NCBI GenBank assembly: GCA_015521085.1
Contig: WAOW01000010.1
Location: forward strand, 1-64,000
DNA length: 64,000 bases
DNA from: Candidatus Thermodiscus eudorianus
GTDB lineage: Archaea > Thermoproteota > Thermoprotei_A > Sulfolobales > Acidilobaceae
Direction of reading: 5' to 3'
Below the pieces are notes generated by a model, which ran no database searches, was not told the DNA's origin, and was given only the letters and a program-made list of their open reading frames with translations. How positions within the stretch are numbered: the stretch's first letter is position 1; each line of letters opens with the position of its first letter. The position numbers were made by a program, and so were the translations under genes. This document shows, piece after piece, positions 1 to 64,000 of this stretch.

Positions 1-1
1 G

Positions 2-868
2 ACCATGGGTATGCGGTACCTGAAGATGGCCCTAGGCGACAACTTCGTCATGGTCATACCGGCTGGCTGTAGCAGTGTCATCCAAGGCATATCTCCCAGG
101 TCAGGGATATACGCGCCCGTACTCAACACAGTGTTCGCCGCTGCAGCGGCGGCTGCTGCAGGCATGAAGGCTGGCTTCGAATCCATCGGGAAGAAGGATG
201 TAGAGGTAGTCGTGTGGGCTGGCGACGGTGGGACCGGTGATATAGGTTTCCAGGCTCTAAGCGGTGCCGCCGAGAGAAACGACGACATACTCTATATCTG
301 TGTGGACAACGAGGCATACATGAACACCGGCATCCAGAGGAGCAGCCTAACACCCTACGGAGCATGGACCACTACCACGTGGACCGGGAAGAGGGAGCAC
401 AAGAAGAACATCCCCCTAATACTCATAGCACACGGAGTCAGGTATGTGGCCACAGCCTCCGTCGGATACCCCACGGATGTCATAGACAAGATCAAGAAGG
501 CGTCAAAGATAAGGGGCTTCAAATACATACACCTCCTATCACCATGTCCCGTCGGGTGGAGATTCGACCCAGCGCTAACAGGAGAGATAGGCCAGCTAGC
601 CGTGAAGACAGGCCTCTTCCCACTATTCGAGTACGTAGACGGGAAATTCCAGTTGTCGCCAATAGGGAGGCGGTACAAGGATCCCTCCAAGCGAGTCCCC
701 GTAATAGAGTACTTGAAGCTTCAGGGCAGGTTCAAGCACCTGCTTAACAAGCCCGAGGAAATCAAGAAGATAGAAGAATACATAGACAGTATCTGGTATA
801 TGATCGACGTGCTAGAAAACGCCTTCGACCCCAAGAAGGAAGCCGAAAGACTCCTAAGAGCACTCTAA
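2..868 (+). CDS. porB: 2-oxoacid (pyruvate):ferredoxin oxidoreductase, beta subunit, 5'-truncated
   Basis: This is the thiamine-diphosphate-binding subunit that oxidatively decarboxylates pyruvate or a related 2-oxoacid to acyl-CoA and reduces ferredoxin in the cytoplasm. The visible chain shows the PAGCSS segment near the start, the GDGGTGDIGFQA cofactor motif about 73 residues in, and the matching DNEAYMNTG segment about 30 residues later. The family's N-terminal CPGCG cysteine motif just before the MRYL segment is missing, and the frame is open to the window edge, so ATG 5 is internal and the gene starts upstream. The alpha, gamma and delta subunits are presumably upstream. Substrate specificity (pyruvate versus another 2-oxoacid) cannot be told from this subunit. 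Confidence 0.9.
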   Translation, partial: TMGMRYLKMALGDNFVMVIPAGCSSVIQGISPRSGIYAPVLNTVFAAAAAAAAGMKAGFESIGKKDVEVVVWAGDGGTGDIGFQALSGAAERNDDILYICVDNEAYMNTGIQRSSLTPYGAWTTTTWTGKREHKKNIPLILIAHGVRYVATASVGYPTDVIDKIKKASKIRGFKYIHLLSPCPVGWRFDPALTGEIGQLAVKTGLFPLFEYVDGKFQLSPIGRRYKDPSKRVPVIEYLKLQGRFKHLLNKPEEIKKIEEYIDSIWYMIDVLENAFDPKKEAERLLRAL

Positions 869-967
869 AACACCACACCCATAATCCCGCACCATTTCTC
901 CTACCCCAAAGTCCTCCCTGGAGGTAAAGTTGATAAACTCGCTGAATCAATTTCAAAGGGCATGGAC

Positions 968-1044
968 GGGCCGGTAGCTCAGCCTGGAAGAGCGCTCGGC
1001 TTGCACCCGAGAGGCCCCGGGTTCAAATCCCGGCCGGTCCACCA
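968..1044 (+). tRNA. tRNA-Ala (TGC), CCA encoded
   Basis: Full cloverleaf: acceptor GGGCCGG (968-974) pairs with CCGGTCC with one G-U pair, D-stem GCTC/GAGC, anticodon stem CTCGG/CCGAG with loop CTTGCAC (anticodon TGC), T-arm CCGGG-TTCAAAT-CCCGG, discriminator A at 1041 and an encoded CCA at 1042-1044. No intron. It lies 100 bp after the oxidoreductase gene. Confidence 0.95.
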
Positions 1045-1199
1045 ATTCAACCCCATAGTTTAGCGGTGCTTGTGATTCTCAGCAATACTCGATAATTCAA
1101 AAACGCCTAATCATTATCATTATTATCAGATCCTGAAGCGGTCCTAAGCCAACTCTGAGTGATTGGCATCTAGAACCCTCAATTCAACTCCTAACGTTG

Positions 1200-1661
1200 T
1201 TATTCCTCTACAAGCGAAGCTACTACGTCGTATAGGCTTGGGTCCCGTTCTTTTAACCGATCGAGACTCCAGGGCAGCCATCCGCCTTGTGACACGCTTC
1301 TCAGGACGTTGCGTATCCACGAGTCGTATATCTTAGAGCAATTATTAAAGTTCTTACAGCTATTTTGGATAAATTGTTTCACGGCCAGGAGCGCCTCATC
1401 AATATCCAATCTCTTCACGTTAACAAGATACCTGGAGATAACATAGAGAATTAGCCGGGCTCTCCCGTCAGGGACGCCCTTCTCGATAATCCTCTCAACC
1501 CAGGAATACCGCTCTAAGAGTCTCCTGTAACCGCGCGGCGCCTCGCATAACCTGGGGTCGCTGCACATCTCTGATAGGAAGCGTCTCACAGCCTCTCTAC
1601 AGGCCTCCTCGCCTTCAAGACAAGCCTCGACAAGGCCGCGGTAGGCTTCAGCCAACACCAC
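1200..1661 (-). CDS. PriX-like primase accessory protein (tentative)
   Basis: A 153-residue protein from a GTG start at 1661. The C-terminal half (a GRARLILYVISRYLVNVK segment, then a block with KIYDSWIRNVL and SLDRLKERDP) resembles, from memory, PriX, the third small subunit of crenarchaeal primase related to the C-terminal domain of PriL; the size also fits. The frame stays open to an ATG at 1754, but that would run through the tRNA-Gln gene (1733-1844). The GTG at 1661 lies about 33 bp downstream of a TTTAATAA box (about 1690-1698), fitting leaderless transcription. If the family call is wrong it is a conserved hypothetical protein. No primase genes are adjacent. Confidence 0.5.
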   Translation of the reverse strand: MVLAEAYRGLVEACLEGEEACREAVRRFLSEMCSDPRLCEAPRGYRRLLERYSWVERIIEKGVPDGRARLILYVISRYLVNVKRLDIDEALLAVKQFIQNSCKNFNNCSKIYDSWIRNVLRSVSQGGWLPWSLDRLKERDPSLYDVVASLVEE

Positions 1662-1687
1662 ACCCTGTAGAGGGATCGGGCATGTAA

Positions 1688-1700
1688 TCCTTATTAAACC
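1688..1700. promoter_or_regulatory. Shared TATA box between PriX-like gene and tRNA-Gln
   Basis: CCTTATTAAACC reads as a TATA box on both strands. On the minus strand it sits about 33 bp before GTG 1661. On the plus strand it lies about 39 bp before the tRNA-Gln 5' end, leaving room for a short 5' leader. Inferred from spacing only. Confidence 0.5.
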
Positions 1701-1732
1701 AGGAGTGGCGAGATAATCTATCTGGGATGGAT

Positions 1733-1844
1733 AGCCGGGTCGTCTAGCGGCCAAGGATGCGGGGCTCTGGATAACGGCTCCCCTGGCTGGGGGGTCGTTA
1801 GGGGATCCCCCGTGACCGGGGTTCGAATCCCCGCCCGGCTACCA
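1733..1844 (+). tRNA. tRNA-Gln (CTG) with 36-nt intron
   Basis: Acceptor AGCCGGG (1733-1739) pairs with CCCGGCT (1834-1840). The T-arm is CGGGG-TTCGAAT-CCCCG, discriminator A is at 1841 and CCA is encoded at 1842-1844. The anticodon stem CGGGG (1760-1764) is followed by C-T-CTG-G, giving anticodon CTG, and its partner CCCCG lies at 1808-1812. A 36-nt insertion (1771-1806) separates positions 37 and 38, the canonical archaeal intron site cut by the splicing endonuclease. Exact intron edges assume the canonical site. Confidence 0.9.
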
Positions 1845-1950
1845 CCAAAATCCTAAACCCTATGCGATAGGCGCCTGTGACCGTAAAAGCTAAAACACTA
1901 GTGGGATGATCCATTAGTCAATCGAATAGCAACCCTCTTGCAGGGGGTGA

Positions 1951-2027
1951 GGGCCCGTAGCTCAGCCCGGTAGAGCGCCCGGCTGATAACCGGGCGGTCG
2001 GGGGTTCGAATCCCCCCGGGCCCACCA
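1951..2027 (+). tRNA. tRNA-Ile (GAT), CCA encoded
   Basis: Acceptor GGGCCCG/CGGGCCC, D-stem GCTC/GAGC, anticodon stem CCCGG/CCGGG around loop CTGATAA (anticodon GAT), T-arm GGGGG-TTCGAAT-CCCCC, discriminator A at 2024 and encoded CCA. No intron. It lies about 105 bp downstream of tRNA-Gln; whether the two are co-transcribed is unknown. Confidence 0.95.
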
Positions 2028-2218
2028 ACAGAGGCGGTTGAATGGCCCGGGTCTTCTTACGTGGAGCCGCTCACAGATTCTACTCTTATCTATTGTCTGT
2101 ATAGTTATATTGATTTTCGCCAAATCTGGCCTGGTAGAGTATGTTTTGACGATCTTGGAGCCTATCATTAAGAAACTAATATAACATAGCGGCGTAACCA
2201 TACTACTGGGGAAGGATT

Positions 2219-2953
2219 ATGGTTATCGCCATGATCTTGGCTGGTGGTTATGGGAAGAGGCTTAGGCCCCTGACGCTGGAGATACCGAAGCCCCTAGTGA
2301 AGGTTGGCGACAAGGCTGTTATCGAGTATCAGATAGAGTGGCTCAAGTATTATGGAATTGACGAGATAGTCGTGCTAGCCGGTTATCTCAAGGAGAAAAT
2401 CATAGAACACCTTGGAAGCGGGTTGAAGTATGGAGTCTCTATAACCTACGTTGTAGAGGACGAGCCCCTGGGTACTGGGGGGGCCTTGAAGAACGCCAGC
2501 AGTATAATAAAGCGTGGCGAGACCGTTGTCATCGTCAATGGAGACGTGATAACGAACCTCGACCCGATAAAACTAGTAGAGGACGTCAAGAGCAGAGAGG
2601 TCATAGCCACCATCGCCGCGGTCCCGCTGAGGAGTCCCTACGGTATCCTATCCATTAACGAGGACAAGAGGCTGATCGTCGATTTCAAGGAGAAGCCGGT
2701 GTTACACGAGTACTGGATAAACGGTGGGGTCTATGCGTTCAAGTCCGACATTGTAGAGTATCTGCCGGAGTACGGTGATATCGAGAAGACGGCGTTCCCG
2801 GAGTTGGCTGCGAGGGGCTTGCTCGGCGTGATAAAGTACAACACGCCTCCATACTATTGGAAGTCGATCGACACTCACAAGGACTTGGAAGAGGCTGCTA
2901 AGGAGTTGCAGGCTATTGGCGGGTTACTGGGCAGTCTATCGGGAAGGTCCTAG
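2219..2953 (+). CDS. Sugar-phosphate nucleotidyltransferase (NDP-sugar pyrophosphorylase)
   Basis: A 244-residue cytoplasmic enzyme that joins a nucleoside triphosphate and a sugar 1-phosphate to give an NDP-sugar and pyrophosphate, feeding glycan and glycolipid synthesis. The N-terminal signature AMILAGGYGKRLRPLT with a later PKPLVKV segment is the nucleotide-binding loop. DEPLGTGGAL (about 81-90) and VNGDV (about 106-110, metal-binding Asp) follow, and EKP with NGGVYAF lies further on. There is no C-terminal left-handed beta-helix, so it is the short mannose-1-phosphate guanylyltransferase-like or glucose-1-phosphate type; the substrate cannot be decided. A TATA-like TAATATAACA lies about 35 bp upstream of the ATG. 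Confidence 0.85.
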   Translation: MVIAMILAGGYGKRLRPLTLEIPKPLVKVGDKAVIEYQIEWLKYYGIDEIVVLAGYLKEKIIEHLGSGLKYGVSITYVVEDEPLGTGGALKNASSIIKRGETVVIVNGDVITNLDPIKLVEDVKSREVIATIAAVPLRSPYGILSINEDKRLIVDFKEKPVLHEYWINGGVYAFKSDIVEYLPEYGDIEKTAFPELAARGLLGVIKYNTPPYYWKSIDTHKDLEEAAKELQAIGGLLGSLSGRS

Positions 2954-2962
2954 TATTCCCCT

Positions 2963-3241
2963 CTACTCTCCGTATTCTCCCAGCTGGTCTAGCACGAGCT
3001 CATAGTACTCTTCCTTGGCACTCTCCAGGTCCTCTGGGCTACCCTGCGTCTTCCTAACCTGGCTGACTACCTTTGTGGTCACGACCTTGTGCTTCTCGTC
3101 GGCCTTCCTGACAACCCTATACTTCTCTAGGTCCTTCTCAGTAGCCTCCATCTCATACCCGCATCTGCGGCATTTCAGGTAGATCTTGTCTCCTTTCTTT
3201 ATGGGGAACATGGGGCCGCCGCACTTAGGACAGTACTTCAT
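2963..3241 (-). CDS. TFS/RpoM-like zinc-ribbon protein lacking the C-terminal ribbon
   Basis: A 92-residue protein whose first 30 residues are an N-terminal zinc ribbon (CPKC near residue 4 and CRRC near residue 24), as in archaeal TFS, RpoM and Rpb9. Ordinary TFS is about 110 residues and ends in a second zinc ribbon whose acidic hairpin drives RNA cleavage in the polymerase. Here the rest is a charged linker and an acidic tail with no Cys and no Asp-Glu hairpin. It may bind RNA polymerase through the N-ribbon alone, without cleavage stimulation, or be an unrelated one-ribbon protein. It has a plausible TATA box (AAATATAAG on its strand, about 3300-3312). Confidence 0.65.
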   Translation of the reverse strand: MKYCPKCGGPMFPIKKGDKIYLKCRRCGYEMEATEKDLEKYRVVRKADEKHKVVTTKVVSQVRKTQGSPEDLESAKEEYYELVLDQLGEYGE

Positions 3242-3334
3242 TCTACACCACCCTTAGATCGAGTTTCTAACGGCCAAAACGGCATAGAATGATAGGAGCT
3301 TATATTTCTTTGGGTCGGGCGCCCTAGAAGGGTC

Positions 3335-4453
3335 TTAGATAAGAGATAGGAAACTAGTCCCTCTTCCGCCACGGTACTCTCCCTTGATATTGAGCTTGTA
3401 GCCACAACGGGGACAGGTGTTTCCCTTCTCTAGTTTCCAGGAGACTATGGTGAAGCCTATCCTCTCTATGACTCGGTAGCCGCATTTCGGACAGTACGTG
3501 TGCTCTAGGGGGTGGGGGGCGACGTTTCCTATGTAAACATGGACTAGGCCCTCGTCCATTGCTATACTGGCTAGCTTCTCCAACGTCTCCAAAGGCGTTG
3601 GCGGGTAGTCCATCATCTTGTAGTCGGGGTGGAACCTCAGGAGGTGGAATGGCGTCTCCGGGCCAAGGTTCTCCACTATCCATTTCGATAGCCTACGTAC
3701 ATCCTCTTCCCTATCCCCGACCCTGGGTATGACGAGGTTTGTTATCTCTATGAACCATCCATTGTCCTTCATCGCGAGTATAGTGTTGAAGATCTTCTCC
3801 GGGTCTAGAACGCCTATAAACTTCCTGTAGAACTCCCTGTTGCCCCCACCCTTGAAGTCAACTGTAGCTGCATCCATTAACCCCCCTATCTCGTCTATCG
3901 CTTCGGGCGTGGCATAGCCGTTGGTAACCATCGTATTAAACAGGCCGTGCTTCTTAGCTAGCTTCGAGGTATCATACATGAACTCGAAGAAGATAGTCGG
4001 CTCGTTATAGGTATAGGAGATTCCGTCGGCGCCGTACTCTAAGGCCGCATCTACTACCTCCTCCGGGGTCCTGTAGACTCCATACAGGCCCTTCTCTAGC
4101 CTGCTCTGGCTGATAACCCAGTTCTGGCAGAATTTGCAGAAGAAGTTGCATCCAACCGTGGATATGCTAAGCACCCTGCTCCCCGGGTAGAAGTGGTAGA
4201 GGGGCTTCTTCTCTATGGGATCCACATTCATAGCAGTCAACAAACCGTAGACCAGCGTGTAGAGCTTACCGTCTATGTTCTTCCTCACGCCACAAGCCCC
4301 GTAACGGCCCGGAGCTATGACGCACCTCTTCTCGCACAGGTTACACTTGACCCATCCAGGCCTATCGGGCACAGGTTCCCATAATGCCGCTGGCCTCACA
4401 TTGGGCCTAGCTAGCGTGCTAATCCTCCTACCAGCTGGCTTGGATGGAACCAT
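3335..4453 (-). CDS. Radical SAM enzyme of the AmmeMemoRadiSam (PflA-like) family
   Basis: A 372-residue radical SAM protein. It carries the cluster motif CNFFCKFC (Cys 102, 106, 109), an N-terminal four-Cys set (CNLCEKRC and AC, 37-54) and a C-terminal zinc-ribbon-like pair (CPKC near 321, CPRC near 347). Length and layout match the archaeal enzyme that usually accompanies AMMECR1 and Memo proteins; neither partner is in this window. The substrate is not known to me, though a glycyl-radical-activase-like or protein-modifying role has been proposed for the family. The start overlaps the end of the upstream paralogue by 43 bp, so the two are probably co-transcribed and translationally coupled. 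Confidence 0.85.
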   Translation of the reverse strand: MVPSKPAGRRISTLARPNVRPAALWEPVPDRPGWVKCNLCEKRCVIAPGRYGACGVRKNIDGKLYTLVYGLLTAMNVDPIEKKPLYHFYPGSRVLSISTVGCNFFCKFCQNWVISQSRLEKGLYGVYRTPEEVVDAALEYGADGISYTYNEPTIFFEFMYDTSKLAKKHGLFNTMVTNGYATPEAIDEIGGLMDAATVDFKGGGNREFYRKFIGVLDPEKIFNTILAMKDNGWFIEITNLVIPRVGDREEDVRRLSKWIVENLGPETPFHLLRFHPDYKMMDYPPTPLETLEKLASIAMDEGLVHVYIGNVAPHPLEHTYCPKCGYRVIERIGFTIVSWKLEKGNTCPRCGYKLNIKGEYRGGRGTSFLSLI

Positions 4454-5397
4454 TTCACCCCGCCCTCCGTAGATAGTAGTAGTTGCTCGGGGGTCTTCTT
4501 CCTTATACGGCCTCTAAAGGCGAGCTTGTAACCGCACTTCCAGCATCTCTCATCGTCGAGGACCTCAAGGGCCCTTAACACGCCCTCGTCCCGTGAGGCT
4601 ATTGGAGCCTTGCATCTGGGACAGTATGTATCTAGTCTTGAGTATAGGTCATTGTGTATATAGACGTATGGCATCCTCCTCTTGAGCTCCTCGTACAGGT
4701 CCCTCAGGGGACCCCCTCCTTTATGGTCTTCGATGAACACGTGTACCGGCCTCTCGGAGCCACTTAGCGCTAGCACTAGTGGATGCAGCCTCCAGAAACT
4801 AGGCTCTTTTATGTAAGCCGATACCTCTATCCAGGGCTTCTCAACTTCTAGTAAATCATAGATCAGCCTTATGGCTTCACCTGGCACCGCCGGGTCGACC
4901 GAGTAGTCTTTCATGTAGTCTATTACCGCAAAGTCCAGTCTCTCCACTACGCTAGGGCTCGATAGACCCAGCGTACGGGCCCCCACGCGGAATCCGTGCC
5001 TCTTAAAGGCTTCAATTAAATCCAACAACTCGTCCTCTCCGAGCGAGTTCAACGGTTCTAGTCCGTCGAGGAATACGGCATCTACCCTCCACTGGCGCGC
5101 CTTATACAGGATCAGACTGGTATCAACGGGCATCAGGGCTAGCCGGCTTCCGTCGCCGAAGACGCATATTGGGAATCCTTCGCATTCGAACAGAGTGCCG
5201 GCGTGGCCGGCCAGGGCTATCCTGAGTATGACCCCGCCCGGAGTATAATGATATAGGGGTATCGCCTCGGCCGAGCTCAAGCCCAGCATCGCTACTGGAA
5301 TCATCGTGCTTCCTTGCTCTTCCCTTGGCACTACTCGGTTAACCTCCTCTAGGCTTACATGGGCGTCTACAGTTAATTTCCTTGACATCCCATACAT
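4411..5397 (-). CDS. Degenerate paralogue of the adjacent radical SAM enzyme (predicted non-radical pseudoenzyme)
   Basis: A 328-residue protein aligning by eye with its downstream neighbour. IPLYHYTPGG (46-55) matches KKPLYHFYPG, and the C-terminal VYIHNDLYSRLDTYCPRC then CWKCGYKLAFRGR matches VYIGN...YCPKC and CPRCGYKLNIKGE, so a zinc-ribbon-like tail is kept. The CxxxCxxC site is not: AGHAGTLFEC stands where VGCNFFCKFC should be, leaving one of three cluster cysteines, and the N-terminal four-Cys set is absent. It therefore should not assemble the SAM-cleaving cluster. It may be a partner subunit or scaffold for the active enzyme. ATG 5397 or ATG 5388 could be the start; its 5' end faces prs. 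Confidence 0.7.
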   Translation of the reverse strand: MYGMSRKLTVDAHVSLEEVNRVVPREEQGSTMIPVAMLGLSSAEAIPLYHYTPGGVILRIALAGHAGTLFECEGFPICVFGDGSRLALMPVDTSLILYKARQWRVDAVFLDGLEPLNSLGEDELLDLIEAFKRHGFRVGARTLGLSSPSVVERLDFAVIDYMKDYSVDPAVPGEAIRLIYDLLEVEKPWIEVSAYIKEPSFWRLHPLVLALSGSERPVHVFIEDHKGGGPLRDLYEELKRRMPYVYIHNDLYSRLDTYCPRCKAPIASRDEGVLRALEVLDDERCWKCGYKLAFRGRIRKKTPEQLLLSTEGGVKWFHPSQLVGGLAR

Positions 5398-5417
5398 TTG
5401 GAACAGGTGTGGGGTCT

Positions 5418-6305
5418 ATGGCCGTAATTATAGCGGGGCCGAGCCCTGCCAGCGCAGAGTTAGCCTGGAGCATCGCTGACGCCGCCGGCGTTAGAATAGT
5501 TGATCTGGACTGGAAGAGGTTCCCCGATGGAGAGCACTATGTACGTGTTAGAGGTGATGTACGGGGGGAGGATGTGTTCGTGGTTCAGACTATGAGTCCT
5601 CCTCAGAACGACTCCCTGGTTCAGGCGCTGCTACTCGCCGATGCAGCCATCGGTATGGGGGCTGAGAGGGTTCGATTGATAGCGCCGTACCTGGCTTATT
5701 CCAGGCAGGATAGGAGGTTTCTAGAAGGTGAGCCTGTGAGTGTTGAGGTAGTCTTGAAGAGTCTTAGATGTGCTGGCTATGACTGGCTCCTGACTGTCGA
5801 AGTCCACAAGGAGGAGTCGTTGAAGGCGTTCGATGGCGAGGCCTACAACCTTTCTCCGTACGAGTATATGGCTGGGAGGATCAATGTCAGAGGCGATATC
5901 CTTGTTCTCGCCCCTGATGTTGGGGCTCTCGATAGAGCCAGGCGTTTGGCCGGTGCGTTGGATGCGGAGTACGACTATCTGGTGAAGCACAGGGATCGTA
6001 TCACGGGGGAGATAGTGGTTGAGCCCAAGGAGATCCCTGCTCGGGGTAAGACGGTGGTTCTCGTTGATGATATCATAAGTACTGGGGGGACCCTGGCGAA
6101 GGCGGCCTCTATGCTTTTGAGCCAGGGAGCCGAGAGGATCTATGCCCTCGTTGCCCACGCGCTCATGGTGGGTGGGGCCCTGGAGAAGTTGTCTAGGGCT
6201 GGGATAACGAAGATCTATGCCGCGAACACGCTTCCAGCGAAGAGCCACGAGATTATAGAGTATGTCGATGTCGGGCCTCTAATAGCTGAGAGCCTCCCGG
6301 TGTAG
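5418..6305 (+). CDS. prs: Ribose-phosphate pyrophosphokinase (PRPP synthetase)
   Basis: A 295-residue enzyme that transfers pyrophosphate from ATP to ribose 5-phosphate, giving PRPP for purine, pyrimidine, histidine and tryptophan synthesis. It shows the RFPDGEHYVR segment, SRQDRRF of the ATP flexible loop, the VEVHKEE catalytic segment and the PRPP-binding loop VVLVDDIISTGGT near the C terminus. The frame is open to 5382, but ATG 5418 gives the usual MAVIIAGP N-terminus with a GGGG stretch just before it. It begins a tight block with the next two genes (3-bp gap). Confidence 0.93.
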   Translation: MAVIIAGPSPASAELAWSIADAAGVRIVDLDWKRFPDGEHYVRVRGDVRGEDVFVVQTMSPPQNDSLVQALLLADAAIGMGAERVRLIAPYLAYSRQDRRFLEGEPVSVEVVLKSLRCAGYDWLLTVEVHKEESLKAFDGEAYNLSPYEYMAGRINVRGDILVLAPDVGALDRARRLAGALDAEYDYLVKHRDRITGEIVVEPKEIPARGKTVVLVDDIISTGGTLAKAASMLLSQGAERIYALVAHALMVGGALEKLSRAGITKIYAANTLPAKSHEIIEYVDVGPLIAESLPV

Positions 6306-6308
6306 TTA

Positions 6309-7328
6309 ATGCCGGTGAAATCCTCTACTCTAGGGGAATACTATGCGTTGCTCAGCGGTGAGCATCCTAGGATGCCCCTGGCAGAGTTGCAGGCGCTATT
6401 AGAGACTAGGCTTGACGGGTACATTACGTTTTCCAGCGAGGGTATAGCGGTCTTCCACTCCACGAAGGATCCGACACCGTTGTCTTCGTGGGCTGGCTGG
6501 GTTAAGGAAGTTGGCAGAGTCTACGGGGTTGTCGAAGCTGAGTTCTCGGAGCTGATGGAGTTTGCGCATCGGCTACACGAGTCTGGGATAAGATTTAAAA
6601 GTATATATATTAAAAAATTTAGAGGATATTCCTGTCACGTGGACGGGAGGACTGTGAAGAATGCGTATAGAGTACTACTGAACGCGGGGGCTTCTAGAGA
6701 CCTTAGGGTATTCATAACCGAGGGCATCTCGGTAATTGGAAGCGTTCTAGGTAGACAGGACACACGCGCCTTCAATTCCCGGAAGCCCGGTAAGAGGCCG
6801 TTCTTCAAACCAGGACCTCTAAGCCCACAGCTATCCCGGGTAATGGTTAACCTCTCACGGTTGAAGCCGGGTGATATCTTCCTAGATCCCTTCTGCGGTA
6901 CAGGCGGGTTCGTCATTGAAGCCTGCCTATTAGACGCCTCCCGGTGCATATGCGGCGATATAGCCCCCGAGATGGTTAGGGGCTCTGTAGTCAACATGAA
7001 GCACTTCAACCTCTATGACAGGGTAACCGTTCTAAGGCAGAACTCGGGGAGCATGCCCCTAAGCGATGAGAGCGTCGATGCCATTGCCACTGATCCCCCT
7101 TACGGACGGTCAACTACTACAGCTAGAAAAACCTATAGCGAATTGGTTAGAGGATTCCTAAGGGAGTCGTATCGTGTATTGAGGAGTGGGGGCTACATAG
7201 TGTACGCAGGCCCCTATAGGGAGGAACCCTGGAGGATCGCCGAGGAAGCTGGCTTCTCGGTTATCGACAGGTTCCACATGTACGTCCACTCGACTCTCAT
7301 AAGAGAGGTTGTCGTCGCTAGGAAGTGA
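6309..7328 (+). CDS. tRNA (guanine-10-N2)-methyltransferase, Trm-G10/Trm11 family
   Basis: A 339-residue protein with an N-terminal THUMP-type RNA-binding half and a C-terminal Rossmann methyltransferase. The SAM-binding motif is DPFCGTGGFVIEA (about residue 197) and the catalytic N6/N2-type motif is ATDPPYG (about 260), which methylates the exocyclic amino group of G10 in tRNA. THUMP plus DPPYG is diagnostic of this archaeal family. It starts 3 bp after prs and is followed by RNase Z, another tRNA-processing gene. A run of A/T around 6590-6620 encodes a basic Lys/Ile/Tyr stretch and is not a break in the frame. Confidence 0.88.
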   Translation: MPVKSSTLGEYYALLSGEHPRMPLAELQALLETRLDGYITFSSEGIAVFHSTKDPTPLSSWAGWVKEVGRVYGVVEAEFSELMEFAHRLHESGIRFKSIYIKKFRGYSCHVDGRTVKNAYRVLLNAGASRDLRVFITEGISVIGSVLGRQDTRAFNSRKPGKRPFFKPGPLSPQLSRVMVNLSRLKPGDIFLDPFCGTGGFVIEACLLDASRCICGDIAPEMVRGSVVNMKHFNLYDRVTVLRQNSGSMPLSDESVDAIATDPPYGRSTTTARKTYSELVRGFLRESYRVLRSGGYIVYAGPYREEPWRIAEEAGFSVIDRFHMYVHSTLIREVVVARK

Positions 7329-7336
7329 AACGGGGT

Positions 7337-8284
7337 ATGGCTGGCCTGATAAACCTGGTGATGCTGGGTAGTGGAGGCGTAATGCCGACACGCGAGAGGC
7401 TGACCCCCAGCGTACTCGTCTATGACTGGAACGGATACACCCTGTTACTTGATGCTGGTGAGGGCGCTCAACTCCGGCTTCACAGGACTCCGAGGAGTGT
7501 TCACGATCTAGACGCTATAATAGTGACGCACGAGCATGGGGATCACGTCAACGGGTTAGCCGGGCTCCTTCAATCAATGGCCGTTTCCAGGAGGAGGAGG
7601 CCGTTATCTATAATCGGGCCTTCCACAGTAGTCGAGTTCGCCAGGGACCTACTCGAAGCGACTAGCACCAGGTTGGGCTTCGAGATCAGCTATGTAACGC
7701 TTTCGGGGACCGGATCGATGCCCTTATACAGGAGTGGAGGCGACGTTCTAGAGCTCAAATGGGCTCCGTCATGCCATACTAACGATTCACTGGCTTATCG
7801 GGTTGAATGGAGGACCCGGCCACGCATAGACAAGTCAATGCTGAACGCTTTGGGCTTGAAGCCGGGTCCCTGGATTAAAGAACTGGTCGAGAGGGGATCA
7901 GCTAATGTTAACGGGAGAAGGGTTAAGCTAGAAGATATCTCTAGCCACTATTTCGAGGCTTCAATCGTATACACTGGCGACACAGCACCCTGCCAGCCTG
8001 TTATCGAGCTATCGAGCAATGCCGTCATTTTATTGCATGAAGCCACCTATGGCTCGGATATGGAGGATGAGGCTATATCACGAGGACACTCGACTGCTGA
8101 GCACGCCGCTCTTGTAGCCTTGGAAGCCGGGGTTCGTAACCTTGTGCTCTTCCACGTGAGCCCACGTTATCGCGGGAGAGATGCTAGGAAGCTCTATCTG
8201 GAGGCTAAGAGGCTTTTCAATAGAACCGTCCTCTCCTGGGATATGATGCGCGTCTCCCTGGGCCCGTTAAGGAGGATAGTCTAG
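7337..8284 (+). CDS. rnz: Ribonuclease Z (tRNA 3' endonuclease)
   Basis: A 315-residue metallo-beta-lactamase-fold nuclease that trims tRNA 3' trailers. It shows the zinc motif THEHGDHVNG (about 62-71), a leading GSGGVMPT loop, YTGDTAPC, and later HEATYGSD and RGHSTAEHAA, which carry the remaining ligands. The start is ATG 7337, preceded by GGGG, rather than GTG 7325, which would overlap the end of the methyltransferase gene. It is the last gene of the prs block. Its substrates include the tRNA genes seen here, although these encode CCA. Confidence 0.92.
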   Translation: MAGLINLVMLGSGGVMPTRERLTPSVLVYDWNGYTLLLDAGEGAQLRLHRTPRSVHDLDAIIVTHEHGDHVNGLAGLLQSMAVSRRRRPLSIIGPSTVVEFARDLLEATSTRLGFEISYVTLSGTGSMPLYRSGGDVLELKWAPSCHTNDSLAYRVEWRTRPRIDKSMLNALGLKPGPWIKELVERGSANVNGRRVKLEDISSHYFEASIVYTGDTAPCQPVIELSSNAVILLHEATYGSDMEDEAISRGHSTAEHAALVALEAGVRNLVLFHVSPRYRGRDARKLYLEAKRLFNRTVLSWDMMRVSLGPLRRIV

Positions 8285-8701
8285 CTCGAATAGGGGTTTG
8301 CCCTTGCTCGTCGGCGGCGCTAGCCAGTCTAGGACTTTCCTGGGCTCCGGGTGTTCTATTGTGACTCGTACTGCCCCCATCGGCGATTCGAAGTCGCCCG
8401 ACACGAAGCTTAACCTGCCGGCGTATAGGGCTTGCTTGTGTAGGTTGAATACTAGCTTGTCTTGCGTTAAACCCTTCTTCATAGCGCTCCTGGCGGCGTC
8501 TAGGATCCTCTCAACTCTGAGCAGTCTCCTAAGCCTCTCCAGGCTCTCTAGTCTTGAGGACGTTGCCAGAACGCGTCTATAGTGGTTCTCCTCGACGATT
8601 ATATCGTCTGGGTCGATCACGTTTAGTATCGCGGATTTAACCTTTTCAACGTCCTCCGTGGGGCGGGCCTCCGCCTCCACTACAATTCTTACCCTCTTCA
8701 T
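8267..8701 (-). CDS. UPF0201/COG1931 family RNA-binding protein
   Basis: A 144-residue archaeal protein with a basic N-terminal beta strand (KRVRIVVEAEARPTED), the ENHYRRV segment and a central LRVERILDAARSAMKKG helix. These match UPF0201, annotated as a predicted RNA-binding exosome-associated protein. The exact role is not known. It is tail-to-tail with rnz (18-bp overlap) and its 5' end overlaps the upstream ATPase gene by 56 bp, so the pair is likely one transcript. Confidence 0.75.
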   Translation of the reverse strand: MKRVRIVVEAEARPTEDVEKVKSAILNVIDPDDIIVEENHYRRVLATSSRLESLERLRRLLRVERILDAARSAMKKGLTQDKLVFNLHKQALYAGRLSFVSGDFESPMGAVRVTIEHPEPRKVLDWLAPPTSKGKPLFELDYPP

Positions 8702-9242
8702 AGATTATCATCCTCGCAATACGACGGGCATGCTCTAGGGCCTCTTCGAGGGGTCCCTCGTTTACTACCATGTAGTCGGCCATGGCTATAGCGTTGCCGA
8801 TCCCGTATTCGAGGTTCTTCGAGTCCCTGAGGGTTAAATCCTCCCACCCCCTTATATCGTCCCTTCTACGCCTAGCCATGAGCCTCCTATACCTTGTCAC
8901 GGGGCTTGCATGAACGGCTACTATACAGAGGCGGCCATGGCGCGATAGAACCCTGGCTTCTTCGAGACTGCGGAGCCCGTCGACGACCACGGGACCCCCT
9001 ATGCCCTCTAGTTCCCTTGCTAGGAGAACCGCTACTGCTGCCATGCCCAGTTCCTGTCTGAGGAGTGTTGCCACCTCCTCGACGTTCTCCACAGTAACCT
9101 CCATTCCCCGTCTAGCGACTTCTCTCCGGACCACATCGCCCATACTCAGTAGAGGCGCCTTCATTGCCTCCGCTATGCGCCTGGCTATAGTGCTCTTCCC
9201 GCTTCCAGGCATTCCAGTGACTGCTACTATTAGTCTAGCCAA
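8646..9242 (-). CDS. UPF0200 family P-loop kinase-like ATPase
   Basis: A 198-residue nucleotide kinase-like protein with Walker A in VTGMPGSGKST near the N terminus, a VVDGLRSLEEA segment, and an Arg-rich lid (RRLMARRRRDDIRGWEDL). This is the archaeal UPF0200 family, related to dephospho-CoA and adenylate kinases; its substrate is unknown. The start is TTG 9242, preceded by GAGGAGAGG, in place of ATG 9299, which would place coding sequence in the AT-rich promoter. It is followed by the UPF0201 gene with overlap, a pairing that suggests related function. Confidence 0.75.
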   Translation of the reverse strand: MARLIVAVTGMPGSGKSTIARRIAEAMKAPLLSMGDVVRREVARRGMEVTVENVEEVATLLRQELGMAAVAVLLARELEGIGGPVVVDGLRSLEEARVLSRHGRLCIVAVHASPVTRYRRLMARRRRDDIRGWEDLTLRDSKNLEYGIGNAIAMADYMVVNEGPLEEALEHARRIARMIIYEEGKNCSGGGGPPHGGR

Positions 9243-9261
9243 TCCTCTCCTCGTCCCTCCA

Positions 9262-9283
9262 CAGAGTTTATTTAAATCATAAA
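9262..9283. promoter_or_regulatory. Bidirectional AT box between UPF0200 and ThpR genes
   Basis: GTTTATTTAAATCATAAA carries TATA-like elements on both strands. On the minus strand TTTAAATA lies about 25-30 bp before TTG 9242; on the plus strand transcription would begin near 9300, some 20 bp before the ThpR start. Assigned by spacing only. Confidence 0.45.
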
Positions 9284-9323
9284 GGCTTGATAAGCACAAT
9301 GTTCTCGGCTGGTGTAGCTGGAG

Positions 9324-9899
9324 TTGGCATATGGAGGTAGAATCAGGACCTTTATAGCCATCGATATAGAGGACCCGTTACTGCTATCGCGTATCGAGAG
9401 GCTTAAAGATACTATAGCCTCAACCGGCGTGCCCATGAAACTCGTCGAGACCGGGAATATCCATCTCACGCTACGCTTCATAGGCGAGATATCCAGGGAT
9501 AGGGTCGACGAGATTATTGAGAGCGTGCTCAAACCCCTGAGGGGAGAGCCCTTCAAGATCTCCCTCAAGGGCCTAGGAGCGTTCCCTAGCATAAACAGGC
9601 CTAGAGTGGTTTGGATCGGCGTTGAGAAGGGAGCTGATAGGTTGAAGAGGCTTAAGGAGGCGATCGAAGACGCCATGGCCGGGATAGGATTCCCGCGGGA
9701 TAGGCCGGGTTTCGTACCCCACATAACGCTGGCCAGGATAAAGGGGAGCCGTAACCTCCCTCTTCTCGTCAGGGTGTTGAGCGAGTACCAGGACTATGAG
9801 ATAGGCGAGACCACCGTGTACAATGTTAGGTTGAAGAAGAGTACTCTGACGCGGTCGGGGCCCATATACGAGACCCTGTGGGAGGTCCGCCTCGGTTGA
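9324..9899 (+). CDS. thpR: RNA 2',3'-cyclic phosphodiesterase (LigT/ThpR)
   Basis: A 191-residue 2H phosphoesterase that opens 2',3'-cyclic phosphate ends of RNA, such as those left by tRNA intron cleavage. Both signature motifs are present: HLTL in NIHLTLRFIGE (about 47-50) and HITL in VPHITLARIKG (about 134-137). Family proteins begin (M)RTFIAIDI, here reached only from a TTG at 9324, seven residues earlier. A strong GGAGGT (9333-9338) lies inside that N-terminus, directly before an ATC codon, so the true start is uncertain. The stop overlaps the CCA gene start in a TTGA quadruplet. Confidence 0.88.
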   Translation: MAYGGRIRTFIAIDIEDPLLLSRIERLKDTIASTGVPMKLVETGNIHLTLRFIGEISRDRVDEIIESVLKPLRGEPFKISLKGLGAFPSINRPRVVWIGVEKGADRLKRLKEAIEDAMAGIGFPRDRPGFVPHITLARIKGSRNLPLLVRVLSEYQDYEIGETTVYNVRLKKSTLTRSGPIYETLWEVRLG

Positions 9900-11242
9900 C
9901 ATGCGGCCGCAGAGGTGATGTCGAAGAGAGTGTTTTAAGCGTTATAAAACCCAGTCAACGGCAACTAACAATACTCGGAAACTTCTACAGGACCATATAT
10001 AGTATACTATCCAAGTGCGTCGAGGAAAGCGGCTACAAGGCAAGCATAATGCCTGTCGGGAGCTTCGCCAAGGACACGCTAACCAGCGATAAGTGGGAGC
10101 TCGACGTCTTCATCCTATTCAAGAACGTTACAGACGATTGGATCTACAGTAAAGCCGAGAACCTCCTCGAATCATGCCTGAGAGGAAAACTACCCTTCGT
10201 GGCCAAATACGCCCAACACCCCTACGTCACAGTCCAATTAATGGGCCTAGAAGCCGATATAGTGCCTGCCATAGAAACCGAGAGGCCGAGGAAGCGGGGA
10301 TTAGGAGTCGAGAGAACCCCCTTCCACACCCTATACGTATCCTCTAAACTCGACGAATGCCAGAAGGACGAAGTCCGGCTACTGAAAGCATTCCTAAAAG
10401 GGCTTGGAATCTACGGCGCCGAGGTCAGGACACAGGGATTCAGCGGATACCTATCAGAGCTATTAGTAATAAACTATGGAAGCTTCCACGGCATCCTCTC
10501 AGCGGCTAGCTCGTGGAAACCCCCCATATACATCGACCCAGAGGGTATCGGGGACAAAGAATACCTACTATCAAAGTACCGGGATAGCCCGCTGATAGTA
10601 GTCGATCCTGTCGACCCAGAGCGCAACGCCGCGGCCGCCGTCAGTATGAAATCGCTCGCCACATTCGTGATCGCAGCCAAAATGTACCTCGAAAGGCCAG
10701 GCAGAGAATACTTCTATCCATTCGCCAAGCGAGCCGATATACTAGCCCCAATAGACATAGTCACGGTAACATGTAGCGGCGATTACAGCAGCAATCCCCC
10801 GGAGAGCATCTGGGGTAGAGCTAAGAGAGCCGCCAAAGACCTCGCCGCCACGCTCGGTGACAACGACTTCCAAGTGCTATATTACTCGTACTATACAGAC
10901 GAGTACACAGTAGCCCGTATAGGTATAGGCCTAGTCGAAGCAAAGCTCCCCCCTTATAGCATCGTAGAGGGTCCCTCCGCTTGGGCTAGCCGGGACGATA
11001 TCATAAAGTACGTCAGGAAGAGACTGGAAAGAGGCGAAGTCTACTGGATCAACGATCGGGGACGACTCTCAGCACTCAAGAAGAGGAGATTTACAGACGC
11101 CGGGAACCTAGTTGAACACTGGATAGACAGTAGGGGGGCGGATATCCTGAAGGCGAGTAAATGCACCGTGTCCATAGCTTCTTGTGGCGGAGAGACCAAC
11201 TCTGAGCTATGCTATCCTATGAAGGAGTGGATGACGCTTTGA
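9896..11242 (+). CDS. cca: CCA-adding enzyme (archaeal class I tRNA nucleotidyltransferase)
   Basis: A 448-residue enzyme that adds or repairs the 3' CCA of tRNA. The class I nucleotidyltransferase core is visible: VGSFAKDT then WELDVFILF (two catalytic acids) and LEADIVPAIE (third acid), followed by the archaeal helical and C-terminal domains. The best start is TTG 9896: GGGAGGT lies 9 nt upstream and the TTGA overlaps the thpR stop. A longer form from GTG 9878 is possible. The coding strand is unusually rich in A and C at third positions compared with thpR. The end overlaps the next gene in another TTGA. Confidence 0.93.
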   Translation: MTCGRRGDVEESVLSVIKPSQRQLTILGNFYRTIYSILSKCVEESGYKASIMPVGSFAKDTLTSDKWELDVFILFKNVTDDWIYSKAENLLESCLRGKLPFVAKYAQHPYVTVQLMGLEADIVPAIETERPRKRGLGVERTPFHTLYVSSKLDECQKDEVRLLKAFLKGLGIYGAEVRTQGFSGYLSELLVINYGSFHGILSAASSWKPPIYIDPEGIGDKEYLLSKYRDSPLIVVDPVDPERNAAAAVSMKSLATFVIAAKMYLERPGREYFYPFAKRADILAPIDIVTVTCSGDYSSNPPESIWGRAKRAAKDLAATLGDNDFQVLYYSYYTDEYTVARIGIGLVEAKLPPYSIVEGPSAWASRDDIIKYVRKRLERGEVYWINDRGRLSALKKRRFTDAGNLVEHWIDSRGADILKASKCTVSIASCGGETNSELCYPMKEWMTL

Positions 11243-11979
11243 TCGTAGAGAACATAGAAGACTGCACACATACTCTCCCGCTAGACGCTGCAAACACACT
11301 CTCAAGCCTATGTTATCCTGATAGAGCCGGGTGCTCGGGGATCCTGGCAAGCCTAAGCAACTCCGGAATTGAGGGGCTATGCTATTCGCCTGGTCGAGGC
11401 CGGTACCCTGGTGTGATAGGGAAGGGTCATTCCTCGATAGTGGCTCTAGCCTTGTATAGGGGGAGTCCTGTAGCGGTAAAGATAAGGAGGACCGATTCTA
11501 AACGAGAGAATCTTCGTCTCGAAGGTCGAAGACTCTTTCAAGCGAGCGTTCACGGGGCGACTCCTAGGCCCTACTATTTCGATGATAACGTGATTGTAAT
11601 GGAGTATGTTAGGGGACCACATCTAGTGGAGTACATTGATGTTAACCCCGTTTACGCGGTCAAGGAAGCTCTACTAGCGGCTAGAGCCCTTGACTGCGCC
11701 TATATTCTACATGAAGAGTTGAACAGGCCCTGGTGGCACATACGCTTTACCAGAACGGGAGGAAAGGCCTTGATCCTCGACCTCGACTCAGCCCATAGAG
11801 GGTGTGGAAATGTAGTCAAACTAGTCTCAGGGCTCCTGTCTAGATTTCGTGACGGCGTGTCCTTCTTGAGGGGGATGCGGGAACTCCTCAGACAGTATAG
11901 CAATAGTTGTAGCTACGATTTATACTACTTAATATTCGATAAAATAATGGGTTTCCTCCGAGGGCTTTACGCGGGTTAG
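11239..11979 (+). CDS. Divergent protein-kinase-fold protein
   Basis: A 246-residue protein with a kinase-like N-lobe: glycine-rich loop IGKGHSSIVALALYRG and the ATP-anchoring Lys in PVAVKIRR. VMEYVRGPHLVEY resembles a hinge. The catalytic loop and DFG motifs are altered: HEELNRPWWHIRF stands where HxDLxxxN is expected, and LILDLDSA stands for the metal-binding DFG. Archaeal families of this kind exist, but I cannot name this one; activity is uncertain. The start overlaps the cca stop in a TTGA with GGAG upstream; ATG 11209 is an alternative. Co-transcription with thpR and cca hints at an RNA-related role. Confidence 0.6.
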   Translation: MIVENIEDCTHTLPLDAANTLSSLCYPDRAGCSGILASLSNSGIEGLCYSPGRGRYPGVIGKGHSSIVALALYRGSPVAVKIRRTDSKRENLRLEGRRLFQASVHGATPRPYYFDDNVIVMEYVRGPHLVEYIDVNPVYAVKEALLAARALDCAYILHEELNRPWWHIRFTRTGGKALILDLDSAHRGCGNVVKLVSGLLSRFRDGVSFLRGMRELLRQYSNSCSYDLYYLIFDKIMGFLRGLYAG

Positions 11980-12368
11980 AGATTAACGTCGCCAGCCACG
12001 CCAGCGCCCTCGGAACCGGTTACCTGCTCCTGGATTATACCCCTACTCAAGTCGTGAGCCGTCCTTATCTGCTCCTCGACAACATGCTTCCTAGGCCTCA
12101 GCCTCGGTAATGGTTTTTCCACTATATCATACAAGTCGACGAACTTCCTCCAGTGCATCACCTGGATCCTCTTGGGCTTGAGTTCTATTCTCCTGTTGCA
12201 TCCTGGGCAGACAAGGCCGTCGTGGCCGCTGAGGGCCTTCGAGGGGGTTGGTACCCCGCTGAACTTTGCTTTATTCGATTTATCCCCTATAGAGTAGTTG
12301 TAGAATATTACGCCGCAATGCGAGCAGACTACTAATATCACCCCCATCCCCTTCGACGCATTTACCAT
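11976..12368 (-). CDS. Zinc-ribbon protein of unknown function
   Basis: A 130-residue protein with CSHCG (about 15-19) and CPGCNRR (about 53-59), a C-x2-C pair of pairs typical of a zinc ribbon, then a basic segment rich in Pro and Arg and a low-complexity tail. I do not recognise the family. ATG 12368 is preceded by GGGGGAT at good spacing and is preferred over ATG 12347. It converges on the kinase-like gene with a 4-bp overlap of the stop codons. A nucleic-acid-binding role is possible but unproven. Confidence 0.6.
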   Translation of the reverse strand: MVNASKGMGVILVVCSHCGVIFYNYSIGDKSNKAKFSGVPTPSKALSGHDGLVCPGCNRRIELKPKRIQVMHWRKFVDLYDIVEKPLPRLRPRKHVVEEQIRTAHDLSRGIIQEQVTGSEGAGVAGDVNL

Positions 12369-12469
12369 GTCTATCCCCCAGAATCGCGTGGCAGGGTAAT
12401 ACCGTGGCGGGATCGACCTACTTTAGGGGATAGGGCCGGTATACCCAATGAACCTACTATAAACCCACT

Positions 12470-12509
12470 TGGAAACGTATACCTTAACCTGGAAATGTAC
12501 ACCTTAACC
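12470..12509. repeat. Tandem pair of 20-bp imperfect repeats
   Basis: TGGAAACGTATACCTTAACC (12470-12489) is followed directly by TGGAAATGTACACCTTAACC (12490-12509), differing at two positions. It lies in the 230-bp spacer between the zinc-ribbon gene and tRNA-Pro. A two-site operator is possible; no other copies were noticed in the window. Confidence 0.6.
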
Positions 12510-12518
12510 AGTTCAATA

Positions 12519-12538
12519 TACTCTATAATATCAGAGTA
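12519..12538. repeat. Small inverted repeat TACTCT/AGAGTA
   Basis: TACTCT (12519-12524) and AGAGTA (12533-12538) flank an 8-bp AT-only core, ATAATATC. It is about 60 bp before tRNA-Pro, near a GGTTTATAGG box (12554-12563) that could be the tRNA promoter. Function not known. Confidence 0.4.
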
Positions 12539-12598
12539 CTCCAAGGATAAGTTAGGTTTATAGGATCCAATACCAATCAGAGCTACACGGCTAGGCAT

Positions 12599-12706
<108 letters not shown>

Positions 12707-12759
12707 TGATTTAATAACCCAGACTTCAATCCAGGACGAGAATGGGGTGTGGAAGCCGA

Positions 12760-13011
12760 ATGCCGGAGACCGTATTCAAAGTCAAGGCGGGAGACAAGGA
12801 GATAGAGATAAACGAGGAAATCCTAGCCGTGCTGCAACGCTACGTCAAGACCAACATGACCCTTGAAGAACTAGCTAAGAGGCTCGGACTCGACGGATGG
12901 GAGGAGGCCTATGACTTTATTAAAAACGTGCCAGCCTGGATCCTGTGGATCCAGCCCACACTATGGAAGACGCTGAAGGCCATGAAGAGCGTGAAGGAAG
13001 AGATAGGGTAA
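12760..13011 (+). CDS. Small conserved-looking hypothetical protein
   Basis: An 83-residue acidic protein beginning MPETVFKVKAG, with a predicted helix-turn-helix-like stretch (MTLEELAKRLGLDGWEEAYDF) followed by a Trp-rich helix (PAWILWIQPTLWKTLK). I do not recognise it. ATG 12760 is preceded by GGGGTGTGG, so it is preferred to ATG 12742. It lies 36 bp after tRNA-Pro with no obvious promoter of its own, so read-through from the tRNA is possible. Codon structure looks real, but confidence rests mainly on that. Confidence 0.5.
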   Translation: MPETVFKVKAGDKEIEINEEILAVLQRYVKTNMTLEELAKRLGLDGWEEAYDFIKNVPAWILWIQPTLWKTLKAMKSVKEEIG

Positions 13012-13134
13012 TACCCTTTAGCCAAAAGCTCCTCTTAGCCACGGCAAGCCATCCCAAAAGGCGATGACCTAGCGTTCCAGCACTGACCTAGCCCGGGGGG
13101 ATGAAGTCTCCTTCCGCCCCTTGGGAGCCCCATG

Positions 13135-13147
13135 CTATTTAAATGCC
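13135..13147 (+). promoter_or_regulatory. TATA box before a structured RNA element
   Basis: GCTATTTAAATGC is a strong TATA element. A start about 27 bp downstream would fall at 13168-13170, exactly where a long base-paired element begins. The 13012-13134 stretch before it shows only a 9-bp direct repeat, TGACCTAGC (13065-13073 and 13084-13092). Confidence 0.5.
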
Positions 13148-13168
13148 ATACAGCGCATCATAGCAGTT

Positions 13169-13242
13169 GAGTGAACCCCGGTCCCGTGCGAAGAGCCGGA
13201 CCCCGTGGTCTCGGGGCTATATGTGCACGGGGCGGGTCACTC
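13169..13242 (+). ncRNA. Candidate structured RNA (long imperfect hairpin)
   Basis: GAGTGA (13169-13174) pairs with TCACTC (13237-13242), CCCGTGC (13183-13189) pairs with GCACGGG (13225-13231), and an inner hairpin CCCCG-TGGTCT-CGGGG sits at 13201-13216. An asymmetric internal loop between the two outer stems recalls an H/ACA pocket, but no ACA follows at the expected distance. The 5' end coincides with the start predicted from the TATA box. It could be an independent small RNA or the 5' leader of the GPN gene 60 bp downstream. No known family was recognised. Confidence 0.4.
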
Positions 13243-13303
13243 CCGGCCCTCTCTAACATTATAACCGGTTCAAAGCCGAGTCTAGCATGGGTGGATGATT
13301 TAG

Positions 13304-14101
13304 GTGACCCGGTACATAATCATGGTAGGGCCCGCAGGCAGCGGGAAATCCACCTTAGCCAGGTTTCTATGGAGCCTGTCAAGCGAGAGGGGTTCTAAGA
13401 CCATTCTCGTGAACTTTGACCCGGCTGCCGAGGCTCTACCCTACGATCCACATGTCGACATCAGGGACTATGTCACTGCCAAGGACTTCATCAAGAAGGG
13501 ATTGGGACCTAATGGGGCTCTCATAGCATCTGTAGCCTCGCTGATCAACTACGTGGACGATGTCAAGTCGAGGATTGAAGAGTATGTAGCCGACATAGCA
13601 ATAATAGATACTCCGGGACAGTTAGAGCTATTCGCGTACAGATCCAGTGGACCCATAATAGTGAGGTCGATCGTCGGCGAATGGCCGAGCGCCACATTAT
13701 ACCTAATAGACGCCCCCTTCTTTGAAGACCCCCTCTCGATCGTATCCGCCCTCTCACTGGCTTCCAGCGTCGCGGTCAGGATGGGCTTACCCCAGGTTAA
13801 TGTAGCCAGTAAAGCCGATCTTCTCCTGCCAGAGGTGATAGACGAGGTGCTCCCTCGGCTAAGCGAGGAGGGATACCTAGAATCGCTGATCAGCTCGCTG
13901 GAAGGCGTTGACGCGACTATCAGGATCCTTGCACTACGCCTGGCAGAGGCTTTGACCGAGTCCGGGTTTATAGGACAGGTACTGCCGGTGTCAATATACC
14001 AGGATGATAGTATAAAGGCCGTCTATGCTAAGCTACTCCAGATAATAGCCCAGGGAGAGGAGCCGGGCTTGGAACCCTCAACAGCCAGCAATGGAGGATA
14101 G
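13304..14101 (+). CDS. GPN-loop GTPase
   Basis: A 265-residue P-loop GTPase with Walker A MVGPAGSGKSTLA at the N terminus, NFDPAAE, the diagnostic GPN insertion in GLGPNGALI (about 67-75), DTPGQ (switch II-like G3) and ASKADLL (base recognition). Eukaryotic relatives (GPN1-3) help assemble RNA polymerase II; archaeal members form homodimers whose cellular role is less clear. It starts at GTG 13304. The structured element upstream might regulate it. It is followed at 97 bp by the coiled-coil gene. Confidence 0.9.
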   Translation: MTRYIIMVGPAGSGKSTLARFLWSLSSERGSKTILVNFDPAAEALPYDPHVDIRDYVTAKDFIKKGLGPNGALIASVASLINYVDDVKSRIEEYVADIAIIDTPGQLELFAYRSSGPIIVRSIVGEWPSATLYLIDAPFFEDPLSIVSALSLASSVAVRMGLPQVNVASKADLLLPEVIDEVLPRLSEEGYLESLISSLEGVDATIRILALRLAEALTESGFIGQVLPVSIYQDDSIKAVYAKLLQIIAQGEEPGLEPSTASNGG

Positions 14102-14198
14102 CAATGGCTTAAGCATTATAACCCCGCTCATACCAGTCCCCCTTATGGCGCCACGAGGCGCTGTATCCCCTGGGACAGTCGATAGGTGATGGCTAGGG

Positions 14199-15083
14199 TT
14201 GGAAGAGAAGCAACTCGAAGCCCAGATCGACGAAAAACAACTACTCCGTAGAGCCGAGGAGCTCCGGGAAAAGATAATCGAGGTAAAAACGCAGAGGAGG
14301 CAGTTAATCGATGAGATACGTAAGCTCAGGGAACAGCGGAGAAAGTTAATCGATGAGAAGCGCGTGCTCCTCGACGAGCTAAAGAAGCTTAGAGCCGAGA
14401 GGAAGAGCTTGATCGAGGAGCTTGAAGGCTTGAAAAAGAAGAGGAACGAGGTGGCCGAAGAACTCAAGCAGAAGAGGGAGCAGTTGAAGCTGGCCAAGCA
14501 GATAGCCGAGAAAGAGGGTGACGTGGCCAAGATAAGCCTGAGGAAGCTCCAGAGGAGGCTTGAAGAGCTTGAATGGAGGCAAATGACTAGTGTACTGTCT
14601 CCCGAGGAGGAGAGAAGGATTATCGAGAGGATAGAACGGTTGGAGGAGATGATCGAGAGGGTCAGGAAGGCTCGGGAGCAGGTACTGTCTGTCATGGAGT
14701 TGGAGGCAGAGGTTAAGGCGCTGAGGATGCAGCTAAAGGAGCTGAACCAGAGGATTAACGAGATACGTGAATCCATAGGGAGGATAAAGGAGCAACTGCA
14801 GACCCTATCCCCCAAGTATGATGAGATGAATAACCAGGTTGACGCTCTGTCCAGGGAGATCGAGGAGAGGAGCCAGCTCATAGATGACCTGTCAAAGCAG
14901 CTCGACGAGCTATACAATGAATACCGGGAGACGATGATTAAGCTTAAGGAGCTAAAAGTGGCGAGAGAGCAGGGCATTAAGCTTGAACTAATTGAAAAGA
15001 AGAGACAGGAGATTAAAGAGAAGCTTGAGCGGGGAGAGTCACTGACGCTCGAAGAGTTAAAGATACTGTACGGCGAATTCTAA
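14199..15083 (+). CDS. Long coiled-coil protein (COG1340-like)
   Basis: A 294-residue protein that is almost wholly charged heptad repeats of Glu, Lys, Arg and Leu, with no Pro or Gly-rich breaks apart from short hinges; it should form a long coiled coil. Such archaeal proteins have been mis-annotated as phosphoserine phosphatase or SMC-like; no phosphatase motif is present. It starts at TTG 14199. Two near-identical stretches (around 14308 and 14347, TTAATCGATGAGA) suggest heptad duplication. The role may be structural; no domain supports anything more specific. Confidence 0.7.
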   Translation: MEEKQLEAQIDEKQLLRRAEELREKIIEVKTQRRQLIDEIRKLREQRRKLIDEKRVLLDELKKLRAERKSLIEELEGLKKKRNEVAEELKQKREQLKLAKQIAEKEGDVAKISLRKLQRRLEELEWRQMTSVLSPEEERRIIERIERLEEMIERVRKAREQVLSVMELEAEVKALRMQLKELNQRINEIRESIGRIKEQLQTLSPKYDEMNNQVDALSREIEERSQLIDDLSKQLDELYNEYRETMIKLKELKVAREQGIKLELIEKKRQEIKEKLERGESLTLEELKILYGEF

Positions 15084-15195
15084 CGCCGCCTCGGGAGGAC
15101 AGCTGTCTGAGGTCCCGATATATTTAAGCCTAGCATTGTTTAAGATAACACGGGCCCGTTGGATAACGGTATTGTAGCCCTGGTGAACCGAGGAG

Positions 15196-16296
15196 TTGGA
15201 TAAAAACGGCAAGAGGAAGCCGTTGATTCTAGTGATCGATATAGATGACGATATAGGGGAAATACTCGGGAAAAAAGTTATCATAGGTTATGATAATGTA
15301 AAGGAGGCTGTGATCGAATACGGCGGCAAGAGGCCGGAGGACGCTGATGTCAACGCCATGCTGGCTGGCTTGAAGCTTTACAGGGAGCTGGAGGAGCGGG
15401 GATATAACCCGGAGATAGCCGTCTTAGGGGGCCATAGAGTTGATAGCCTGGAGGCCCAGAGGAACATAAAACAAGAGGTCGCCAGGCTAGTTAATTCGAT
15501 TAATGAGCCGGTAGAGTTTTATATAGTAAGTGATGGTGAGGACGAGTTCATAATATCCCAGTTGCTACACGAGTACGGCTCTATAGCTGGCTTCTACAGG
15601 GTTATAGTAGAGCAGCATCTGGGCATCGAGGGCGGCTATCTTCTCATACTGAGGTATCTCAAAAAAGCCGTGGAGGATCCGAGGTATTCGAGGTACCTAG
15701 TTGGGATACCCGGGATAGGGCTACTGGTTATTGGACTGACAGCGCTTTTTAACGTGGCATATCTCGCTCTAGAGCTGTTGGTACTCGTAGTTGGTTTTGC
15801 AATGATCATCAGGGGCTTTAACCTGGAGAAGCCCTTAGAGGATAGAATCAGCGGCTTATTGCAGGCTATATGGGAGAGGCCCTATTTCTACGCGGTTGGG
15901 CTCCTAATGTTCCTGCTCTTCTCGCTTACATCACTCTATACAATGTACCAGGCTATCGAGAAATACGGGTATACCATAAAGGCCGCAATCGAGATCTCAA
16001 AGACATCGATACCCATACTGTCTGCCGGTGTAATATCCTACCTGCTGATATCAAGGGTGTTCACGAAGGCAAGCCTAGGCAACTTAAACCTGTTCCACGA
16101 AGCCGCTGGCATGGTGGTAACGGTAGCAATCGCCCTGGCATTCTATAACATGGGTCTCTACATGGAGAGCGTGCCGTCCAACGAGGAAATCGCGCTGCAC
16201 TCTTTCGTCGACAGTGGCTTCATCCAGTACGTGATTATCGGGACAGGCGTGGCCGCTTTAATAGAACTTGTGCGAAGAGTGGTATACAGAGAGTAG
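15196..16296 (+). CDS. DUF373 family membrane protein
   Basis: A 366-residue protein with a soluble N-terminal half (VIDIDDDIG near the start, DADVNAMLAGLKLY, GYNPEIAVLGGHR, VSDGEDEF) and about six transmembrane segments from residue 165 on. This arrangement matches the archaeal DUF373 family, whose function is not known; the Asp-rich N-terminus suggests a metal-binding or DHH-like fold. It starts at TTG 15196 after CCGAGGAG. A TATA-like GATATATTTAAG lies at 15118-15129. Confidence 0.8.
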   Translation: MDKNGKRKPLILVIDIDDDIGEILGKKVIIGYDNVKEAVIEYGGKRPEDADVNAMLAGLKLYRELEERGYNPEIAVLGGHRVDSLEAQRNIKQEVARLVNSINEPVEFYIVSDGEDEFIISQLLHEYGSIAGFYRVIVEQHLGIEGGYLLILRYLKKAVEDPRYSRYLVGIPGIGLLVIGLTALFNVAYLALELLVLVVGFAMIIRGFNLEKPLEDRISGLLQAIWERPYFYAVGLLMFLLFSLTSLYTMYQAIEKYGYTIKAAIEISKTSIPILSAGVISYLLISRVFTKASLGNLNLFHEAAGMVVTVAIALAFYNMGLYMESVPSNEEIALHSFVDSGFIQYVIIGTGVAALIELVRRVVYRE

Positions 16297-16298
16297 GA

Positions 16299-16955
16299 CT
16301 ACCGGCCGAAGTTCTTTGGAAGCATACTATACCACTTGAGCGCCTCGTCGATCTCCTTCCTGGTTAAATCAGGCCATAGAGTATCAGTCGCGTATAGCTC
16401 CGCATAGTCTGCCCTCAGTGGTAGGAAGCCGCTTAGCCTGGGGTACCCGCCTGTTCTAATGACTAGGTCCAGCCTGGGATGGACTAGGATGGATGAGGGG
16501 GTGTATCCCTTCTCTGCCGCCTCTATCTCGTACTCCCCCGAGTAGCAGTATAGTATCGTCACTGTATAGGGCGTGTGCCAGCGTGTCTTCATCATGATCC
16601 TAAATGCTTCGTCCTTTATCTCGTTGCCCACCAGCTGCGGCTTCCCCAAAACCACTATACGGGCTTTTCCGCTCTTCACCTTATTGTGGTTGAGGACGCG
16701 TTCAAATGCTATCCTAGAGATCTTCTTTAGGATCTCGATTTCCAGCCTCGATCTCCTTCTGCAGTTATCCAGGCTCATTGCGAATACCGTAATATACCCC
16801 ACTCCTCTATCGGAGAGGTAGTCAACTGCATCCATTAGGACGTCGAGGCCCCTTAGATACGCTGAGTAAAGGTCGACGCCGTTCCTCTGAGCCCATCTCC
16901 TATTGCCATCTGGTATCAGGCCTACGTGATTCGGCAACACCATAGCGGCCACCAT
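16299..16955 (-). CDS. uppS: Isoprenyl transferase (cis-prenyltransferase, UppS family), short form
   Basis: A 218-residue cis-prenyltransferase that extends allylic diphosphates with isopentenyl diphosphate, probably making a polyprenyl carrier for glycosylation. HVGLIPDGNRRWAQ is the catalytic Asp motif; ITVFAMSLDNCRR and RTGGYPRLSGFLPLRADYAELY follow. Family members usually read RTGGE or RTSGE; here Tyr replaces that Glu, and the protein is about 30 residues shorter than usual. Chain length or pairing with a second subunit may therefore differ. It begins at ATG 16955 (or ATG 16943) and is divergent from the next gene. Confidence 0.85.
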   Translation of the reverse strand: MVAAMVLPNHVGLIPDGNRRWAQRNGVDLYSAYLRGLDVLMDAVDYLSDRGVGYITVFAMSLDNCRRRSRLEIEILKKISRIAFERVLNHNKVKSGKARIVVLGKPQLVGNEIKDEAFRIMMKTRWHTPYTVTILYCYSGEYEIEAAEKGYTPSSILVHPRLDLVIRTGGYPRLSGFLPLRADYAELYATDTLWPDLTRKEIDEALKWYSMLPKNFGR

Positions 16956-17062
16956 CGAGTCGAGTTAGCGATCCCACCTGGAACCGTTCCCAATTACACC
17001 CGACGGGAGGGATAATAATAATTCTTCGCAGCGTCTCTCCCTTTGGAAAGGGTCGGTCTATA

Positions 17063-17653
17063 GTGCAGGGAAAGATCTGCGGGTACAAGGCTAGAGTCGC
17101 CGTTGCAACTAAGAACAGCGTCAAGCTCAGGGCCGTCGAGAAAGCCTTCAAGAGGTATTGCAACGTTAACAGTGTCGTCTCCGTCGACCCGCCCCCTATC
17201 AGCAAGCAACCGCATGGTGCCTTGGACGTAGTAGCCGGTGCCTTAGCTAGGGCTGAGAGAGCTTATTCCGAGGGGGATTTTGGGGTTGGGATAGAGGCTG
17301 GGCCGATAGAATTCTATGCTTCCCATGGCTACATTGAAACCCAGATTGCAGTAGTCATAGGACCAGGTAACCGGGTTAGCGTTGGCCTCAGTCCCTCCTT
17401 TGAGGTGCCTCAGATGGTTGTCGATGGCATGCTAGATGGAGTCGAGTTAGCTGAACTCGTCCCGGTCAAGCGGCGAGGAGATATCGGCGAGGGAGTTGGC
17501 TATATAGGGATCGTAACTCGCGGCTATATAACAAGGCAGGATCTGACAGAGGCAGCCGTGGTAATGGCCCTCGCCCCGTGGATTGGAGGCTTTCACTACG
17601 AACTACAGACTATTGAAGAATTAAAAAGAAAAGTTTTATACAGTACCCGATAA
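17063..17653 (+). CDS. Inosine/xanthosine triphosphatase (YjjX/DUF84 family)
   Basis: A 196-residue nucleotide-pool sanitising enzyme that hydrolyses ITP and XTP so that they are not built into nucleic acid. It has the N-terminal VAVATKNSVKLRAVEKAF loop, GVGIEAGPI, and RGDIGEGVGYIG, all typical of YjjX. It starts at GTG 17063, with GGAAAGGGT upstream. It is divergent from uppS across a short AT-containing spacer. Confidence 0.85.
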   Translation: MQGKICGYKARVAVATKNSVKLRAVEKAFKRYCNVNSVVSVDPPPISKQPHGALDVVAGALARAERAYSEGDFGVGIEAGPIEFYASHGYIETQIAVVIGPGNRVSVGLSPSFEVPQMVVDGMLDGVELAELVPVKRRGDIGEGVGYIGIVTRGYITRQDLTEAAVVMALAPWIGGFHYELQTIEELKRKVLYSTR

Positions 17654-17665
17654 AACGGCATTAAC

Positions 17666-17676
17666 CCTTTAAAGCA
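17666..17676 (+). promoter_or_regulatory. TATA box for rps8e cluster
   Basis: CCCTTTAAAGC lies about 50 bp before the rps8e start. Transcription from about 17698 would give a short leader carrying GGAGAGGTG (17704-17712), a good ribosome-binding site 10 nt before ATG 17723. A second box, GTTTTATAC (about 17633-17641), is also possible. Confidence 0.45.
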
Positions 17677-17722
17677 GTCCATGCTCCCGAGTTCCATGGC
17701 TACAGGAGAGGTGTAGGCGTAG

Positions 17723-18115
17723 ATGGGAGTCTACCAATGGCGCGACCACAAGAAACCAAGTGGAGCTAAGAAGAACTGGTACTACAAGGTTAAGAGGAAG
17801 TATGCTATGGGCAGATTCTTCATCCCAGCCGTACTATCTTCTAGCGAGGAACGAAAACTGATCCGAGCCCGTGGAGGTAATTTCAAGGTAAGAGCAAGGA
17901 AAGTTGCCTACGCCATCGTATCTGATCCTGAGAAAGGGGTCTCGAAGAAGGCTAGAATCCTGAGGGTGCTAGAGACTCCTGCGAACAGGGAGTACGCCAG
18001 GCGTCAGATAATAGTTAAAGGAGCCATCATAGAGACCACAGAGGGTAAAGCTGTTGTCACGTCCAGGCCAGGGCAGGACGGCGTTATAAACGCGGTGCTC
18101 CTCAAGGAGAAGTAA
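17723..18115 (+). CDS. rps8e: Small ribosomal subunit protein eS8 (S8e)
   Basis: A 130-residue ribosomal protein of the archaeal and eukaryotic small subunit. The N-terminus [17 protein letters not shown], the central [11 protein letters not shown] and the [21 protein letters not shown] segment are characteristic of S8e; length is normal. It is strongly basic, with a clear Shine-Dalgarno GGAGAGGTG. It heads the cluster srp19, gar1, tfb and an Rpc34-like gene, a mixture of translation, protein targeting and RNA genes. Confidence 0.96.
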
Positions 18116-18128
18116 TGGTGTCCTCCCT

Positions 18129-18437
18129 TTGAGTAGAGACTACAAGGGGAGGTACACGGTAGTTTATCCCTCCTATATTGATAGGCGACTCCCCAGACGG
18201 CTTGGTAGGAAGATTCCCCGGGAGCTTGCAGTCCCGGGTCCACGCCTAGAGGAAATATATGAGGCGGCTAAGGAGCTTGGGCTAGAGCCTATCGTCGACG
18301 AGAATGCCTCGTACCCGCGTACATGGTTCCACGAGAGGGGTAGGGTTATCGTTATAAAAAAATACAGTAAACTAGATATATTGAAAAATATATCTAGATA
18401 TATTAATAACAGGAGAAAGAGGAGTAAGCGTATATAA
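18129..18437 (+). CDS. srp19: Signal recognition particle 19 kDa protein
   Basis: A 102-residue protein that binds 7S RNA and prepares it for SRP54. It shows VYPSYIDRRLPRRLGRKIP, then LELGLEP-like and YPRTWFHERGRV segments and a basic tail, all typical of SRP19. The start is TTG 18129, 13 bp after rps8e. The 3' end is unusually AT-rich (18350-18440), giving a Lys/Ile/Asn/Arg-rich C terminus and perhaps marking the end of a transcript. Confidence 0.93.
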   Translation: MSRDYKGRYTVVYPSYIDRRLPRRLGRKIPRELAVPGPRLEEIYEAAKELGLEPIVDENASYPRTWFHERGRVIVIKKYSKLDILKNISRYINNRRKRSKRI

Positions 18438-18537
18438 CATAATATAAGCGCTAGACCCGGTATACCACGGCTATTCCGTCAAATAGACTCCCAACCGTTC
18501 TCGAATATAAAGCGGGTCCCCCCACCGCCTCCAACCG

Positions 18538-18927
18538 GTGGGCCGGTTGGAAACCAGGAAACTACTGCTGGGTAGCGTAGCTGCGGTGACCCGATCAGGA
18601 TATATAATAGTAGAAATAAATAATCCAAATATGAGAATAAAGATCGGTGGACGAGTCGAAGACGGTAAAGGCGTTGAAATAGGCAAAATAATAGACTTGA
18701 TCGGAAACATAGAGAAGCCCTACGCTGTGATCAAACCAGCAAAGGAAACAAGCATCCCAAGCAAAGGAGACCAGGTATACATGATACTCCAAAGGAGGCG
18801 GAAGGGGGGTAAAAGGAGGAAGGGTGGAGCGAGGAGTGCACGCAGAGGAGAGAAAACCAGAGGAGTGCACGCAGGAAGATATCATAGTCACTCCCGAAGG
18901 GATAAGGGTATGCGCAAAAGACGGTAG
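18538..18927 (+). CDS. gar1: H/ACA ribonucleoprotein protein Gar1 with long basic tail
   Basis: A 129-residue protein with the Gar1 beta-barrel core in residues 1-85 (GSVAAVTRSGYIIVE, GKIIDLIGNIEKPYAVIKP, GDQVYMI), which binds Cbf5 in box H/ACA pseudouridylation particles. The tail from about residue 86 is extremely basic (KGGKRRKGG, SARRGEKTRG) and overlaps the start of the tfb gene by 104 bp. A tail that long is not usual for archaeal Gar1, although the eukaryotic protein has GAR tails. A TATA-like ATATAAAG at about 18503-18511 lies 30 bp before GTG 18538, so it may be leaderless. Confidence 0.85.
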   Translation: MGRLETRKLLLGSVAAVTRSGYIIVEINNPNMRIKIGGRVEDGKGVEIGKIIDLIGNIEKPYAVIKPAKETSIPSKGDQVYMILQRRRKGGKRRKGGARSARRGEKTRGVHAGRYHSHSRRDKGMRKRR

Positions 18928-19843
18928 GGTCCTGAGCAGCGTCGACTTCGATGATAGGCCCGAGTGGAGAACATTCCCTAAAAAGGGGGAATCGAAGGGG
19001 CTCCAAAGGAGTTCTAGGCCCCTAACGTTCTCGTACCACAACGCTGGCGTTGGAGCGGAACTAAAGATAAGGAGGAAGAGGGGGTTCAGCAGGTCCTCGG
19101 CTAGGCTAGTCAACGCCAGAAGGGGCTTCTACAGGGTATCGGCCTCGCGGAGGGAGAGAGCTCAGATAGAGACTTTTACTCTAATGCACAGGATAGTGGG
19201 CCAACTCGATATACCTAAGTACGCCTCTGTAACAGAGGTCGCTGGACGGATCATAAAGAGATACCTTGAGATGAGGCGTGCCGAAGGCGAGATGGCGAAT
19301 AAGACTACTATAATAAACTCAAGGGAGAAGCTGGCCCTCGTCATCGCGGCGGTTAGAAAGGCCCTGGCTCTGCATAACCTCCCCGTAGGAGAGAGTGAGT
19401 TGTACGAAGCCGCCGCCAATGAGGCCCCCGAGGCGAGGTCGCCGAGCTTCAAACGGTATGTGTGGAAGATTATGACTAAGATAAATAGTTACGGGATCGT
19501 GCCCCCGGTCCACTATAGCTACTCCAGTATATCCGGGGTCCAGAACCGGTTGAAGAGAATCGACCGTTATATCATAAGGCTTCTCGACGAGCTAGACCTA
19601 CCGATGACGCTTAGACTCCCGGCGAACAAATTCCTCGAAACGGTCATGAAGACCGGTAAAAGCCTCTACGGCAGGAAGCCTGAAGCCATAGCGGCGGCCG
19701 TGGTATACCTTATAGCTAGGCTACATGGATTTGAACACGTAACTCAGAAGACCGTCGCTAACGTCTATAAGCTGAGTGAGGCTAATGTTAGGAAGACCTT
19801 CCGATACCTACTAGAGGATACAGTTATAATAGTTGGCGTGTAA
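18824..19843 (+). CDS. tfb: Transcription initiation factor B (TFB)
   Basis: A 339-residue TFIIB homologue that bridges TBP-DNA and RNA polymerase. The N-terminal ribbon keeps only one Cys per knuckle (EECTQEDI and VCAKDG), a degeneracy I also recall for Sulfolobus TFB1. DRPEWRTF matches the conserved PEWRAF segment before the B-reader. Two cyclin repeats follow (about 110-210 and 225-339). GTG 18824 is preceded by GGAGGAAGG, a strong ribosome-binding site inside gar1. A second factor may exist elsewhere in the genome; the B-reader region here is fairly divergent. Confidence 0.88.
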   Translation: MERGVHAEERKPEECTQEDIIVTPEGIRVCAKDGRVLSSVDFDDRPEWRTFPKKGESKGLQRSSRPLTFSYHNAGVGAELKIRRKRGFSRSSARLVNARRGFYRVSASRRERAQIETFTLMHRIVGQLDIPKYASVTEVAGRIIKRYLEMRRAEGEMANKTTIINSREKLALVIAAVRKALALHNLPVGESELYEAAANEAPEARSPSFKRYVWKIMTKINSYGIVPPVHYSYSSISGVQNRLKRIDRYIIRLLDELDLPMTLRLPANKFLETVMKTGKSLYGRKPEAIAAAVVYLIARLHGFEHVTQKTVANVYKLSEANVRKTFRYLLEDTVIIVGV

Positions 19844-20005
19844 ACCTCTCCGACAACAACCCCTAATATGCCCTGAAAGAGGACTAGCTCCTAGGGCGAT
19901 GTGCGGGATAGATATATAGGCCGTATAACCATATACTTATCAATACGGCCGCAGGCCAGCTTAAAGAATCCAATAACGCCCCTGTATGGAAGGTGTGGCG
20001 AGAGA

Positions 20006-20410
20006 TTGGCTGGAATCGGCGAGCTGGAGAAGAAGGCCCTCGAACTGATTGAAAATAGTGAGGGTGGCGTTCTTCAAAGCGATCTATGGAAGATGTTAGG
20101 CCTGGATAGTCGCGAGGGCTCCAGGCTGGTCCTGAGGCTGGTTAAGAAGGGCTTAGTTAAGCGTGAACAGGTCTCTGTAAAAGGCCGTAGAACGTATAAG
20201 CTAACGCTTGCAAAGACCGTGGCTGAACCGGTTACAATAAAGATAGACATATCGAGTATACTCGATATACCATGCACTACATGTCCTTATATAAACGAGT
20301 GCGGGCCGAAGAACTTTCACGATCCAGCCACATGCCCCTTCCTGGAAGCCTGGATCTCGTATAGGCTCAGGGAGGGTAAGAGGCCTATACGGAGGCCAGC
20401 AAAAGTTTAA
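20006..20410 (+). CDS. Rpc34/RPC39-like winged-helix protein with Fe-S-type Cys motif
   Basis: A winged-helix domain (ALELIENSEGGVLQSDLWKM, then RLVLRLVKKGLVKRE) is followed by a C-terminal cysteine motif (IPCTTCPYINECG and ATCPF). This layout matches the archaeal orthologue of the RNA polymerase III subunit RPC34/39, where such cysteines hold a 4Fe-4S cluster. TTG 20006 has GGAAGGTG upstream and gives 134 residues; a longer form from GTG 19901 (169 residues) is possible. It lies just after tfb, which supports a transcription role. It overlaps trm1 tail-to-tail by 26 bp. Confidence 0.7.
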   Translation: MAGIGELEKKALELIENSEGGVLQSDLWKMLGLDSREGSRLVLRLVKKGLVKREQVSVKGRRTYKLTLAKTVAEPVTIKIDISSILDIPCTTCPYINECGPKNFHDPATCPFLEAWISYRLREGKRPIRRPAKV

Positions 20411-21590
20411 CAAGGCTAGCGTACGGGGCGCTCGTCCTGATAGCTATCGGGGAATAATGACTCCTACACACTGCGTGGCCCTCAGATCTTAGCAGGCTTA
20501 CCAGCTTGTCTATAGGGGGCATGCTCTTCCGGGCGAAGGATGCTATTTGGTCGATAGAGACGTGTAGGATTCGATCTTCCAGGCTCGACTCGCATTCCAG
20601 TAACCCAAGGAGTCTGAGGCCCCTCTCTACTGTGGCTAGGTATCTTCGTTCCTTCAATTCTTTGATGGCCTCTCTTATAAACGAGGCGTTATTCATCGAC
20701 GAGATCCATAGAGGGCCTATTCTCTCTGGCCTCGAATAGGATATGCATGCTGGGGGTTCCTCTAATATGTAGGTTCTTTTATCTCCCCTACAGTAGTGGG
20801 CGTGGCCGATGCTGTTCTCTAGCATCTTGTCCGCCTTCCGGGCGCCTCTCCTCACAATCACATATGCTCTGAAGTAATGGTCCGCGTAGTATGAGAGTAC
20901 TGGTTCGATATACTTATCATGGGAAGCGGCTACACGGGCTATGTAGCCTAGGAGGATCCTTAACCCTATCTCTTTGGATTCTGGAGCTTTCACTAGGTCG
21001 ACGCCATACCTCCGCCTGGCCGCCCTCCTCTTAGACCCCTCTAGGACTGCTAAGTCGGTCGCCGTAACAGCGAGCAGGCCATAGTTACCGATGACAGACA
21101 GCGCCGCGTCGAGGTATGGAGCCGGACTGCCGAAGGGATCTATGTCTATGACGAGGGGAGGCTTCTCTAGCAGGCTGCGCGTAGCTAGTAGTAGCTCCCT
21201 AGCGTCCAGCCAATAGACCCTGGCTCTCCCGGCTAGCTTGTTTAAATTAATGTTTCTACCGGTTATCTCCACTGCACACCCGTCTATATCCCCCATGACA
21301 ACCCTGTGTGGCCCCTCCACTTCCAGCGCGTACCTGACCCCCCTGACTCCCGTCGCTGTTAGGGGCTCAACTATGATAAACTCTGGCAGAGGCGCTAGTA
21401 GCCTGGCATAGGCTGCTATGGCTACGACGCTTAGATCCCTGTTGAAAACCATTCTTGGATTGTAGAAGACCTCCAGCCATGCTGGTTCGAGGCCGTGAGG
21501 CGCTATAGCCCTATCCAGGTCTGGAACGTATATCAGGGCTTTCCCTTCCCTTATCAGAGAGTTTGCAGCACAGGCTTTCTGCAACCGCAT
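20385..21590 (-). CDS. trm1: tRNA (guanine-26-N2)-dimethyltransferase
   Basis: A 401-residue enzyme that dimethylates G26 at the D-stem/anticodon-stem junction of tRNA. Trm1 hallmarks are visible: REGKALIYVP, VFYNPRMVFNRDLSV, the SAM site EPLTATGVRGVRYA, and DIDPFGSPAPYLDAA. The C-terminal domain is of normal length. The ATG at 21590 lies within the end of the upstream NTPase gene (80-bp overlap), suggesting translational coupling. Confidence 0.93.
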   Translation of the reverse strand: MRLQKACAANSLIREGKALIYVPDLDRAIAPHGLEPAWLEVFYNPRMVFNRDLSVVAIAAYARLLAPLPEFIIVEPLTATGVRGVRYALEVEGPHRVVMGDIDGCAVEITGRNINLNKLAGRARVYWLDARELLLATRSLLEKPPLVIDIDPFGSPAPYLDAALSVIGNYGLLAVTATDLAVLEGSKRRAARRRYGVDLVKAPESKEIGLRILLGYIARVAASHDKYIEPVLSYYADHYFRAYVIVRRGARKADKMLENSIGHAHYCRGDKRTYILEEPPACISYSRPERIGPLWISSMNNASFIREAIKELKERRYLATVERGLRLLGLLECESSLEDRILHVSIDQIASFARKSMPPIDKLVSLLRSEGHAVCRSHYSPIAIRTSAPYASLVKLLLASV

Positions 21591-22116
21591 GCACCTCTTT
21601 AAGCAACCTATCCCTGTTCTCTGGGGTGACCTCGATTATCGTAGAGTTAGCTGCGACTAGACTATAGACTGTTGGATCCCTTACCCTGAGCTTCCTATGA
21701 ACAACGCCTACAAGGGACTTATCCGATTTCAAGACGCTTATTATAGCCTCCCGTAGTTCTTCGACCACAAGCTCCATGGGGCCGATCTCATCAACTACGA
21801 TAACATCTGCCTCCACAAGAGCCCTCTTGAGGGCTTCCACCCCGATTTCCACTACGTCCCTCCGTACGACGCCGTACCGGCCTATACGCTGCCCTGGATA
21901 GCCCTTCTTAGCCAGCCATCCGCTCCTCCCGGTGGCGGCATCCACGATCTTGAATCCTATGCGCGTCCCAGTCCCCGACCGTACCTCTGGAGCAAATATA
22001 CCGCCTATCCTACAATCCGAGTCGGCTAGAACGTCGACTATCCTCTTGACTATAGTACTCTTACCGGTACCAGGGTTCCCCGTGTAGAATATTCTACGCG
22101 CGGCGCACGGTCTCAT
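21511..22116 (-). CDS. Nucleoside-triphosphatase, THEP1 family
   Basis: A 201-residue P-loop NTPase of the COG1618/THEP1 type, with Walker A FYTGNPGTGKSTIVKRI, the GGIFAPEVR and GFKIVD segments, and Walker B ADVIVVDEIGPMEL. Members hydrolyse NTPs in vitro; the cellular role is unclear. It overlaps the HTH gene upstream by 4 bp (ATGA) and trm1 downstream by 80 bp, so the three form one operon. Confidence 0.9.
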   Translation of the reverse strand: MRPCAARRIFYTGNPGTGKSTIVKRIVDVLADSDCRIGGIFAPEVRSGTGTRIGFKIVDAATGRSGWLAKKGYPGQRIGRYGVVRRDVVEIGVEALKRALVEADVIVVDEIGPMELVVEELREAIISVLKSDKSLVGVVHRKLRVRDPTVYSLVAANSTIIEVTPENRDRLLKEVHAVAESLCCKLSDKGRESPDIRSRPG

Positions 22117-23081
22117 AACTGCTCCCTGTTCGATCTGGTTAAACGCTTTACAAACTCTACCAACTCGTTTGATGTGATTACGGTAACGTCTTCCTTCTCA
22201 AGCTCTCTAGCGGTCCTCGCGTCATCAACGACAACGGCTTTATCGTCTATGTTTAGGACGTCGGCCATCTTACTCATGTAGACAGACTTCTCATAGAGGG
22301 TTTTCACGCTCTCCCTCTTACCCTGGACCGTGAAAACGACTCTTGCATCGTTTATAGATCCACCTATGTCTATCGCCGTCCTCTTTACATGAACAACCCT
22401 AAACCCCGCCTCCACCAGCCTCGACGCGGTCTCTTCTTCGAGCTTTGTATCAAAGGGCTTCAGAAGCCTTGGTTCTGGCAGGTTCGTTGCCTCGAACACG
22501 TCGCAGGGAGCTACAACCTCCTCTCCGAGTATCTTGATCAGCTTCTCGGCCCTGTCAATACTGGGGTCTAGCTTGCCCCTTTCGTAGTCGTACACAGCTT
22601 TCCTAGAAGTGTTCAACGCGGCTGCTAGGTCCCCTAGGCTGAAGCCCTTCTCAAGACGCTTCTCTCTAAGCTTGACTGGGTTGACCCTGACCTTGTAGCT
22701 CCCCCTTGACTCGAAGACGTAGACAGGCTCCCTTCCGCTGAGTAGGCCTTCGAGAGTCTCAGGCGAGATCACTTTGACCCCGCTCTTCTCATAGGCCACT
22801 CCCTCGACGAGCTCCACACCCTCTTTATCCTTGGCTATCATGATGGGGGCCGAATCTAGTACCGAGGCGAGGAATAGGAGTTCCTGTACCTCACTCTTGG
22901 GTATTTCCGCGACATCTCTAGCTACTTTGACTAGCAAACGCTTACCTCCAGGTAGTCTCACGGCTAGGTCGATGCTCCTCCTCTCCATGCTCCTAGGGTA
23001 CTCTAGTACTGCCACCTCCTCGGCGTAACGGTAGAGTATCGCTAGGGTCCTGTATAGTATATCTTTAGCCTCTAGCTTCAT
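22113..23081 (-). CDS. Archaeal XRE-family HTH regulator (COG1395)
   Basis: A 322-residue protein with a central XRE-type helix-turn-helix (LREKRLEKGFSLGDLAAALN then SRKAVYDYERG, about residues 157-190) between an N-terminal restriction-endonuclease-like alpha/beta domain and a C-terminal repeat of a similar fold (about 230-315). This is the archaeal COG1395 putative transcriptional regulator architecture. Target genes are unknown; it heads the operon with THEP1 and trm1 and is divergent from a protein phosphatase gene across only 58 bp. Confidence 0.82.
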   Translation of the reverse strand: MKLEAKDILYRTLAILYRYAEEVAVLEYPRSMERRSIDLAVRLPGGKRLLVKVARDVAEIPKSEVQELLFLASVLDSAPIMIAKDKEGVELVEGVAYEKSGVKVISPETLEGLLSGREPVYVFESRGSYKVRVNPVKLREKRLEKGFSLGDLAAALNTSRKAVYDYERGKLDPSIDRAEKLIKILGEEVVAPCDVFEATNLPEPRLLKPFDTKLEEETASRLVEAGFRVVHVKRTAIDIGGSINDARVVFTVQGKRESVKTLYEKSVYMSKMADVLNIDDKAVVVDDARTARELEKEDVTVITSNELVEFVKRLTRSNREQL

Positions 23082-23139
23082 AATCCATTATTCCCCGTAT
23101 GGATACTATAGTGCCTGGAGGGGAGTTAATAGAATTAAG

Positions 23140-24042
23140 GTGGCCGCGGCGATGAAGATACCTAGCTACGACGAGTTCAGAGGAGCCCTGGAAGACGCTG
23201 TAAGGATCCTAAAGGCGGAGTGGGAGAATGGATACCGTGGGGATCTCAAGTTTGTTAAGAGAAGAGACGGGATACTCCTCATAGAAAACGGGTTTAACGG
23301 TGATATACTAGTAGTAGGGGACCTGCACGGCGACTATAGGTCGCTAGCCAAAGCACTGGAACTCGGGAAACGGGCTGACTTAGTCATTTTCCTAGGAGAC
23401 TATATAGATAGGGGGCCCCTAGATGAGCAGATCATGGTCCTATACGAACTCCTATCCAGGATAGCTAGAGGCGAAAACATCATACTCTTGAGAGGGAACC
23501 ACGAGGCACCACGGGGTCTAGAACCCTCTGGCCAGGACTTCCCCTATGCACTCTATCGATTCTATGGGGATAACGCTGGTAGCCTAATGGAGCTCTCTAA
23601 GGACTTATGGGACTTGATGCCATACGCGCTGGTAATTGAGAATCACGCGTTGTTACTCCATGGAGGCCCCCCAACCCGGAACCTGAACGCTGGCCTATTG
23701 GAGTATCTAGGCGTTGGCAGCGTTGACAGGATGAGTGTGCTTGAAGAGGTTCTCTGGAACGATCCGATAGAGGCTGACATCGTAAGAGCCCCTAATCCTC
23801 GTGGCGCTGGTAGTCTATGGGGGAGGCCCGTCACCGATATAGCTCTGGGGAAGGTGGATGGCCGGGTCATAATCAGGGGCCATGAAGCCGTCATGACCGG
23901 TCACAAGTGGAATCACGAGGGGAGGGTCCTGACCGTCTTTACCAGTAGGATCCCGGTGTATCCGGTTGAGAGTGCATCCGTTGTGCTGTGTAGAGTTGCT
24001 GAGCTAGAGCCTCATAGGGAAGACTGCGTTAGAGGCCTATAG
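23140..24042 (+). CDS. Serine/threonine protein phosphatase (PPP family)
   Basis: A 300-residue metallophosphatase with all PPP signature motifs: GDLHGDY (GDxHG), GDYIDRGP (GDxVDRG), RGNHEAP (GNHE), and LLLHGGPP with a later HE pair. It is the archaeal homologue of PP1/PP2A and dephosphorylates Ser/Thr phosphoproteins using two metal ions. GTG 23140 or ATG 23152 could be the start. It converges closely on the next HTH gene. Confidence 0.93.
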   Translation: MAAAMKIPSYDEFRGALEDAVRILKAEWENGYRGDLKFVKRRDGILLIENGFNGDILVVGDLHGDYRSLAKALELGKRADLVIFLGDYIDRGPLDEQIMVLYELLSRIARGENIILLRGNHEAPRGLEPSGQDFPYALYRFYGDNAGSLMELSKDLWDLMPYALVIENHALLLHGGPPTRNLNAGLLEYLGVGSVDRMSVLEEVLWNDPIEADIVRAPNPRGAGSLWGRPVTDIALGKVDGRVIIRGHEAVMTGHKWNHEGRVLTVFTSRIPVYPVESASVVLCRVAELEPHREDCVRGL

Positions 24043-24045
24043 AGC

Positions 24046-24459
24046 CTAGGATCCATGGCATCCCGCCATCTGGGCATATATGTTGACCCTGGAGCATATC
24101 TTGCATATAGACTCCCTGTATTTTACATAGGCTTCCCGAGTGTTTATACCATCGTTTTTGGCGATCATCTCCGAGATCTCCCTTATGATGTTCATTAAGT
24201 CCCTCTGCACCGATATGTTTTCTATTAGCTTCCTGCCTCTCTCGCCGTTCAAGTAGTAGGTTACCGCTGCCGGCGTGAGCCCTAGTAGCTTAGCCGCCCT
24301 GTAGCGGGAGTAATTATATTCCTCCACTAGGGTCTTTGCTATAACTGCTCTTATGCTTGGGATTACGATTTTACCAGCGTATTCGCAGGGTAGCTCTAGT
24401 TTGAATTGTTGGTTTGGTTCCTCTTTGGCTTGCCCGCGTTTTATCCTCTGTCTCTTCAA
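24046..24459 (-). CDS. HTH transcriptional regulator with C-terminal Cys cluster
   Basis: A 137-residue protein with an XRE/COG2522-like helix-turn-helix (SRYRAAKLLGLTPAAVTYYL, about 51-70) and a C-terminal CKIC...C motif (C-x2-C-x12-C) that could bind a metal, an Fe-S cluster or act as a thiol switch. It is divergent from the protein disulfide oxidoreductase gene across 159 bp of very AT-rich DNA. A redox sensor for that gene is a reasonable inference, not shown. The N terminus is basic. Confidence 0.75.
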   Translation of the reverse strand: MKRQRIKRGQAKEEPNQQFKLELPCEYAGKIVIPSIRAVIAKTLVEEYNYSRYRAAKLLGLTPAAVTYYLNGERGRKLIENISVQRDLMNIIREISEMIAKNDGINTREAYVKYRESICKICSRVNIYAQMAGCHGS

Positions 24460-24512
24460 TTACCTGACCCTAGGTATGGTGTTGCGTGGAGTACATAAAT
24501 ACGGAGGCTATA

Positions 24513-24589
24513 TATTAATTAATTAACTAATAATATTTTAATAATTTATTCATTTACTCATATAGCGATACAGTATTAAACTTTAAAGT
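24513..24589. promoter_or_regulatory. AT-rich divergent promoter with palindromes (HTH / PDO)
   Basis: The spacer 24460-24618 holds TTAATTAATTAA (24515-24526), a perfect 12-bp palindrome, and ACTTTAAAGT (24580-24589), a 10-bp palindrome placed as a TATA box about 26 bp before the likely start of the PDO transcript. TATTTATGTAC (minus strand, about 24490-24500) would serve the HTH gene. Operator function is inferred. Confidence 0.45.
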
Positions 24590-24618
24590 AGCAGGTTACG
24601 CTTCCGGTGGGAAGAAGA

Positions 24619-25359
24619 ATGAGCGCAAGGAAATACTACACCCTAGACCTCTCCGAGGAGTTCAGGAGAGACCTACGCGAAACACTAGAAGACATGATAG
24701 ACCCAGTAGAAATAAACGTCTTCATAGACGACAACTGTGAAACCTGCGAAGACACAGTAGCACTCATCAAGGCTTTCGAAGAGGAAGCCCCGGTGAGAGA
24801 CGGGAAGAAGCTCATAACCGTGAAAATCTACAACAGATCCAACCCAAGCCACCAAGAAGAGTTCAAGAGACAGAGAGTAGAGCGTGTACCAACAGTCACT
24901 CTGATAGAAGGCTACATCAAATACACGGGCATACCAGCCGAAGAGGAGATAAGGGGGTTCGTAGAAACCCTACTCAGGATCAGCGAAGGCGACTCGGGGC
25001 TAGAAGACTCCACAAAAGCCATACTCGCCAATCTACGCAAAGAAGTCTATATAGAAACCATAGTGACCCCTTCATGCCCCTACTGCCCCTACGCAGTACT
25101 GCTAGCCAACATGTTCGCCTATGAAGCATACAAACAAGGCTCCAAGAAAGTGATCTCGGACACTGTAGAGGCCTATGAAAACCCAGACATAGCCGACGGC
25201 TATGGCGTGCACAGCGTACCCGCAATAGCCATAAACAAGATCCTAGCCTTCATCGGAGTACCCTACGAGGAGGACTTCATCCGCTATGTAAAAGCAGCGT
25301 CGGAAGGGAAGCTAGAGGAACTAGTGCTGAAGGAATACGGCGATGCTACATCCTTCTAG
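24619..25359 (+). CDS. pdo: Protein disulfide oxidoreductase (double-thioredoxin PDO)
   Basis: A 246-residue protein of two thioredoxin folds, each with a CxxC site: CETC in the N-terminal unit (about residue 43) and CPYC in the C-terminal unit (about 152). It forms and rearranges disulfides in the cytosol of hyperthermophiles, whose intracellular proteins are disulfide-rich, and may be reduced by a thioredoxin reductase. The cis-Pro segments ERVPTVTL and HSVPAIAI are present. ATG 24619 follows GGGAAGAAG; GTG 24607 is an alternative. Codon use is rich in A- and C-ending triplets. Confidence 0.93.
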   Translation: MSARKYYTLDLSEEFRRDLRETLEDMIDPVEINVFIDDNCETCEDTVALIKAFEEEAPVRDGKKLITVKIYNRSNPSHQEEFKRQRVERVPTVTLIEGYIKYTGIPAEEEIRGFVETLLRISEGDSGLEDSTKAILANLRKEVYIETIVTPSCPYCPYAVLLANMFAYEAYKQGSKKVISDTVEAYENPDIADGYGVHSVPAIAINKILAFIGVPYEEDFIRYVKAASEGKLEELVLKEYGDATSF

Positions 25360-26587
25360 ACCGCTTCCTAAATCTGAAAAATACACCCTTTCTAACTAAT
25401 TTCACCACCGCATAACCTACGAAGCCGGGTGCCAGAGGCAACCTGAGGAAATCGACCGCAACGGGAATATCAACGCTATCCAAAGGGCCTCTGACAATAG
25501 CCACGTTAGAGTTGGCGGGCAGCCTAGCCTCGCCGACCCCAGGCGAATCCAAGGGATTATACATTGATAAAGCCATCTCACCCTCCTCCATGGCATTCAT
25601 AATCATGATAGCACCCGAGCTAGACCTAAGATTCCCGAGCCCATCCTCGGGCGCATCAACCGGAATCCACCTGGGAAGTAAATCTTCGAGGAAAATCCTA
25701 TAAGCTACAGATTCGCCGCCAAGCGCTATTCTAAGCGAGCCCATAGCGCGGACAGTCAGCTTGCCGGGGCCCAACTCTACGACGACCCCGTTCCTAGAGG
25801 TCAACGCTATCTTACTCCACAATCCTATGACCAGGGCTGGCACGGGACCTAGCCGTAGAGTCTCGCCTTTAAGCCTAAACCTGTAGTACCATGAGGGATA
25901 GAGAATGGAAACCCTGTAATCATAGTACGGAGTATGGATCTCTATAACACATTCGCTCCCGTCGCCCCAGAAGACACCGCCCTTCCTATCTAGGTATCCG
26001 TGGCACGAGTCGACGGCTATACGCGATAAACCCCGTGGTAAAGCCTGTTTCTCCCCTATGAGCTTGAAGACGCCCAGTGATGCACTGCCGGCTTTAGAGG
26101 TGTTTGAAACCCTGTGACAGGTGCCTGGCTTGACGGCGCGTAGAGGAGGGAGGGGGCCCGTGTAGATGGTTCTCTCCAATTCCAAGTCGTAGATACAGCC
26201 TGGAGGTCCCTCGTTATCTATTCCTATGCGTAGGGGTGTGAGTGGATCCCACGAGAAAGGGTTCACATAGGCTCTGGTAAGCTCTGTTTCAAGGCTCTTT
26301 GAGAGCCCCTCTATGGCGCTCCAGGGCTGATAGTATGGGAGGGGCTCCGTATAGTATCCTATATCCGGGTCTTCAATGAGTTCCGCCTCCAGTCCACCAC
26401 TATTGATGCGAACCGGGTAGATTCCACAGCAAGTCCAGGTAAGACCTGTAGAGGCCTCTACTTCGATACTACCTCTTCCGTGTAACAATAGTAATGGCTG
26501 GATTCCCGGTAGCTTGACGAGCTTGTCCCCGCCTAGAACCGTGTACCTAGACCAGTCAGGTACTATTTTCTCCACGTAAGATCTCAT
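25346..26587 (-). CDS. Large beta-rich protein of unknown function
   Basis: A 413-residue protein I do not recognise. It is rich in short hydrophobic beta strands, Gly, Pro and Tyr, with no transmembrane segment or signal peptide. Segments such as MYNPLDSPGVGEA recall the C-terminal beta domains of some glycoside hydrolases, but no catalytic motif is seen. The C terminus is very basic (FRFRKRSRRM). It overlaps the end of pdo by 14 bp tail-to-tail and the upstream 122-residue gene by 32 bp, so those two reverse-strand genes are probably one unit. Confidence 0.6.
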   Translation of the reverse strand: MRSYVEKIVPDWSRYTVLGGDKLVKLPGIQPLLLLHGRGSIEVEASTGLTWTCCGIYPVRINSGGLEAELIEDPDIGYYTEPLPYYQPWSAIEGLSKSLETELTRAYVNPFSWDPLTPLRIGIDNEGPPGCIYDLELERTIYTGPLPPLRAVKPGTCHRVSNTSKAGSASLGVFKLIGEKQALPRGLSRIAVDSCHGYLDRKGGVFWGDGSECVIEIHTPYYDYRVSILYPSWYYRFRLKGETLRLGPVPALVIGLWSKIALTSRNGVVVELGPGKLTVRAMGSLRIALGGESVAYRIFLEDLLPRWIPVDAPEDGLGNLRSSSGAIMIMNAMEEGEMALSMYNPLDSPGVGEARLPANSNVAIVRGPLDSVDIPVAVDFLRLPLAPGFVGYAVVKLVRKGVFFRFRKRSRRM

Positions 26588-26924
26588 CTATTATCTCCTC
26601 GGCATGACTCTTGCTTCTTACATCGAAAACAGCATAGAGGCGCTCTCTTTCGTTTAAATCGACTCTCCCTCCGAGTAGGATCGCTTTCTCCTCCCTGTCG
26701 CGGGTCGCTTTCGGGCCGTGGATTACTATCGATAGCCTCTTTCTACCGTCACTGAACTCCGAGTAAGTGACTTTTATACCTCCTTCACTGGAGTATGCCG
26801 TTAACCGGTTTTCTTCAAGCATCTCGCCCGTCAAAGTCGCGTGGACTACCTTTTTAGCGGAAACCTGGAAGCCCTTTCCCTTTAGGAGCGCGCGCAACGG
26901 CCTCCCCCATGGAGAGATTATCAC
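26556..26924 (-). CDS. Small hypothetical protein, partner of the 413-residue protein
   Basis: A 122-residue alpha/beta protein (KKVVHATLTGEMLEEN, then KVTYSEFSDGRKRLSIVIHG, then a C-terminal helix). No family recognised. The overlap with the following gene implies joint translation. It lacks Cys clusters and membrane segments. ATG 26924 is the only good start and lies about 20 bp from a TTTAAAA stretch (26938-26945) that may be its TATA box. Confidence 0.55.
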   Translation of the reverse strand: MIISPWGRPLRALLKGKGFQVSAKKVVHATLTGEMLEENRLTAYSSEGGIKVTYSEFSDGRKRLSIVIHGPKATRDREEKAILLGGRVDLNERERLYAVFDVRSKSHAEEIIDEILRGENST

Positions 26925-27077
26925 GCGTACCCGGGGTTTTAAACTAGGGGAGCGTCATATCGCGGTAATGTCCTCACGGGTCGGGTGGGGGCAAGCTTAA
27001 TCATCCGCTCCCAGACGTTTAAACCGGCCTAGCAGAGGTTTAGAAAAATACCCTTGAGCGCCTGGCTCTAATTGATG

Positions 27078-27141
27078 GGCGGAATGAAGTCTTACTCCCG
27101 GCCTGAAGGCTGGATGTGGAGAACTTACCCGACTGACCGCC
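27078..27141 (+). ncRNA. C/D box small RNA, predicted guide for 23S rRNA 2'-O-methylation
   Basis: A 64-nt unit. Terminal stem GGCGG (27078-27082) and CCGCC (27137-27141); C box-like GAATGA (27082-27087); D' CTGA (27103-27106); 4-nt spacer; C'-like TGGATG (27111-27116); D CTGA (27133-27136). Both guide spacers are 15-16 nt. The D guide contains GAACTTACCCGA, the complement of the TCGGGTAAGTTC stretch of large-subunit rRNA (E. coli about 1945-1955 region), and the D' guide complements GCCGGGAGTAA, lying just upstream in archaeal 23S rRNA, as I recall those sequences. C boxes are imperfect. A TATA-like AAAAATACC lies about 30 bp upstream. Confidence 0.65.
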
Positions 27142-27207
27142 TGTAGCGGCATAGATGCCTATGTTTATACCTGGGCCTGGTTATCACACCCAGCTAGGGA
27201 TACCGGT

Positions 27208-28266
27208 TTGGGTGCAGGCAGCGATTATACCGTGATTGGGGGTGGTCCGGCCGGAGTAGCTGCGGCTTATGTATTGGGTAGGGCTGGGTATCGCGTTACC
27301 CTCTACGACATGGCCCCCAGGCTGGGGTTTAAGCCCTGTGGCCGGGGTATCCCGAGCACCGGAGACCTGCCCTTCGATATACCACGGGACTCTATAGTTA
27401 GGAGGATACGTGGAGCCGCCCTGTATGTTGACTCTGAGCCTGTATTCGAGATCGAGGAGGGGTTGAATGGCGTTATAGTCGATAAGGGAGGTATGCTGGA
27501 GGCTATACTAGCTGATGCTGGCGTTGAGCTAGTTAGGAGGGCTTTCTATAAAGTTGGCAGTAGAGAGGTTAGGGTTGGAGGATCCTATAGGAGGGTTGCA
27601 GGAGGATTCTTCGCCGGGGGCCACCCTTACTATCCGGGGGAAACAATCAATGCAATACAGTATAGGGTCAAGGGGAAGCAGTTCGAAGACCTGGATAAGC
27701 TAGTTATCTACTTCGACACGAGGCTTATAGGCTACTACTATGTATTCCCTAATCATGGCAATGAAGCTGACGTCGGCGTGGGCGGCTTCGCCGATTTTGA
27801 TACCCTACGCTTGAAGCTAGACAAGTTTATGAAAAACAATAATTATACTAGGGGCGTGAAGACGCTTAGAATAGAAGGGGCACGCATTGCCGTTGGCGGC
27901 GTCGTACTAAGCAACGTGGATGGCCTGGAAGTTATAGGCGAAGCCGCCGGGTACGTGCTCCCGTTGACCGGAGAGGGAATCAGGCCAAGCATGCTCTCGG
28001 GAGCCTACGCTGCGGACGCTGTCCTCAAAGGCAAGAACGTCCGCACCGTACTCCGAGAGGCGCCCATTACAAAAGCCATACGTCTGCAACGGAGGATCCT
28101 GGATAGAGTCAAGAAGATGACGCCGGAGAGGAGGGCGAGTCTCCTGAAGAGCATGCCGCCCAGTGTCCACGCCATGATAGCCCTTGGCCGCATCGACAAG
28201 AGAGCGCTCCTGAAAGCATTAGCGGGTAAGCCGTCGCTTCTGGCGAAGATACTCAACTTGTTGTAG
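27208..28266 (+). CDS. FAD-dependent oxidoreductase of the geranylgeranyl reductase family
   Basis: A 352-residue flavoprotein with an N-terminal dinucleotide-binding motif VIGGGPAGVAAAYVLGRAG and the PCGRGIP segment, then GEAAGYVLPLTGEGI, which matches the second FAD motif of the GGR family. Archaeal members saturate the isoprenoid chains of membrane lipids, though related enzymes act on other quinone-like substrates. TTG 27208 is the best start; a TATA-like TGTTTATAC lies about 35-43 bp upstream. The gene is followed at 9 bp by an Lrp-type regulator. Confidence 0.82.
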   Translation: MGAGSDYTVIGGGPAGVAAAYVLGRAGYRVTLYDMAPRLGFKPCGRGIPSTGDLPFDIPRDSIVRRIRGAALYVDSEPVFEIEEGLNGVIVDKGGMLEAILADAGVELVRRAFYKVGSREVRVGGSYRRVAGGFFAGGHPYYPGETINAIQYRVKGKQFEDLDKLVIYFDTRLIGYYYVFPNHGNEADVGVGGFADFDTLRLKLDKFMKNNNYTRGVKTLRIEGARIAVGGVVLSNVDGLEVIGEAAGYVLPLTGEGIRPSMLSGAYAADAVLKGKNVRTVLREAPITKAIRLQRRILDRVKKMTPERRASLLKSMPPSVHAMIALGRIDKRALLKALAGKPSLLAKILNLL

Positions 28267-28275
28267 GTGGTGTGA

Positions 28276-28761
28276 ATGGTCCTAGACGAGAAGGACCTAG
28301 CGTTGCTAAGATTACTGGAGAGGGACTCGCGGATCGCTTGGAGGAGGATCGCGAGGGAGTTGAATGTAAGCGAGGCGACGGTCTATCTTAGGGTCAGGAA
28401 GCTAATAGACGAGGGCATACTTAGAGGATTCACGATAGACGTTGACGTAGAGAGACTCGGGCTAACCGCTACTATATTCGCCCTGGTGAGGGTCGAGGCC
28501 AGAAAGATACAGAGAGTGAGGAAATCCCTGCAAGAGCTGAGGTACGTGTCGGAGGTCTACGAGATAACCGGGCAACACCACTTTCTAGTAAAGATACTTG
28601 CCCCTTCATACGCGGAAGCGGCCAGCGTTATAGACGAGTTAATGAGCCTCAACGGGGTGGTCGAGGTGAGTACCTTCACGGCCCTGAGGAAGCTTAGGAA
28701 CGGGTCGCGTGTGATAAGCGACTTTATCAAGTGGAGGAGCGGCGGTCCTGCGAGAGCCTGA
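28276..28761 (+). CDS. Lrp/AsnC family transcriptional regulator
   Basis: A 161-residue regulator with an N-terminal winged helix-turn-helix (LALLRLLERDSRIAWRRIA then NVSEATVYLRVRKL) and a C-terminal RAM domain (ATIFALVRVEA, EVYEITGQHHFLVKI). The DNA-binding part and ligand domain are both intact. It is in an apparent operon with the flavoprotein and may regulate it or amino-acid metabolism; the ligand is unknown. Confidence 0.9.
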   Translation: MVLDEKDLALLRLLERDSRIAWRRIARELNVSEATVYLRVRKLIDEGILRGFTIDVDVERLGLTATIFALVRVEARKIQRVRKSLQELRYVSEVYEITGQHHFLVKILAPSYAEAASVIDELMSLNGVVEVSTFTALRKLRNGSRVISDFIKWRSGGPARA

Positions 28762-28863
28762 GGCCATACCTATACTAGCCTCGGTTTGCTACCAGTCATC
28801 CCGCCTATGTATCAAGTCTAATCAGTACCTGGTCGTTAAGTGTTTACCTGGTGCACGGGTTAG

Positions 28864-29781
28864 ATGGATAGAGAGATTCAAGTGCTGGTGGGCGGGCTAG
28901 GCTTCGTAGGACATCATCTTATCAACGCCCTGCTAGACTCGGGTGTAAAACCAATAGTACTAGCCAAGAGAGATACGATCCTGAGGAAGAGACGCCTCTA
29001 CGACGCGGTGACCAAGCGAGGAGTCGATGTAGTTAGTCTAGACCCCAACGAGCTTGCCAGAGTAATCACCGATATCAACCCGGAAGTAATCTACCACCTA
29101 GCCGGAAAGCCCGGCGGGCCTATGAAAACCCAGGAGCAAGCCCATGTAGAGCTACTCAGACACGAAATAGAAGCCTCAAAGACCACCGGGTCCAGGATAG
29201 TATTCTTCAGCAGCATAGCCGTGGCCGCCGATATAGCCGGTAAGCCCCCTGGATCCACGATAACAGAAAACGAAGCACCCCCTACAACACACGCCGACTT
29301 CAAAACCATACACAGCGAAACGAAGGCTCGCGGAGAGACCCTGCTGACCAGCTCCAGCGTCGGGAAGTGGAGTATACTCAGGCCAGGCCTCATATATGGA
29401 CCCGACGCGCCCCATCTAGAGTGGAAGTTGATCCGGGCATTCATCCGCTTCAGGATAAAGCCCGTGATCGATAACGTCCCCGTAGTCAATGTAGTCGACG
29501 TAGCCAATATAGCCCTCCAGAGTGGAGAGGGGAGATTCGACGGGAAATGGCTACACGTTGTGGCAGAGACTATTGAGTTCAGTGATGTCGTCGACGGGCT
29601 ATGCAGCTCCCATAACAGGGCTAGGTGTATAGGACTTCCCTTCACTTGGCTGACGAGACTAGGCTCCATAGCACCGAGGAGCAGCCCTCTAAGACTATCA
29701 TGGAGCATAATATCAAGGAGATACAAGTATAGGAGCATTTACCTCTCTGGCTACGAGTGGAGGCTGCTCCCACTCTCGTAA
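28864..29781 (+). CDS. NAD-dependent epimerase/dehydratase (extended SDR)
   Basis: A 305-residue SDR protein with nucleotide-binding VLVGGLGFVGHHL, the acidic second-strand region, PEVIYHLAGK, VFFSSIAV, and a later LRPGLIYGP. The usual YxxxK pair is not clear: HADFKTIHSETKARGE occupies the position, with Lys but His in place of Tyr (IHSETK). Such family members act on sugar nucleotides or related steroids; the substrate is not evident. Codon use on the coding strand is A/C-rich. It is preceded by a 100-bp spacer. Confidence 0.75.
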   Translation: MDREIQVLVGGLGFVGHHLINALLDSGVKPIVLAKRDTILRKRRLYDAVTKRGVDVVSLDPNELARVITDINPEVIYHLAGKPGGPMKTQEQAHVELLRHEIEASKTTGSRIVFFSSIAVAADIAGKPPGSTITENEAPPTTHADFKTIHSETKARGETLLTSSSVGKWSILRPGLIYGPDAPHLEWKLIRAFIRFRIKPVIDNVPVVNVVDVANIALQSGEGRFDGKWLHVVAETIEFSDVVDGLCSSHNRARCIGLPFTWLTRLGSIAPRSSPLRLSWSIISRRYKYRSIYLSGYEWRLLPLS

Positions 29782-29789
29782 CCCGTGGC

Positions 29790-30476
29790 CTAAAGCACTC
29801 TAAAGGCCACCATCTCAGCTATCTCGGCGAAGCCTAGGCCCCCCGGCTTGGACGCCACATAGTCCACTAACTCTTTTACTCTAGGATCGGCATCCGAGGG
29901 GCAAGCAGACTTACCTGCAACGTCGAAGAGCGGTTTGTCGTTCAATCCATCGCCCACCGCTAGCACCTCCTCCAAGCTTATACCGGTCAGCCTAGATGCC
30001 TCGCGGAGCCCTGCACCCTTACCGGTACCACGGGGTTGAATGTGTATAGCATAGCCCGAGTCATAGATGGACACGTTGTATCTAGATGCTAGCTCGTAGA
30101 GTAGGCTTCTATCGTAGCCTGGCGGCGGGTATAGAGCTACATCGTGATGTCTATAGGGGTTCTGCCAGCTCTCCCTGAAACCCTTCTCCTTGAGCTCCTC
30201 GATGAGCCCCCGAGGGGGCTTACCCTGGCATACATGGATGGTCTCTCCGTTATAGAATAGCACGCATCCGTTCTCGGCGATTGAGGGGCCGCTAGCTCCG
30301 ATGTACCTGGCTAAGCCAGCGGTTATAGGCAGGCTGTTCCCCGAAACCAGTGACACCATTACCCCGATAGACTCCAGTCTCCGTATAGCCTTTACAGCCT
30401 CGGTACTGATTAGGAGATTACCCCTCCCGAGCGTCAATGTCCCGTCTATATCGGTCGCCACCATTCTTATTGGCAT
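29790..30476 (-). CDS. HAD-family phosphatase (phosphoglycolate phosphatase-like, COG0561)
   Basis: A 228-residue HAD hydrolase with DIDGTLT (nucleophile Asp), SGNSLP, a cap domain with the HHDVALYPPPGYD segment, and GDGLNDKPLF (acidic motif). It matches archaeal phosphoglycolate phosphatase (TA0175 type), though other sugar phosphates are possible. ATG 30476 is preceded by GGAGGG at 7 nt, so the longer form from 30500 was not used. It converges closely on the SDR gene and diverges from speE. Confidence 0.85.
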   Translation of the reverse strand: MPIRMVATDIDGTLTLGRGNLLISTEAVKAIRRLESIGVMVSLVSGNSLPITAGLARYIGASGPSIAENGCVLFYNGETIHVCQGKPPRGLIEELKEKGFRESWQNPYRHHDVALYPPPGYDRSLLYELASRYNVSIYDSGYAIHIQPRGTGKGAGLREASRLTGISLEEVLAVGDGLNDKPLFDVAGKSACPSDADPRVKELVDYVASKPGGLGFAEIAEMVAFRVL

Positions 30477-30553
30477 TATACATCCCTCCTGCAACTGCAT
30501 AACGGTCTAGCTTATAACGTAAACCACGGTATAGTGATTACCTGGTAGTCGAG

Positions 30554-31480
30554 GTGGGCAACGTGGAAGAGGGTTTTAACTGGCACTGGTTCATCGAGTG
30601 GGGGACCCCTACAAGCGCTCACATGTACGGGATAGAAGAGGTGCTCTATCATGGCAGGTCGAAGTACCAGGATATAATGGTTGCCCTAGTCAAGGATCTT
30701 GGGAAGGCGCTTATACTCGACGGGAAAACACAGTCAGCCGCTGTAGACGAGTTCGTATACCATGAGTCCTTGGTACACCCGGCCATGGTCTTGAACGGTA
30801 ATCCCAGGAAGGTACTTATACTTGGGGGCGGGGAGGGTGCTACTGCTAGGGAAGTCCTTAGGTTTAATACCGTAGAGAGGGTTGTCATGGTTGATATCGA
30901 TGAAGAGGTCATAAACGTCTCTAAGAAGTATTTGCCAGAGTGGCATCAAGGCGCCTTCGACGACCCCCGGCTGGAACTCGTTATCATGGACGGACTGGAA
31001 TACGTGGATAAGGCGAGTGAGAAGTTCGACGTCATAATAGCGGATCTGGCGGACCCGCTTGAAGCCGGACCGGCCTACAAGCTGTACACGAAGGAATACT
31101 ATGAGAAACTAAAGAATTTATTGAATAAAGGGGGCGTCTTCGTCACACAAGCCACAAGCCCGGCCATCACCACGTTCACACACGCAGTGATATACAACAC
31201 CATAAACTCAATATTCAAGTACACGGCGATGTACCACGTGTACGTCAAGAGCTTCGACGGGCTATGGGGCTTCGTGATCGCATCCGACTATAGGGACCCT
31301 CGAAGCCTATCCCCAGAGGAGATAGACGACTTCATAAGCAAGCATGTAAGAGGCGAGAACAAGTTCTACGACGGAGCGGTCCACAAGGCGATATTCACGA
31401 TTCCACGATACCTGAGAGAGCAACTATCTAAGATAAAAGAAATCGCTACACTGGAGAATCCCGTCTTTATGCCAGCCTAG
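30554..31480 (+). CDS. speE: Polyamine aminopropyltransferase (spermidine synthase family)
   Basis: A 308-residue enzyme that transfers an aminopropyl group from decarboxylated SAM to a diamine. It shows LILDGKTQSA, YHESLVHPA, the SAM-analog loop LILGGGEGATAREVLR, VVMVDIDEEV and ADLADPLEAGPAYKLYT. Archaeal hyperthermophile enzymes accept agmatine, putrescine or longer polyamines. It starts at GTG 30554. The base composition of the coding strand shifts from G/T-rich to C/A-rich around 31080. Confidence 0.9.
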   Translation: MGNVEEGFNWHWFIEWGTPTSAHMYGIEEVLYHGRSKYQDIMVALVKDLGKALILDGKTQSAAVDEFVYHESLVHPAMVLNGNPRKVLILGGGEGATAREVLRFNTVERVVMVDIDEEVINVSKKYLPEWHQGAFDDPRLELVIMDGLEYVDKASEKFDVIIADLADPLEAGPAYKLYTKEYYEKLKNLLNKGGVFVTQATSPAITTFTHAVIYNTINSIFKYTAMYHVYVKSFDGLWGFVIASDYRDPRSLSPEEIDDFISKHVRGENKFYDGAVHKAIFTIPRYLREQLSKIKEIATLENPVFMPA

Positions 31481-32349
31481 TCTTTCCCCTTCAACATATG
31501 ATAGATCCTAGTGTAATCGGATTCGGAGAAGCCGTGCTTCACGGCGAGCCTGTAAGTATTTAGCGTCGCGGAGATTGCCGGTTCGGCGATCCCCTTATAG
31601 AACCCGGCTCTCACGGCATAGTCCAGGTCCTTCATGGCTAGCTTCAACGTGAAGGAGGCCGGCTCGTGGGGGTCCCTCTTCATCCTGTCCAAATACTTCT
31701 CCACTATACTGGCGAAAACAGTCTTGCCAAGTACCTCCTTGAAGACACTAGCGTCAACGCCATAGGACTCCGAGAGCAGAGCCGCCTCCGCGAGAAGCTG
31801 TAGATTCCCAATTAACAAAGAGTTAAACGCTAGCTTCAGCGCAGCAGCCTTTTCCGGCTCTTCACCAACGACTATAGCCTCCCCGGCCAGATCGTCGAGC
31901 AACGGTTTCGCGGCATTTACGCACAGTCTCTCGCCGCTCACCACGAATAGAGCTCTCCCTTTCTCTACTGCCGAAGGACCACCTAAGACTGGCGCTTCCA
32001 CGTAGCATCCTCCAAGGGATTTCACAAACTCGTAGAATCGCGTCGAGGCGTGGGGCGTTACAGTTGCAGAGTTTATTATTACGGCTCCATCGAGCCTACG
32101 GAACGTGCTTAGGACCGAGTAGATGGAGTCCTCGTCTGCCAGGAACAGTATAGCGTATCGAGCCTCTTGGACCGCGTCGAACGGCGATCTAGCGACTATA
32201 GCATTGAGTTCTCTGGCAAGCTTTTCGGCTTTCGCCTTAGTCCTATTCCATAGTATGAGCTGGTATCCCTTTGCTGCCAAGCGTTTGGCCGCTGCTGACC
32301 CCATCCTGCCAGTACCTATAATAGAGACCTTATCCCCCATCCTGCTCAC
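31477..32349 (-). CDS. Beta-hydroxyacid dehydrogenase (3-hydroxyisobutyrate dehydrogenase-like)
   Basis: A 290-residue NAD(P)-dependent dehydrogenase with Rossmann motif SIIGTGRMGSAAAKRL, VIINSATVTP, the substrate segment EAPVLGGPSAVEKGRA, and the catalytic Lys region KLAFNSLLIGN. The family includes 3-hydroxyisobutyrate, tartronate semialdehyde and succinic semialdehyde (GLYR-type) enzymes; the substrate is not evident. It overlaps the end of speE by 4 bp tail-to-tail. Confidence 0.85.
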   Translation of the reverse strand: MSRMGDKVSIIGTGRMGSAAAKRLAAKGYQLILWNRTKAKAEKLARELNAIVARSPFDAVQEARYAILFLADEDSIYSVLSTFRRLDGAVIINSATVTPHASTRFYEFVKSLGGCYVEAPVLGGPSAVEKGRALFVVSGERLCVNAAKPLLDDLAGEAIVVGEEPEKAAALKLAFNSLLIGNLQLLAEAALLSESYGVDASVFKEVLGKTVFASIVEKYLDRMKRDPHEPASFTLKLAMKDLDYAVRAGFYKGIAEPAISATLNTYRLAVKHGFSESDYTRIYHMLKGKD

Positions 32350-32425
32350 CCTATACCGCTACTGTAGTCTTGCATTGGAGATAAATCTTCTCGATGCTGA
32401 ACATAGGCTGAAGAGGGGATAGGAT

Positions 32426-33532
32426 ATAGGCGAGAGAGTCTGTCCAAGGTGTGGTAGGAGCGATAGAGAGCTGGAATTCATAGGTCCTCTCTGTAGGGAG
32501 TGCTACATAGAGGTCTACGGGGTCGGTAGTCTACCCGGCCAGGTCGACTTCGTCTACTGCAAGTACTGTGGCAGATTCAAGTACCAGGGTGGATGGAATG
32601 AGCCGACTGGAGGCCCCGAAGACACTATAACCGATTATCTAGCGATGGTTCTCACAAAAAAGCTCAGGGCCTCGGAGTATCTTGAGGAGGCTTGGATCGA
32701 GGATATACGGTTTGAGAGGCCTTTTAGCGGGCCCGGCGTCTATACCGTGCTCGTCCGACTCGCAGGGCAAGCGGGAGGAGTGGAGGTTAGGGAGGATAAA
32801 GCGGTCCTAGTGAAAGTCAACGCGGCGGTATGCCCGTACTGCGCGCGTAGGATAACTAAGAGGGGGTACAATGCTGTGCTGCAGATTAGGAGCAGTAGTG
32901 GTAGGTTAGATGATGATTTGAGGCGTCGGATAGACGCGTTCCTTCAGGACGAGTTGTCTCCTAGGCTCCAGGATTCTATTATAGGAGTAGAGGAGTATAG
33001 GGAGGGGTTCGATATACTCATCGATGATCCCTCCATCGCTAGGATGATAGCTTCCAAGATACGGTCCAACTTCCTGGCTAAGATCATAGAAACGTTTAAG
33101 CTCGTTGGCAGGAATCCCGATGGCTCTAGGAAGGGGCGTTTGACAATCTCGGTTAGAATCCCCGACATAAAGCATGGTGACGTGGTGCTAATAGACAACA
33201 GGCCATACATTTTCTTGACAGTGTCCACGGGAGGTAACGCCGTCCTTGTAGACCTTAACAGTGGCAGGGAGGTCCATATGTCGGTCGACTCCCTCTGGCA
33301 GAAGGGCTTCCAGCAGTATCCGGGCGGCCCTATGATGAAGAGGTATATGCTGTTGAGCAGGAGCGGGCCGACCACCGTGTTTCTCGACGCTGAATCCAAC
33401 TATAGCAAGGTAGTCGAGGTCCCATCTGATGTAGTCAGGGTGTATGCAGGGGATTTCCACGAGGGGGGAGAGTATAAAGTCTTCCTAGCAGGCAACAGGG
33501 TTTACGTGGTTAAGCGGGTTGATGACGGGTGA
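32426..33532 (+). CDS. nmd3: NMD3-family protein, apparent ATA start
   Basis: A protein of about 368 residues related to NMD3, the eukaryotic 60S export adaptor; the archaeal role in ribosome assembly or quality control is not settled. Reading upstream of the first ATG (32645) in frame adds the conserved N-terminal zinc ribbons: CPRCGR near residue 6, PLCRECYIEVYG and FVYCKYCGRFKYQ. A stop (TAG) at 32420-32422 leaves no ATG, GTG or TTG before them. ATA 32426 lies 7 nt after GAGGGG (32413-32418), so a non-canonical start or a base error is likely. It leads an operon with aIF1A, rio1 and the KH protein. Confidence 0.82.
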   Translation: MGERVCPRCGRSDRELEFIGPLCRECYIEVYGVGSLPGQVDFVYCKYCGRFKYQGGWNEPTGGPEDTITDYLAMVLTKKLRASEYLEEAWIEDIRFERPFSGPGVYTVLVRLAGQAGGVEVREDKAVLVKVNAAVCPYCARRITKRGYNAVLQIRSSSGRLDDDLRRRIDAFLQDELSPRLQDSIIGVEEYREGFDILIDDPSIARMIASKIRSNFLAKIIETFKLVGRNPDGSRKGRLTISVRIPDIKHGDVVLIDNRPYIFLTVSTGGNAVLVDLNSGREVHMSVDSLWQKGFQQYPGGPMMKRYMLLSRSGPTTVFLDAESNYSKVVEVPSDVVRVYAGDFHEGGEYKVFLAGNRVYVVKRVDDG

Positions 33533-33538
33533 ATAGAC

Positions 33539-33871
33539 ATGGCTAGAAGGGGAAAGGGCAGAGACCGTTTCAAGGGCGAGATGCCGCTTCCCAGCGACGA
33601 GGAAGGCACCCTTCTATGTGTGGTCAGAAGGAACCTGGGCGGGGGGTTCCTGGAGGTTTTCTGCACGGACGGCGACATCTACAAGGCCTGGATTCCCGGT
33701 AAGATGAGGCGGAGGGCATGGATGAGGGAGGGCGATATCATACTCTTCCTGCCCTGGGGTTCACGGGACATGAAGGGCGAGGTAGTCTATAGGTATCTCA
33801 AGGATGAAGTTAAGAAGCTCATGGAGATGGGGTTGATCTCGGAGGAGTTCATAGAGGAGGGAATGGAATAG
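33539..33871 (+). CDS. eif1a: Translation initiation factor 1A (aIF1A)
   Basis: A 110-residue S1/OB-fold protein that assists initiator tRNA binding and scanning on the small subunit. The basic N-terminus RRGKGRDR, LCVVRRNLGGGFLEVFC, AWIPGKMRRRAWMREGDII and PWGSRDMKGEVVYRY are classic eIF1A motifs, with an acidic C-terminal tail. It begins 6 bp after nmd3 and ends 1 bp before the rio1 start (33873). Confidence 0.95.
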   Translation: MARRGKGRDRFKGEMPLPSDEEGTLLCVVRRNLGGGFLEVFCTDGDIYKAWIPGKMRRRAWMREGDIILFLPWGSRDMKGEVVYRYLKDEVKKLMEMGLISEEFIEEGME

Positions 33872-33872
33872 A

Positions 33873-34691
33873 GTGCCTGGCAGGGGCCGATGGCTGAAAC
33901 GCCAGCGGAGAGAGGAGAGGAGGATAAAGGACAGGGACCTCTTAAAGACCGTCGAGGAGGTATTCGACTCCTTCACCGTATCACTCCTCTACAAGCTGTT
34001 ATCGAAGGGCGTAATCAAGGAGCTAAAAGGCGTTGTAAACGCTGGGAAAGAGGCGCGCGTTTACTTGGGCGTCTTGCGCGATGGAAGCTATGCCGCGGTT
34101 AAAATCTACCTGTCCTTCACAGCCGAGTTTAGGAAGAGTATCAGGAAATACATCGAGGGCGACCCCCGTTTCGAGAACATACCCAAGAATAACTTCAGGA
34201 AACTAATATACGAGTGGACGAGGAAGGAGTTCCGAAACCTGAAAAGGCTACATGAGAAAGGTGTGAGGGTCCCTCGTCCTATAGCGTATATGGGTAATAT
34301 ACTTGTAATGGAGTTTATAGGAGAAGACGGGTTGCGAGCCCCTCTGCTAGTCGAGATAGCCGGTGAACTTGGCCGGGAAGAGATGTATAATGTTTACCTT
34401 GACGTGGTTAACCAAGTTGAAGGAATAGTTTGTAGAGCCGGCTTGGTCCACGCGGATCTAAGCGAGTATAACTTAATGATTTATAACGATAGAGTATGGG
34501 TTATCGACGTGAGCCAGGCGGTCCACTACAACCATCCGCACGCCGATGAATTCCTGGACAGGGATCTCAGCAACATTTACACGTTCTTCTCCAGATACAT
34601 TGATATGAGCGGCTGGAGGGACGTGGAGAAGCGGATTAGGGGGTGTCTAAAAGCATGGAGGGAAGGGAAGCTAGACCAAGAATCTATGTGA
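33873..34691 (+). CDS. rio1: RIO1-type serine protein kinase
   Basis: A 272-residue atypical kinase for late small-subunit maturation. Motifs: GVVNAGKEARVYLG (nucleotide loop), YAAVKIY (Lys), the RIO1 insertion FRKSIRKYIEGDPRF, VMEFIGEDG (hinge), VHADLSEYNLM (catalytic loop) and VWVIDVSQAVHYNHP (metal Asp). It starts at GTG 33873 next to aIF1A. Co-transcription with aIF1A and a Dim2-like KH protein is a widely conserved archaeal arrangement. Confidence 0.95.
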   Translation: MPGRGRWLKRQRREERRIKDRDLLKTVEEVFDSFTVSLLYKLLSKGVIKELKGVVNAGKEARVYLGVLRDGSYAAVKIYLSFTAEFRKSIRKYIEGDPRFENIPKNNFRKLIYEWTRKEFRNLKRLHEKGVRVPRPIAYMGNILVMEFIGEDGLRAPLLVEIAGELGREEMYNVYLDVVNQVEGIVCRAGLVHADLSEYNLMIYNDRVWVIDVSQAVHYNHPHADEFLDRDLSNIYTFFSRYIDMSGWRDVEKRIRGCLKAWREGKLDQESM

Positions 34692-35251
34692 AAGTCCCTA
34701 TTGACAGGATTGGAGCCGTTATCGGTAGGCAGGGAGAGGTGAAGAGGTACCTGGTTGAGAAGCTCGGAGTAAGGTTGACTATTGATAGCGAGAACTCTCT
34801 GGTAATAGTGGAGCCTGAAGCCAGCAACGTGCCTCCCATCAACATGATGAAGGCTGGCGAGGTCGTGAAGGCGATCGCATATGGATTCCCGCCTGATAAG
34901 GCGTATCGATTAATGGACGAGGACCAGATACTGGTTATTGTTGATTTAAAGCAGATAGTAGGCGATTCGCCCAACCACTTGAAGAGGGTGAAGGGGCGGA
35001 TCATAGGAGAGGGTGGACGAGCTAGGAAGGCTATTGAGGAGATGACTGGGACTGACATATTCGTCGGAGACTATTATGTAGCTATAATAGGGGAATACGA
35101 GCGGGCTATGGCCGCTAAGAAAGCCGTCGAGATGCTTGCAGAGGGGCGTATGCACAGCACGGTGTACAAGTACCTGGACAGGGTACTGAGAGAGGTGAAG
35201 AGGAGGGAGGCATTACGTCTATGGGCTAGGGAGGAACTAGAGGGTCCCTAG
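34655..35251 (+). CDS. KH-domain RNA-binding protein (aDim2/Pno1-like)
   Basis: A 198-residue protein with two KH domains: the first has VPIDRIGAVIGRQGEVKRYL, the second VKGRIIGEGGRARKAIEEMTG, both with GxxG loops. It is the archaeal relative of Dim2/Pno1, which binds the 3' end of 16S rRNA and can stimulate aIF2 interaction. ATG 34655 has GGGGGTG at about 10 nt; GTG 34643 is an alternative. The gene overlaps rio1 by 37 bp, consistent with joint translation. Confidence 0.92.
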   Translation: MEGREARPRIYVKVPIDRIGAVIGRQGEVKRYLVEKLGVRLTIDSENSLVIVEPEASNVPPINMMKAGEVVKAIAYGFPPDKAYRLMDEDQILVIVDLKQIVGDSPNHLKRVKGRIIGEGGRARKAIEEMTGTDIFVGDYYVAIIGEYERAMAAKKAVEMLAEGRMHSTVYKYLDRVLREVKRREALRLWAREELEGP

Positions 35252-35306
35252 CCCGCTTTAGAGTTATTTCCCCTGGTTGCGTCCCCCATGCCTATGGACG
35301 GGAGCG

Positions 35307-35765
35307 ATGATGGAAGCCTGCGACGAGCAGAGCCCGGCCCGGGGCGGTGAGAAGGAAGAGCCGAAGGAGCTCCCGTCTGACTGTAGAGTTATAGTCCGTG
35401 GAGGATTGCCCAGGCTTAGGGATCTCGTTGACGAGATAAAACAACCCTTCTACGAGTATAACAGTTTGATCTCCTATACAGGCTATTATCTCAAGCCGGT
35501 GCATAAGGTTTACAAGAGGTTGCCAGACGGTAGGAGGAGAATATACGAGTACTATGGCAGGTACTGGTGGAGGAAGGAGGGGTCGCGTTGGATCTATGCT
35601 GGGACGGTAAAGCCGTCGTCTATCAAGTATGATCCGCCCTCGCATCCCCTGGAAGGCCTGTCCATTATAATAGAGGGTAGTGATGTAATACTTGACTGTA
35701 GGGATTACGATAGGTTTAGAGAGTTCTTCGCTGGACTTGAGATTGAGACCTTGAGTATAGAGTAG
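35307..35765 (+). CDS. Hypothetical protein, downstream in the nmd3 operon
   Basis: A 152-residue protein of unknown function, with an acidic N terminus and a Tyr- and Trp-rich core (EYNSLISYTGYYLKPVHK, IYEYYGRYWWRKEGSRWIY, then KPSSIKYDPPSHPLEG). The aromatic-rich repeats suggest nucleic acid or ligand binding but no domain is recognised. ATG 35307 and ATG 35310 are both possible; GGGAG lies upstream. It follows the KH gene by 55 bp, so it may belong to the ribosome-assembly operon. Confidence 0.6.
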   Translation: MMEACDEQSPARGGEKEEPKELPSDCRVIVRGGLPRLRDLVDEIKQPFYEYNSLISYTGYYLKPVHKVYKRLPDGRRRIYEYYGRYWWRKEGSRWIYAGTVKPSSIKYDPPSHPLEGLSIIIEGSDVILDCRDYDRFREFFAGLEIETLSIE

Positions 35766-35793
35766 TATCGCCTAGACCTATACACGGGGCGGG

Positions 35794-36642
35794 CTACTCT
35801 AGGGGTGTTATTACAATCTGGTCGCCTATGTCGACCCTTAGTTTCTTGGCGGCATCGCCCTGGTTGACTGCTATCTCTATGAAGCCGAAGCTATTTACAT
35901 ACATTACGAATTCTCCCACCTGGACGTCCTCGAACTTACGGCCTATAGTTGCAGTCGCCGAGCCAGTATCCGTCATAATCATGACCTTGTTCCAAGACAT
36001 TATTGGTAGGAGTCCCTGCCTCGCGCTTAGAGCTATATTGCCGAATTTGTCTATGTAGATTACTTTAACCCTATAACCCTCCTCTACCTCTTCGACGTGT
36101 TCGAGCACGAGCCTCTTCAATGCCTCCTGTTCTATGGGGCTGCCGAGCAACTCCATGTCTATTCCAGACGCGTAGAGTGCTGCTGCTGGGACGAAGACGT
36201 CTCTTGCATGGAACGTGTTGGAGAGGGGCCACTTGCCTCCAGGTAGCTTACCCTTGTATCTACTAGCTGCTATCTCTACTACCCTGTTAGGGATGAGAGC
36301 CACACCCCTCTTGAATCCCTCCCTCGTTATAGCTGGATAGAGGAGTCCATTGTTCGGGCCGACGAAGGTGTAGTCCCCTGCCTCTACCAGTATCGCCTCC
36401 CTGGTAGTCCCGACTCCCGGGTCGACGACCCCCACGATCACGGATCCCTTATCGGCCCAGAAGTATGTGCTGACGAGTATGTAGGCTCCAGCTATAACCT
36501 TGAAGCTAGGTACAGAGTTGTCTATCTCGATAAGCTCTAGGCCCTCGTCTATCGATTTCACAACGGCCCTTAGCACGCCAACATAGGGGCCCTCTCCGAA
36601 GTCTGTTATCATGTAGATACGCTTGTTCACCAAACTTCCCAC
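35794..36642 (-). CDS. SAM hydrolase (SAM hydroxide adenosyltransferase, DUF62)
   Basis: A 282-residue enzyme that hydrolyses S-adenosylmethionine to adenosine and methionine. N-terminal ITDFGEGPYVGVLRAVV, GVVDPGVGTTREAI, FVGPNNGLLYPAI, and the C-terminal FGNIALS segment are conserved DUF62 motifs. It starts at GTG 36642 or, less likely, GTG 36630. A TATA-like ATTATATAGG (minus strand, 36697-36706) lies about 55-65 bp upstream. Confidence 0.9.
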   Translation of the reverse strand: MGSLVNKRIYMITDFGEGPYVGVLRAVVKSIDEGLELIEIDNSVPSFKVIAGAYILVSTYFWADKGSVIVGVVDPGVGTTREAILVEAGDYTFVGPNNGLLYPAITREGFKRGVALIPNRVVEIAASRYKGKLPGGKWPLSNTFHARDVFVPAAALYASGIDMELLGSPIEQEALKRLVLEHVEEVEEGYRVKVIYIDKFGNIALSARQGLLPIMSWNKVMIMTDTGSATATIGRKFEDVQVGEFVMYVNSFGFIEIAVNQGDAAKKLRVDIGDQIVITPLE

Positions 36643-36696
36643 GCTCTCCTCTTGAGACGCTCCAGCGAAAATCCTAAGAACATCTCAGTATTTGAG

Positions 36697-36707
36697 CCTA
36701 TATAATA
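36697..36707. promoter_or_regulatory. TATA box CTATATAATA between SAM hydrolase and gdh
   Basis: CTATATAATA can be read as a TATA box on either strand. On the minus strand it would serve the SAM hydrolase gene (start about 36672); on the plus strand it would start a transcript near 36725, within the hairpin region. Confidence 0.4.
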
Positions 36708-36708
36708 G

Positions 36709-36809
36709 GGGGCGCGACGCCCCGCTGAGCAGGCCTGTAGGAGATCGCGGTGAGGCTGGGGTCTCTGACCCCCCGCACAGACTAGCAGCTCCTTAGCGTG
36801 TAGACGCTA
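36709..36809. other. Cluster of three strong hairpins (candidate ncRNA or leader)
   Basis: GGGGCG-CGA-CGCCCC (36709-36723), GGGGTC-TCT-GACCCC (36758-36772) inside a GCGG/CCGC stem (36747-36776) followed by ACA (36777-36779), and TAGCGT-GTAG-ACGCTA (36794-36809). The middle hairpin followed by ACA is reminiscent of box H/ACA, but it is too short to be sure. The spacer is 176 bp between a SAM hydrolase and gdh. Strand and function are undecided. Confidence 0.35.
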
Positions 36810-36843
36810 GGCCCACTATTGGGGGACTTGTTTAGCCGTGAGA

Positions 36844-36855
36844 TTGTTTATATAG
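36844..36855 (+). promoter_or_regulatory. TATA box for glutamate dehydrogenase
   Basis: TGTTTATATAGT is a strong TATA element. A start about 27 bp downstream (36878) would give a 28-nt leader for ATG 36906 containing GAGGTG (36888-36893), or a near-leaderless mRNA for ATG 36885. Confidence 0.55.
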
Positions 36856-36905
36856 TCATATGCGAATATCTGCTACTCGACAACATGAGGTGTGTGCCTG
36901 TGACC

Positions 36906-38162
36906 ATGGTTCACGATCCTTATGAGGAAGCGAAGAAGCAGCTTCGCCAAACAATAGAGCTCCTAGGCCTCGGCGAGGAGATCTACGAGATACTTGCAGT
37001 CCCCGAGAGGCTCCTGCAGGTCAGGTTACCTGTAAAGATGGACGATGGTACAGTTAAGGTCTTCATTGCCTGGAGAAGCCAGCACAACAGCGCCCTCGGC
37101 CCCTACAAGGGCGGAGTTAGATACCACCCCGATACCGACGCTCACGAAGTCATAGCCCTGAGCATGTGGATGACCTGGAAGAACAGCCTAGCAGGCCTGC
37201 CCTACGGCGGTGGTAAGGGCGGTATCCGCGTAGACCCCCACAAGCTAAGCCCAGGCGAGCTAGAGAGGCTGTCAAAAGCGTACTTCGAGGCCATCAGCGA
37301 CCTAGTGGGCCCTGACCAGGATATCCCGGCACCAGACGTCTACACGAACCCACAGGTGATGGCATGGTACTTCGAAGCATACAGTAGGGTGAAGAGGGGC
37401 CAGTACTTTGGAGTGGTGACCGGTAAGCCCGTCGAGCTAGGCGGGATGCATACTAGAATCATCGCCACTGGCTACGGGACAGCAGTATCCGCCAGGGAGG
37501 TTGCTAAGAAGCTATGGGGAGGAGTCGAGGGCAAGACCGTTGCAGTGCAGGGCTATGGCAACGCTGGCTACTACGCAGCTAAATTCCTGAGTGAAATGGG
37601 CGCCAAGGTAGTTGCTGTAAGCGACAGTAGGGGAGGAGTCTTTAACCCAGATGGAATCGACCCCGACGAGGCCAAGAAGATAAAGAATGAGACCGGGACT
37701 GTGCTAAACTATCCCAAGGCGGTGAAGAAGCTGACAAACGAGGAGCTCCTTGAGCTCGACGTCGATATACTGGTGCCAGCCGCTATAGAGAACGTGATCA
37801 CCGAGGCCAACGCTGACAAGATAAAGGCTAAGATAATTGCAGAGGCCGCAAACGGGCCGACCACCCCTGAGGCCGAGGTCGTCCTGACTAAGAAGGGCAT
37901 AATCGTCATACCCGACATCCTTGCCAACGCGGGCGGCGTTATCATGAGCCACATAGAGTGGGTAAACAACAGGATGGGCGGATGGATCACGGAAGAGGAG
38001 GCGAAGTCGAGGCTAGAGATGAAGATGGTCAATAACACCAACAAGGTATGGGACTACTGGCAGAACAAACTGGACACGAGCAAGTACAACATGAGGACGG
38101 CAGCTTACGCCATCGCCGTCGAGAGAGTCGTCAAGGCCATGAAGCTAAGGGGATGGATCTAA
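36906..38162 (+). CDS. gdhA: Glutamate dehydrogenase
   Basis: A 418-residue hexameric dehydrogenase interconverting glutamate with 2-oxoglutarate and ammonia. LGPYKGGVRYHP and LPYGGGKGGI (catalytic Lys region) and the Rossmann loop VAVQGYGNAGYYAAKFL are present; the length from ATG 36906 (MVHDPYEEAKK) is normal for archaeal GDH. Upstream ATG 36885 adds seven residues; codons before that overlap the TATA box. The coenzyme preference is not evident. The region after the stop is AT-rich with T-runs (38183-38220), probably terminator and promoter of the next gene. Confidence 0.95.
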   Translation: MVHDPYEEAKKQLRQTIELLGLGEEIYEILAVPERLLQVRLPVKMDDGTVKVFIAWRSQHNSALGPYKGGVRYHPDTDAHEVIALSMWMTWKNSLAGLPYGGGKGGIRVDPHKLSPGELERLSKAYFEAISDLVGPDQDIPAPDVYTNPQVMAWYFEAYSRVKRGQYFGVVTGKPVELGGMHTRIIATGYGTAVSAREVAKKLWGGVEGKTVAVQGYGNAGYYAAKFLSEMGAKVVAVSDSRGGVFNPDGIDPDEAKKIKNETGTVLNYPKAVKKLTNEELLELDVDILVPAAIENVITEANADKIKAKIIAEAANGPTTPEAEVVLTKKGIIVIPDILANAGGVIMSHIEWVNNRMGGWITEEEAKSRLEMKMVNNTNKVWDYWQNKLDTSKYNMRTAAYAIAVERVVKAMKLRGWI

Positions 38163-38269
38163 TCCCCAACAAATTCAAACAAATAATTATTTATTTTATT
38201 AAACCCGTTTTATTCTATTGTAACAGTGAATAACCCCGAAATACACTATCAGAGGCGGGGGTCCAAGCC

Positions 38270-38758
38270 ATGTCTCTAAAACTCGAAGTAATAGAGATAC
38301 CCCTGGGAGATGGGACCAACGTGATCATAGGCAAGAGCCACTTCATAAAGACCGTAGAAGACCTGTACGAGGCACTTGTAACCTCATGCCCCTCGCTGAG
38401 ATTCGGAATCGCATTCTGCGAAGCAAGCGCCAAACGACTAATCAGGAGAGATGGGAACGACGAAGAACTAATCAACATGGCCGTAGACGCCTGTAAGAGG
38501 ATTGCCGCCGGGCACGTGTTCGTTATCTACCTGAAGGGAGGCTGGCCCATTAACGTATTGAACGCTCTAAAGAACGTCCAGGAAGTAGTTAGCATTGAAA
38601 CGGCCACTGCGAACCCACTAAAAGTTATAGTGGCTGATCTAGGCGACCAGCGCGCTCTACTAGGCGTGGCTGACGGCTTTACGCCATTGGGCGTTGAAGG
38701 AGAGGAGGACGTAAAAGAGAGGAAGGAGTTCCTCAGAAAGATAGGGTACAAACGGTAG
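38270..38758 (+). CDS. Adenosine-specific kinase (COG1839)
   Basis: A 162-residue protein of the archaeal COG1839 family, named adenosine-specific kinase from the structure and in vitro binding of Pyrobaculum/Thermus members. [39 protein letters not shown], and [18 protein letters not shown] match. The in vivo role is uncertain. It starts at ATG 38270; a TATA-like TATTTATTTTATTAAA lies about 65-80 bp upstream. Confidence 0.82.
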
Positions 38759-38759
38759 T

Positions 38760-39989
38760 CTAGATCAACTCTTTAGACGCCTTAACTATCCTCTGTGCAC
38801 CTTTTTCTATATCCTCCATCGAGGTGGCGAAGCTCAGCCTTACATAGTCCCTTCCAATGTTGCCCGGGAAACTGGTTCCTGGCAACACGAGAACCAGGTA
38901 GTCGTAGAGTAGCTTATCCACTAGCTTGTAGACGTCTAGCTTGGATTTCTCAAGCAGTGTCTTGACTCGTGGGAACATGTAGAATGCCCCCATCGGGAGG
39001 TAAGCCTCTATACCCTCCGCCTCCGAGAGTATCTCGTATAGCCTCTTGGACCTCCTCTCGAACTCCTCTATCATGCGGTTTACAGGCGTCCAGTCACCCT
39101 TCAGGGCCTCCACTCCGGCTTTCTGCACGAAGCTGGGGGCGCAGCTGTAGAGTGAGACGGCTAGGTCTAAGAGCCTGGGGACTACTTCCTCTCTCACAAC
39201 GACGTATCCTAGTCTCCACCCGGTCATGCTAAAGGTTTTCGAGAAGCCGTTGATGTAAACTACGTAGTCTCTCCAGTCAGGGTACGAGAGGAAGCTTTTG
39301 AACCGGGCGCCGTGGAAGACGAAGTTATCGTAGATCTCGTCGACGAATATTACTAGATTGTGTTTCCTGGCCAAGTCCATCACGTAATCTAGCTCTTCCG
39401 GCGTGAACACTGTTCCCGTCGGGTTATGGGGATTGTTTATGGCTATACCCCTCGTCTTATCGGTTATCATATCCTCTAGCCGTTCAACGTCTATGCTGAA
39501 GCCCTTGTCGGGCTCGAAGTTCATTGGTAGGAAGACCGGCTTGGCTCCGATGAACTTTGCTATCTGACTATAGGCGTAGTAGCTAGGGTCGAGTATTATG
39601 ACCTCGTCTCCTGGCTTGAGAAACGCTGATATCCCCAGGAATATAGCCGTCTTGGCTCCAGTGGTTACTATTATCTCGTCCGGCGACACTTTACCGTAGC
39701 GCGAGAGGTACTCCGATATCGCTTCCCTCAGCTCCGGTATGCCAGCCGTCTCCGTGTACCCTGTAAAACCCTCGTCGAGGGCTTTCTTAGCGGCTTCCAC
39801 TATGTGTTTGGGGGTTGGAAAGTCAGGCTGCCCTATGCCGAAACTCACAACATCCTTGCCCTCACTCCTTAGCCTTCTCACGGTGGCTAGGTAGGAGAAC
39901 GCTGTTTCACCTATGATCTCGTACATTGCAGGGTTTAAGATCTCGGTTGGCGCCTTCAAGTGGCTCACCCCAAAGATACGTTTAACCAT
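38760..39989 (-). CDS. PLP-dependent aminotransferase, class I (aspartate aminotransferase family)
   Basis: A 409-residue fold-type I aminotransferase. It shows VVSFGIGQPDFPTP near the N terminus, IAINNPHNPTGTV (phosphate/cofactor Asn), VDEIYDNF, and the Schiff-base Lys in NGFSKTFSMTGWRLGY (about 241-256). Likely substrates are aspartate or aromatic amino acids with 2-oxoglutarate. Together with GDH it links amino acid nitrogen to the 2-oxoacid pool. ATG 39989 is the start. Confidence 0.92.
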   Translation of the reverse strand: MVKRIFGVSHLKAPTEILNPAMYEIIGETAFSYLATVRRLRSEGKDVVSFGIGQPDFPTPKHIVEAAKKALDEGFTGYTETAGIPELREAISEYLSRYGKVSPDEIIVTTGAKTAIFLGISAFLKPGDEVIILDPSYYAYSQIAKFIGAKPVFLPMNFEPDKGFSIDVERLEDMITDKTRGIAINNPHNPTGTVFTPEELDYVMDLARKHNLVIFVDEIYDNFVFHGARFKSFLSYPDWRDYVVYINGFSKTFSMTGWRLGYVVVREEVVPRLLDLAVSLYSCAPSFVQKAGVEALKGDWTPVNRMIEEFERRSKRLYEILSEAEGIEAYLPMGAFYMFPRVKTLLEKSKLDVYKLVDKLLYDYLVLVLPGTSFPGNIGRDYVRLSFATSMEDIEKGAQRIVKASKELI

Positions 39990-40048
39990 GGATATCAGAC
40001 TAGGTTAATAATTCGAGGCTCGATCCTAGATACTGACGGGAGACGACT

Positions 40049-40597
40049 ATGTCTAAAACCTCTGGCAACGTGAAAGTTACTATAAAATGGTTTATCTCCG
40101 ACAAGAAGACTTATGGGCCCGTCGAGATTGGAGTCCTTAGACCTGGTAGAGAATACGAGTCTGTCGAGGTCGGGAGCCCAATAGAGATATTGCTCAATGT
40201 GATAGAGAAGTCGACTAAGTCTAGAGAAGGCGATTACTTCGAGGTGACGGTGGAGGCTCCTGGCATTATAGAGGTCATGGGAGAGAGCCCGAAATACAGG
40301 AGTCAAAGGATGCTTTTCCCGAGGCCCGCGAGACTCGTCCGAGTGGGAATCCTGAGGAGCGAGAGGATTGGGAGCCTACCTAGCGTTTCCGGGGACTACA
40401 TAGTGTTTAAGAGAGACGATCTTGAATGGTACGAGGAGGGCGAGGAAGTCTACGTGTATGAGGGGTCCCTCCAGGCCAGTGAGGACGTCGTCTTAGTTTA
40501 TATAGAAACGGCGCTTGGACCCCGGATACTTATTCCACCTGGCCGCGAGAAGTTTCTCCGAGACGCTCTATCTCATACTCTATCATCCGCCGAATAG
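40049..40597 (+). CDS. Hypothetical protein (crenarchaeal)
   Basis: A 182-residue, all-beta-looking protein without Cys, with WFISDKKTYGPVEIGVLRPG at the N terminus and a central FEVTVEAPGIIEVMGESP; no family is recognised. The ATG start is clear, and it diverges from the aminotransferase across 59 bp. Its end overlaps a zinc-finger gene on the other strand by 68 bp. Function unknown. Confidence 0.6.
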   Translation: MSKTSGNVKVTIKWFISDKKTYGPVEIGVLRPGREYESVEVGSPIEILLNVIEKSTKSREGDYFEVTVEAPGIIEVMGESPKYRSQRMLFPRPARLVRVGILRSERIGSLPSVSGDYIVFKRDDLEWYEEGEEVYVYEGSLQASEDVVLVYIETALGPRILIPPGREKFLRDALSHTLSSAE

Positions 40598-40835
40598 ACT
40601 GGCTATGGACTCGGATTAGATGAAGGTAATAGCCCTTCCTAGTGAAGGGGCCTCTATTACACAGGATACAGTAGTATATCGTAGTGGGTGGGCGCAGTCT
40701 CAAGCCAACGTTTCGAGCTGCTGTAACAGCTATCTTAGGGGCTAGTGGATAGAAGAACTCGTCGACGTCGATGAGGCCACTGGCTATCCTGGCGGCACCC
40801 TCGACCAGCCTCGACATCACGGCCTCAGACGGCAT
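40530..40835 (-). CDS. Small C2H2-like zinc-finger protein
   Basis: A 101-residue protein with CILCNRGPFTRKGYYLHLIRVH, a C-x2-C-x13-H-x4-H pattern typical of a single C2H2 finger, after an N-terminal helical segment. Single-finger proteins occur in archaea and their viruses; the target is unknown. Its 3' end overlaps the 182-residue gene, an unusually long convergent overlap for this window. Confidence 0.6.
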   Translation of the reverse strand: MPSEAVMSRLVEGAARIASGLIDVDEFFYPLAPKIAVTAARNVGLRLRPPTTIYYCILCNRGPFTRKGYYLHLIRVHSQSIRRMIEYEIERLGETSRGQVE

Positions 40836-40866
40836 CTAATACCCCAGCTCTCAATACACGTAGATT

Positions 40867-41661
40867 TCAGGGCTTGATGGGTTTTAGGCTCTGGCCGGAG
40901 CCGTTTATAAGGATGGGCCTTACCTCTGTGTACTCTCTTATCAGGGAGTAGTTCAGCTTCGGTAGCAGGACCTTCTCTATTTGGAACATCCCAGCTAGAT
41001 CCTTCATGTAGACCTCTATGATGAGGGGCCTCTCGCGCCCTCTCTTCAGCTCGACGCGGGTTATGCTGAGGGCTGATAATGCATGGATGTCCTCTTTGCC
41101 CCTTGAGTATGGGAGCCTTGCTCTCCCCTCGGCCATGTCGGTTGCGTCGGCGACCTTGACTATGGATGCCTCTATTGTTAGAGCCTTGACGTTCATGGCT
41201 GTGGAGTAAATTGCTCCCATGACTTCGCTCTTTATCCTGTAGATCAGTTGCTTGCTATCGATTATCTCTTGTAGGATTCTATCGAGCAAGGTGTTTGATA
41301 ATAGGGCGCCTATGAGCTCGTGGTTCTCTCTATGCACAGAGTTGCCTATATCGTGGAGGTATGCGCCTAGTAGCACTATTAGCCTTGAATAGTCCTCGCT
41401 TGGAACCACTCTCTGTTCTAGACTGGACGGCTTGATTCCAGCGCTCTTTAGTATCTCGTAGATCTCAAGCGCGGACCCGGATACGATGGCTGCGTGGACT
41501 GGGCCGTGGTCATTGTATAGTAGCCTGCTCACCGCGTTAACGTTAGACATCTTGAGGAGCTCCTGTATTTCAACGTCATTGACTAGTATCTCCCAGGCTT
41601 TTTTGAGTAGGGAGTTCTTTTCGATATGCTTCTTTACTAGAGACGGAGATACATGCGCCAT
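40867..41661 (-). CDS. HD-domain phosphohydrolase
   Basis: A 264-residue HD-superfamily protein. YLHDIGNSVHRENHELIGA holds the HD pair (HDIGN) plus the second His (HRENHE), and ATDMAEGRAR supplies the last Asp. It is related to COG1418/RNase Y-type or dNTPase HD domains, but substrate is not clear. It overlaps neither neighbour and lies 1 bp after cutA, presumably in the same transcript with enolase. Confidence 0.8.
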   Translation of the reverse strand: MAHVSPSLVKKHIEKNSLLKKAWEILVNDVEIQELLKMSNVNAVSRLLYNDHGPVHAAIVSGSALEIYEILKSAGIKPSSLEQRVVPSEDYSRLIVLLGAYLHDIGNSVHRENHELIGALLSNTLLDRILQEIIDSKQLIYRIKSEVMGAIYSTAMNVKALTIEASIVKVADATDMAEGRARLPYSRGKEDIHALSALSITRVELKRGRERPLIIEVYMKDLAGMFQIEKVLLPKLNYSLIREYTEVRPILINGSGQSLKPIKP

Positions 41662-41662
41662 A

Positions 41663-41980
41663 TCACCTTACCTCTTCATCAATCCATTTGAGGTAATCAT
41701 TGTTTCCGGCGATTATGGGCAACGCTATTATCTCTGGGACCTCGTAGGGATGCATCTCTTTGACCTCGTCAATGAGTTTTTCTAGCTTGTCAATCCTAGT
41801 TTTTATTATCAGTAAGTCCTCCCCGTCGCTCTCTAAGGCACCCTTCCATAGATAGAAGCTCTTCACGCCAGATACCACGTTGACACAGGCGGCGAGCCTC
41901 TTCTCAACTATAGACCGGGCTATTTCGCCGCCTTGCCCCGCGGGCGTTGTAACCAGTACGACTGCGTAGCCGTAGCCCAA
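41663..41980 (-). CDS. cutA: CutA1 divalent-cation tolerance protein
   Basis: A 105-residue trimeric CutA protein, with LVTTPAGQGGEIARSIVEKRLAACVN, KSFYLWKG, and MHPYEVPEIIALPI, all typical. It binds Cu(II) and other cations in vitro; the physiological role is not established. It follows enolase by 6 bp. Confidence 0.93.
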   Translation of the reverse strand: MGYGYAVVLVTTPAGQGGEIARSIVEKRLAACVNVVSGVKSFYLWKGALESDGEDLLIIKTRIDKLEKLIDEVKEMHPYEVPEIIALPIIAGNNDYLKWIDEEVR

Positions 41981-41986
41981 TCCCGT

Positions 41987-43270
41987 TCACCACCCTGTGA
42001 AGGGCCTGACACCAGCATACCTTGCAGAAGACTGTAGTATGTTTTCGATCTCTAATAACCTATTATATTTAGCGGTTCTCTCCCCTCTGGCGGGGGCACC
42101 GGTTTTTATCAATCCCGTCGATAAGGCGACGGCTAGGTCGGCTATGAAGGAGTCCTCTGTCTCGCCGCTTCTATGGCTTATTATACTACGTAGTCCATAG
42201 TGGGAAGCCTCCATTACGAAGTCTATAGTCTCCGTGAGTGTACCTACCTGGTTTATTTTCACGAGTACTGCATTCGTTGATCTAGCCTCTATCCCCTTCT
42301 TGAGATACCGTGTATTTGTAGTGTATAAGTCGTCGCCGACTATGAGGACCTTATCACCGATACGCCTGGTTAGCTCTGCATAGTGCTCGAACGCATCTTC
42401 GTCGAATGGGTCTTCTATGTACTTTATGGGGTACTCCTCGACTAGGCTAGAATAGAATTCCAGTAGTTCCTGCCAGTTCATGGCCTTTCCATCTATGCTA
42501 TAAACTTCTTTTTCACTGTCGTAAAACTGTGATGCAGCGGCATCGATCCCTAGGAAGAAGTCCGTTCCCGGCTCGTAGCCGGCGCGTTTTACCGCCTCCA
42601 CTAGGAGGTTGAGCGCGTCGCGGGTGTTCCTTAATGGAGGAGCGAAGCCTCCCTCGTCGCCGACATTAATCGAGTTGGGGCCATACTTTTCTCTTATGAT
42701 AATCTTCAAGCCGCCGTAGACCTCCACTGCCATGCGGAGCGCGTCCCTGAACGTATCGGCGTTCACGGGTATAATCATAAACTCCTGTATACTTAGTTCA
42801 TTGCCGGCGTGAGCGCCGCCGTTTATAACGTTTAGAAGGGGAGTCGGCAGTAGCCTAGCGCCTGGACCGCCTAGGTATTCGAAGGGTTCCAACTGTGCTG
42901 TATCGGCTGCTGCGCGGGCCACCGCAATGCTAGTAGCGGTTGTGGTGTTCTCGCCTAGCCTTGACTTGTTAGGGGTCCCGTCAAGGGCGATAAGGATACC
43001 GTCTATGAAGGCCTGCATCCTAGAGTCTAACCCGGCGAGGCGCGGGGCTATCTGGGTTTCCAGAATAGACAATGCACGCGCGACGCCGTAGCCCAACCAT
43101 CTCTTGCCGCCGTCCCTGAGTTCAATGGCTTCTCTCTCGCCGCGGCTAGCCCCACTCGGCGCGTATCCATAGCCTTTACCTGACCCCGTCCTCACATATA
43201 CCTTGAGTGTTGGCCTTCCACGCGAGTCGAGTACCTGTAAGCCGCCGACGCTTTTAATCGTGTAATCCAA
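41987..43270 (-). CDS. eno: Enolase
   Basis: A 427-residue enzyme converting 2-phosphoglycerate to phosphoenolpyruvate. It has QVLDSRGRPT near the N terminus, GGAHAGNELSIQEFMI, YIEDPFDEDA, VLVKINQVGTLTE (catalytic Lys), and SHRSGETEDSFIADLA. The start is TTG 43270 preceded by GAGGTGG; the frame is open to 43474 but the extra 68 residues (Ser/Leu/Pro-rich) do not resemble enolase and overlap the divergent trkA-like gene. Confidence 0.95.
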   Translation of the reverse strand: MDYTIKSVGGLQVLDSRGRPTLKVYVRTGSGKGYGYAPSGASRGEREAIELRDGGKRWLGYGVARALSILETQIAPRLAGLDSRMQAFIDGILIALDGTPNKSRLGENTTTATSIAVARAAADTAQLEPFEYLGGPGARLLPTPLLNVINGGAHAGNELSIQEFMIIPVNADTFRDALRMAVEVYGGLKIIIREKYGPNSINVGDEGGFAPPLRNTRDALNLLVEAVKRAGYEPGTDFFLGIDAAASQFYDSEKEVYSIDGKAMNWQELLEFYSSLVEEYPIKYIEDPFDEDAFEHYAELTRRIGDKVLIVGDDLYTTNTRYLKKGIEARSTNAVLVKINQVGTLTETIDFVMEASHYGLRSIISHRSGETEDSFIADLAVALSTGLIKTGAPARGERTAKYNRLLEIENILQSSARYAGVRPFTGW

Positions 43271-43361
43271 TGGAGAGACACCACCTCTAGAGAGCGTAGC
43301 CAGCCGCCAAGATATAATTAATGCCTGGAGAGATATTGTTTCGGGTTCGGGGGCTACGGCT

Positions 43362-44018
43362 TTGAGGGTATTGATAATAGGGGCCGGTAGGGTTGGCAGC
43401 ACGCTAGCCGAACTGCTGAGCTCGGCTGGCCACTCGGTCACGGTTATAGATAAGAGTGAAGAGAAGGTGCTCAATATACAGGCTGATGTAGAGAGTTACA
43501 TCCGAGACGCCACGGATCCCAGCGTTTACGAGGAGTTAGATATAAGAATCTACGACGTGGTTGTAGCCGCGACTGATAGGGACGAGGTTAATCTATTCGT
43601 GGCCGCGATAGCGAAGCTTAATAACATAGAGAAGGTTTATGTACGCGTTAAAAACCCTAAGACCAGTAGGCTCCTCCGGATTCTCGGGGTTGAGGGCATC
43701 ATAGTCGTCCCCCAGATTGCGGCCAACATACTCTATACGCTGATAGAGGGTAGATACAAGGTGGTTAACCTAGTGAATACGCTAATAGGCGAGTTCAAGC
43801 TAGTCTCTCTGACGGTGAGGGAGACGAGTAGCGTGAGGGGTATCACGCCCTTGGAGCTTGAGAAGAGGGGTCTACTGCCGAAGGGAGTGAAGATCCTGGC
43901 TATTTACTGGGAGGACAGATTCTATGACCCGAGTGAGGCTCCTCCGTTAGAGCCCGGCCAGATTGTGGTGGCCTTGGCTCATGAGGAATCGGTTAAGGAG
44001 TTGAGCGAGTTGTTCTAG
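43362..44018 (+). CDS. TrkA-N/RCK domain NAD-binding protein
   Basis: A 218-residue protein with an N-terminal Rossmann nucleotide-binding unit (VLIIGAGRVGSTLAELLSS, VVAATDRDEVN) and a C-terminal TrkA-C domain (TPLELEKRGLLPKG, GQIVVALAHEE). It regulates cation flux, usually by gating a K+ transporter or channel. Here the neighbour 11 bp downstream is a MscS-like channel rather than TrkH. TTG 43362 starts it. Confidence 0.9.
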   Translation: MRVLIIGAGRVGSTLAELLSSAGHSVTVIDKSEEKVLNIQADVESYIRDATDPSVYEELDIRIYDVVVAATDRDEVNLFVAAIAKLNNIEKVYVRVKNPKTSRLLRILGVEGIIVVPQIAANILYTLIEGRYKVVNLVNTLIGEFKLVSLTVRETSSVRGITPLELEKRGLLPKGVKILAIYWEDRFYDPSEAPPLEPGQIVVALAHEESVKELSELF

Positions 44019-44029
44019 GTGGTTGGCTT

Positions 44030-44863
44030 ATGGATGTAAGTGACTTGATAAGTCTCTGGGTTATGGTTAAGGGTAACGTGTTATTCGCGCGAACGCTGGA
44101 AGCCATCGTACTGATTATCGTAATACTATTGTTCCTAGGCGTTGTCAAGAGGCTGCTGTCCAGGCTCGGCCGATTGAGTGGAGCGGATCAGAGGTCTCTT
44201 GAAAACACATATAAAATAATAGAATTAAGTACGCTTATAATTACATTATTCCTAGCATTATATCTCCTGACACAACAGACGCTAATAGCATTATTCATAC
44301 TTGGGATAGTACTAGTAATCCTAGCCTCATCATGGGAGACTATAGCCAATATAGCCAGCTACTACGCTATCCTACTCTCGCAACTAGCAACCATTGGGGA
44401 ATACGTCGTGGTCGATGGATGCGAAGGCAAGATCAGGAAAATCACAGTCATCTACACGATCATCGACAGCGGCTATAAGGTATGCAGCATACCCAATAGA
44501 GTACTGCTCTCAAAGATCAAATCCGCTATCAGGGAACCGGTACACATCAAGTTCAGGATCCGCATATGGGGGTTCGAAGACATCGAGATAGCCGAAGAAC
44601 TCATGGCGAAGCTTAGAGAACGCCTTCAAGACGTGGTGGGAAGCATAACTGCGGTCCCGGGAGAAGCTAGAATTTATGTGGAAGAGATAGGCCCCGACGC
44701 CTTCACGGCGTCACTTCTAGTGCCGCACCCAGGCTACCGTGTACAGTCTGAGAAGATAGACCTTGTAGTGAGAGAGCTGGCATCAATCCTTAAAGAATAC
44801 GGGTATCCCTTTAATATAAGTCTAGACCGAAGCAACGGCGGGAGGTGGAGAGAGATTGCCTAG
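44030..44863 (+). CDS. MscS-like small-conductance mechanosensitive channel
   Basis: A 277-residue membrane protein with about three N-terminal transmembrane helices (about 20-38, 64-82, 84-105) then a MscS beta domain (TIGEYVVVDGCEGKIRKI, YKVCSIPNRVLLS) and a C-terminal alpha/beta domain. It would relieve osmotic stress by opening under membrane tension. Co-transcription with the RCK-type gene suggests nucleotide or redox control of the channel, which I infer only from synteny. It overlaps the next gene by 8 bp. Confidence 0.85.
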   Translation: MDVSDLISLWVMVKGNVLFARTLEAIVLIIVILLFLGVVKRLLSRLGRLSGADQRSLENTYKIIELSTLIITLFLALYLLTQQTLIALFILGIVLVILASSWETIANIASYYAILLSQLATIGEYVVVDGCEGKIRKITVIYTIIDSGYKVCSIPNRVLLSKIKSAIREPVHIKFRIRIWGFEDIEIAEELMAKLRERLQDVVGSITAVPGEARIYVEEIGPDAFTASLLVPHPGYRVQSEKIDLVVRELASILKEYGYPFNISLDRSNGGRWREIA

Positions 44864-45143
44864 AAAAAAGAAGAAGGACCCCTTCGTCTGCCCCAAGTGT
44901 GGAACTAGGGTCAACGAGCCCGTGAAGACGTGGACAATAGTATCTCCCATACCGGACAAGTACGGTAGAATAACGGTGACTATCATGGCAAGCTTCGTCT
45001 GTCCCAACTGCGGTTACAAGTGGAGGGACGCTATCAAGAAGATAAAAACTGGAGGTGATGAAGCTCCGGGGAGAGAGGATGAGAAGCGAGAGGAAGGTAC
45101 TATTATTGAGATCGACCTATCCGATCTAGACGAAATAGAGTAG
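44856..45143 (+). CDS. Small zinc-ribbon protein
   Basis: A 95-residue protein with a basic start (PRKKKKDPF), a C-x2-C pair in VCPKCG (about 12-15) and another in VCPNCGYKW (about 49-52), and an acidic tail. The layout resembles Elf1-like ribbons but no clear family assignment is possible. It begins at TTG 44856 inside mscS. Its role in the presumed osmotic operon is unknown. Confidence 0.7.
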   Translation: MPRKKKKDPFVCPKCGTRVNEPVKTWTIVSPIPDKYGRITVTIMASFVCPNCGYKWRDAIKKIKTGGDEAPGREDEKREEGTIIEIDLSDLDEIE

Positions 45144-45159
45144 AATGCAATACTACACT

Positions 45160-46668
45160 CTATTCCCATTCTATAGTGGCCGGAGGCTTACTAGTGACAT
45201 CGTAAACAACACGTACAACCTCTGGTATCTCAGAGGTTATCCTATTCACGATCCTCTCAAGCACATTCCAATCGACCCGGTAGGCCTCGGCGGTCATTGC
45301 ATCATCGCTAGTAACCATGCGTATAGCCACGACGAGACCGTATGCTCTGCGATCCCCCTTAACCCCGGTCGCCCTGGATCTAGTTACTATAGCGAAGTAT
45401 TGCCAGAGTCTAGACGCGATTCCTGCTTTCTCGACTTCATCGACTACAATAGAGTTAGCCCTCCTCGCGATCTCTACCAGCTTCCTGTTTATGGCGCCCT
45501 CCACGCGGACCGCCAAGCCGGGACCCGGTATAGGCTGCTTATAGACCAACTCGTCCGGTAGTCCGAGCCTCTTGGCAATAACCCGGACCTCGTCCTTGTA
45601 AAAGAATCTAAGGGGCTCGACCAGCTTCAAGCCAAACTTCTCGGGCAAACCAGCCACGTTGTGATGGCTCTTTATGACGTCCGCCCCCTTCCGAGCTCCC
45701 GACTCTATTATATCAGGGTAGATGGTGCCTTGAACCAGGTATTTAGCCCCCGATTCCCTTGCCAAGTCTTCAAACACCCTAGCATATATGCTGCCAAAGA
45801 TCTTTCGCTTCTCCTCGGGGTCCCCGATCCCCTCTAGATTGTTAAGGAAGTCCTCCGAGGCGTCTACCACCTGGACGTTAACCCCGATACTCCTTAGGAA
45901 ACGCGTAACCCTTTGGACCTCTCCTTCAGGGTGAAACCCGTGGTCAATGAGTACTGGGATCAAGTTCTCGCCTATAGCTCTATGCGCTATAACCGTTGCT
46001 ACCGTAGAATCTACTCCGCCGCTCACAGCGGCTATAGCCCTCTCCTCGCCGATGATCCCTTTAACCTCTCTAACTAACGCGTCTATCATATTGCCTGGAT
46101 GCCACTCTCGCTTGATCCCGGCTATCCTAACCCAGTTAGATAGCAATTCTCTGCCTAGCTCGCTATGCTTGACTTCGGGATGCCACTGAACGCTATAAAC
46201 GTGGTCAACCCACATGGCCGCGACGGGACTCCCCTCACTTGTAGCAGCCACTCTCACCCCGGGAGGTGCGTCTAAGACGGCATCATTATGGCTCATCCAA
46301 ACCCTAACCCTAGGCGGGAACCCGTCCAGTATCTCTCTACTGTCGAGTATCCTGACTAGTGTAGGGCCGAACTCCGGCTTAGGAGAGGGACCCACAGTCC
46401 CACCAAGTACTTTGGCGAGCAACTGGTGTCCATAACAGATCCCTAAGACGTGTTTACCCGAGTCCACTACGGCCCTGGCTATCCTGTCGTGCCTCGCTTG
46501 CCATACACTTGAAGGGCCGCCGCTGAGGATGAAGCCCGCATAGTCGTCGAGCGCCCTAGTTACGTCCTCGGGATATACCAACTCAGTATAGACGTTAAGT
46601 TCTCGTAGCCTTCTAGATATTAGGTGAGCGTATTGGCCGCCGAAGTCTACGACTGCGACGCGATCCAT
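45160..46668 (-). CDS. guaA: GMP synthase (glutamine-hydrolysing)
   Basis: A 502-residue fused GMP synthase: an N-terminal class I glutamine amidotransferase (VVDFGGQYAHLI, GICYGHQLLAK, and WHPE) and a PP-loop ATPase (AAVSGGVDSTVATVIAH) with a C-terminal dimerisation domain (KPPATIEWE end). It makes GMP from XMP and glutamine. The start is ATG 46668; the frame extends to 46818 but those residues overlap the promoter (TTAAAAATAA, 46715-46725 on its strand). Many archaea split guaA into two genes, so the fused form is worth noting. Confidence 0.95.
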   Translation of the reverse strand: MDRVAVVDFGGQYAHLISRRLRELNVYTELVYPEDVTRALDDYAGFILSGGPSSVWQARHDRIARAVVDSGKHVLGICYGHQLLAKVLGGTVGPSPKPEFGPTLVRILDSREILDGFPPRVRVWMSHNDAVLDAPPGVRVAATSEGSPVAAMWVDHVYSVQWHPEVKHSELGRELLSNWVRIAGIKREWHPGNMIDALVREVKGIIGEERAIAAVSGGVDSTVATVIAHRAIGENLIPVLIDHGFHPEGEVQRVTRFLRSIGVNVQVVDASEDFLNNLEGIGDPEEKRKIFGSIYARVFEDLARESGAKYLVQGTIYPDIIESGARKGADVIKSHHNVAGLPEKFGLKLVEPLRFFYKDEVRVIAKRLGLPDELVYKQPIPGPGLAVRVEGAINRKLVEIARRANSIVVDEVEKAGIASRLWQYFAIVTRSRATGVKGDRRAYGLVVAIRMVTSDDAMTAEAYRVDWNVLERIVNRITSEIPEVVRVVYDVTSKPPATIEWE

Positions 46669-46765
46669 ACCAGCTAGTGCACCGGTTAGACCCGGGGTAC
46701 TAGTCTGGGGGTTATTTTTAACCATTATTCGTAGGAGGTGGCGACGCGCAAACCCGCCTTCACCG

Positions 46766-46837
46766 ACACGATATCCCCCGCGGGTTGCCGCGGCCTCGGG
46801 CGGGCACGGGTCTATCATCTTGATACGGATATCGTGT
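46766..46837. other. Structured inverted repeat between guaA and pepA
   Basis: ACACGATATC (46766-46775) and GATATCGTGT (46828-46837) are perfect 10-bp inverted repeats. Between them CCGCGG-GTTG-CCGCGG forms a second hairpin (about 46778-46793). The arms each contain the palindrome GATATC. It may be a protein-binding site pair or a structured RNA. No known family recognised. Confidence 0.4.
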
Positions 46838-46840
46838 GCC

Positions 46841-46857
46841 TATTTATGTAATTACAT
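46841..46857 (+). promoter_or_regulatory. pepA promoter with 12-bp palindrome
   Basis: TATTTATG (46841-46848) is a TATA box for pepA (start about 46870, leader of about 30 nt). ATGTAATTACAT (46846-46857) is a perfect palindrome overlapping its downstream side, where a bound repressor could block the transcription machinery. Inference from position only. Confidence 0.45.
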
Positions 46858-46902
46858 ACCTCTTTAACCAGGCGCACATACCTTTTCCAGTGGCGACCGG
46901 CT

Positions 46903-48402
46903 ATGATATACACGTCTCCGCCTGATATAAAGAAGCTTGTAGACGACCCGTTCAAGACCGGTGATACGAAACCAATTATAGTACCGGTACTTCAGGAGGA
47001 CAAGAAACCCGTTATCAAGGGGTACGTGGAGAAGCTCGATGAAATGTCAGGTGGCCTCGTCTCTAAAGCGAGTGAATCGCTCTTCAAAGCTGGTAGGGGC
47101 GAAATACACACTCTGCTCGTCGATGGCAGGGTAGTGTATCTAGTTGGTGTTGGAGACAAGGCTGACCACGAGTCGTATCGACGTGCCCTGGCAAAATCCG
47201 CCAAGCAGGTCCTGGATAAGTACGAGGAGGTTGTCCTCGTTCTGGAGGATATAGCCGATAGCGACGTGGCAAGCGAGGCCTTGCTCGGCTTCCTCCTAGG
47301 CTCATATACCCTGGAATACTTCAAGAGTGAGAAGAAGAATAAGCTGAAAGTAGTCCACTATGCTGGAGACGTGGATGAGACTTACGTAAGGGCGCTGGCC
47401 GAAGCCGTTTTCCTAGCTAGGGACGTTGCAAACGCTCCCCCAAACGATCTATACCCCGAGAGATTAGCTGAGAAGGTAAAGGAGCTCTTCTCGAAAACTC
47501 CTAACGTCGAGGTAGAAGTATTTGATTACGAGAAATTAGTCAAGGAGGGTTTCGGAGGCATAGTAAACGTAGGGAGCGGAAGCAGCTTCAAGCCCAGGTT
47601 AATAATACTACACTACAAGGGGAGCGGGGGAGAGGACAGCTCCGGCAAGATAGCGCTCGTAGGGAAAACCCTAGTCTTCGACGCAGGCGGAATTCAAGTC
47701 AAACCAGGGCACACGATGACTGACATGTACGCCGACAAAGCTGGTGGCGCAGCAGTCCTCGGAATCATATGGGCGGCCTCGAAGCTCGGGCTTAACATAG
47801 ACCTCTATGGCCTCTTGAGTGCCGCCATCAATACCCTGGACGGAGAGGCGTACCTGCCGAGCTACGTAATCAAGATGTGGGATGGTACCCGGGTGGACGT
47901 AGGGCATACCGACGCCGAGGGCAGGCTTGTGATAGCCGACGCCATCTCCTACGCGGCGAAGGAATTGAACGCAGATATAATCATCGATCTAGCTACGCTC
48001 ACCGGGGCCGCCGTAGTAGCGCTAGGACCATTAATGGCGGCTCTATTCACCAAGGACAAGGAACTCGAAGAAGCATTTAAAGAAGCCTCGGAGAAGACCG
48101 GAGAACTACTATGGCCGCTGCCGATGGCTGACGTCTACAAGCCGCTACTAACCAAGAACGCTAGGCTAGGCGATATAAGCAACGTCGGCGGTAGATGGGG
48201 CGGCGCTATATACGGAGCCCTGTTCCTGGAAAGATTCAGTCACGGGAAGAGATTCGTGCACCTAGACATAGCTGGCCCCGGAATAGGCGGTGGTGAGGCG
48301 GCGTCCATAGCACCAGATTACTGGCCCGGGCGGCACGCTCCCGGCTATGGAGTCCGCCTGGTCCTTGAGGTGTTAAGGAGGCTGAAGAGGGCGGAAGAGT
48401 AG
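46903..48402 (+). CDS. pepA: Leucyl aminopeptidase (M17)
   Basis: A 499-residue M17 metallo-aminopeptidase that removes N-terminal amino acids from peptides. In the catalytic half, LVGKTLVFDAGGIQVKPGH and DMYADKAGGAAVLG carry the metal Lys and Asp residues; GHTDAEGRLVIADA is the conserved NTDAEGR block with His in place of Asn. N- and C-terminal domains have normal length. It starts at ATG 46903. A coding-strand composition shift toward C/A occurs around 47450. Confidence 0.93.
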   Translation: MIYTSPPDIKKLVDDPFKTGDTKPIIVPVLQEDKKPVIKGYVEKLDEMSGGLVSKASESLFKAGRGEIHTLLVDGRVVYLVGVGDKADHESYRRALAKSAKQVLDKYEEVVLVLEDIADSDVASEALLGFLLGSYTLEYFKSEKKNKLKVVHYAGDVDETYVRALAEAVFLARDVANAPPNDLYPERLAEKVKELFSKTPNVEVEVFDYEKLVKEGFGGIVNVGSGSSFKPRLIILHYKGSGGEDSSGKIALVGKTLVFDAGGIQVKPGHTMTDMYADKAGGAAVLGIIWAASKLGLNIDLYGLLSAAINTLDGEAYLPSYVIKMWDGTRVDVGHTDAEGRLVIADAISYAAKELNADIIIDLATLTGAAVVALGPLMAALFTKDKELEEAFKEASEKTGELLWPLPMADVYKPLLTKNARLGDISNVGGRWGGAIYGALFLERFSHGKRFVHLDIAGPGIGGGEAASIAPDYWPGRHAPGYGVRLVLEVLRRLKRAEE

Positions 48403-48486
48403 TAATCGGGTCTTCAACATATCTTTTTGACTTGTAGAGATTACTGGGAAATATGGTTGGAAGAGTCTGTGGGGTGTGAGACCGTC

Positions 48487-49368
48487 TTGATCTTCGACAC
48501 TTGCAAGCCCATCATAGGAGTCGTCCACCTACCCCCGCTACCGGGATCGCCAGCCTATAAGAGGAGGCTTTACCCTGGGCGTATTGGCCGCAAATGGAGT
48601 ATCGACGAGATCTATGAATACGCCGTGGAGGAGGCAAGGAAGTACCAAGAGGCCGGATTCGACGCCGTTATAATAGAGAATTACGGCGACATGCCATACT
48701 CAATGCAGGCAAATATAGGCGAGGCCGCCTCCATGGCGTCCATTGCACGGGAGGTAGCTAGGAAAGTCGACATACCGGTGGGTATAAACATACTCCGTAA
48801 CAGCGGGTACGAGGCCCTCTATGCCGCGTACATCGCCAGGGCAGGGTTCGTCCGAGTGAACAGCCTGTGCGAGTATAGGATCGCGGTTGAAGGCATGCTA
48901 TCGCCAAACCTTCCTGCCCTCGCCAAGGCTCTTTCGGAGCTGAACGCCTACGACGCCTTAGAGTCGGGAGCGCTGAGTATACTGGCCGACGTAAACGTTA
49001 AGCACAGCTGGCCCCTTTTGGAGAAAGCGAGCTTGGAAGATCTAGTCCTGGAGTGCTTGTCGAGAGCTGGATTCCCGATAAAGGGTGTCATTGTAACTGG
49101 CGCACGGACAGGCAGTGTACCCTCCAAGGACCATGTGTCTCGGCTCAAAAAGGCGCTCAAGGGTAGGGACGCCTTGCTCCTCGTTGGGAGCGGGATTACC
49201 ACGGAAAACCTCGGGGAGTATTGGAGGCTGGCGGACGGCTTCATCGTGGGGACCTCGGTTAAGCTAGGAGGCAGGACCGAGAACGTGGTGAGCGTGGATA
49301 GGGCCAAGAAGTTTATCGACGTCGTAAAGCGGTACCGGGAAGTGTGGCCCTGCACGAAATCGCGGTAG
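48487..49368 (+). CDS. BtpA/SgcQ family protein
   Basis: A 293-residue TIM-barrel protein of the BtpA family, with IIGVVHLPPLPGSPAY, NYGDMPYS, VGINILRNSG, and DGFIVGTSVKLGG. The family was named for a cyanobacterial photosystem I biogenesis factor, but archaeal members have an unknown, probably metabolic, role. TTG 48487 with GGGGTGTGAG upstream is the best start; TTG 48457 and GTG 48469 are alternatives. Confidence 0.8.
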   Translation: MIFDTCKPIIGVVHLPPLPGSPAYKRRLYPGRIGRKWSIDEIYEYAVEEARKYQEAGFDAVIIENYGDMPYSMQANIGEAASMASIAREVARKVDIPVGINILRNSGYEALYAAYIARAGFVRVNSLCEYRIAVEGMLSPNLPALAKALSELNAYDALESGALSILADVNVKHSWPLLEKASLEDLVLECLSRAGFPIKGVIVTGARTGSVPSKDHVSRLKKALKGRDALLLVGSGITTENLGEYWRLADGFIVGTSVKLGGRTENVVSVDRAKKFIDVVKRYREVWPCTKSR

Positions 49369-49517
49369 CCAGTATAATCCACTGGGATGAAGATAAGAAC
49401 CCGGACTTCACAGAGGGTGTCCGATGAAGACTCCTAGTCCAGCAGACCGCCTCGGTATTACCATGCTTATACTTCCTTGAGGGGCCCGGGGCTAGCATTT
49501 CCTGGTGGGTGGATTGA

Positions 49518-50012
49518 TTGTCGGTTGAAGACAAGCTTAACGAGAGTGTGGGGGCCGTAGCTCTGGCACCGGGCGTGGGGGAGGGTTACTCTGGCGAATG
49601 GTATGAGAAGCTGTCTGACCTCTTTGTTTCGCTTGTCTCAATAGCCGTAGTGGCGGGGGACCCGAGGGACTCCCTGTTTAAAGCGGCCGACGTCTACGAC
49701 CTGCTACTCTTTGAAGCTAAGGAGGACATCATCGGCGATGCTAGCAGTATAGTGTCACATCCCCTAGTTGATATACTTGAGTTGACAGAGTGCCTGGGTC
49801 CGGACGCGGTATACAATGTATTGGTTTACGCCCTTAGCTCGCTCCTGGGCAGGGAAGAGCGGGAAATAGACCCGAGCCTTCTACGAGTGTTCGCAGACTG
49901 TATGGGATGGGAGCATAGGCTTGATACTGCAACGCCGTTGCACCTGGCTAGCGCCATCGTGATGTCGCTTACTGGCGCGCTCAATAAGGCTCTAGTCAAA
50001 ACAGTGAAATAA
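49518..50012 (+). CDS. Hypothetical all-helical protein
   Basis: A 164-residue, acidic, mainly helical protein (KLSDLFVSLVSIAVVAG, DVYDLLLFEAKEDI, AVYNVLVYALSSLLG). No family recognised. TTG 49518 is preceded by GGTGGGTGG. A TATA-like GCTTATACTT (about 49464-49473) lies 45-54 bp upstream. It stands alone between btpA and the phosphoesterase. Confidence 0.5.
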   Translation: MSVEDKLNESVGAVALAPGVGEGYSGEWYEKLSDLFVSLVSIAVVAGDPRDSLFKAADVYDLLLFEAKEDIIGDASSIVSHPLVDILELTECLGPDAVYNVLVYALSSLLGREEREIDPSLLRVFADCMGWEHRLDTATPLHLASAIVMSLTGALNKALVKTVK

Positions 50013-50092
50013 GGCGTGTGCCTCTATGGTGGCCGGTTAAGCCATTATACTCTCGCTGGCCCCTTGCATTACCCTTGGGCCAGTGAGGACCG

Positions 50093-50857
50093 ATGGGCAG
50101 GCTGACTGTAGTGGAGAGCCATTGTAGCACTGAGGCCCCTATAGCGTCGTCGAGCGATATCCACAGTCCACGCCTCCTGGGTTTGTTTAAGAAGGCTCTC
50201 TCTGAGTATAGCTATGGGGCGTCGTTCTTTGTGTTGGCTGGTGATATTGTTGATAAGGGTGACGTTGATGCGGCTGGCGCTGTCTTCGATCTAATCGAGG
50301 ATAAGTTTAATAATGTAAATATCATCTCTGTTTTCGGTAACGAGGAGTACCATGATAGAGCCTCTGAATTCAAAAAGAGATACCCACATGTAATATGGTT
50401 AGATGATGATTACAAGGTCCTCGAATGCGGCGACAAGCGGATCGCGTTCGTCGGGACAAGAGGTGCCCTCGAAAGACCGACTAGGTGGCAAAGAAGACAC
50501 ATGCCATGGCTAGAGAAGGTCTATGAAGAAAGGCCTAGAGTCGTCAAGGAATTGATAGAAAATGCCAGGAGAGAAGCTGATTATGTAGTCCTAGTCTCTC
50601 ATTATGCATTAACGAAAGCGACTATAATTGGCGAGCCAAGGCGAATCTGGCCCGAAATATATTCGCCGGGGATGGAGCGAGCGCTGATCGAGGCTCGACC
50701 TGATATAGCAATACATGGGCATGCACACAGGGGTAGGCCTTTCGCCTTGGTAAAGGGGATTAGAGTATACAATGTTGCTTTGCCTGTTAACCGTCGGGTG
50801 GTTCCTGTATTTATTAAAAAGAAATCTACTTTACTTGATTGGCTTGAGCCCGGGTAG
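50093..50857 (+). CDS. Calcineurin-like metallophosphoesterase
   Basis: A 254-residue metallophosphoesterase with SSDIHSP (DxH), LAGDIVDKG (GDxxD), FGNEEYHD (GNE in place of GNHE), VSHYAL and HGHAHRGRP (GHxH). The GNHE His is replaced by Glu (GNEEY), which is also seen in other archaeal groups. The substrate is unknown. ATG 50093 starts it. A membrane protein gene follows at 35 bp. Confidence 0.85.
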   Translation: MGRLTVVESHCSTEAPIASSSDIHSPRLLGLFKKALSEYSYGASFFVLAGDIVDKGDVDAAGAVFDLIEDKFNNVNIISVFGNEEYHDRASEFKKRYPHVIWLDDDYKVLECGDKRIAFVGTRGALERPTRWQRRHMPWLEKVYEERPRVVKELIENARREADYVVLVSHYALTKATIIGEPRRIWPEIYSPGMERALIEARPDIAIHGHAHRGRPFALVKGIRVYNVALPVNRRVVPVFIKKKSTLLDWLEPG

Positions 50858-50892
50858 GGCTCTTTCTTTAATCCCGGGATTCGATTCTATAC

Positions 50893-51654
50893 ATGGAATG
50901 GGGTGGCTGGGACACGGGACGATTCACTATCCCTACACGTGGTGTCCTCGCTCTCGTTGCAGGGTTAATCTCCGCGTTGATCCTGTATGTTATTGGATTG
51001 TTCATGGGAGTTAGGATCACCCGTAACATGTTATTATTCGCTTCAAGTATTTTTATTCTGTTAGTATTAGTAATTGATAAGATATCGATCCGTCTAGCGA
51101 GGCTGATCGCGTCCTCCTACGTGCCCGAGAAACCAGCTACCTCCATGGAGGCTAGCGACTACCCGGAGAAAAGCGTATTCCTCCTCGAATCATTTATTAG
51201 AACAATTATAAAGCCTATAATAGATGTGAATAATATTTACATCCTGGTCACTAGCGGCAGGGAACCGGCGCTGGGGTTTGATGTTAGACGCCCTGAAACC
51301 AAAAAGTGGGGGACTGTAGCCTTCATTGAAGAACACGATGCAATGTACATATCAATTAATAAATATATAGCATATAAAATACTTAATATTATTTATAGGG
51401 GCGATGGCGATAAATTAATCATAGCCGACGAGGCAGAATTATTATTAGTATATAATATGATAAAAGATATATATGAGGCTAGATACTACGTGTCCGATCC
51501 AATCCTACTAGCATACACAACATATAAGACTATTTTAATGTTAATAAAGGATAATATATTAGACGTGCCCGAGAATCTACTCAAGAAACTGCCCGACGAG
51601 CCACCTGCTGTCAGAGACCTTGTCAATGAACAACTGCGACTTGAGTTAGAATAG
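50893..51654 (+). CDS. Hypothetical membrane protein with cytosolic domain
   Basis: A 253-residue protein with two transmembrane segments (about 17-38, 44-62: VLALVAGLISALILYVIG and LLFASSIFILLVLVID) and a C-terminal alpha-rich domain (from about 80). No family recognised. The codons are very AT-rich in the 3' part (51340-51560: Ile, Lys, Asn), unlike the neighbours, which may reflect recent acquisition or relaxed selection. Likely cotranscribed with the phosphoesterase. Confidence 0.55.
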   Translation: MEWGGWDTGRFTIPTRGVLALVAGLISALILYVIGLFMGVRITRNMLLFASSIFILLVLVIDKISIRLARLIASSYVPEKPATSMEASDYPEKSVFLLESFIRTIIKPIIDVNNIYILVTSGREPALGFDVRRPETKKWGTVAFIEEHDAMYISINKYIAYKILNIIYRGDGDKLIIADEAELLLVYNMIKDIYEARYYVSDPILLAYTTYKTILMLIKDNILDVPENLLKKLPDEPPAVRDLVNEQLRLELE

Positions 51655-51675
51655 CGGGAACTGGGATTAATTGAG

Positions 51676-51750
51676 TGGTGCCGCCGCGGGGATTCGAACC
51701 CCGGACCGCCCGGTCTTCAGCCGGGCGCTCTCCCGCTGAGCTACGGCGGC
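51676..51750 (-). tRNA. tRNA-Phe (GAA), CCA encoded
   Basis: On the minus strand: acceptor GCCGCCG/CGGCGGC, D-stem GCTC/GAGC, anticodon stem CCCGG/CCGGG around loop CTGAAGA (anticodon GAA), T-arm CGGGG-TTCGAAT-CCCCG, discriminator A at 51679 and CCA at 51676-51678. No intron. Confidence 0.95.
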
Positions 51751-51816
51751 CCACGGCGGCCAGTTTAAGGAATACCATGGCTGGTAGATAAATTCCTTGC
51801 TCCCAACTAGGTACTT

Positions 51817-52368
51817 ATGGTTGAGACGATGACGATAATGATATTACAATCTATAAATAAGTCATTTATGTATGAAATAATGCATCTGAGGAAAGCGATT
51901 ACAAACGAGATACCCGGGTCGATCCAGGTAATAACGCCCGGATCCGTCCTAATGCTACCTCTAGACCTGTACGATGCCGGTAGGATGCAATATAACGCTG
52001 AAAAAGTAAATAAATACCTCTATAGTAAGTATAGTGGTGTACTGCGGTCCCCTGGAGTTTACCTTATAGGTATAGTTAATGGCGATGGCTACGTCCGCAA
52101 CTTGAATTTCGTATTTGGCCTAGCGACACCACAGCTTAGGGTGGCGACTATCTATTCAAAGCGGATAATGGATGATACAAACCATGGTCTTTATCTTGAG
52201 AGGCTCCTGAAATTAATACTCCACGAGTTCGGCCACCTAGCCGGTTTAGCCCATTGCCAGAACCAGTGCGTTATGAAGTATAGCAATAGCCTAGAGGAGT
52301 TAGACGACAAGCCACCCCGTTATTGTCGCGTTTGCATTGATAAGTTAAGAAGGACTCTAGCGGAATAG
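51817..52368 (+). CDS. amzA: Archaemetzincin (metalloprotease)
   Basis: A 183-residue zinc protease homologue. HEFGHLAGLAHCQNQCVM holds the extended metzincin site (HExxHxxGxxHC) with the archaemetzincin-specific Cys, then CRVC near the end provides the second zinc site. Substrates are unknown. ATG 51817 starts it. Confidence 0.92.
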   Translation: MVETMTIMILQSINKSFMYEIMHLRKAITNEIPGSIQVITPGSVLMLPLDLYDAGRMQYNAEKVNKYLYSKYSGVLRSPGVYLIGIVNGDGYVRNLNFVFGLATPQLRVATIYSKRIMDDTNHGLYLERLLKLILHEFGHLAGLAHCQNQCVMKYSNSLEELDDKPPRYCRVCIDKLRRTLAE

Positions 52369-52377
52369 CCTCATTAA

Positions 52378-52815
52378 TTATATGTCTACGACGAATCTTA
52401 GAATCCAGCACCCGTCGCGTTTGTCAATGCTCATCTGGGAGTAGGTCATGGCCTTTACAATGGTCCTCTCCTCGTGTCTTTCCGGGTCGAATCGCTCCCC
52501 CCACACGCTTGAAACTATGCGGTAGCCCCCCTCCCCCTCTGTTATCCTGCAGACCCTGAACAGGGAGAAGACTAGTCCCTCGCTGTCTGTATTGACGAGC
52601 AGCTCTTCGATCCACCTGTAGAGCAGGTTCTCAAGGTCCATTCCTGTAATGTCTATGTCTATTCTTACCCTTGGTTGCACGCCGGAGGTGTCTGTTATAA
52701 CCTCGTAGACGCCTAGTCCAGCTTGCTCGAACGCCTCTTCAAGCGTTCTCCCGCTAGCCTCTATTAACACATCGGCTGTGTGTTCTAGGTGCTTGAAGCT
52801 TGGGCACTCCTTCAT
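52378..52815 (-). CDS. Archease (RtcB tRNA ligase activator)
   Basis: A 145-residue archease: HLEHTADVLIEASGRTLEEAFEQA, ENLLYRWIEELLVNTDSEGLVF, and KAMTYSQMSI are diagnostic. It enables multiple turnover of RtcB ligase, which joins tRNA halves after intron removal, directly relevant to tRNA-Gln and tRNA-Pro of this window. rtcB itself is not in this window. It converges on the amzA gene and diverges from nth. Confidence 0.95.
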   Translation of the reverse strand: MKECPSFKHLEHTADVLIEASGRTLEEAFEQAGLGVYEVITDTSGVQPRVRIDIDITGMDLENLLYRWIEELLVNTDSEGLVFSLFRVCRITEGEGGYRIVSSVWGERFDPERHEERTIVKAMTYSQMSIDKRDGCWILRFVVDI

Positions 52816-52873
52816 CTTCCCGCACCATATTATCCCTTTCGCTGTTATTCCTAATTATGTTGAGGGTGTGGAA

Positions 52874-53548
52874 ATGATAGAAGCTAGTGGTAAAGAGGTA
52901 CTAGATATTATGAGAAAAACGCTTCCAGTTAGGGATGAGGACTATGTTGTCCTGGTTGCGAGGAAAATAGAAGACAACCCTTTTTTATTACTTATTTCAA
53001 TAATATTAAGTCAAAATACCTCTGATAAAAACTCGATAAAAGCATTGACTAGATTTATTGAAAAAATCGGGACTAGATGCGGCGACGTCCTTAGCCACGA
53101 TATCAAGAGCATAGAAGAGGCAATCAAACCTGCTGGACTATATAGGCAAAAAGCCAGAACAATATATATATTATCTGAGAAAATCTGTGAAATCGGAGAA
53201 GACTTCCTAGTCAAGACAGAACCCGGAAAACTAAGAAAGTGGCTCCTGTCTATACCAGGCATAGGCAAGAAAACAGCAGACGTCTTCCTCCAGCTAGTCC
53301 ACAAGGCACCGTACTTCGCAGTAGATACCCACGCCTTTAGGATAGCCAGGCGATGGGGTTTGGTCGGTGAAAAAGCCACATATGACGAGGTCTCCAGGAA
53401 GCTTCTCGAATTCTTTGGAGCAGATAACGCAGAAGAAGCTCATCGCCTACTAATAGCCCTCGGCAGGAGATATTGTAAGGCGAGGAAGCCTAGGTGCAGT
53501 GTATGTCCGTTGAGGAAAGTATGTCCTTATGCCCGGCGGCTGTCGTAG
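52874..53548 (+). CDS. nth: Endonuclease III (DNA glycosylase/AP lyase)
   Basis: A 224-residue base-excision repair enzyme with helix-hairpin-helix LLSIPGIGKKTADVFL (catalytic Lys), VDTHAFRIARRWGL (catalytic Asp), and the C-terminal cluster C-x6-C-x2-C-x5-C. The start is ATG 52874 (GGGTGTGG upstream), in place of an earlier in-frame codon within archease. Composition shifts in the middle (T/A-rich to C/A-rich). Confidence 0.93.
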   Translation: MIEASGKEVLDIMRKTLPVRDEDYVVLVARKIEDNPFLLLISIILSQNTSDKNSIKALTRFIEKIGTRCGDVLSHDIKSIEEAIKPAGLYRQKARTIYILSEKICEIGEDFLVKTEPGKLRKWLLSIPGIGKKTADVFLQLVHKAPYFAVDTHAFRIARRWGLVGEKATYDEVSRKLLEFFGADNAEEAHRLLIALGRRYCKARKPRCSVCPLRKVCPYARRLS

Positions 53549-54030
53549 TAGCCAAGCCTAAGAGGGGTAAGTGGTGTTTGGAGGAAGCGTGGGATCTAGC
53601 TGCTGCGATGGGGGGCTATGTTCGATCGACGCCGTTTCCCGGCGTATACCTGATAATGGGCAATGAGATAGCTCGTTATGATAATATTTTGGATGTTGTT
53701 AGGGATTATAGGTTCTCTTTTGCGTCTCGTCTCGTGATCCCGAAGGTATGCGCCAGTATAGGTGGGGCTGATGTAGAGTCTTTGATAGCTTCTAGACTGG
53801 CTTCCAGCCGTATCCAGTCTCCGGTGAGACTAATAGTCGCGCTCCGGGGAAAATCGAAAAAATACATCAAGAAAGATATAATATTATCTAAATTAAATAT
53901 AATATTGAATCGGAATAGCAGTTTCGTCGTAGATATCGAGGGTATAGACGATCTGGTCCTGGCCTCCTGGGGTTATGCTAGGAGGTGTGGTTATGGCTGT
54001 CTCCTCGTAGGCTACGATACTGAAATATAG
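53503..54030 (+). CDS. Possible THUMP-domain protein (COG1818-like)
   Basis: A 175-residue protein overlapping the end of nth by 46 bp. By strand and helix pattern (AKPKRGKWCLEEAWDLA near the start; SFASRLVIPKVCAS; a conserved basic RLIVALRGKSKK; then VVDIEGIDDLVLA) it resembles THUMP-type RNA-binding proteins of the Tan1/COG1818 type, which assist tRNA modification. This is a weak, by-eye assignment. ATG 53503 was chosen in place of GTG 53494. Confidence 0.45.
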   Translation: MSVEESMSLCPAAVVVAKPKRGKWCLEEAWDLAAAMGGYVRSTPFPGVYLIMGNEIARYDNILDVVRDYRFSFASRLVIPKVCASIGGADVESLIASRLASSRIQSPVRLIVALRGKSKKYIKKDIILSKLNIILNRNSSFVVDIEGIDDLVLASWGYARRCGYGCLLVGYDTEI

Positions 54031-54094
54031 TAGTACCGATTACTTCCAGAATGGATGGATACAAGGTATTATAGTCGGCCGGAAGTGATAGTGC

Positions 54095-55324
54095 ATGGGG
54101 CTCGTCGAAGAGAGTACCATATTCAAAGATAGGAACGCCCTTGCAGAACTCTATATACCCTCGGAGCTGAGGGTTAGGAGGAAAGAGGCGGCGCTCCTAA
54201 CCAAGAAAGTCTTCGCCAGGTTCTCCGAAGGGAGGGCAGGCGACGTCGTCGCGATATTCGGCTCGCCGGGTCGAAGCGGTATAGGAAAGACGACCGTCGC
54301 GAAGTACTCTGGGCTTAAAATCTCGGAGCTCGCGGCTAGACACGGGATCAAGTACAAGTTCATATATGTAAACGTTTACTCTGCACCGTCGCTCCACGAG
54401 ATACTGGCTATAATAGCAAGCCAGCTCAGCCCCAAGATCAGTATAAAGGGTTCCTCGACGCTGGAAGCCATAAAGACTATTGTAGACTATGTGTACGAGA
54501 AGAACTACTATGTACTTGTAACAATAGACGAGTTCCAGAACTTGATAAAATCGCCTAAAGTAGACGACGCCTACCTGTACTCCCTGCTAAGGATATACGA
54601 ACAAGTGCCGCCGCCAGACGGGGTACCGCGGATAAGCTATGTCCTAGTTGCATCAGACTATCTCGTCCTCAGCGAGCTACGGTCCAAGATGCCCCAGATC
54701 GAGTCGCAGATCAACTTCCGGCTACACTTGAAGCCGTACACTGTCGAGGAGCTTTATGAGATACTCGAACAGCGGGCAGAGATCTCCCTCTACGAGGGCA
54801 CATGGACTCCCGAGATATTATACATGATAGCTGAGCACTACGGGGTCGACGGCACAGGTTTGAGAGACGGGAACGCCAGACGTGCAATAAACGCGTTAAA
54901 CAGTGCCGCGGAGCAAGCCGAATACGAGGGATCCCATAGAATAACGCCGGAACACGTACGCCACGCCCTTTCGCTAGACTCGATTGCCAACGTCAGTATA
55001 AGTGACCTGGAAGGATTAAGCACCCACGAGCTACTCGTCCTGCTAGCTGTAGCCAAGCATACAGTGGAGGAGGGCGAGTGGCTTACAACAGGCAGGCTAC
55101 GGCAGTTATATAATGAGCTCTCAGAACTCTATGGTGAGGCCCCGAGAGCCCATACACAATTCAATATCTATATAAATAACCTGAAAAGTATACAGTTACT
55201 CGACGTCAAGCCCTCGGGGAAGGGAATGAGGGGGAGAACCTCGATCATTAGGCTAAGAACAGATATACCTGCGAGACCTCTGGTTGAGGTAATAGAAGAG
55301 ATACTCAAAAAGAGGCTACTGTAG
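54095..55324 (+). CDS. ORC1/CDC6-family AAA+ ATPase
   Basis: A 409-residue AAA+ protein: Walker A GRSGIGKTTVA (about 62-72), Walker B LVTIDEFQNL (DE), an arginine-bearing segment, sensor-2-like GNARRAINAL, and a C-terminal winged helix (from about 315). It fits the ORC1/CDC6 initiator family, but is rather divergent; it may be a Cdc6-3-type paralogue. It starts at GTG or ATG near 54095. A short spacer upstream (54031-54094) shows no strong ORB site by eye. Replication genes follow a few kb on. Confidence 0.8.
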   Translation: MGLVEESTIFKDRNALAELYIPSELRVRRKEAALLTKKVFARFSEGRAGDVVAIFGSPGRSGIGKTTVAKYSGLKISELAARHGIKYKFIYVNVYSAPSLHEILAIIASQLSPKISIKGSSTLEAIKTIVDYVYEKNYYVLVTIDEFQNLIKSPKVDDAYLYSLLRIYEQVPPPDGVPRISYVLVASDYLVLSELRSKMPQIESQINFRLHLKPYTVEELYEILEQRAEISLYEGTWTPEILYMIAEHYGVDGTGLRDGNARRAINALNSAAEQAEYEGSHRITPEHVRHALSLDSIANVSISDLEGLSTHELLVLLAVAKHTVEEGEWLTTGRLRQLYNELSELYGEAPRAHTQFNIYINNLKSIQLLDVKPSGKGMRGRTSIIRLRTDIPARPLVEVIEEILKKRLL

Positions 55325-55335
55325 AGGGAGCCTTA

Positions 55336-55632
55336 ATGTATCTCGAAGAACTCTTCGAGAGCAAGGGGAGATTCAGGATAATACGATTCCTATTAAAAGA
55401 GGGCCAAGCCAACATATCAAGAATCATAAGGGAAACAAAGCTACCATATAGACTAGCTAAGGTCCATCTAGACAGGCTGGTCGAGTTGGGCATAGTACAT
55501 GAACATACGTATGGGCGGTTAAGACTCTACGAGGTAAACCTAAGCGATCCCAGGATAAACGCGACCCGAAAGCTACTTGAGGAATTGGAGAGGCTATGGA
55601 GCGGGGTTGGTAATGAAGAAAGGCATGGTTGA
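55336..55632 (+). CDS. Winged-helix regulator (ArsR-like)
   Basis: A 98-residue protein with a winged helix (RFRIIRFLLKEGQANISRII, PYRLAKVHLDRLVELGIV, then wing HTYGRLRLYEV). It is 11 bp after the CDC6-like gene and overlaps moaC by 20 bp. Its target is unknown; control of moaC or the replication genes is possible. Confidence 0.75.
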   Translation: MYLEELFESKGRFRIIRFLLKEGQANISRIIRETKLPYRLAKVHLDRLVELGIVHEHTYGRLRLYEVNLSDPRINATRKLLEELERLWSGVGNEERHG

Positions 55633-56062
55633 TATCTCGGGCAAGGAATCTGTGCTTCGAATAGCCGAGGCCGAGGGGTACATAAGACTAAGACCAGATA
55701 CCATAAAATTAATTCTAGATAATAAAATAGAGAAGGGGGACGTCGAGGAAGCGGCCAAGATAGCCGCTATACAGGCGGTAAAGAAAACCCCATACATCCT
55801 ACCATACTGTCACCCGATACCTATACAACATGTAGACGTAGAGTTCAACTACGAAAACAATCGAGTCCGAGTCCGAGTCCGGGTTAAAGCAATATACAAG
55901 ACCGGGGTAGAAATGGAGGCGCTCACAGGTGTAGCGGCCGCACTTTTGACTATATGGGACATGGTAAAGAAGTACGAGAAAGACGAGAAGGGCCAGTACC
56001 CCCACACATTGATAGAGTCGATAAGAGTATTAGAGAAAGTCAAGTATTCACGAGAAGAATGA
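55613..56062 (+). CDS. moaC: Cyclic pyranopterin monophosphate synthase MoaC
   Basis: A 149-residue molybdenum-cofactor enzyme. MVDISGKE, AAKIAAIQAVKKTPYILPYCHPIPI (the substrate-binding CHPI), and GVEMEALTGVAAALLTIWDM are standard MoaC motifs. ATG 55613 is the start. A run of GAGTCC repeats (55863-55880) encodes the RVRVRVRV strand. No other moa genes are near. It converges on rfcL with a 15-bp overlap. Confidence 0.95.
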   Translation: MKKGMVDISGKESVLRIAEAEGYIRLRPDTIKLILDNKIEKGDVEEAAKIAAIQAVKKTPYILPYCHPIPIQHVDVEFNYENNRVRVRVRVKAIYKTGVEMEALTGVAAALLTIWDMVKKYEKDEKGQYPHTLIESIRVLEKVKYSREE

Positions 56063-57487
56063 ATCCAGGGTACTCGAAGCCGGGCGCCTACCTCGTCTAG
56101 CCCCAGTCCTCCTACGCCTGCCAGCCCCCTCTTCATGCTCCTCTCGCTTCTCGGCCCTCGATTCCTTTTTCTCGACCACGTCCCTTCTTGACCGCTTTAT
56201 CTTCTCGATAGCCGATAGTATCTCGCCTGACCTATGGCCCGCTAGGAACTCCACCTCCCTCCTGTCAAGACCATATCCTAATGCGAGTCGAGCCGCGGGT
56301 ACTGGATCCTCCGACTCTCGGAATATTATGAAGAGGTAGGGTAGTATCTCTGTCTTGACCAGCCTGCGAGAGACCAATACTCTCTCCGATAACCTAGACG
56401 CCAGTGACTCCCGGATCTCCCTAACCTCGCGCAGCCGGGCCATCATCTTTATCCTATCGGGGTAAGCGTATCTAGCTTTACTTATGGGAGAGTACTTCCT
56501 CGCGAATGTAACTCCAGGGCCGGCTAGGCTGAAGACATAGGTTAATAGGGACCATGCTGTCTTGAACTTGGCCCTGTTAAGCATGATTGTCGCACGTGCC
56601 AGGGCGTCGAATGCCCTGTACGCGTCTCGTGGATCCTCGTATTTCCTGGGGATGTTATCGTTTAGCCAGGCGATTACGGTCTCGTAGTCCTCCTCGCTAT
56701 TGGATAATGCCATCCGCGACCGCCAGAACTTGTTAGAGTAGAATATCTGGTTTAACGTAACGAATATATCAGATTTCTTGTCCCTGCCTCTGATCACCAG
56801 CTTGACGATACCGAGCGTTACTCTACCGTAACCCTCTGCGATGGCCTGTAAATCGTTTATAGCGGCCCTCACATCTCCCCTCTCGATCTCGGCTATATAC
56901 CTTAAAGCCTCCCTCTCGCACTCCAAGCCCTCCAAGTCGCATATCCTTTGGAGGACGGCCATAACTTGAGTGACGGAGAGGGGTTTGAACTGTATGAGCT
57001 CTGCCTGCTGGTGTAGGAGCCTCAGTTGCTCTTTCCAGGGATCGTTAGCCGTCATGACTATGGGATTAGTTGTATGAGGTATTATCTCTAGCAGCGCCTT
57101 TAGACCACCGGAATCCTCTCTAGGGGCTATGCCGTCTATCTCGTCTAGGAGGATTATTATACCTCTCCCATAGAGTGGCTTCTTGTTAGCGGCTACGCCA
57201 ACGGTCCTACGTATTGCCGCTGCAGATCTATAGTCACTCGCGTTCAGCTCTAGCAGCTCGAATTTGAATTGCCTAGCTATCGCCTCTACTAGGCTTGTCT
57301 TGCCGACCCCAGGAGGCCCATAGAGGAGTACAGCCCTCTTCGATGGAGGTTTTCCTGAGACCCACTGTTTAAACCACGCTAGTAGCTTTTTCTTGGCGTT
57401 ATCCTGGTTTACTACTTCGTCCACTGTTCTTGGCCTATACTTTATTATCCAGGGGATATTCGGTTTTGCTCTCCTATGTGTGATCAA
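56048..57487 (-). CDS. rfcL: Replication factor C, large subunit
   Basis: A 479-residue clamp-loader subunit that opens PCNA with RFC small subunits. KYRPRTVDEVVNQ, Walker A YGPPGVGKTSLV, Walker B ILLDEIDGI, the helical collar and a basic C-terminus (EKREEHEEGAGRRRRTGARR) ending in a PIP-box-like STLDSFFS. It overlaps rfcS by 4 bp, so the two subunits are co-translated. Confidence 0.96.
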   Translation of the reverse strand: MITHRRAKPNIPWIIKYRPRTVDEVVNQDNAKKKLLAWFKQWVSGKPPSKRAVLLYGPPGVGKTSLVEAIARQFKFELLELNASDYRSAAAIRRTVGVAANKKPLYGRGIIILLDEIDGIAPREDSGGLKALLEIIPHTTNPIVMTANDPWKEQLRLLHQQAELIQFKPLSVTQVMAVLQRICDLEGLECEREALRYIAEIERGDVRAAINDLQAIAEGYGRVTLGIVKLVIRGRDKKSDIFVTLNQIFYSNKFWRSRMALSNSEEDYETVIAWLNDNIPRKYEDPRDAYRAFDALARATIMLNRAKFKTAWSLLTYVFSLAGPGVTFARKYSPISKARYAYPDRIKMMARLREVREIRESLASRLSERVLVSRRLVKTEILPYLFIIFRESEDPVPAARLALGYGLDRREVEFLAGHRSGEILSAIEKIKRSRRDVVEKKESRAEKREEHEEGAGRRRRTGARRGRRPASSTLDSFFS

Positions 57488-59367
57488 GATTCTACACCGA
57501 GTCTAGGCCCGAGTAGGCTGAGCCATGCTAGGAAGGCGCTGAGCTGTATGTCGTCATCGCTACCCTCAACTAGCCGGAAGTGTATCTCCCCCACGTAGTC
57601 TGCTATAAGGACCCTCGCCTCTTCGGGTATATTCAATTCGGTGCCCATGATCTCTCGATGTATCTGCTTGATGAGGTCCTCTCCACTCAATCCATATTCT
57701 ATCATGAGCTTCCTCATTAGGTTTCTCGCGGCGACGAAGTCCCCCTTGAGCGCTAGTTCTAGCATTTCACGGACTTCCTTGGGTTTAGCCAGCCCTACAA
57801 CCTTGAATACAACCTCTACCGTGACTCTCCCGATCGCAGCCGCCGCTTGTAGGACGTTGATTGCCTTCCTCATATCACCCTCGCTTATCTCATAGATAGT
57901 TTCCAGGGCTTCTTCCTCATAGTCTACTCCCTCCTTCTCCGCGATATACCTCAGCCTGTTGACTACATCATCCTTCTTCAAGGGCTGAAACCTGAAGAAA
58001 GCACACCTAGACTGTATCGGATCTATAATCTTTGATGGATAATTGGCTATCAGTATAAACCTCGTGTTAGCACTGTATAACTCCATCAAGCGCCTCAGAG
58101 CCTGCTGGGCGTCTGCAGTCATGTTATCGGCTTCGTCGAGCAGGACTATCTTGAATGGGATCTCAGGTGGAGTTCGGCTCCGCGCGAACTCCTTCACCTT
58201 CTCTCTTATAACATTGATCCCGCGCTCATCGGAGTTATGGAGTAGAACAGGAGTGTGCCCGGCGAAGAACATGTTGTTACCGGGTACCGATACGTCGTAG
58301 ACGTAATCATTGTAGTCTACCAGCTCTATTGATTCAATCCTCACCACGTGTAGATCCGAGTATGCTAGGCGCTTTAGCATCCCTATTTTCTCCTTCTCGT
58401 TCACTGATAGCGGGTCGTCATCGATTGTTGCTAGAATCTCTTGGGCCTTGGATTTGGGTATCAAGCCCCCGTACAACTGCGGCTTCGACTCGTCTACTAA
58501 GCCATACGCCCCGGTATAACCTGTCTCTTCGAGGAACCTGATGAAGGGCTCGACTGGTAGGAACCCGTGTTCAACGCTATCCGCCCTCGTGTAGCCGAGG
58601 GTCCCTACTGTTATCTCTGCAGTCACGGAACCTCTACGAGATCCCACTGATGTGATTACGACACGGTCCTGGGCCCTGCCGACTCCCTTTTCTGTCGTGG
58701 GCCTGTCGTATCCCAGGGGTCCCCCGTCGATGGAGATTAGATAGTCTCCAGGCCTTAACTCCGCCGCTGATCTCTCTACAAGGTCTCCATCCTTGTTGAA
58801 AGCCATCACCGAGTGGTTGCCGGTTAGTTCTATGTATTGGCCTCCAGCGATCCTTACCCGTATGATCTTCGATACCCTATGCCTGATGAGCCAAGATACT
58901 CTTCTCCACTCTAGCCTCCAGGTTCTCTTATTTATAGTTAGGACTTCCAGGCCGTGATTGGCTAGGTTTACATATTCTCCGTGGTCGTTTCTAAGTACTC
59001 TGGCCGGGTTGCTGAAGTAGATTCTGTCCAGCTCCTCGAAAGTAACTAGTTTGATGCGGTTATTGAGTTTGACTGGGACGGGTGTATGCTTCGATACGGA
59101 AGCGTTTAACTCCAGCATGTACTGTCTATAACCCTCTCCGTAGAGATCATGAGCCAAGGCGTGGGCGGCTGTAGTCTTACCCGTACCAGCTGGGCCCGCG
59201 AAGAGTAGGTGGGGCATGTTCTTCATCTCAACGAACTTCTTCAGGCGCTCCACGACCTCCTCCTGGTTTATTATCTCGTTGAGGCTCCTCGGCCTATACT
59301 TCTCGACCCAAAGCAACTCGTAGATTGAATCCAATGCTAGTCCACCCAAGCATCCCGAGTCCATCAT
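57484..59367 (-). CDS. rfcS: Replication factor C, small subunit, with intein
   Basis: A 627-residue precursor: extein segments total about 338 residues (typical for RfcS) and a 289-residue intein is inserted at LELNA|SDERG. The extein has WVEKYRPRSLNEII, Walker A AGPAGTGKTTAAH (about 58-67), then after the intein ERGINVIREKVKEFA, LLDEADNM (Walker B) and the SRC motif in DPIQSRCAFFRF. It loads PCNA with RfcL. Start ATG 59367 or ATG 59364, divergent from gins23. TAAATAGG on its strand (about 59390-59400) is the likely TATA. Confidence 0.95.
   Translation of the reverse strand: MMDSGCLGGLALDSIYELLWVEKYRPRSLNEIINQEEVVERLKKFVEMKNMPHLLFAGPAGTGKTTAAHALAHDLYGEGYRQYMLELNASVSKHTPVPVKLNNRIKLVTFEELDRIYFSNPARVLRNDHGEYVNLANHGLEVLTINKRTWRLEWRRVSWLIRHRVSKIIRVRIAGGQYIELTGNHSVMAFNKDGDLVERSAAELRPGDYLISIDGGPLGYDRPTTEKGVGRAQDRVVITSVGSRRGSVTAEITVGTLGYTRADSVEHGFLPVEPFIRFLEETGYTGAYGLVDESKPQLYGGLIPKSKAQEILATIDDDPLSVNEKEKIGMLKRLAYSDLHVVRIESIELVDYNDYVYDVSVPGNNMFFAGHTPVLLHNSDERGINVIREKVKEFARSRTPPEIPFKIVLLDEADNMTADAQQALRRLMELYSANTRFILIANYPSKIIDPIQSRCAFFRFQPLKKDDVVNRLRYIAEKEGVDYEEEALETIYEISEGDMRKAINVLQAAAAIGRVTVEVVFKVVGLAKPKEVREMLELALKGDFVAARNLMRKLMIEYGLSGEDLIKQIHREIMGTELNIPEEARVLIADYVGEIHFRLVEGSDDDIQLSAFLAWLSLLGPRLGVES
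58234..59100 (-). other. Intein in RfcS, LELNA|SDERG site, no LAGLIDADG seen
   Basis: Precursor residues 90-378 (289 residues). Block A begins with Ser (SVSKHTPVPV), block B contains TGNHSV, and the C-terminal blocks read DYVYDVSVPGNNMFFAGH and PVLLHN, followed by Ser+1. First residue Ser, penultimate His, last Asn and Ser+1 are all compatible with splicing. The middle 120 residues have no clear LAGLIDADG motif, so the homing endonuclease appears lost or degenerate. The insertion site is the conserved LELNASDERG near the ATP site. Confidence 0.85.
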
Positions 59368-59460
59368 TCATATAGGATAACCCTATTTACCCCTAATAAG
59401 GCGAATAGCGTTCAACCCCCTATATCAACTCCAGGCATTAACAACCTGTAATCGGGAGGA

Positions 59461-60018
59461 GTGTTGAAACTAGACGAGCGCCTGAAGCTGATACAGCTAG
59501 ACTATGAGACCCGGAATGTGAGAGTAGTGTTCCTGAAGAACTATCACGGGCTTCCAACGCCGGCGGGGAGAGTCAACGCCAGGCGGGGAGACGAGCTAGA
59601 CCTGCCTAGGTGGCAGGCACGCGTCCTAGAGGCTAATGGCCTAGTGGAGGTTAAGGATAAGAAGCTCGATATCGATACCGTGAACACATACCATTACAGG
59701 GAGAAGAGGCGCACGGCCGCCAACCAGTTGACCCCGCTCCCCAACGACTTCTACCTGAAAGCCAGGGAACTCGTAGAAGAACTAAACAAGCTCATCCAAG
59801 AGCATCCCACACACATGCTACTAAGAGACAGGGAAATACTGGAGAAGAACCTGGTGGAACTGGCGGAGACCAGGCTCGTGAAGATACTTAGGCTCGCGTT
59901 GACCTCAGGCGAGGAACTCAGGGATAGGATGACGCCGGAGGAAAACCTCGTCTATACCGGTGTGAACGAGATCACCAGGATGTGGAAGGAGTACATCACC
60001 GGGATCTTCAAGAGGTGA
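59461..60018 (+). CDS. gins23: GINS subunit (Gins23-like)
   Basis: A 185-residue replication helicase cofactor. The N-terminal small B domain (VRVVFLKNYHGLPTPAGRVNA, then LPRWQARVLEANGLVEV) precedes a helical A domain (TPLPNDFYLKARELVEEL), the order of the Psf2/Psf3-type archaeal Gins23. It sits directly upstream of mcm, as in Sulfolobus where Gins23 is in an operon with MCM. GTG 59461 is preceded by GGGAGGA. The 3' end overlaps mcm. Confidence 0.8.
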   Translation: MLKLDERLKLIQLDYETRNVRVVFLKNYHGLPTPAGRVNARRGDELDLPRWQARVLEANGLVEVKDKKLDIDTVNTYHYREKRRTAANQLTPLPNDFYLKARELVEELNKLIQEHPTHMLLRDREILEKNLVELAETRLVKILRLALTSGEELRDRMTPEENLVYTGVNEITRMWKEYITGIFKR

Positions 60019-62099
60019 CGAGGGGTTTGACCGAGGTAGTAGGGTACGAGGAGCCCTCGGCCGGCTACGGGGACATGTTCAAGGACTTCATCAAGAACTT
60101 CAGGGACGAGCACGGCCGCTTCAAGTACATGGAGCGGTTGAGGCGGATGATAAACTTCGACCTCCAGAGCCTACCCATAGACTTCTCAGACCTATACAGG
60201 TACAACACCGAGCTGGCGGAAGCGCTCATAGACAATCCCTCCGAGGTCCTACGCGAGGCGGGGGAAGCTATAAGGGAGCTAGTCAAGCTCGAAGACCCCG
60301 AATACGCTGAGAAGAAGAAGTTCATAGCCAGGATCTACGGTCTCTTCGAGACGGTGAAGATAAGGAATATCCGGAGCGAGCTCGTAGGGAAGCTGGTACA
60401 GGTCGAGGGAATCGTTACGCGCATGCACCCGATCAGGAGTAGGATGGTGAAGGCCGTCTTCCGCCACGAGAAATGCGGGGGCGAGTTCGAGTGGCCTCCG
60501 GGAGACGAGGCTGTAGGCGATAGAATCGAGAAACCCTCTATATGCCCCATATGCGGCGAGGGCGGGGGGAAATTCCTGCTGTTAAAGGAGAAGTCAAGAT
60601 ACATTGACTGGCAGAAGATAACCCTGCAGGAGAGGCCGGAGGACGTCCCCGGGGGGCAGATGCCGAGGAGCATCGAGATACACCTGACGCACGACCTCGT
60701 CGACTCGGCTCGGCCGGGGGATAGGGTCACGCTGGTCGGCATTCCCAGGCTAGAGCAGACCTCCACCACGAGCCCCCTATACGAGATCTACCTTGAAGCG
60801 AACAGCATGCGGGTGTCGGAGAAGGCCCTAGAGGAGATAACGATTACCAGGGAAGACGAGGAGAGGATAAAGGAGCTAGCCCGAGACCCCTGGATACGTG
60901 AGAGGATAATCGCCAGCATCGCTCCAAGCATATACAGCCATTGGGATCTCAAGGAGGCGATAGCGCTAGCGCTATTCGGCGGAGTACCCAAGACCATGCC
61001 CGATGGAACCAGGATACGAGGAGACATTCACGTACTATTCGTAGGAGATCCTGGAGTCGCCAAGTCACAGCTACTACAGTCGGCCGCCAGGATCGCGCCC
61101 AGGGCAGTATATACCAGTGGTAAAGGGTCGACAGCGGCCGGTTTAACGGCGGCGGTCGTCCGGGATAGCAAGACTGGCGAGTTCTACCTGGAGGCAGGGG
61201 CCCTCGTCCTGGCTGATGGCGGGGTGGCGGTTATCGACGAGATAGATAAGATGAGGCCTGAGGACAGGGTGGCTATACACGAGGCTATGGAGCAGCAGGT
61301 CATAAGCATCTCGAAGGCTGGGATCGTGGCTAGGCTTAACGCTAGGGCCAGTATACTAGCCGCTGGCAATCCCAAGTTCGGGATATACCTGGAAGACAAG
61401 ACCTTCACCGACAACGTGAACTTGCAACCGACTATAATATCGAGGTTCGACTTGATATTCGTCATTAGGGATAAGCCGAGCCTGGAGAAGGATAGGCGCC
61501 TGGCTAGGTACATACTTGAGGCTCATAGTAACATCGAGAAGTTCAAGATGGAGATAGAACCCAGCCTCCTAAAGAAATACATCATATACGCCAGGAGATA
61601 CGTGAAGCCAAGGCTCAGCCCCAACGCCAAGAAACTCATAGAAGAGTTCTTCGTCTACATGAGGAACATGGCCGTCGCACACGAGAAAAGCCCACCCGTA
61701 CCCATAACAGCCAGGCAGCTAGAAGCCATAATACGAATCGCCGAAGCCCACGCGAAGATGGCGCTGAAAGACGAGGTAACCGTAGAGGATGCAGCCGAAG
61801 CCATTAGAATCACCATGAGCTACCTATCGAGCGTAGGCATGACCGAGACGGGAGAAATAGACGCCAGCATAATCATGACGGGGAAGAGCAGGCACCAGAT
61901 ACGGCTCTCCACGATTATAGTGGATACGATAAAAATGCTCGAAAGCGACAAGGAATGCGTGCAGGAGTCCGACATCATAAAACAAGTGCAGGAGTCAACA
62001 AACCTCGACAAGGAGAAGATAAGGGATATGCTATATAAGCTCTACCGCGAGGGCCTAATCTACAGGCCCAAGACCGGATGCTACCGCGTGGTAGAGTAG
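60015..62099 (+). CDS. mcm: MCM replicative helicase
   Basis: A 694-residue MCM protein. The N-terminal domain has a zinc site (HEKCGG and CPICGEGG) and DNA-binding loops; the AAA+ core has LFVGDPGVAKSQLLQ (Walker A), AVIDEIDKM (Walker B), AGNPKFG (sensor 1) and ISRFDLIFVI (Arg finger), and a C-terminal winged helix. The best start is GTG 60015, overlapping the gins23 stop (GTGA); TTG 60027 is an alternative. It unwinds DNA at the fork together with GINS. Confidence 0.96.
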   Translation: MTRGLTEVVGYEEPSAGYGDMFKDFIKNFRDEHGRFKYMERLRRMINFDLQSLPIDFSDLYRYNTELAEALIDNPSEVLREAGEAIRELVKLEDPEYAEKKKFIARIYGLFETVKIRNIRSELVGKLVQVEGIVTRMHPIRSRMVKAVFRHEKCGGEFEWPPGDEAVGDRIEKPSICPICGEGGGKFLLLKEKSRYIDWQKITLQERPEDVPGGQMPRSIEIHLTHDLVDSARPGDRVTLVGIPRLEQTSTTSPLYEIYLEANSMRVSEKALEEITITREDEERIKELARDPWIRERIIASIAPSIYSHWDLKEAIALALFGGVPKTMPDGTRIRGDIHVLFVGDPGVAKSQLLQSAARIAPRAVYTSGKGSTAAGLTAAVVRDSKTGEFYLEAGALVLADGGVAVIDEIDKMRPEDRVAIHEAMEQQVISISKAGIVARLNARASILAAGNPKFGIYLEDKTFTDNVNLQPTIISRFDLIFVIRDKPSLEKDRRLARYILEAHSNIEKFKMEIEPSLLKKYIIYARRYVKPRLSPNAKKLIEEFFVYMRNMAVAHEKSPPVPITARQLEAIIRIAEAHAKMALKDEVTVEDAAEAIRITMSYLSSVGMTETGEIDASIIMTGKSRHQIRLSTIIVDTIKMLESDKECVQESDIIKQVQESTNLDKEKIRDMLYKLYREGLIYRPKTGCYRVVE

Positions 62100-62129
62100 G
62101 CATAAGCCCTGGGAAGGTGCCGGCAACCA

Positions 62130-64000
62130 TTGAGGAAAGCGACGGAAAGGCTATTGAGGCTACTAGGAGTCGAGAACCTGTACCCGCCGCAGGAAAAGGC
62201 GTTAGAGCTCGGCGTCGAGCACGGCGAGAACCTAATAGTCTCGACGCCCACGGCCAGCGGTAAGACCCTCATAGGCCTGATCGGGATCGTTAACTCCCTA
62301 CACGACAACCCCCAGGGGGTCGCGGTATACACCGCCCCCCTAAGGAGCATAGCATATGAAAAGGCGAGTCTATTCGCGAAGCTAGACAGCCTAGGCGTGA
62401 AGACTAGGATAGAGGTCGGCAACCTGGCCAGCGGCCCGAGGAACGCGAACCTGCTCGTGACCACCTACGAGAAGCTAGACAGTATACTAAGGAATAGGCC
62501 GGATGTGATGAACAATGTATCCGTGGCTGTCATAGACGAGCTACACTATATCGGCGACGAGAAGAGAGGGCCGATACTGGAATCCCTAATAACCAGGATA
62601 CTATACGCGGGCAAAGACCCCCAACTAATAGGCCTCTCAGCAACCATACCCAATGTCAACGAGCTAGCGGAATGGATGAATGCACGCGCCATAACCCTCG
62701 ACTGGCGCCCCGTCCCCCTGAAGGAGGGAGTCTACAAGGACGAGAGAATAGTGTTCTCCAATGGATCAGAGAGCCATGTAAAAATCCTGTCCCCCCTACC
62801 CTACATCAACCCGCTATACCACTACCTAAAGGAGGGAGCCCAGGCACTAGTCTTCTCCCAGTCCCGGAGGAGAGTCGTCTCACTAGCCGAGAAAACCGCG
62901 AAGACGCTGGAAGGCGTCCTCCAGTACGATAGGGAGACGGCCCGGGAGATAGCCCTCGCAATACGCCGGAGCGACGGCCCCTTGCAACTACGCGAGAAAC
63001 TCGCAGACCTGGTTAGGAGGGGCGTCGCCTTCCACCACGCCGGGCTATCGAATACTCAGAGGAGGCTGGTAGAGAAGGGGTTCAGGAGCGGTGGAATAGC
63101 CGTCATACATGCGACCCCGACGCTAGCGGCTGGAGTGAACCTTCCCGCTAGGCTGGTGTTGGTCGAGGAGTACTATAGGTTTGAGGCGGGGATGAGGAGG
63201 CCCATTGCAGTCTACGAGTATAAGCAACTGGCCGGTAGGGCGGGACGCCCGGGATATGACGAGGTTGGTGATGCAGTTATCGTAGCCTCCAGGGGAGACG
63301 GGGTAGAGGAACTCATGGACTACTACGTATATGGGGATCTTGAGCGCGTTACGAGCAAGTTGTCCAACGTGAAGAGTCTGAGGCACGTTATACTAGGCAT
63401 CCTGGACTCGGGCCTAGCCTCCACTAGGGGAGAGATCATGGAGTTTATCTCGAAGACGTTCCACAGCTACCTGGAGGGCCCCAGGAGGGTAGGCCCTGTC
63501 GCGGAGAAATCCCTTGGGAACCTGGTGGAGTGGGGACTGGTTCAGGAGGAAGAGGGACTCCTCTCCGCGACTCCCCTAGGCCATACTGTATCGCAGCGAT
63601 ACCTTGACCCGGCCAACATACCCATAGTGAACAATATACTGGGGAGGGCGAAGAGGTATACGACCGACATACTCCTATACATGATCGCGTCGTCGCCCGA
63701 CATGATAACGCTCCCCGTCTCCAGGCGGGAGGAGGACTACTTGATGGATAGAAGCATAGACGAAGCCCTCGAACTAACCGACCTGATAGACTGGTTCGGG
63801 CCCGAGGAACTCCGGAGAATCAAGGTGACGTTCCTCCTAAAGGACTGGATCAACGAGGTGAGGGACGAGGAGCTATCCGAGAGGTATAATGTGGGGCCCG
63901 GCGATCTAGCCTCCCTCGTGGAGACGGGCGAGTGGATCGCGTCCTCCCTAGCCGACGTCGTCCAGCTACTGGCTAGGGGCTCCATAGAGGTCTCGCAACA
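62130..64000 (+). CDS. hel308: Hel308-like Ski2-family DNA helicase, 3'-truncated by window
   Basis: The frame is open to the window end (623 codons visible). Motifs: LYPPQEKALELG (Q motif), STPTASGKTLIG (motif I), TAPLRSIAYEK (Ia), AVIDELHYIG (DELH, motif II), LSATIPNVNE (III), HHAGLSNTQRR (IV/V region), and QLAGRAGRPGYDE (VI). Hel308/Hjm remodels stalled forks. DELH in place of DEAH/DExH is acceptable in the family. TTG 62130 is the first usable start, with GGGAAGGTG upstream. It follows mcm by 30 bp. Confidence 0.88.
   Translation, partial: MRKATERLLRLLGVENLYPPQEKALELGVEHGENLIVSTPTASGKTLIGLIGIVNSLHDNPQGVAVYTAPLRSIAYEKASLFAKLDSLGVKTRIEVGNLASGPRNANLLVTTYEKLDSILRNRPDVMNNVSVAVIDELHYIGDEKRGPILESLITRILYAGKDPQLIGLSATIPNVNELAEWMNARAITLDWRPVPLKEGVYKDERIVFSNGSESHVKILSPLPYINPLYHYLKEGAQALVFSQSRRRVVSLAEKTAKTLEGVLQYDRETAREIALAIRRSDGPLQLREKLADLVRRGVAFHHAGLSNTQRRLVEKGFRSGGIAVIHATPTLAAGVNLPARLVLVEEYYRFEAGMRRPIAVYEYKQLAGRAGRPGYDEVGDAVIVASRGDGVEELMDYYVYGDLERVTSKLSNVKSLRHVILGILDSGLASTRGEIMEFISKTFHSYLEGPRRVGPVAEKSLGNLVEWGLVQEEEGLLSATPLGHTVSQRYLDPANIPIVNNILGRAKRYTTDILLYMIASSPDMITLPVSRREEDYLMDRSIDEALELTDLIDWFGPEELRRIKVTFLLKDWINEVRDEELSERYNVGPGDLASLVETGEWIASSLADVVQLLARGSIEVSQ

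Follow-up and report, generated by a model that had tools for sequence, protein, structure and literature searches.

A cluster-less paralogue encoded beside an AmmeMemoRadiSam-type radical SAM enzyme in archaea

What does a radical enzyme do once its chemistry is gone? The question is raised by two overlapping genes of the thermophilic archaeon Candidatus Thermodiscus eudorianus, found in the 64,000-nucleotide stretch of DNA analysed here (the window). One encodes a radical SAM enzyme (hereafter rS); the gene upstream of it encodes a related protein (hereafter Up, gene up) without the radical SAM cysteine triad, and stages of this cluster loss are preserved in living relatives. AmmeMemoRadiSam proteins are widespread, and their radical SAM member (TIGR04337) is still labelled hypothetical by NCBIfam, with the status hypoth_equivalog. 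A dedicated, often co-translated partner of rS, if that is what Up is, would provide a handle on the rS substrate. Human MEMO1 and AMMECR1 are members of the partner families. Memo-Ammecr1 systems are referred to Burroughs et al. (2019) in PMC7159879. In the part of the literature on AmmeMemoRadiSam, radical SAM pseudoenzymes and AMMECR1/MEMO1 that we covered, we found no description of the up-rS tandem.

The two proteins and their cysteine motifs

The original prediction described an active radical SAM enzyme and, overlapping it, a cluster-dead paralogue. Both reading frames, with their coordinates and overlap, are as it gave them (Table 1), and it was correct on the LYHFYPG block of rS, the LYHYTPG block of Up, both zinc ribbons and the VGCNFFCKFC sequence of rS versus AGHAGTLFEC of Up. 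rS belongs to TIGR04337 (327.4 bits, E = 8.6e-98, curated cut-off 220), matches Radical_SAM (78.8 bits, cut-off 29.5) and has the radical SAM motif in its triad sequence. The closest solved fold to its model is that of the PFL activating enzyme (3cb8, Foldseek E = 3.7e-14), and the model is also matched by QueE chains.

Table 1. Features of the up-rS locus (window coordinates)
Feature	Coordinates	Strand	Evidence or conservation
prs, ribose-phosphate pyrophosphokinase, divergent neighbour	5382..6305	+	PF13793, 100.7 bits; likely start ATG 5418
Up, cluster-less radical SAM paralogue, 328 aa	4411..5397	-	BLASTP, hhalign, AlphaFold2 model, Foldseek
E44-x-x-P-L-Y-H50-x-x-P-G54 element of Up, common with rS	5236..5268	-	E44, H50 and G54 invariant in alignment A1
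Degenerate radical SAM motif of Up: H65, C72, C78	5164..5205	-	Joint alignments with rS
DGLEPL of Up, GGE motif remnant (GGEPL in intact relatives)	5050..5067	-	Joint alignments
E191 of Up (E236 of rS)	4825..4827	-	Invariant in all Up and rS rows
H219 of Up (H270 of rS)	4741..4743	-	19/19 in f1, 12/12 in rS; varies in intact Up relatives
C-terminal zinc ribbon of Up: C259, C262, C285, C288, with R269	4534..4623	-	Alignments
Overlap of up and rS, 43 bp	4411..4453	-	Comparable overlaps recur in relatives
rS, radical SAM enzyme, 372 aa	3335..4453	-	TIGR04337 AmmeMemoSam_rS; Radical_SAM PF04055
N-terminal cysteine quartet of rS: C37, C40, C44, C54	4292..4345	-	Invariant in A3; missing from Up
CxxxCxxC of rS: C102, C106, C109	4127..4150	-	Invariant in 32 aligned rS proteins (alignment A3)
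C-terminal zinc ribbon of rS: C321, C324, C347, C350	3404..3493	-	Invariant in A3
Truncated transcription-factor-S-like zinc ribbon protein, 92 aa	2963..3241	-	PF02150, 28.6 bits; context cluster C6

There is no family for Up in Pfam or NCBIfam. Its match to TIGR04337 is confined to the ribbon region (21.4 bits, cut-off 220), so that it is not a member, and the best of its intact relatives reaches 65.9 bits against the same cut-off. The original prediction nevertheless held that Up is a paralogue of rS, and this is borne out. BLASTP aligned the two proteins over 305 positions with 50.8 bits (E = 1e-11), whereas the best of 2000 shuffled Up sequences scored 29.6 bits; the barrel part alone, with the ribbon removed, still matched with E = 7e-6, and comparison of the Up and rS profiles by hhalign gave a probability of 99.8% (E = 1.6e-28, 261 columns). 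An intact Up relative (L034) passes both PF04055 (34.8, cut-off 29.5) and PF13353 (36.8, cut-off 22). The AlphaFold2 model of Up (pLDDT 90.4, pTM 0.89) has QueE as its top Foldseek matches (E = 4.8e-5, probability 1.00, TM 0.63 by target length), and below E = 0.001 it matches nothing in the PDB but three chains of this radical SAM enzyme. Up and rS are true paralogues whose common descent is well supported, and Up is confidently predicted to have kept the partial (beta/alpha) barrel fold. No other family fits Up better.

The true start of Up may be M32 (codon 5302-5304), not the codon at 5397, since homology to relatives sets in around residue 30 and the confidence of the model is low over the first 30 residues.

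Up lacks the three-cysteine CxxxCxxC motif of the radical SAM superfamily. The position of Cys 1 is occupied by H65; C72 corresponds to Cys 2, and C78 is probably Cys 3, displaced by a widened spacing (C72-EGFPI-C78). The predicted loss of two of the three triad cysteines thus holds for Cys 1, but C72 and probably C78 remain. Among 19 aligned proteins of the window's family (f1; families are designated f, genera g, genomes G and loci L), position 1 is a cysteine in none, position 2 in 18 and position 3 in 16, mostly with the wider spacing. The N-terminal cysteine quartet of rS is gone from Up in the f1 alignment, as had been predicted, and N178 and K201, from the SAM-contacting region of rS, are not kept. 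In radical SAM biochemistry all three cysteines are needed for the SAM-binding cluster to form in its usual manner. Having lost Cys 1, Up would therefore, by established biochemistry, neither form the usual site-differentiated [4Fe-4S] cluster nor cleave SAM to the 5'-deoxyadenosyl radical, and it presumably has no radical SAM activity.

Other parts of the enzyme have been kept. The GGE-like motif remains as G-x-E-P in most of the 19 f1 proteins, and the glutamate of the E-x-x-P-L-Y-H element is found in 38/40 Up rows and 12/12 rS rows. Within f1 no variation is seen at E44, H50, E191, H219 and Y246, which match residues of rS, and every aligned Up and rS row has the four ribbon cysteines and one arginine unchanged. 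H248 (4654-4656, minus strand) is present in 17/19 f1 proteins. In the predicted barrel H219, E191 and H248 sit in strands, where they possibly form a new metal or ligand site.

Distribution, gene order and history of the cluster motif

When 121 genomes of the order were searched with a profile, up was clearly present in 50: 25/25 in f1, 10/10 in f3, 2/2 in f4, 4/4 in f5, 6/6 in f7, 2/2 in f10 and one genome in f8. Weak, shortened or very divergent forms were seen in f8 (G052) and f6 (G040 and G050), and the same search found no up in f2, f9 and f11 (65 genomes, all with rS). Every f1 genome that is at least 90% complete has a long up reading frame. In a phylum-wide sample of 250 genomes there were just two matches outside the order, both of rS length (340 and 367 aa). 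Outside the order but in the same class, loci L144 and L145, from two families, carry up beside rS with the motifs GCPVDCEVC and GCPLDCSPC plus GGE. A scan of genome contigs with one protein returned one close relative, a Thermodiscus MAG (Acidilobaceae in NCBI).

The state of the cluster motif differs between families. CxxxCxxC is intact in f3 (10/10) and f4 (3/3, also with GGE). In f10 Cys 1 is replaced by tyrosine and in f7 and f5 by other residues, and positions 2 and 3 are both cysteines in 10/10 rows of these three families; in f6 and f8 all three triad cysteines are gone. The Up family is thus a rare graded series with three, two or no triad cysteines and a largely conserved flanking gene order, and the effects of losing radical chemistry are therefore testable across natural orthologues.

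Several copies deserve separate mention. The shortened f6 frames, L042 2840-3538 (-) and L044 2356-3096 (+), are 233-247 aa from stop to stop; they keep the ribbon, have no cluster cysteines and lie in a different neighbourhood that is common to both genomes. In G003, of the window's genus, up is split over two overlapping frames (L008 1486-2408), which reflects either a genomic frameshift or an error of assembly. G026 has two up-rS loci of different types (L004 and L123); its contig C258 is similar to the genus of the window, with 86% identity to the rS found there, and may be foreign to the bin. There is also a second full-length radical SAM subfamily of rS-like ORFs (L107, L108, L109, L112, L113, L121 and L122), which many of the order's genomes have alongside their main rS and whose motifs include FSGWGCNFRCPWCQN. 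It scores ~280-340 bits against rS profiles; two of its members score 190 and 230 bits against TIGR04337, around the cut-off of 220.

Families f4, f10, f13 and f16 have the genes in the order RNase Z - TrmG10-like methyltransferase - prs, divergent from up - rS - GPN-type GTPase, scored whole or up to the contig ends, and other families show parts of it (the first two genes were named by inspecting their sequences; for prs and the GTPase the identity was checked against Pfam). The ancestral locus is prs<- ->up-rS-GPN GTPase. The prs side is conserved across the class, and the conserved gene order ties together orthologues of up at 20-30% identity. In f3 rS has moved away and up adjoins the GTPase; in f2, which has no up, rS lies directly after prs.

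Adjacency of the two genes, which the original prediction had proposed to test, is conserved in 8 of the 11 sampled f1 genera and also in other families. In f1 a single gene intervenes in g4 and the genes are separate in g6 and g13; they are adjacent, usually overlapping, in f4, f8 and f10, adjacent in f13 and f16, and apart in f3, f5, f6 and f7. In most adjacent pairs rS starts 1 to ~60 bp inside the end of up, so the overlap in the window is not an artefact of one start codon. The 92-aa protein downstream of rS scores 41.3 bits against TIGR01384, below the cut-off of 64.75. This transcription-factor-S-like ribbon gene is conserved downstream of rS in f1, and in g13 (L097 and L102) it stays by up though rS has moved.

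In the tree, Up and rS rows fall on two sides of a single branch (support 100/100), with the intact f4, f13 and f16 Up rows near rS. Because of this position, the single branch and the existence of intact relatives, the cluster was most likely present in the ancestor of Up and was lost secondarily in f1. In the unconstrained tree there are at least three changes of cluster state among the tested rows, and an AU test that held the cluster-less rows together gave p = 0.236, so that a single loss of Cys 1 is not rejected. It is well supported by sequence comparison that Up is an old, separate archaeal lineage without a family name and formerly a second cluster-bearing radical SAM protein, and the duplicate, by the same kind of evidence, stood beside rS before the families of the order split. 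The description of Up as a dead paralogue was therefore partly right: the cluster motif is lost and the gene is kept, but Up belongs to an old lineage that is intact in some relatives and is not a simple copy of its neighbour.

Selection and the possible roles of Up

Six f1 pairs, one of them near saturation, have usable dS and give dN/dS ratios (Nei-Gojobori) of 0.135-0.164 for up; the values for intact families are 0.126 (f4) and 0.213 (f3), and those for rS are typically 0.03-0.05, with 0.157 in one partial-gene pair. As f1 is at the level of intact f4, the cluster was lost without lasting relaxation of selection. The sequence of Up evolves at about four times the rate of that of rS, with a within-genus identity of 56% versus 79%. 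Up is retained by purifying selection and is not a pseudogene, a reading that we rejected on the f1 ratios. Fast divergence, the absence or truncation of up in some families and the broken copy in G003 are what a decaying gene without function would show, but ratios of 0.13-0.16 in several pairs, the long reading frame in each f1 genome of at least 90% completeness, the invariant ribbon and the confident fold make decay highly improbable.

Our preferred reading, to which we give slightly better than even chances, is that Up, once an enzyme, serves rS in f1 as a non-radical subunit. There is good support for the descent of Up and the loss of its cluster, whereas the complex is our inference, as are the heteromer and the presentation of substrate suggested in the original prediction. 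An ancient duplicate of an AmmeMemoRadiSam-type radical SAM protein stood beside rS with a [4Fe-4S] CxxxCxxC site of its own. In the window's family it lost Cys 1, and presumably radical chemistry with it, and purifying selection has preserved its barrel, the E-x-x-P-L-Y-H element, E191/H219 and the zinc ribbon of four cysteines. The adjacent and usually overlapping genes in most f1 genera favour the subunit role. Co-translated with rS as its non-radical subunit, Up would use the ribbon and the retained barrel pocket to hold or position a substrate or partner, or an AMMECR1 or Memo protein, and leave the radical chemistry to rS. The C72/C78 pair may now form a disulphide or bind a metal. The roughly fourfold faster change of Up counts against a subunit role, being unusual in a tightly bound core subunit. 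A fixed pairing is disfavoured because the genes are apart in several families and genera and because three families have rS without up; rS in f2, f9 and f11 therefore does not need Up. The presence of rS in every sampled genome that carries up says little, since rS is found in 121/121 genomes.

A less probable account has the same evolutionary history, but in it Up acts alone as a repurposed independent binding protein or non-radical metalloprotein, by means of E44/H50/E191/H219/H248 and the ribbon, and its adjacency is inherited from the ancestral locus together with translation coupling. Up persists apart from rS in f3, f5, f6, f7, g6 and g13; H50, H219 and Y246 are invariant and H248 nearly so (17/19) in f1, but these residues vary among intact relatives, which is what the fixation of a new pocket would look like; and the dN/dS of f1 is about equal to that of intact f4. 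However, adjacency and overlap have been kept in 8/11 f1 genera, and H50, E191 and H219 also occur in rS, which fits a shared ligand. That Up still binds an iron-sulphur cluster, redox-active or even SAM-cleaving, through C72, C78 and other ligands seems improbable. The retention of Cys 2 (18/19) and Cys 3 (16/19) in f1, and of both in 10/10 rows of f5, f7 and f10, exceeds what is expected of a site simply abandoned, but position 1 follows no pattern (H, I, V, R, E, K, T, G, Q, A, S, L), N178 and K201 of rS are not kept, and the cysteine pair is gone in g2 and incomplete in g10, where Up persists all the same.

A broader version of the subunit reading can be put forward tentatively, and we consider it rather doubtful. 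The tandem may have begun as a two-radical-SAM system on the AmmeMemoRadiSam pathway, one member of which repeatedly lost its cluster in separate hyperthermophilic archaeal families and turned into a non-catalytic subunit that puts a cysteine pair and the barrel pocket to new use. If repeated loss is true, a single order would hold a natural gradation leading from a radical enzyme to a pseudoenzyme subunit.

The AmmeMemoRadiSam system and related proteins

The partner genes AMMECR1 and Memo had been reported as absent here. They are indeed missing from the neighbourhood, but the genome has both elsewhere, Memo on contig C5 and AMMECR1 on contig C1. The window's genome therefore has the AmmeMemoRadiSam system in the sense of rS, AMMECR1 and Memo in one genome, and the three genes, being on different contigs, are not adjacent there. 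Among the 121 genomes of the order, rS is present in 121, AMMECR1 in 119 and Memo in 120; in G051 (f7) AMMECR1 lies ~2.2 kb upstream of rS.

Several known proteins invite comparison. The PFL activating enzyme (3cb8, 3c8f) resembles rS in fold and matches it in sequence (E = 6.5e-13), although it has ~245 residues and lacks both the C-terminal ribbon and the N-terminal cysteine quartet of rS; our analysis gave no sign that rS activates a glycyl radical enzyme. To judge by its name, the NCBIfam pseudo-SAM/SPASM protein TIGR04347 (pseudo_SAM_Halo) offers an archaeal precedent for a radical SAM relative that has lost its cluster. It is of the SPASM type, matches 3/22 Up relatives weakly (best E = 4e-4) and has no listed match to the window's Up at E<=10. 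The closest solved fold to the Up model, QueE (7-carboxy-7-deazaguanine synthase; 5th5, 5tgs), is related in fold only, with 12-15% identity, and is a catalytically active radical SAM enzyme. The nearest comparison is with TIGR04337 itself: Up has its E-x-K-P-L-x-H element, a partial barrel and the C-x2-C...C-x2-C C-terminal ribbon, and the intact relatives in f4 also carry the N-terminal cysteine quartet and CxxxCxxC, whereas a long branch of its own (1.64 changes per column, 100/100) sets Up apart, and in the window Up is without the radical SAM cysteine triad.
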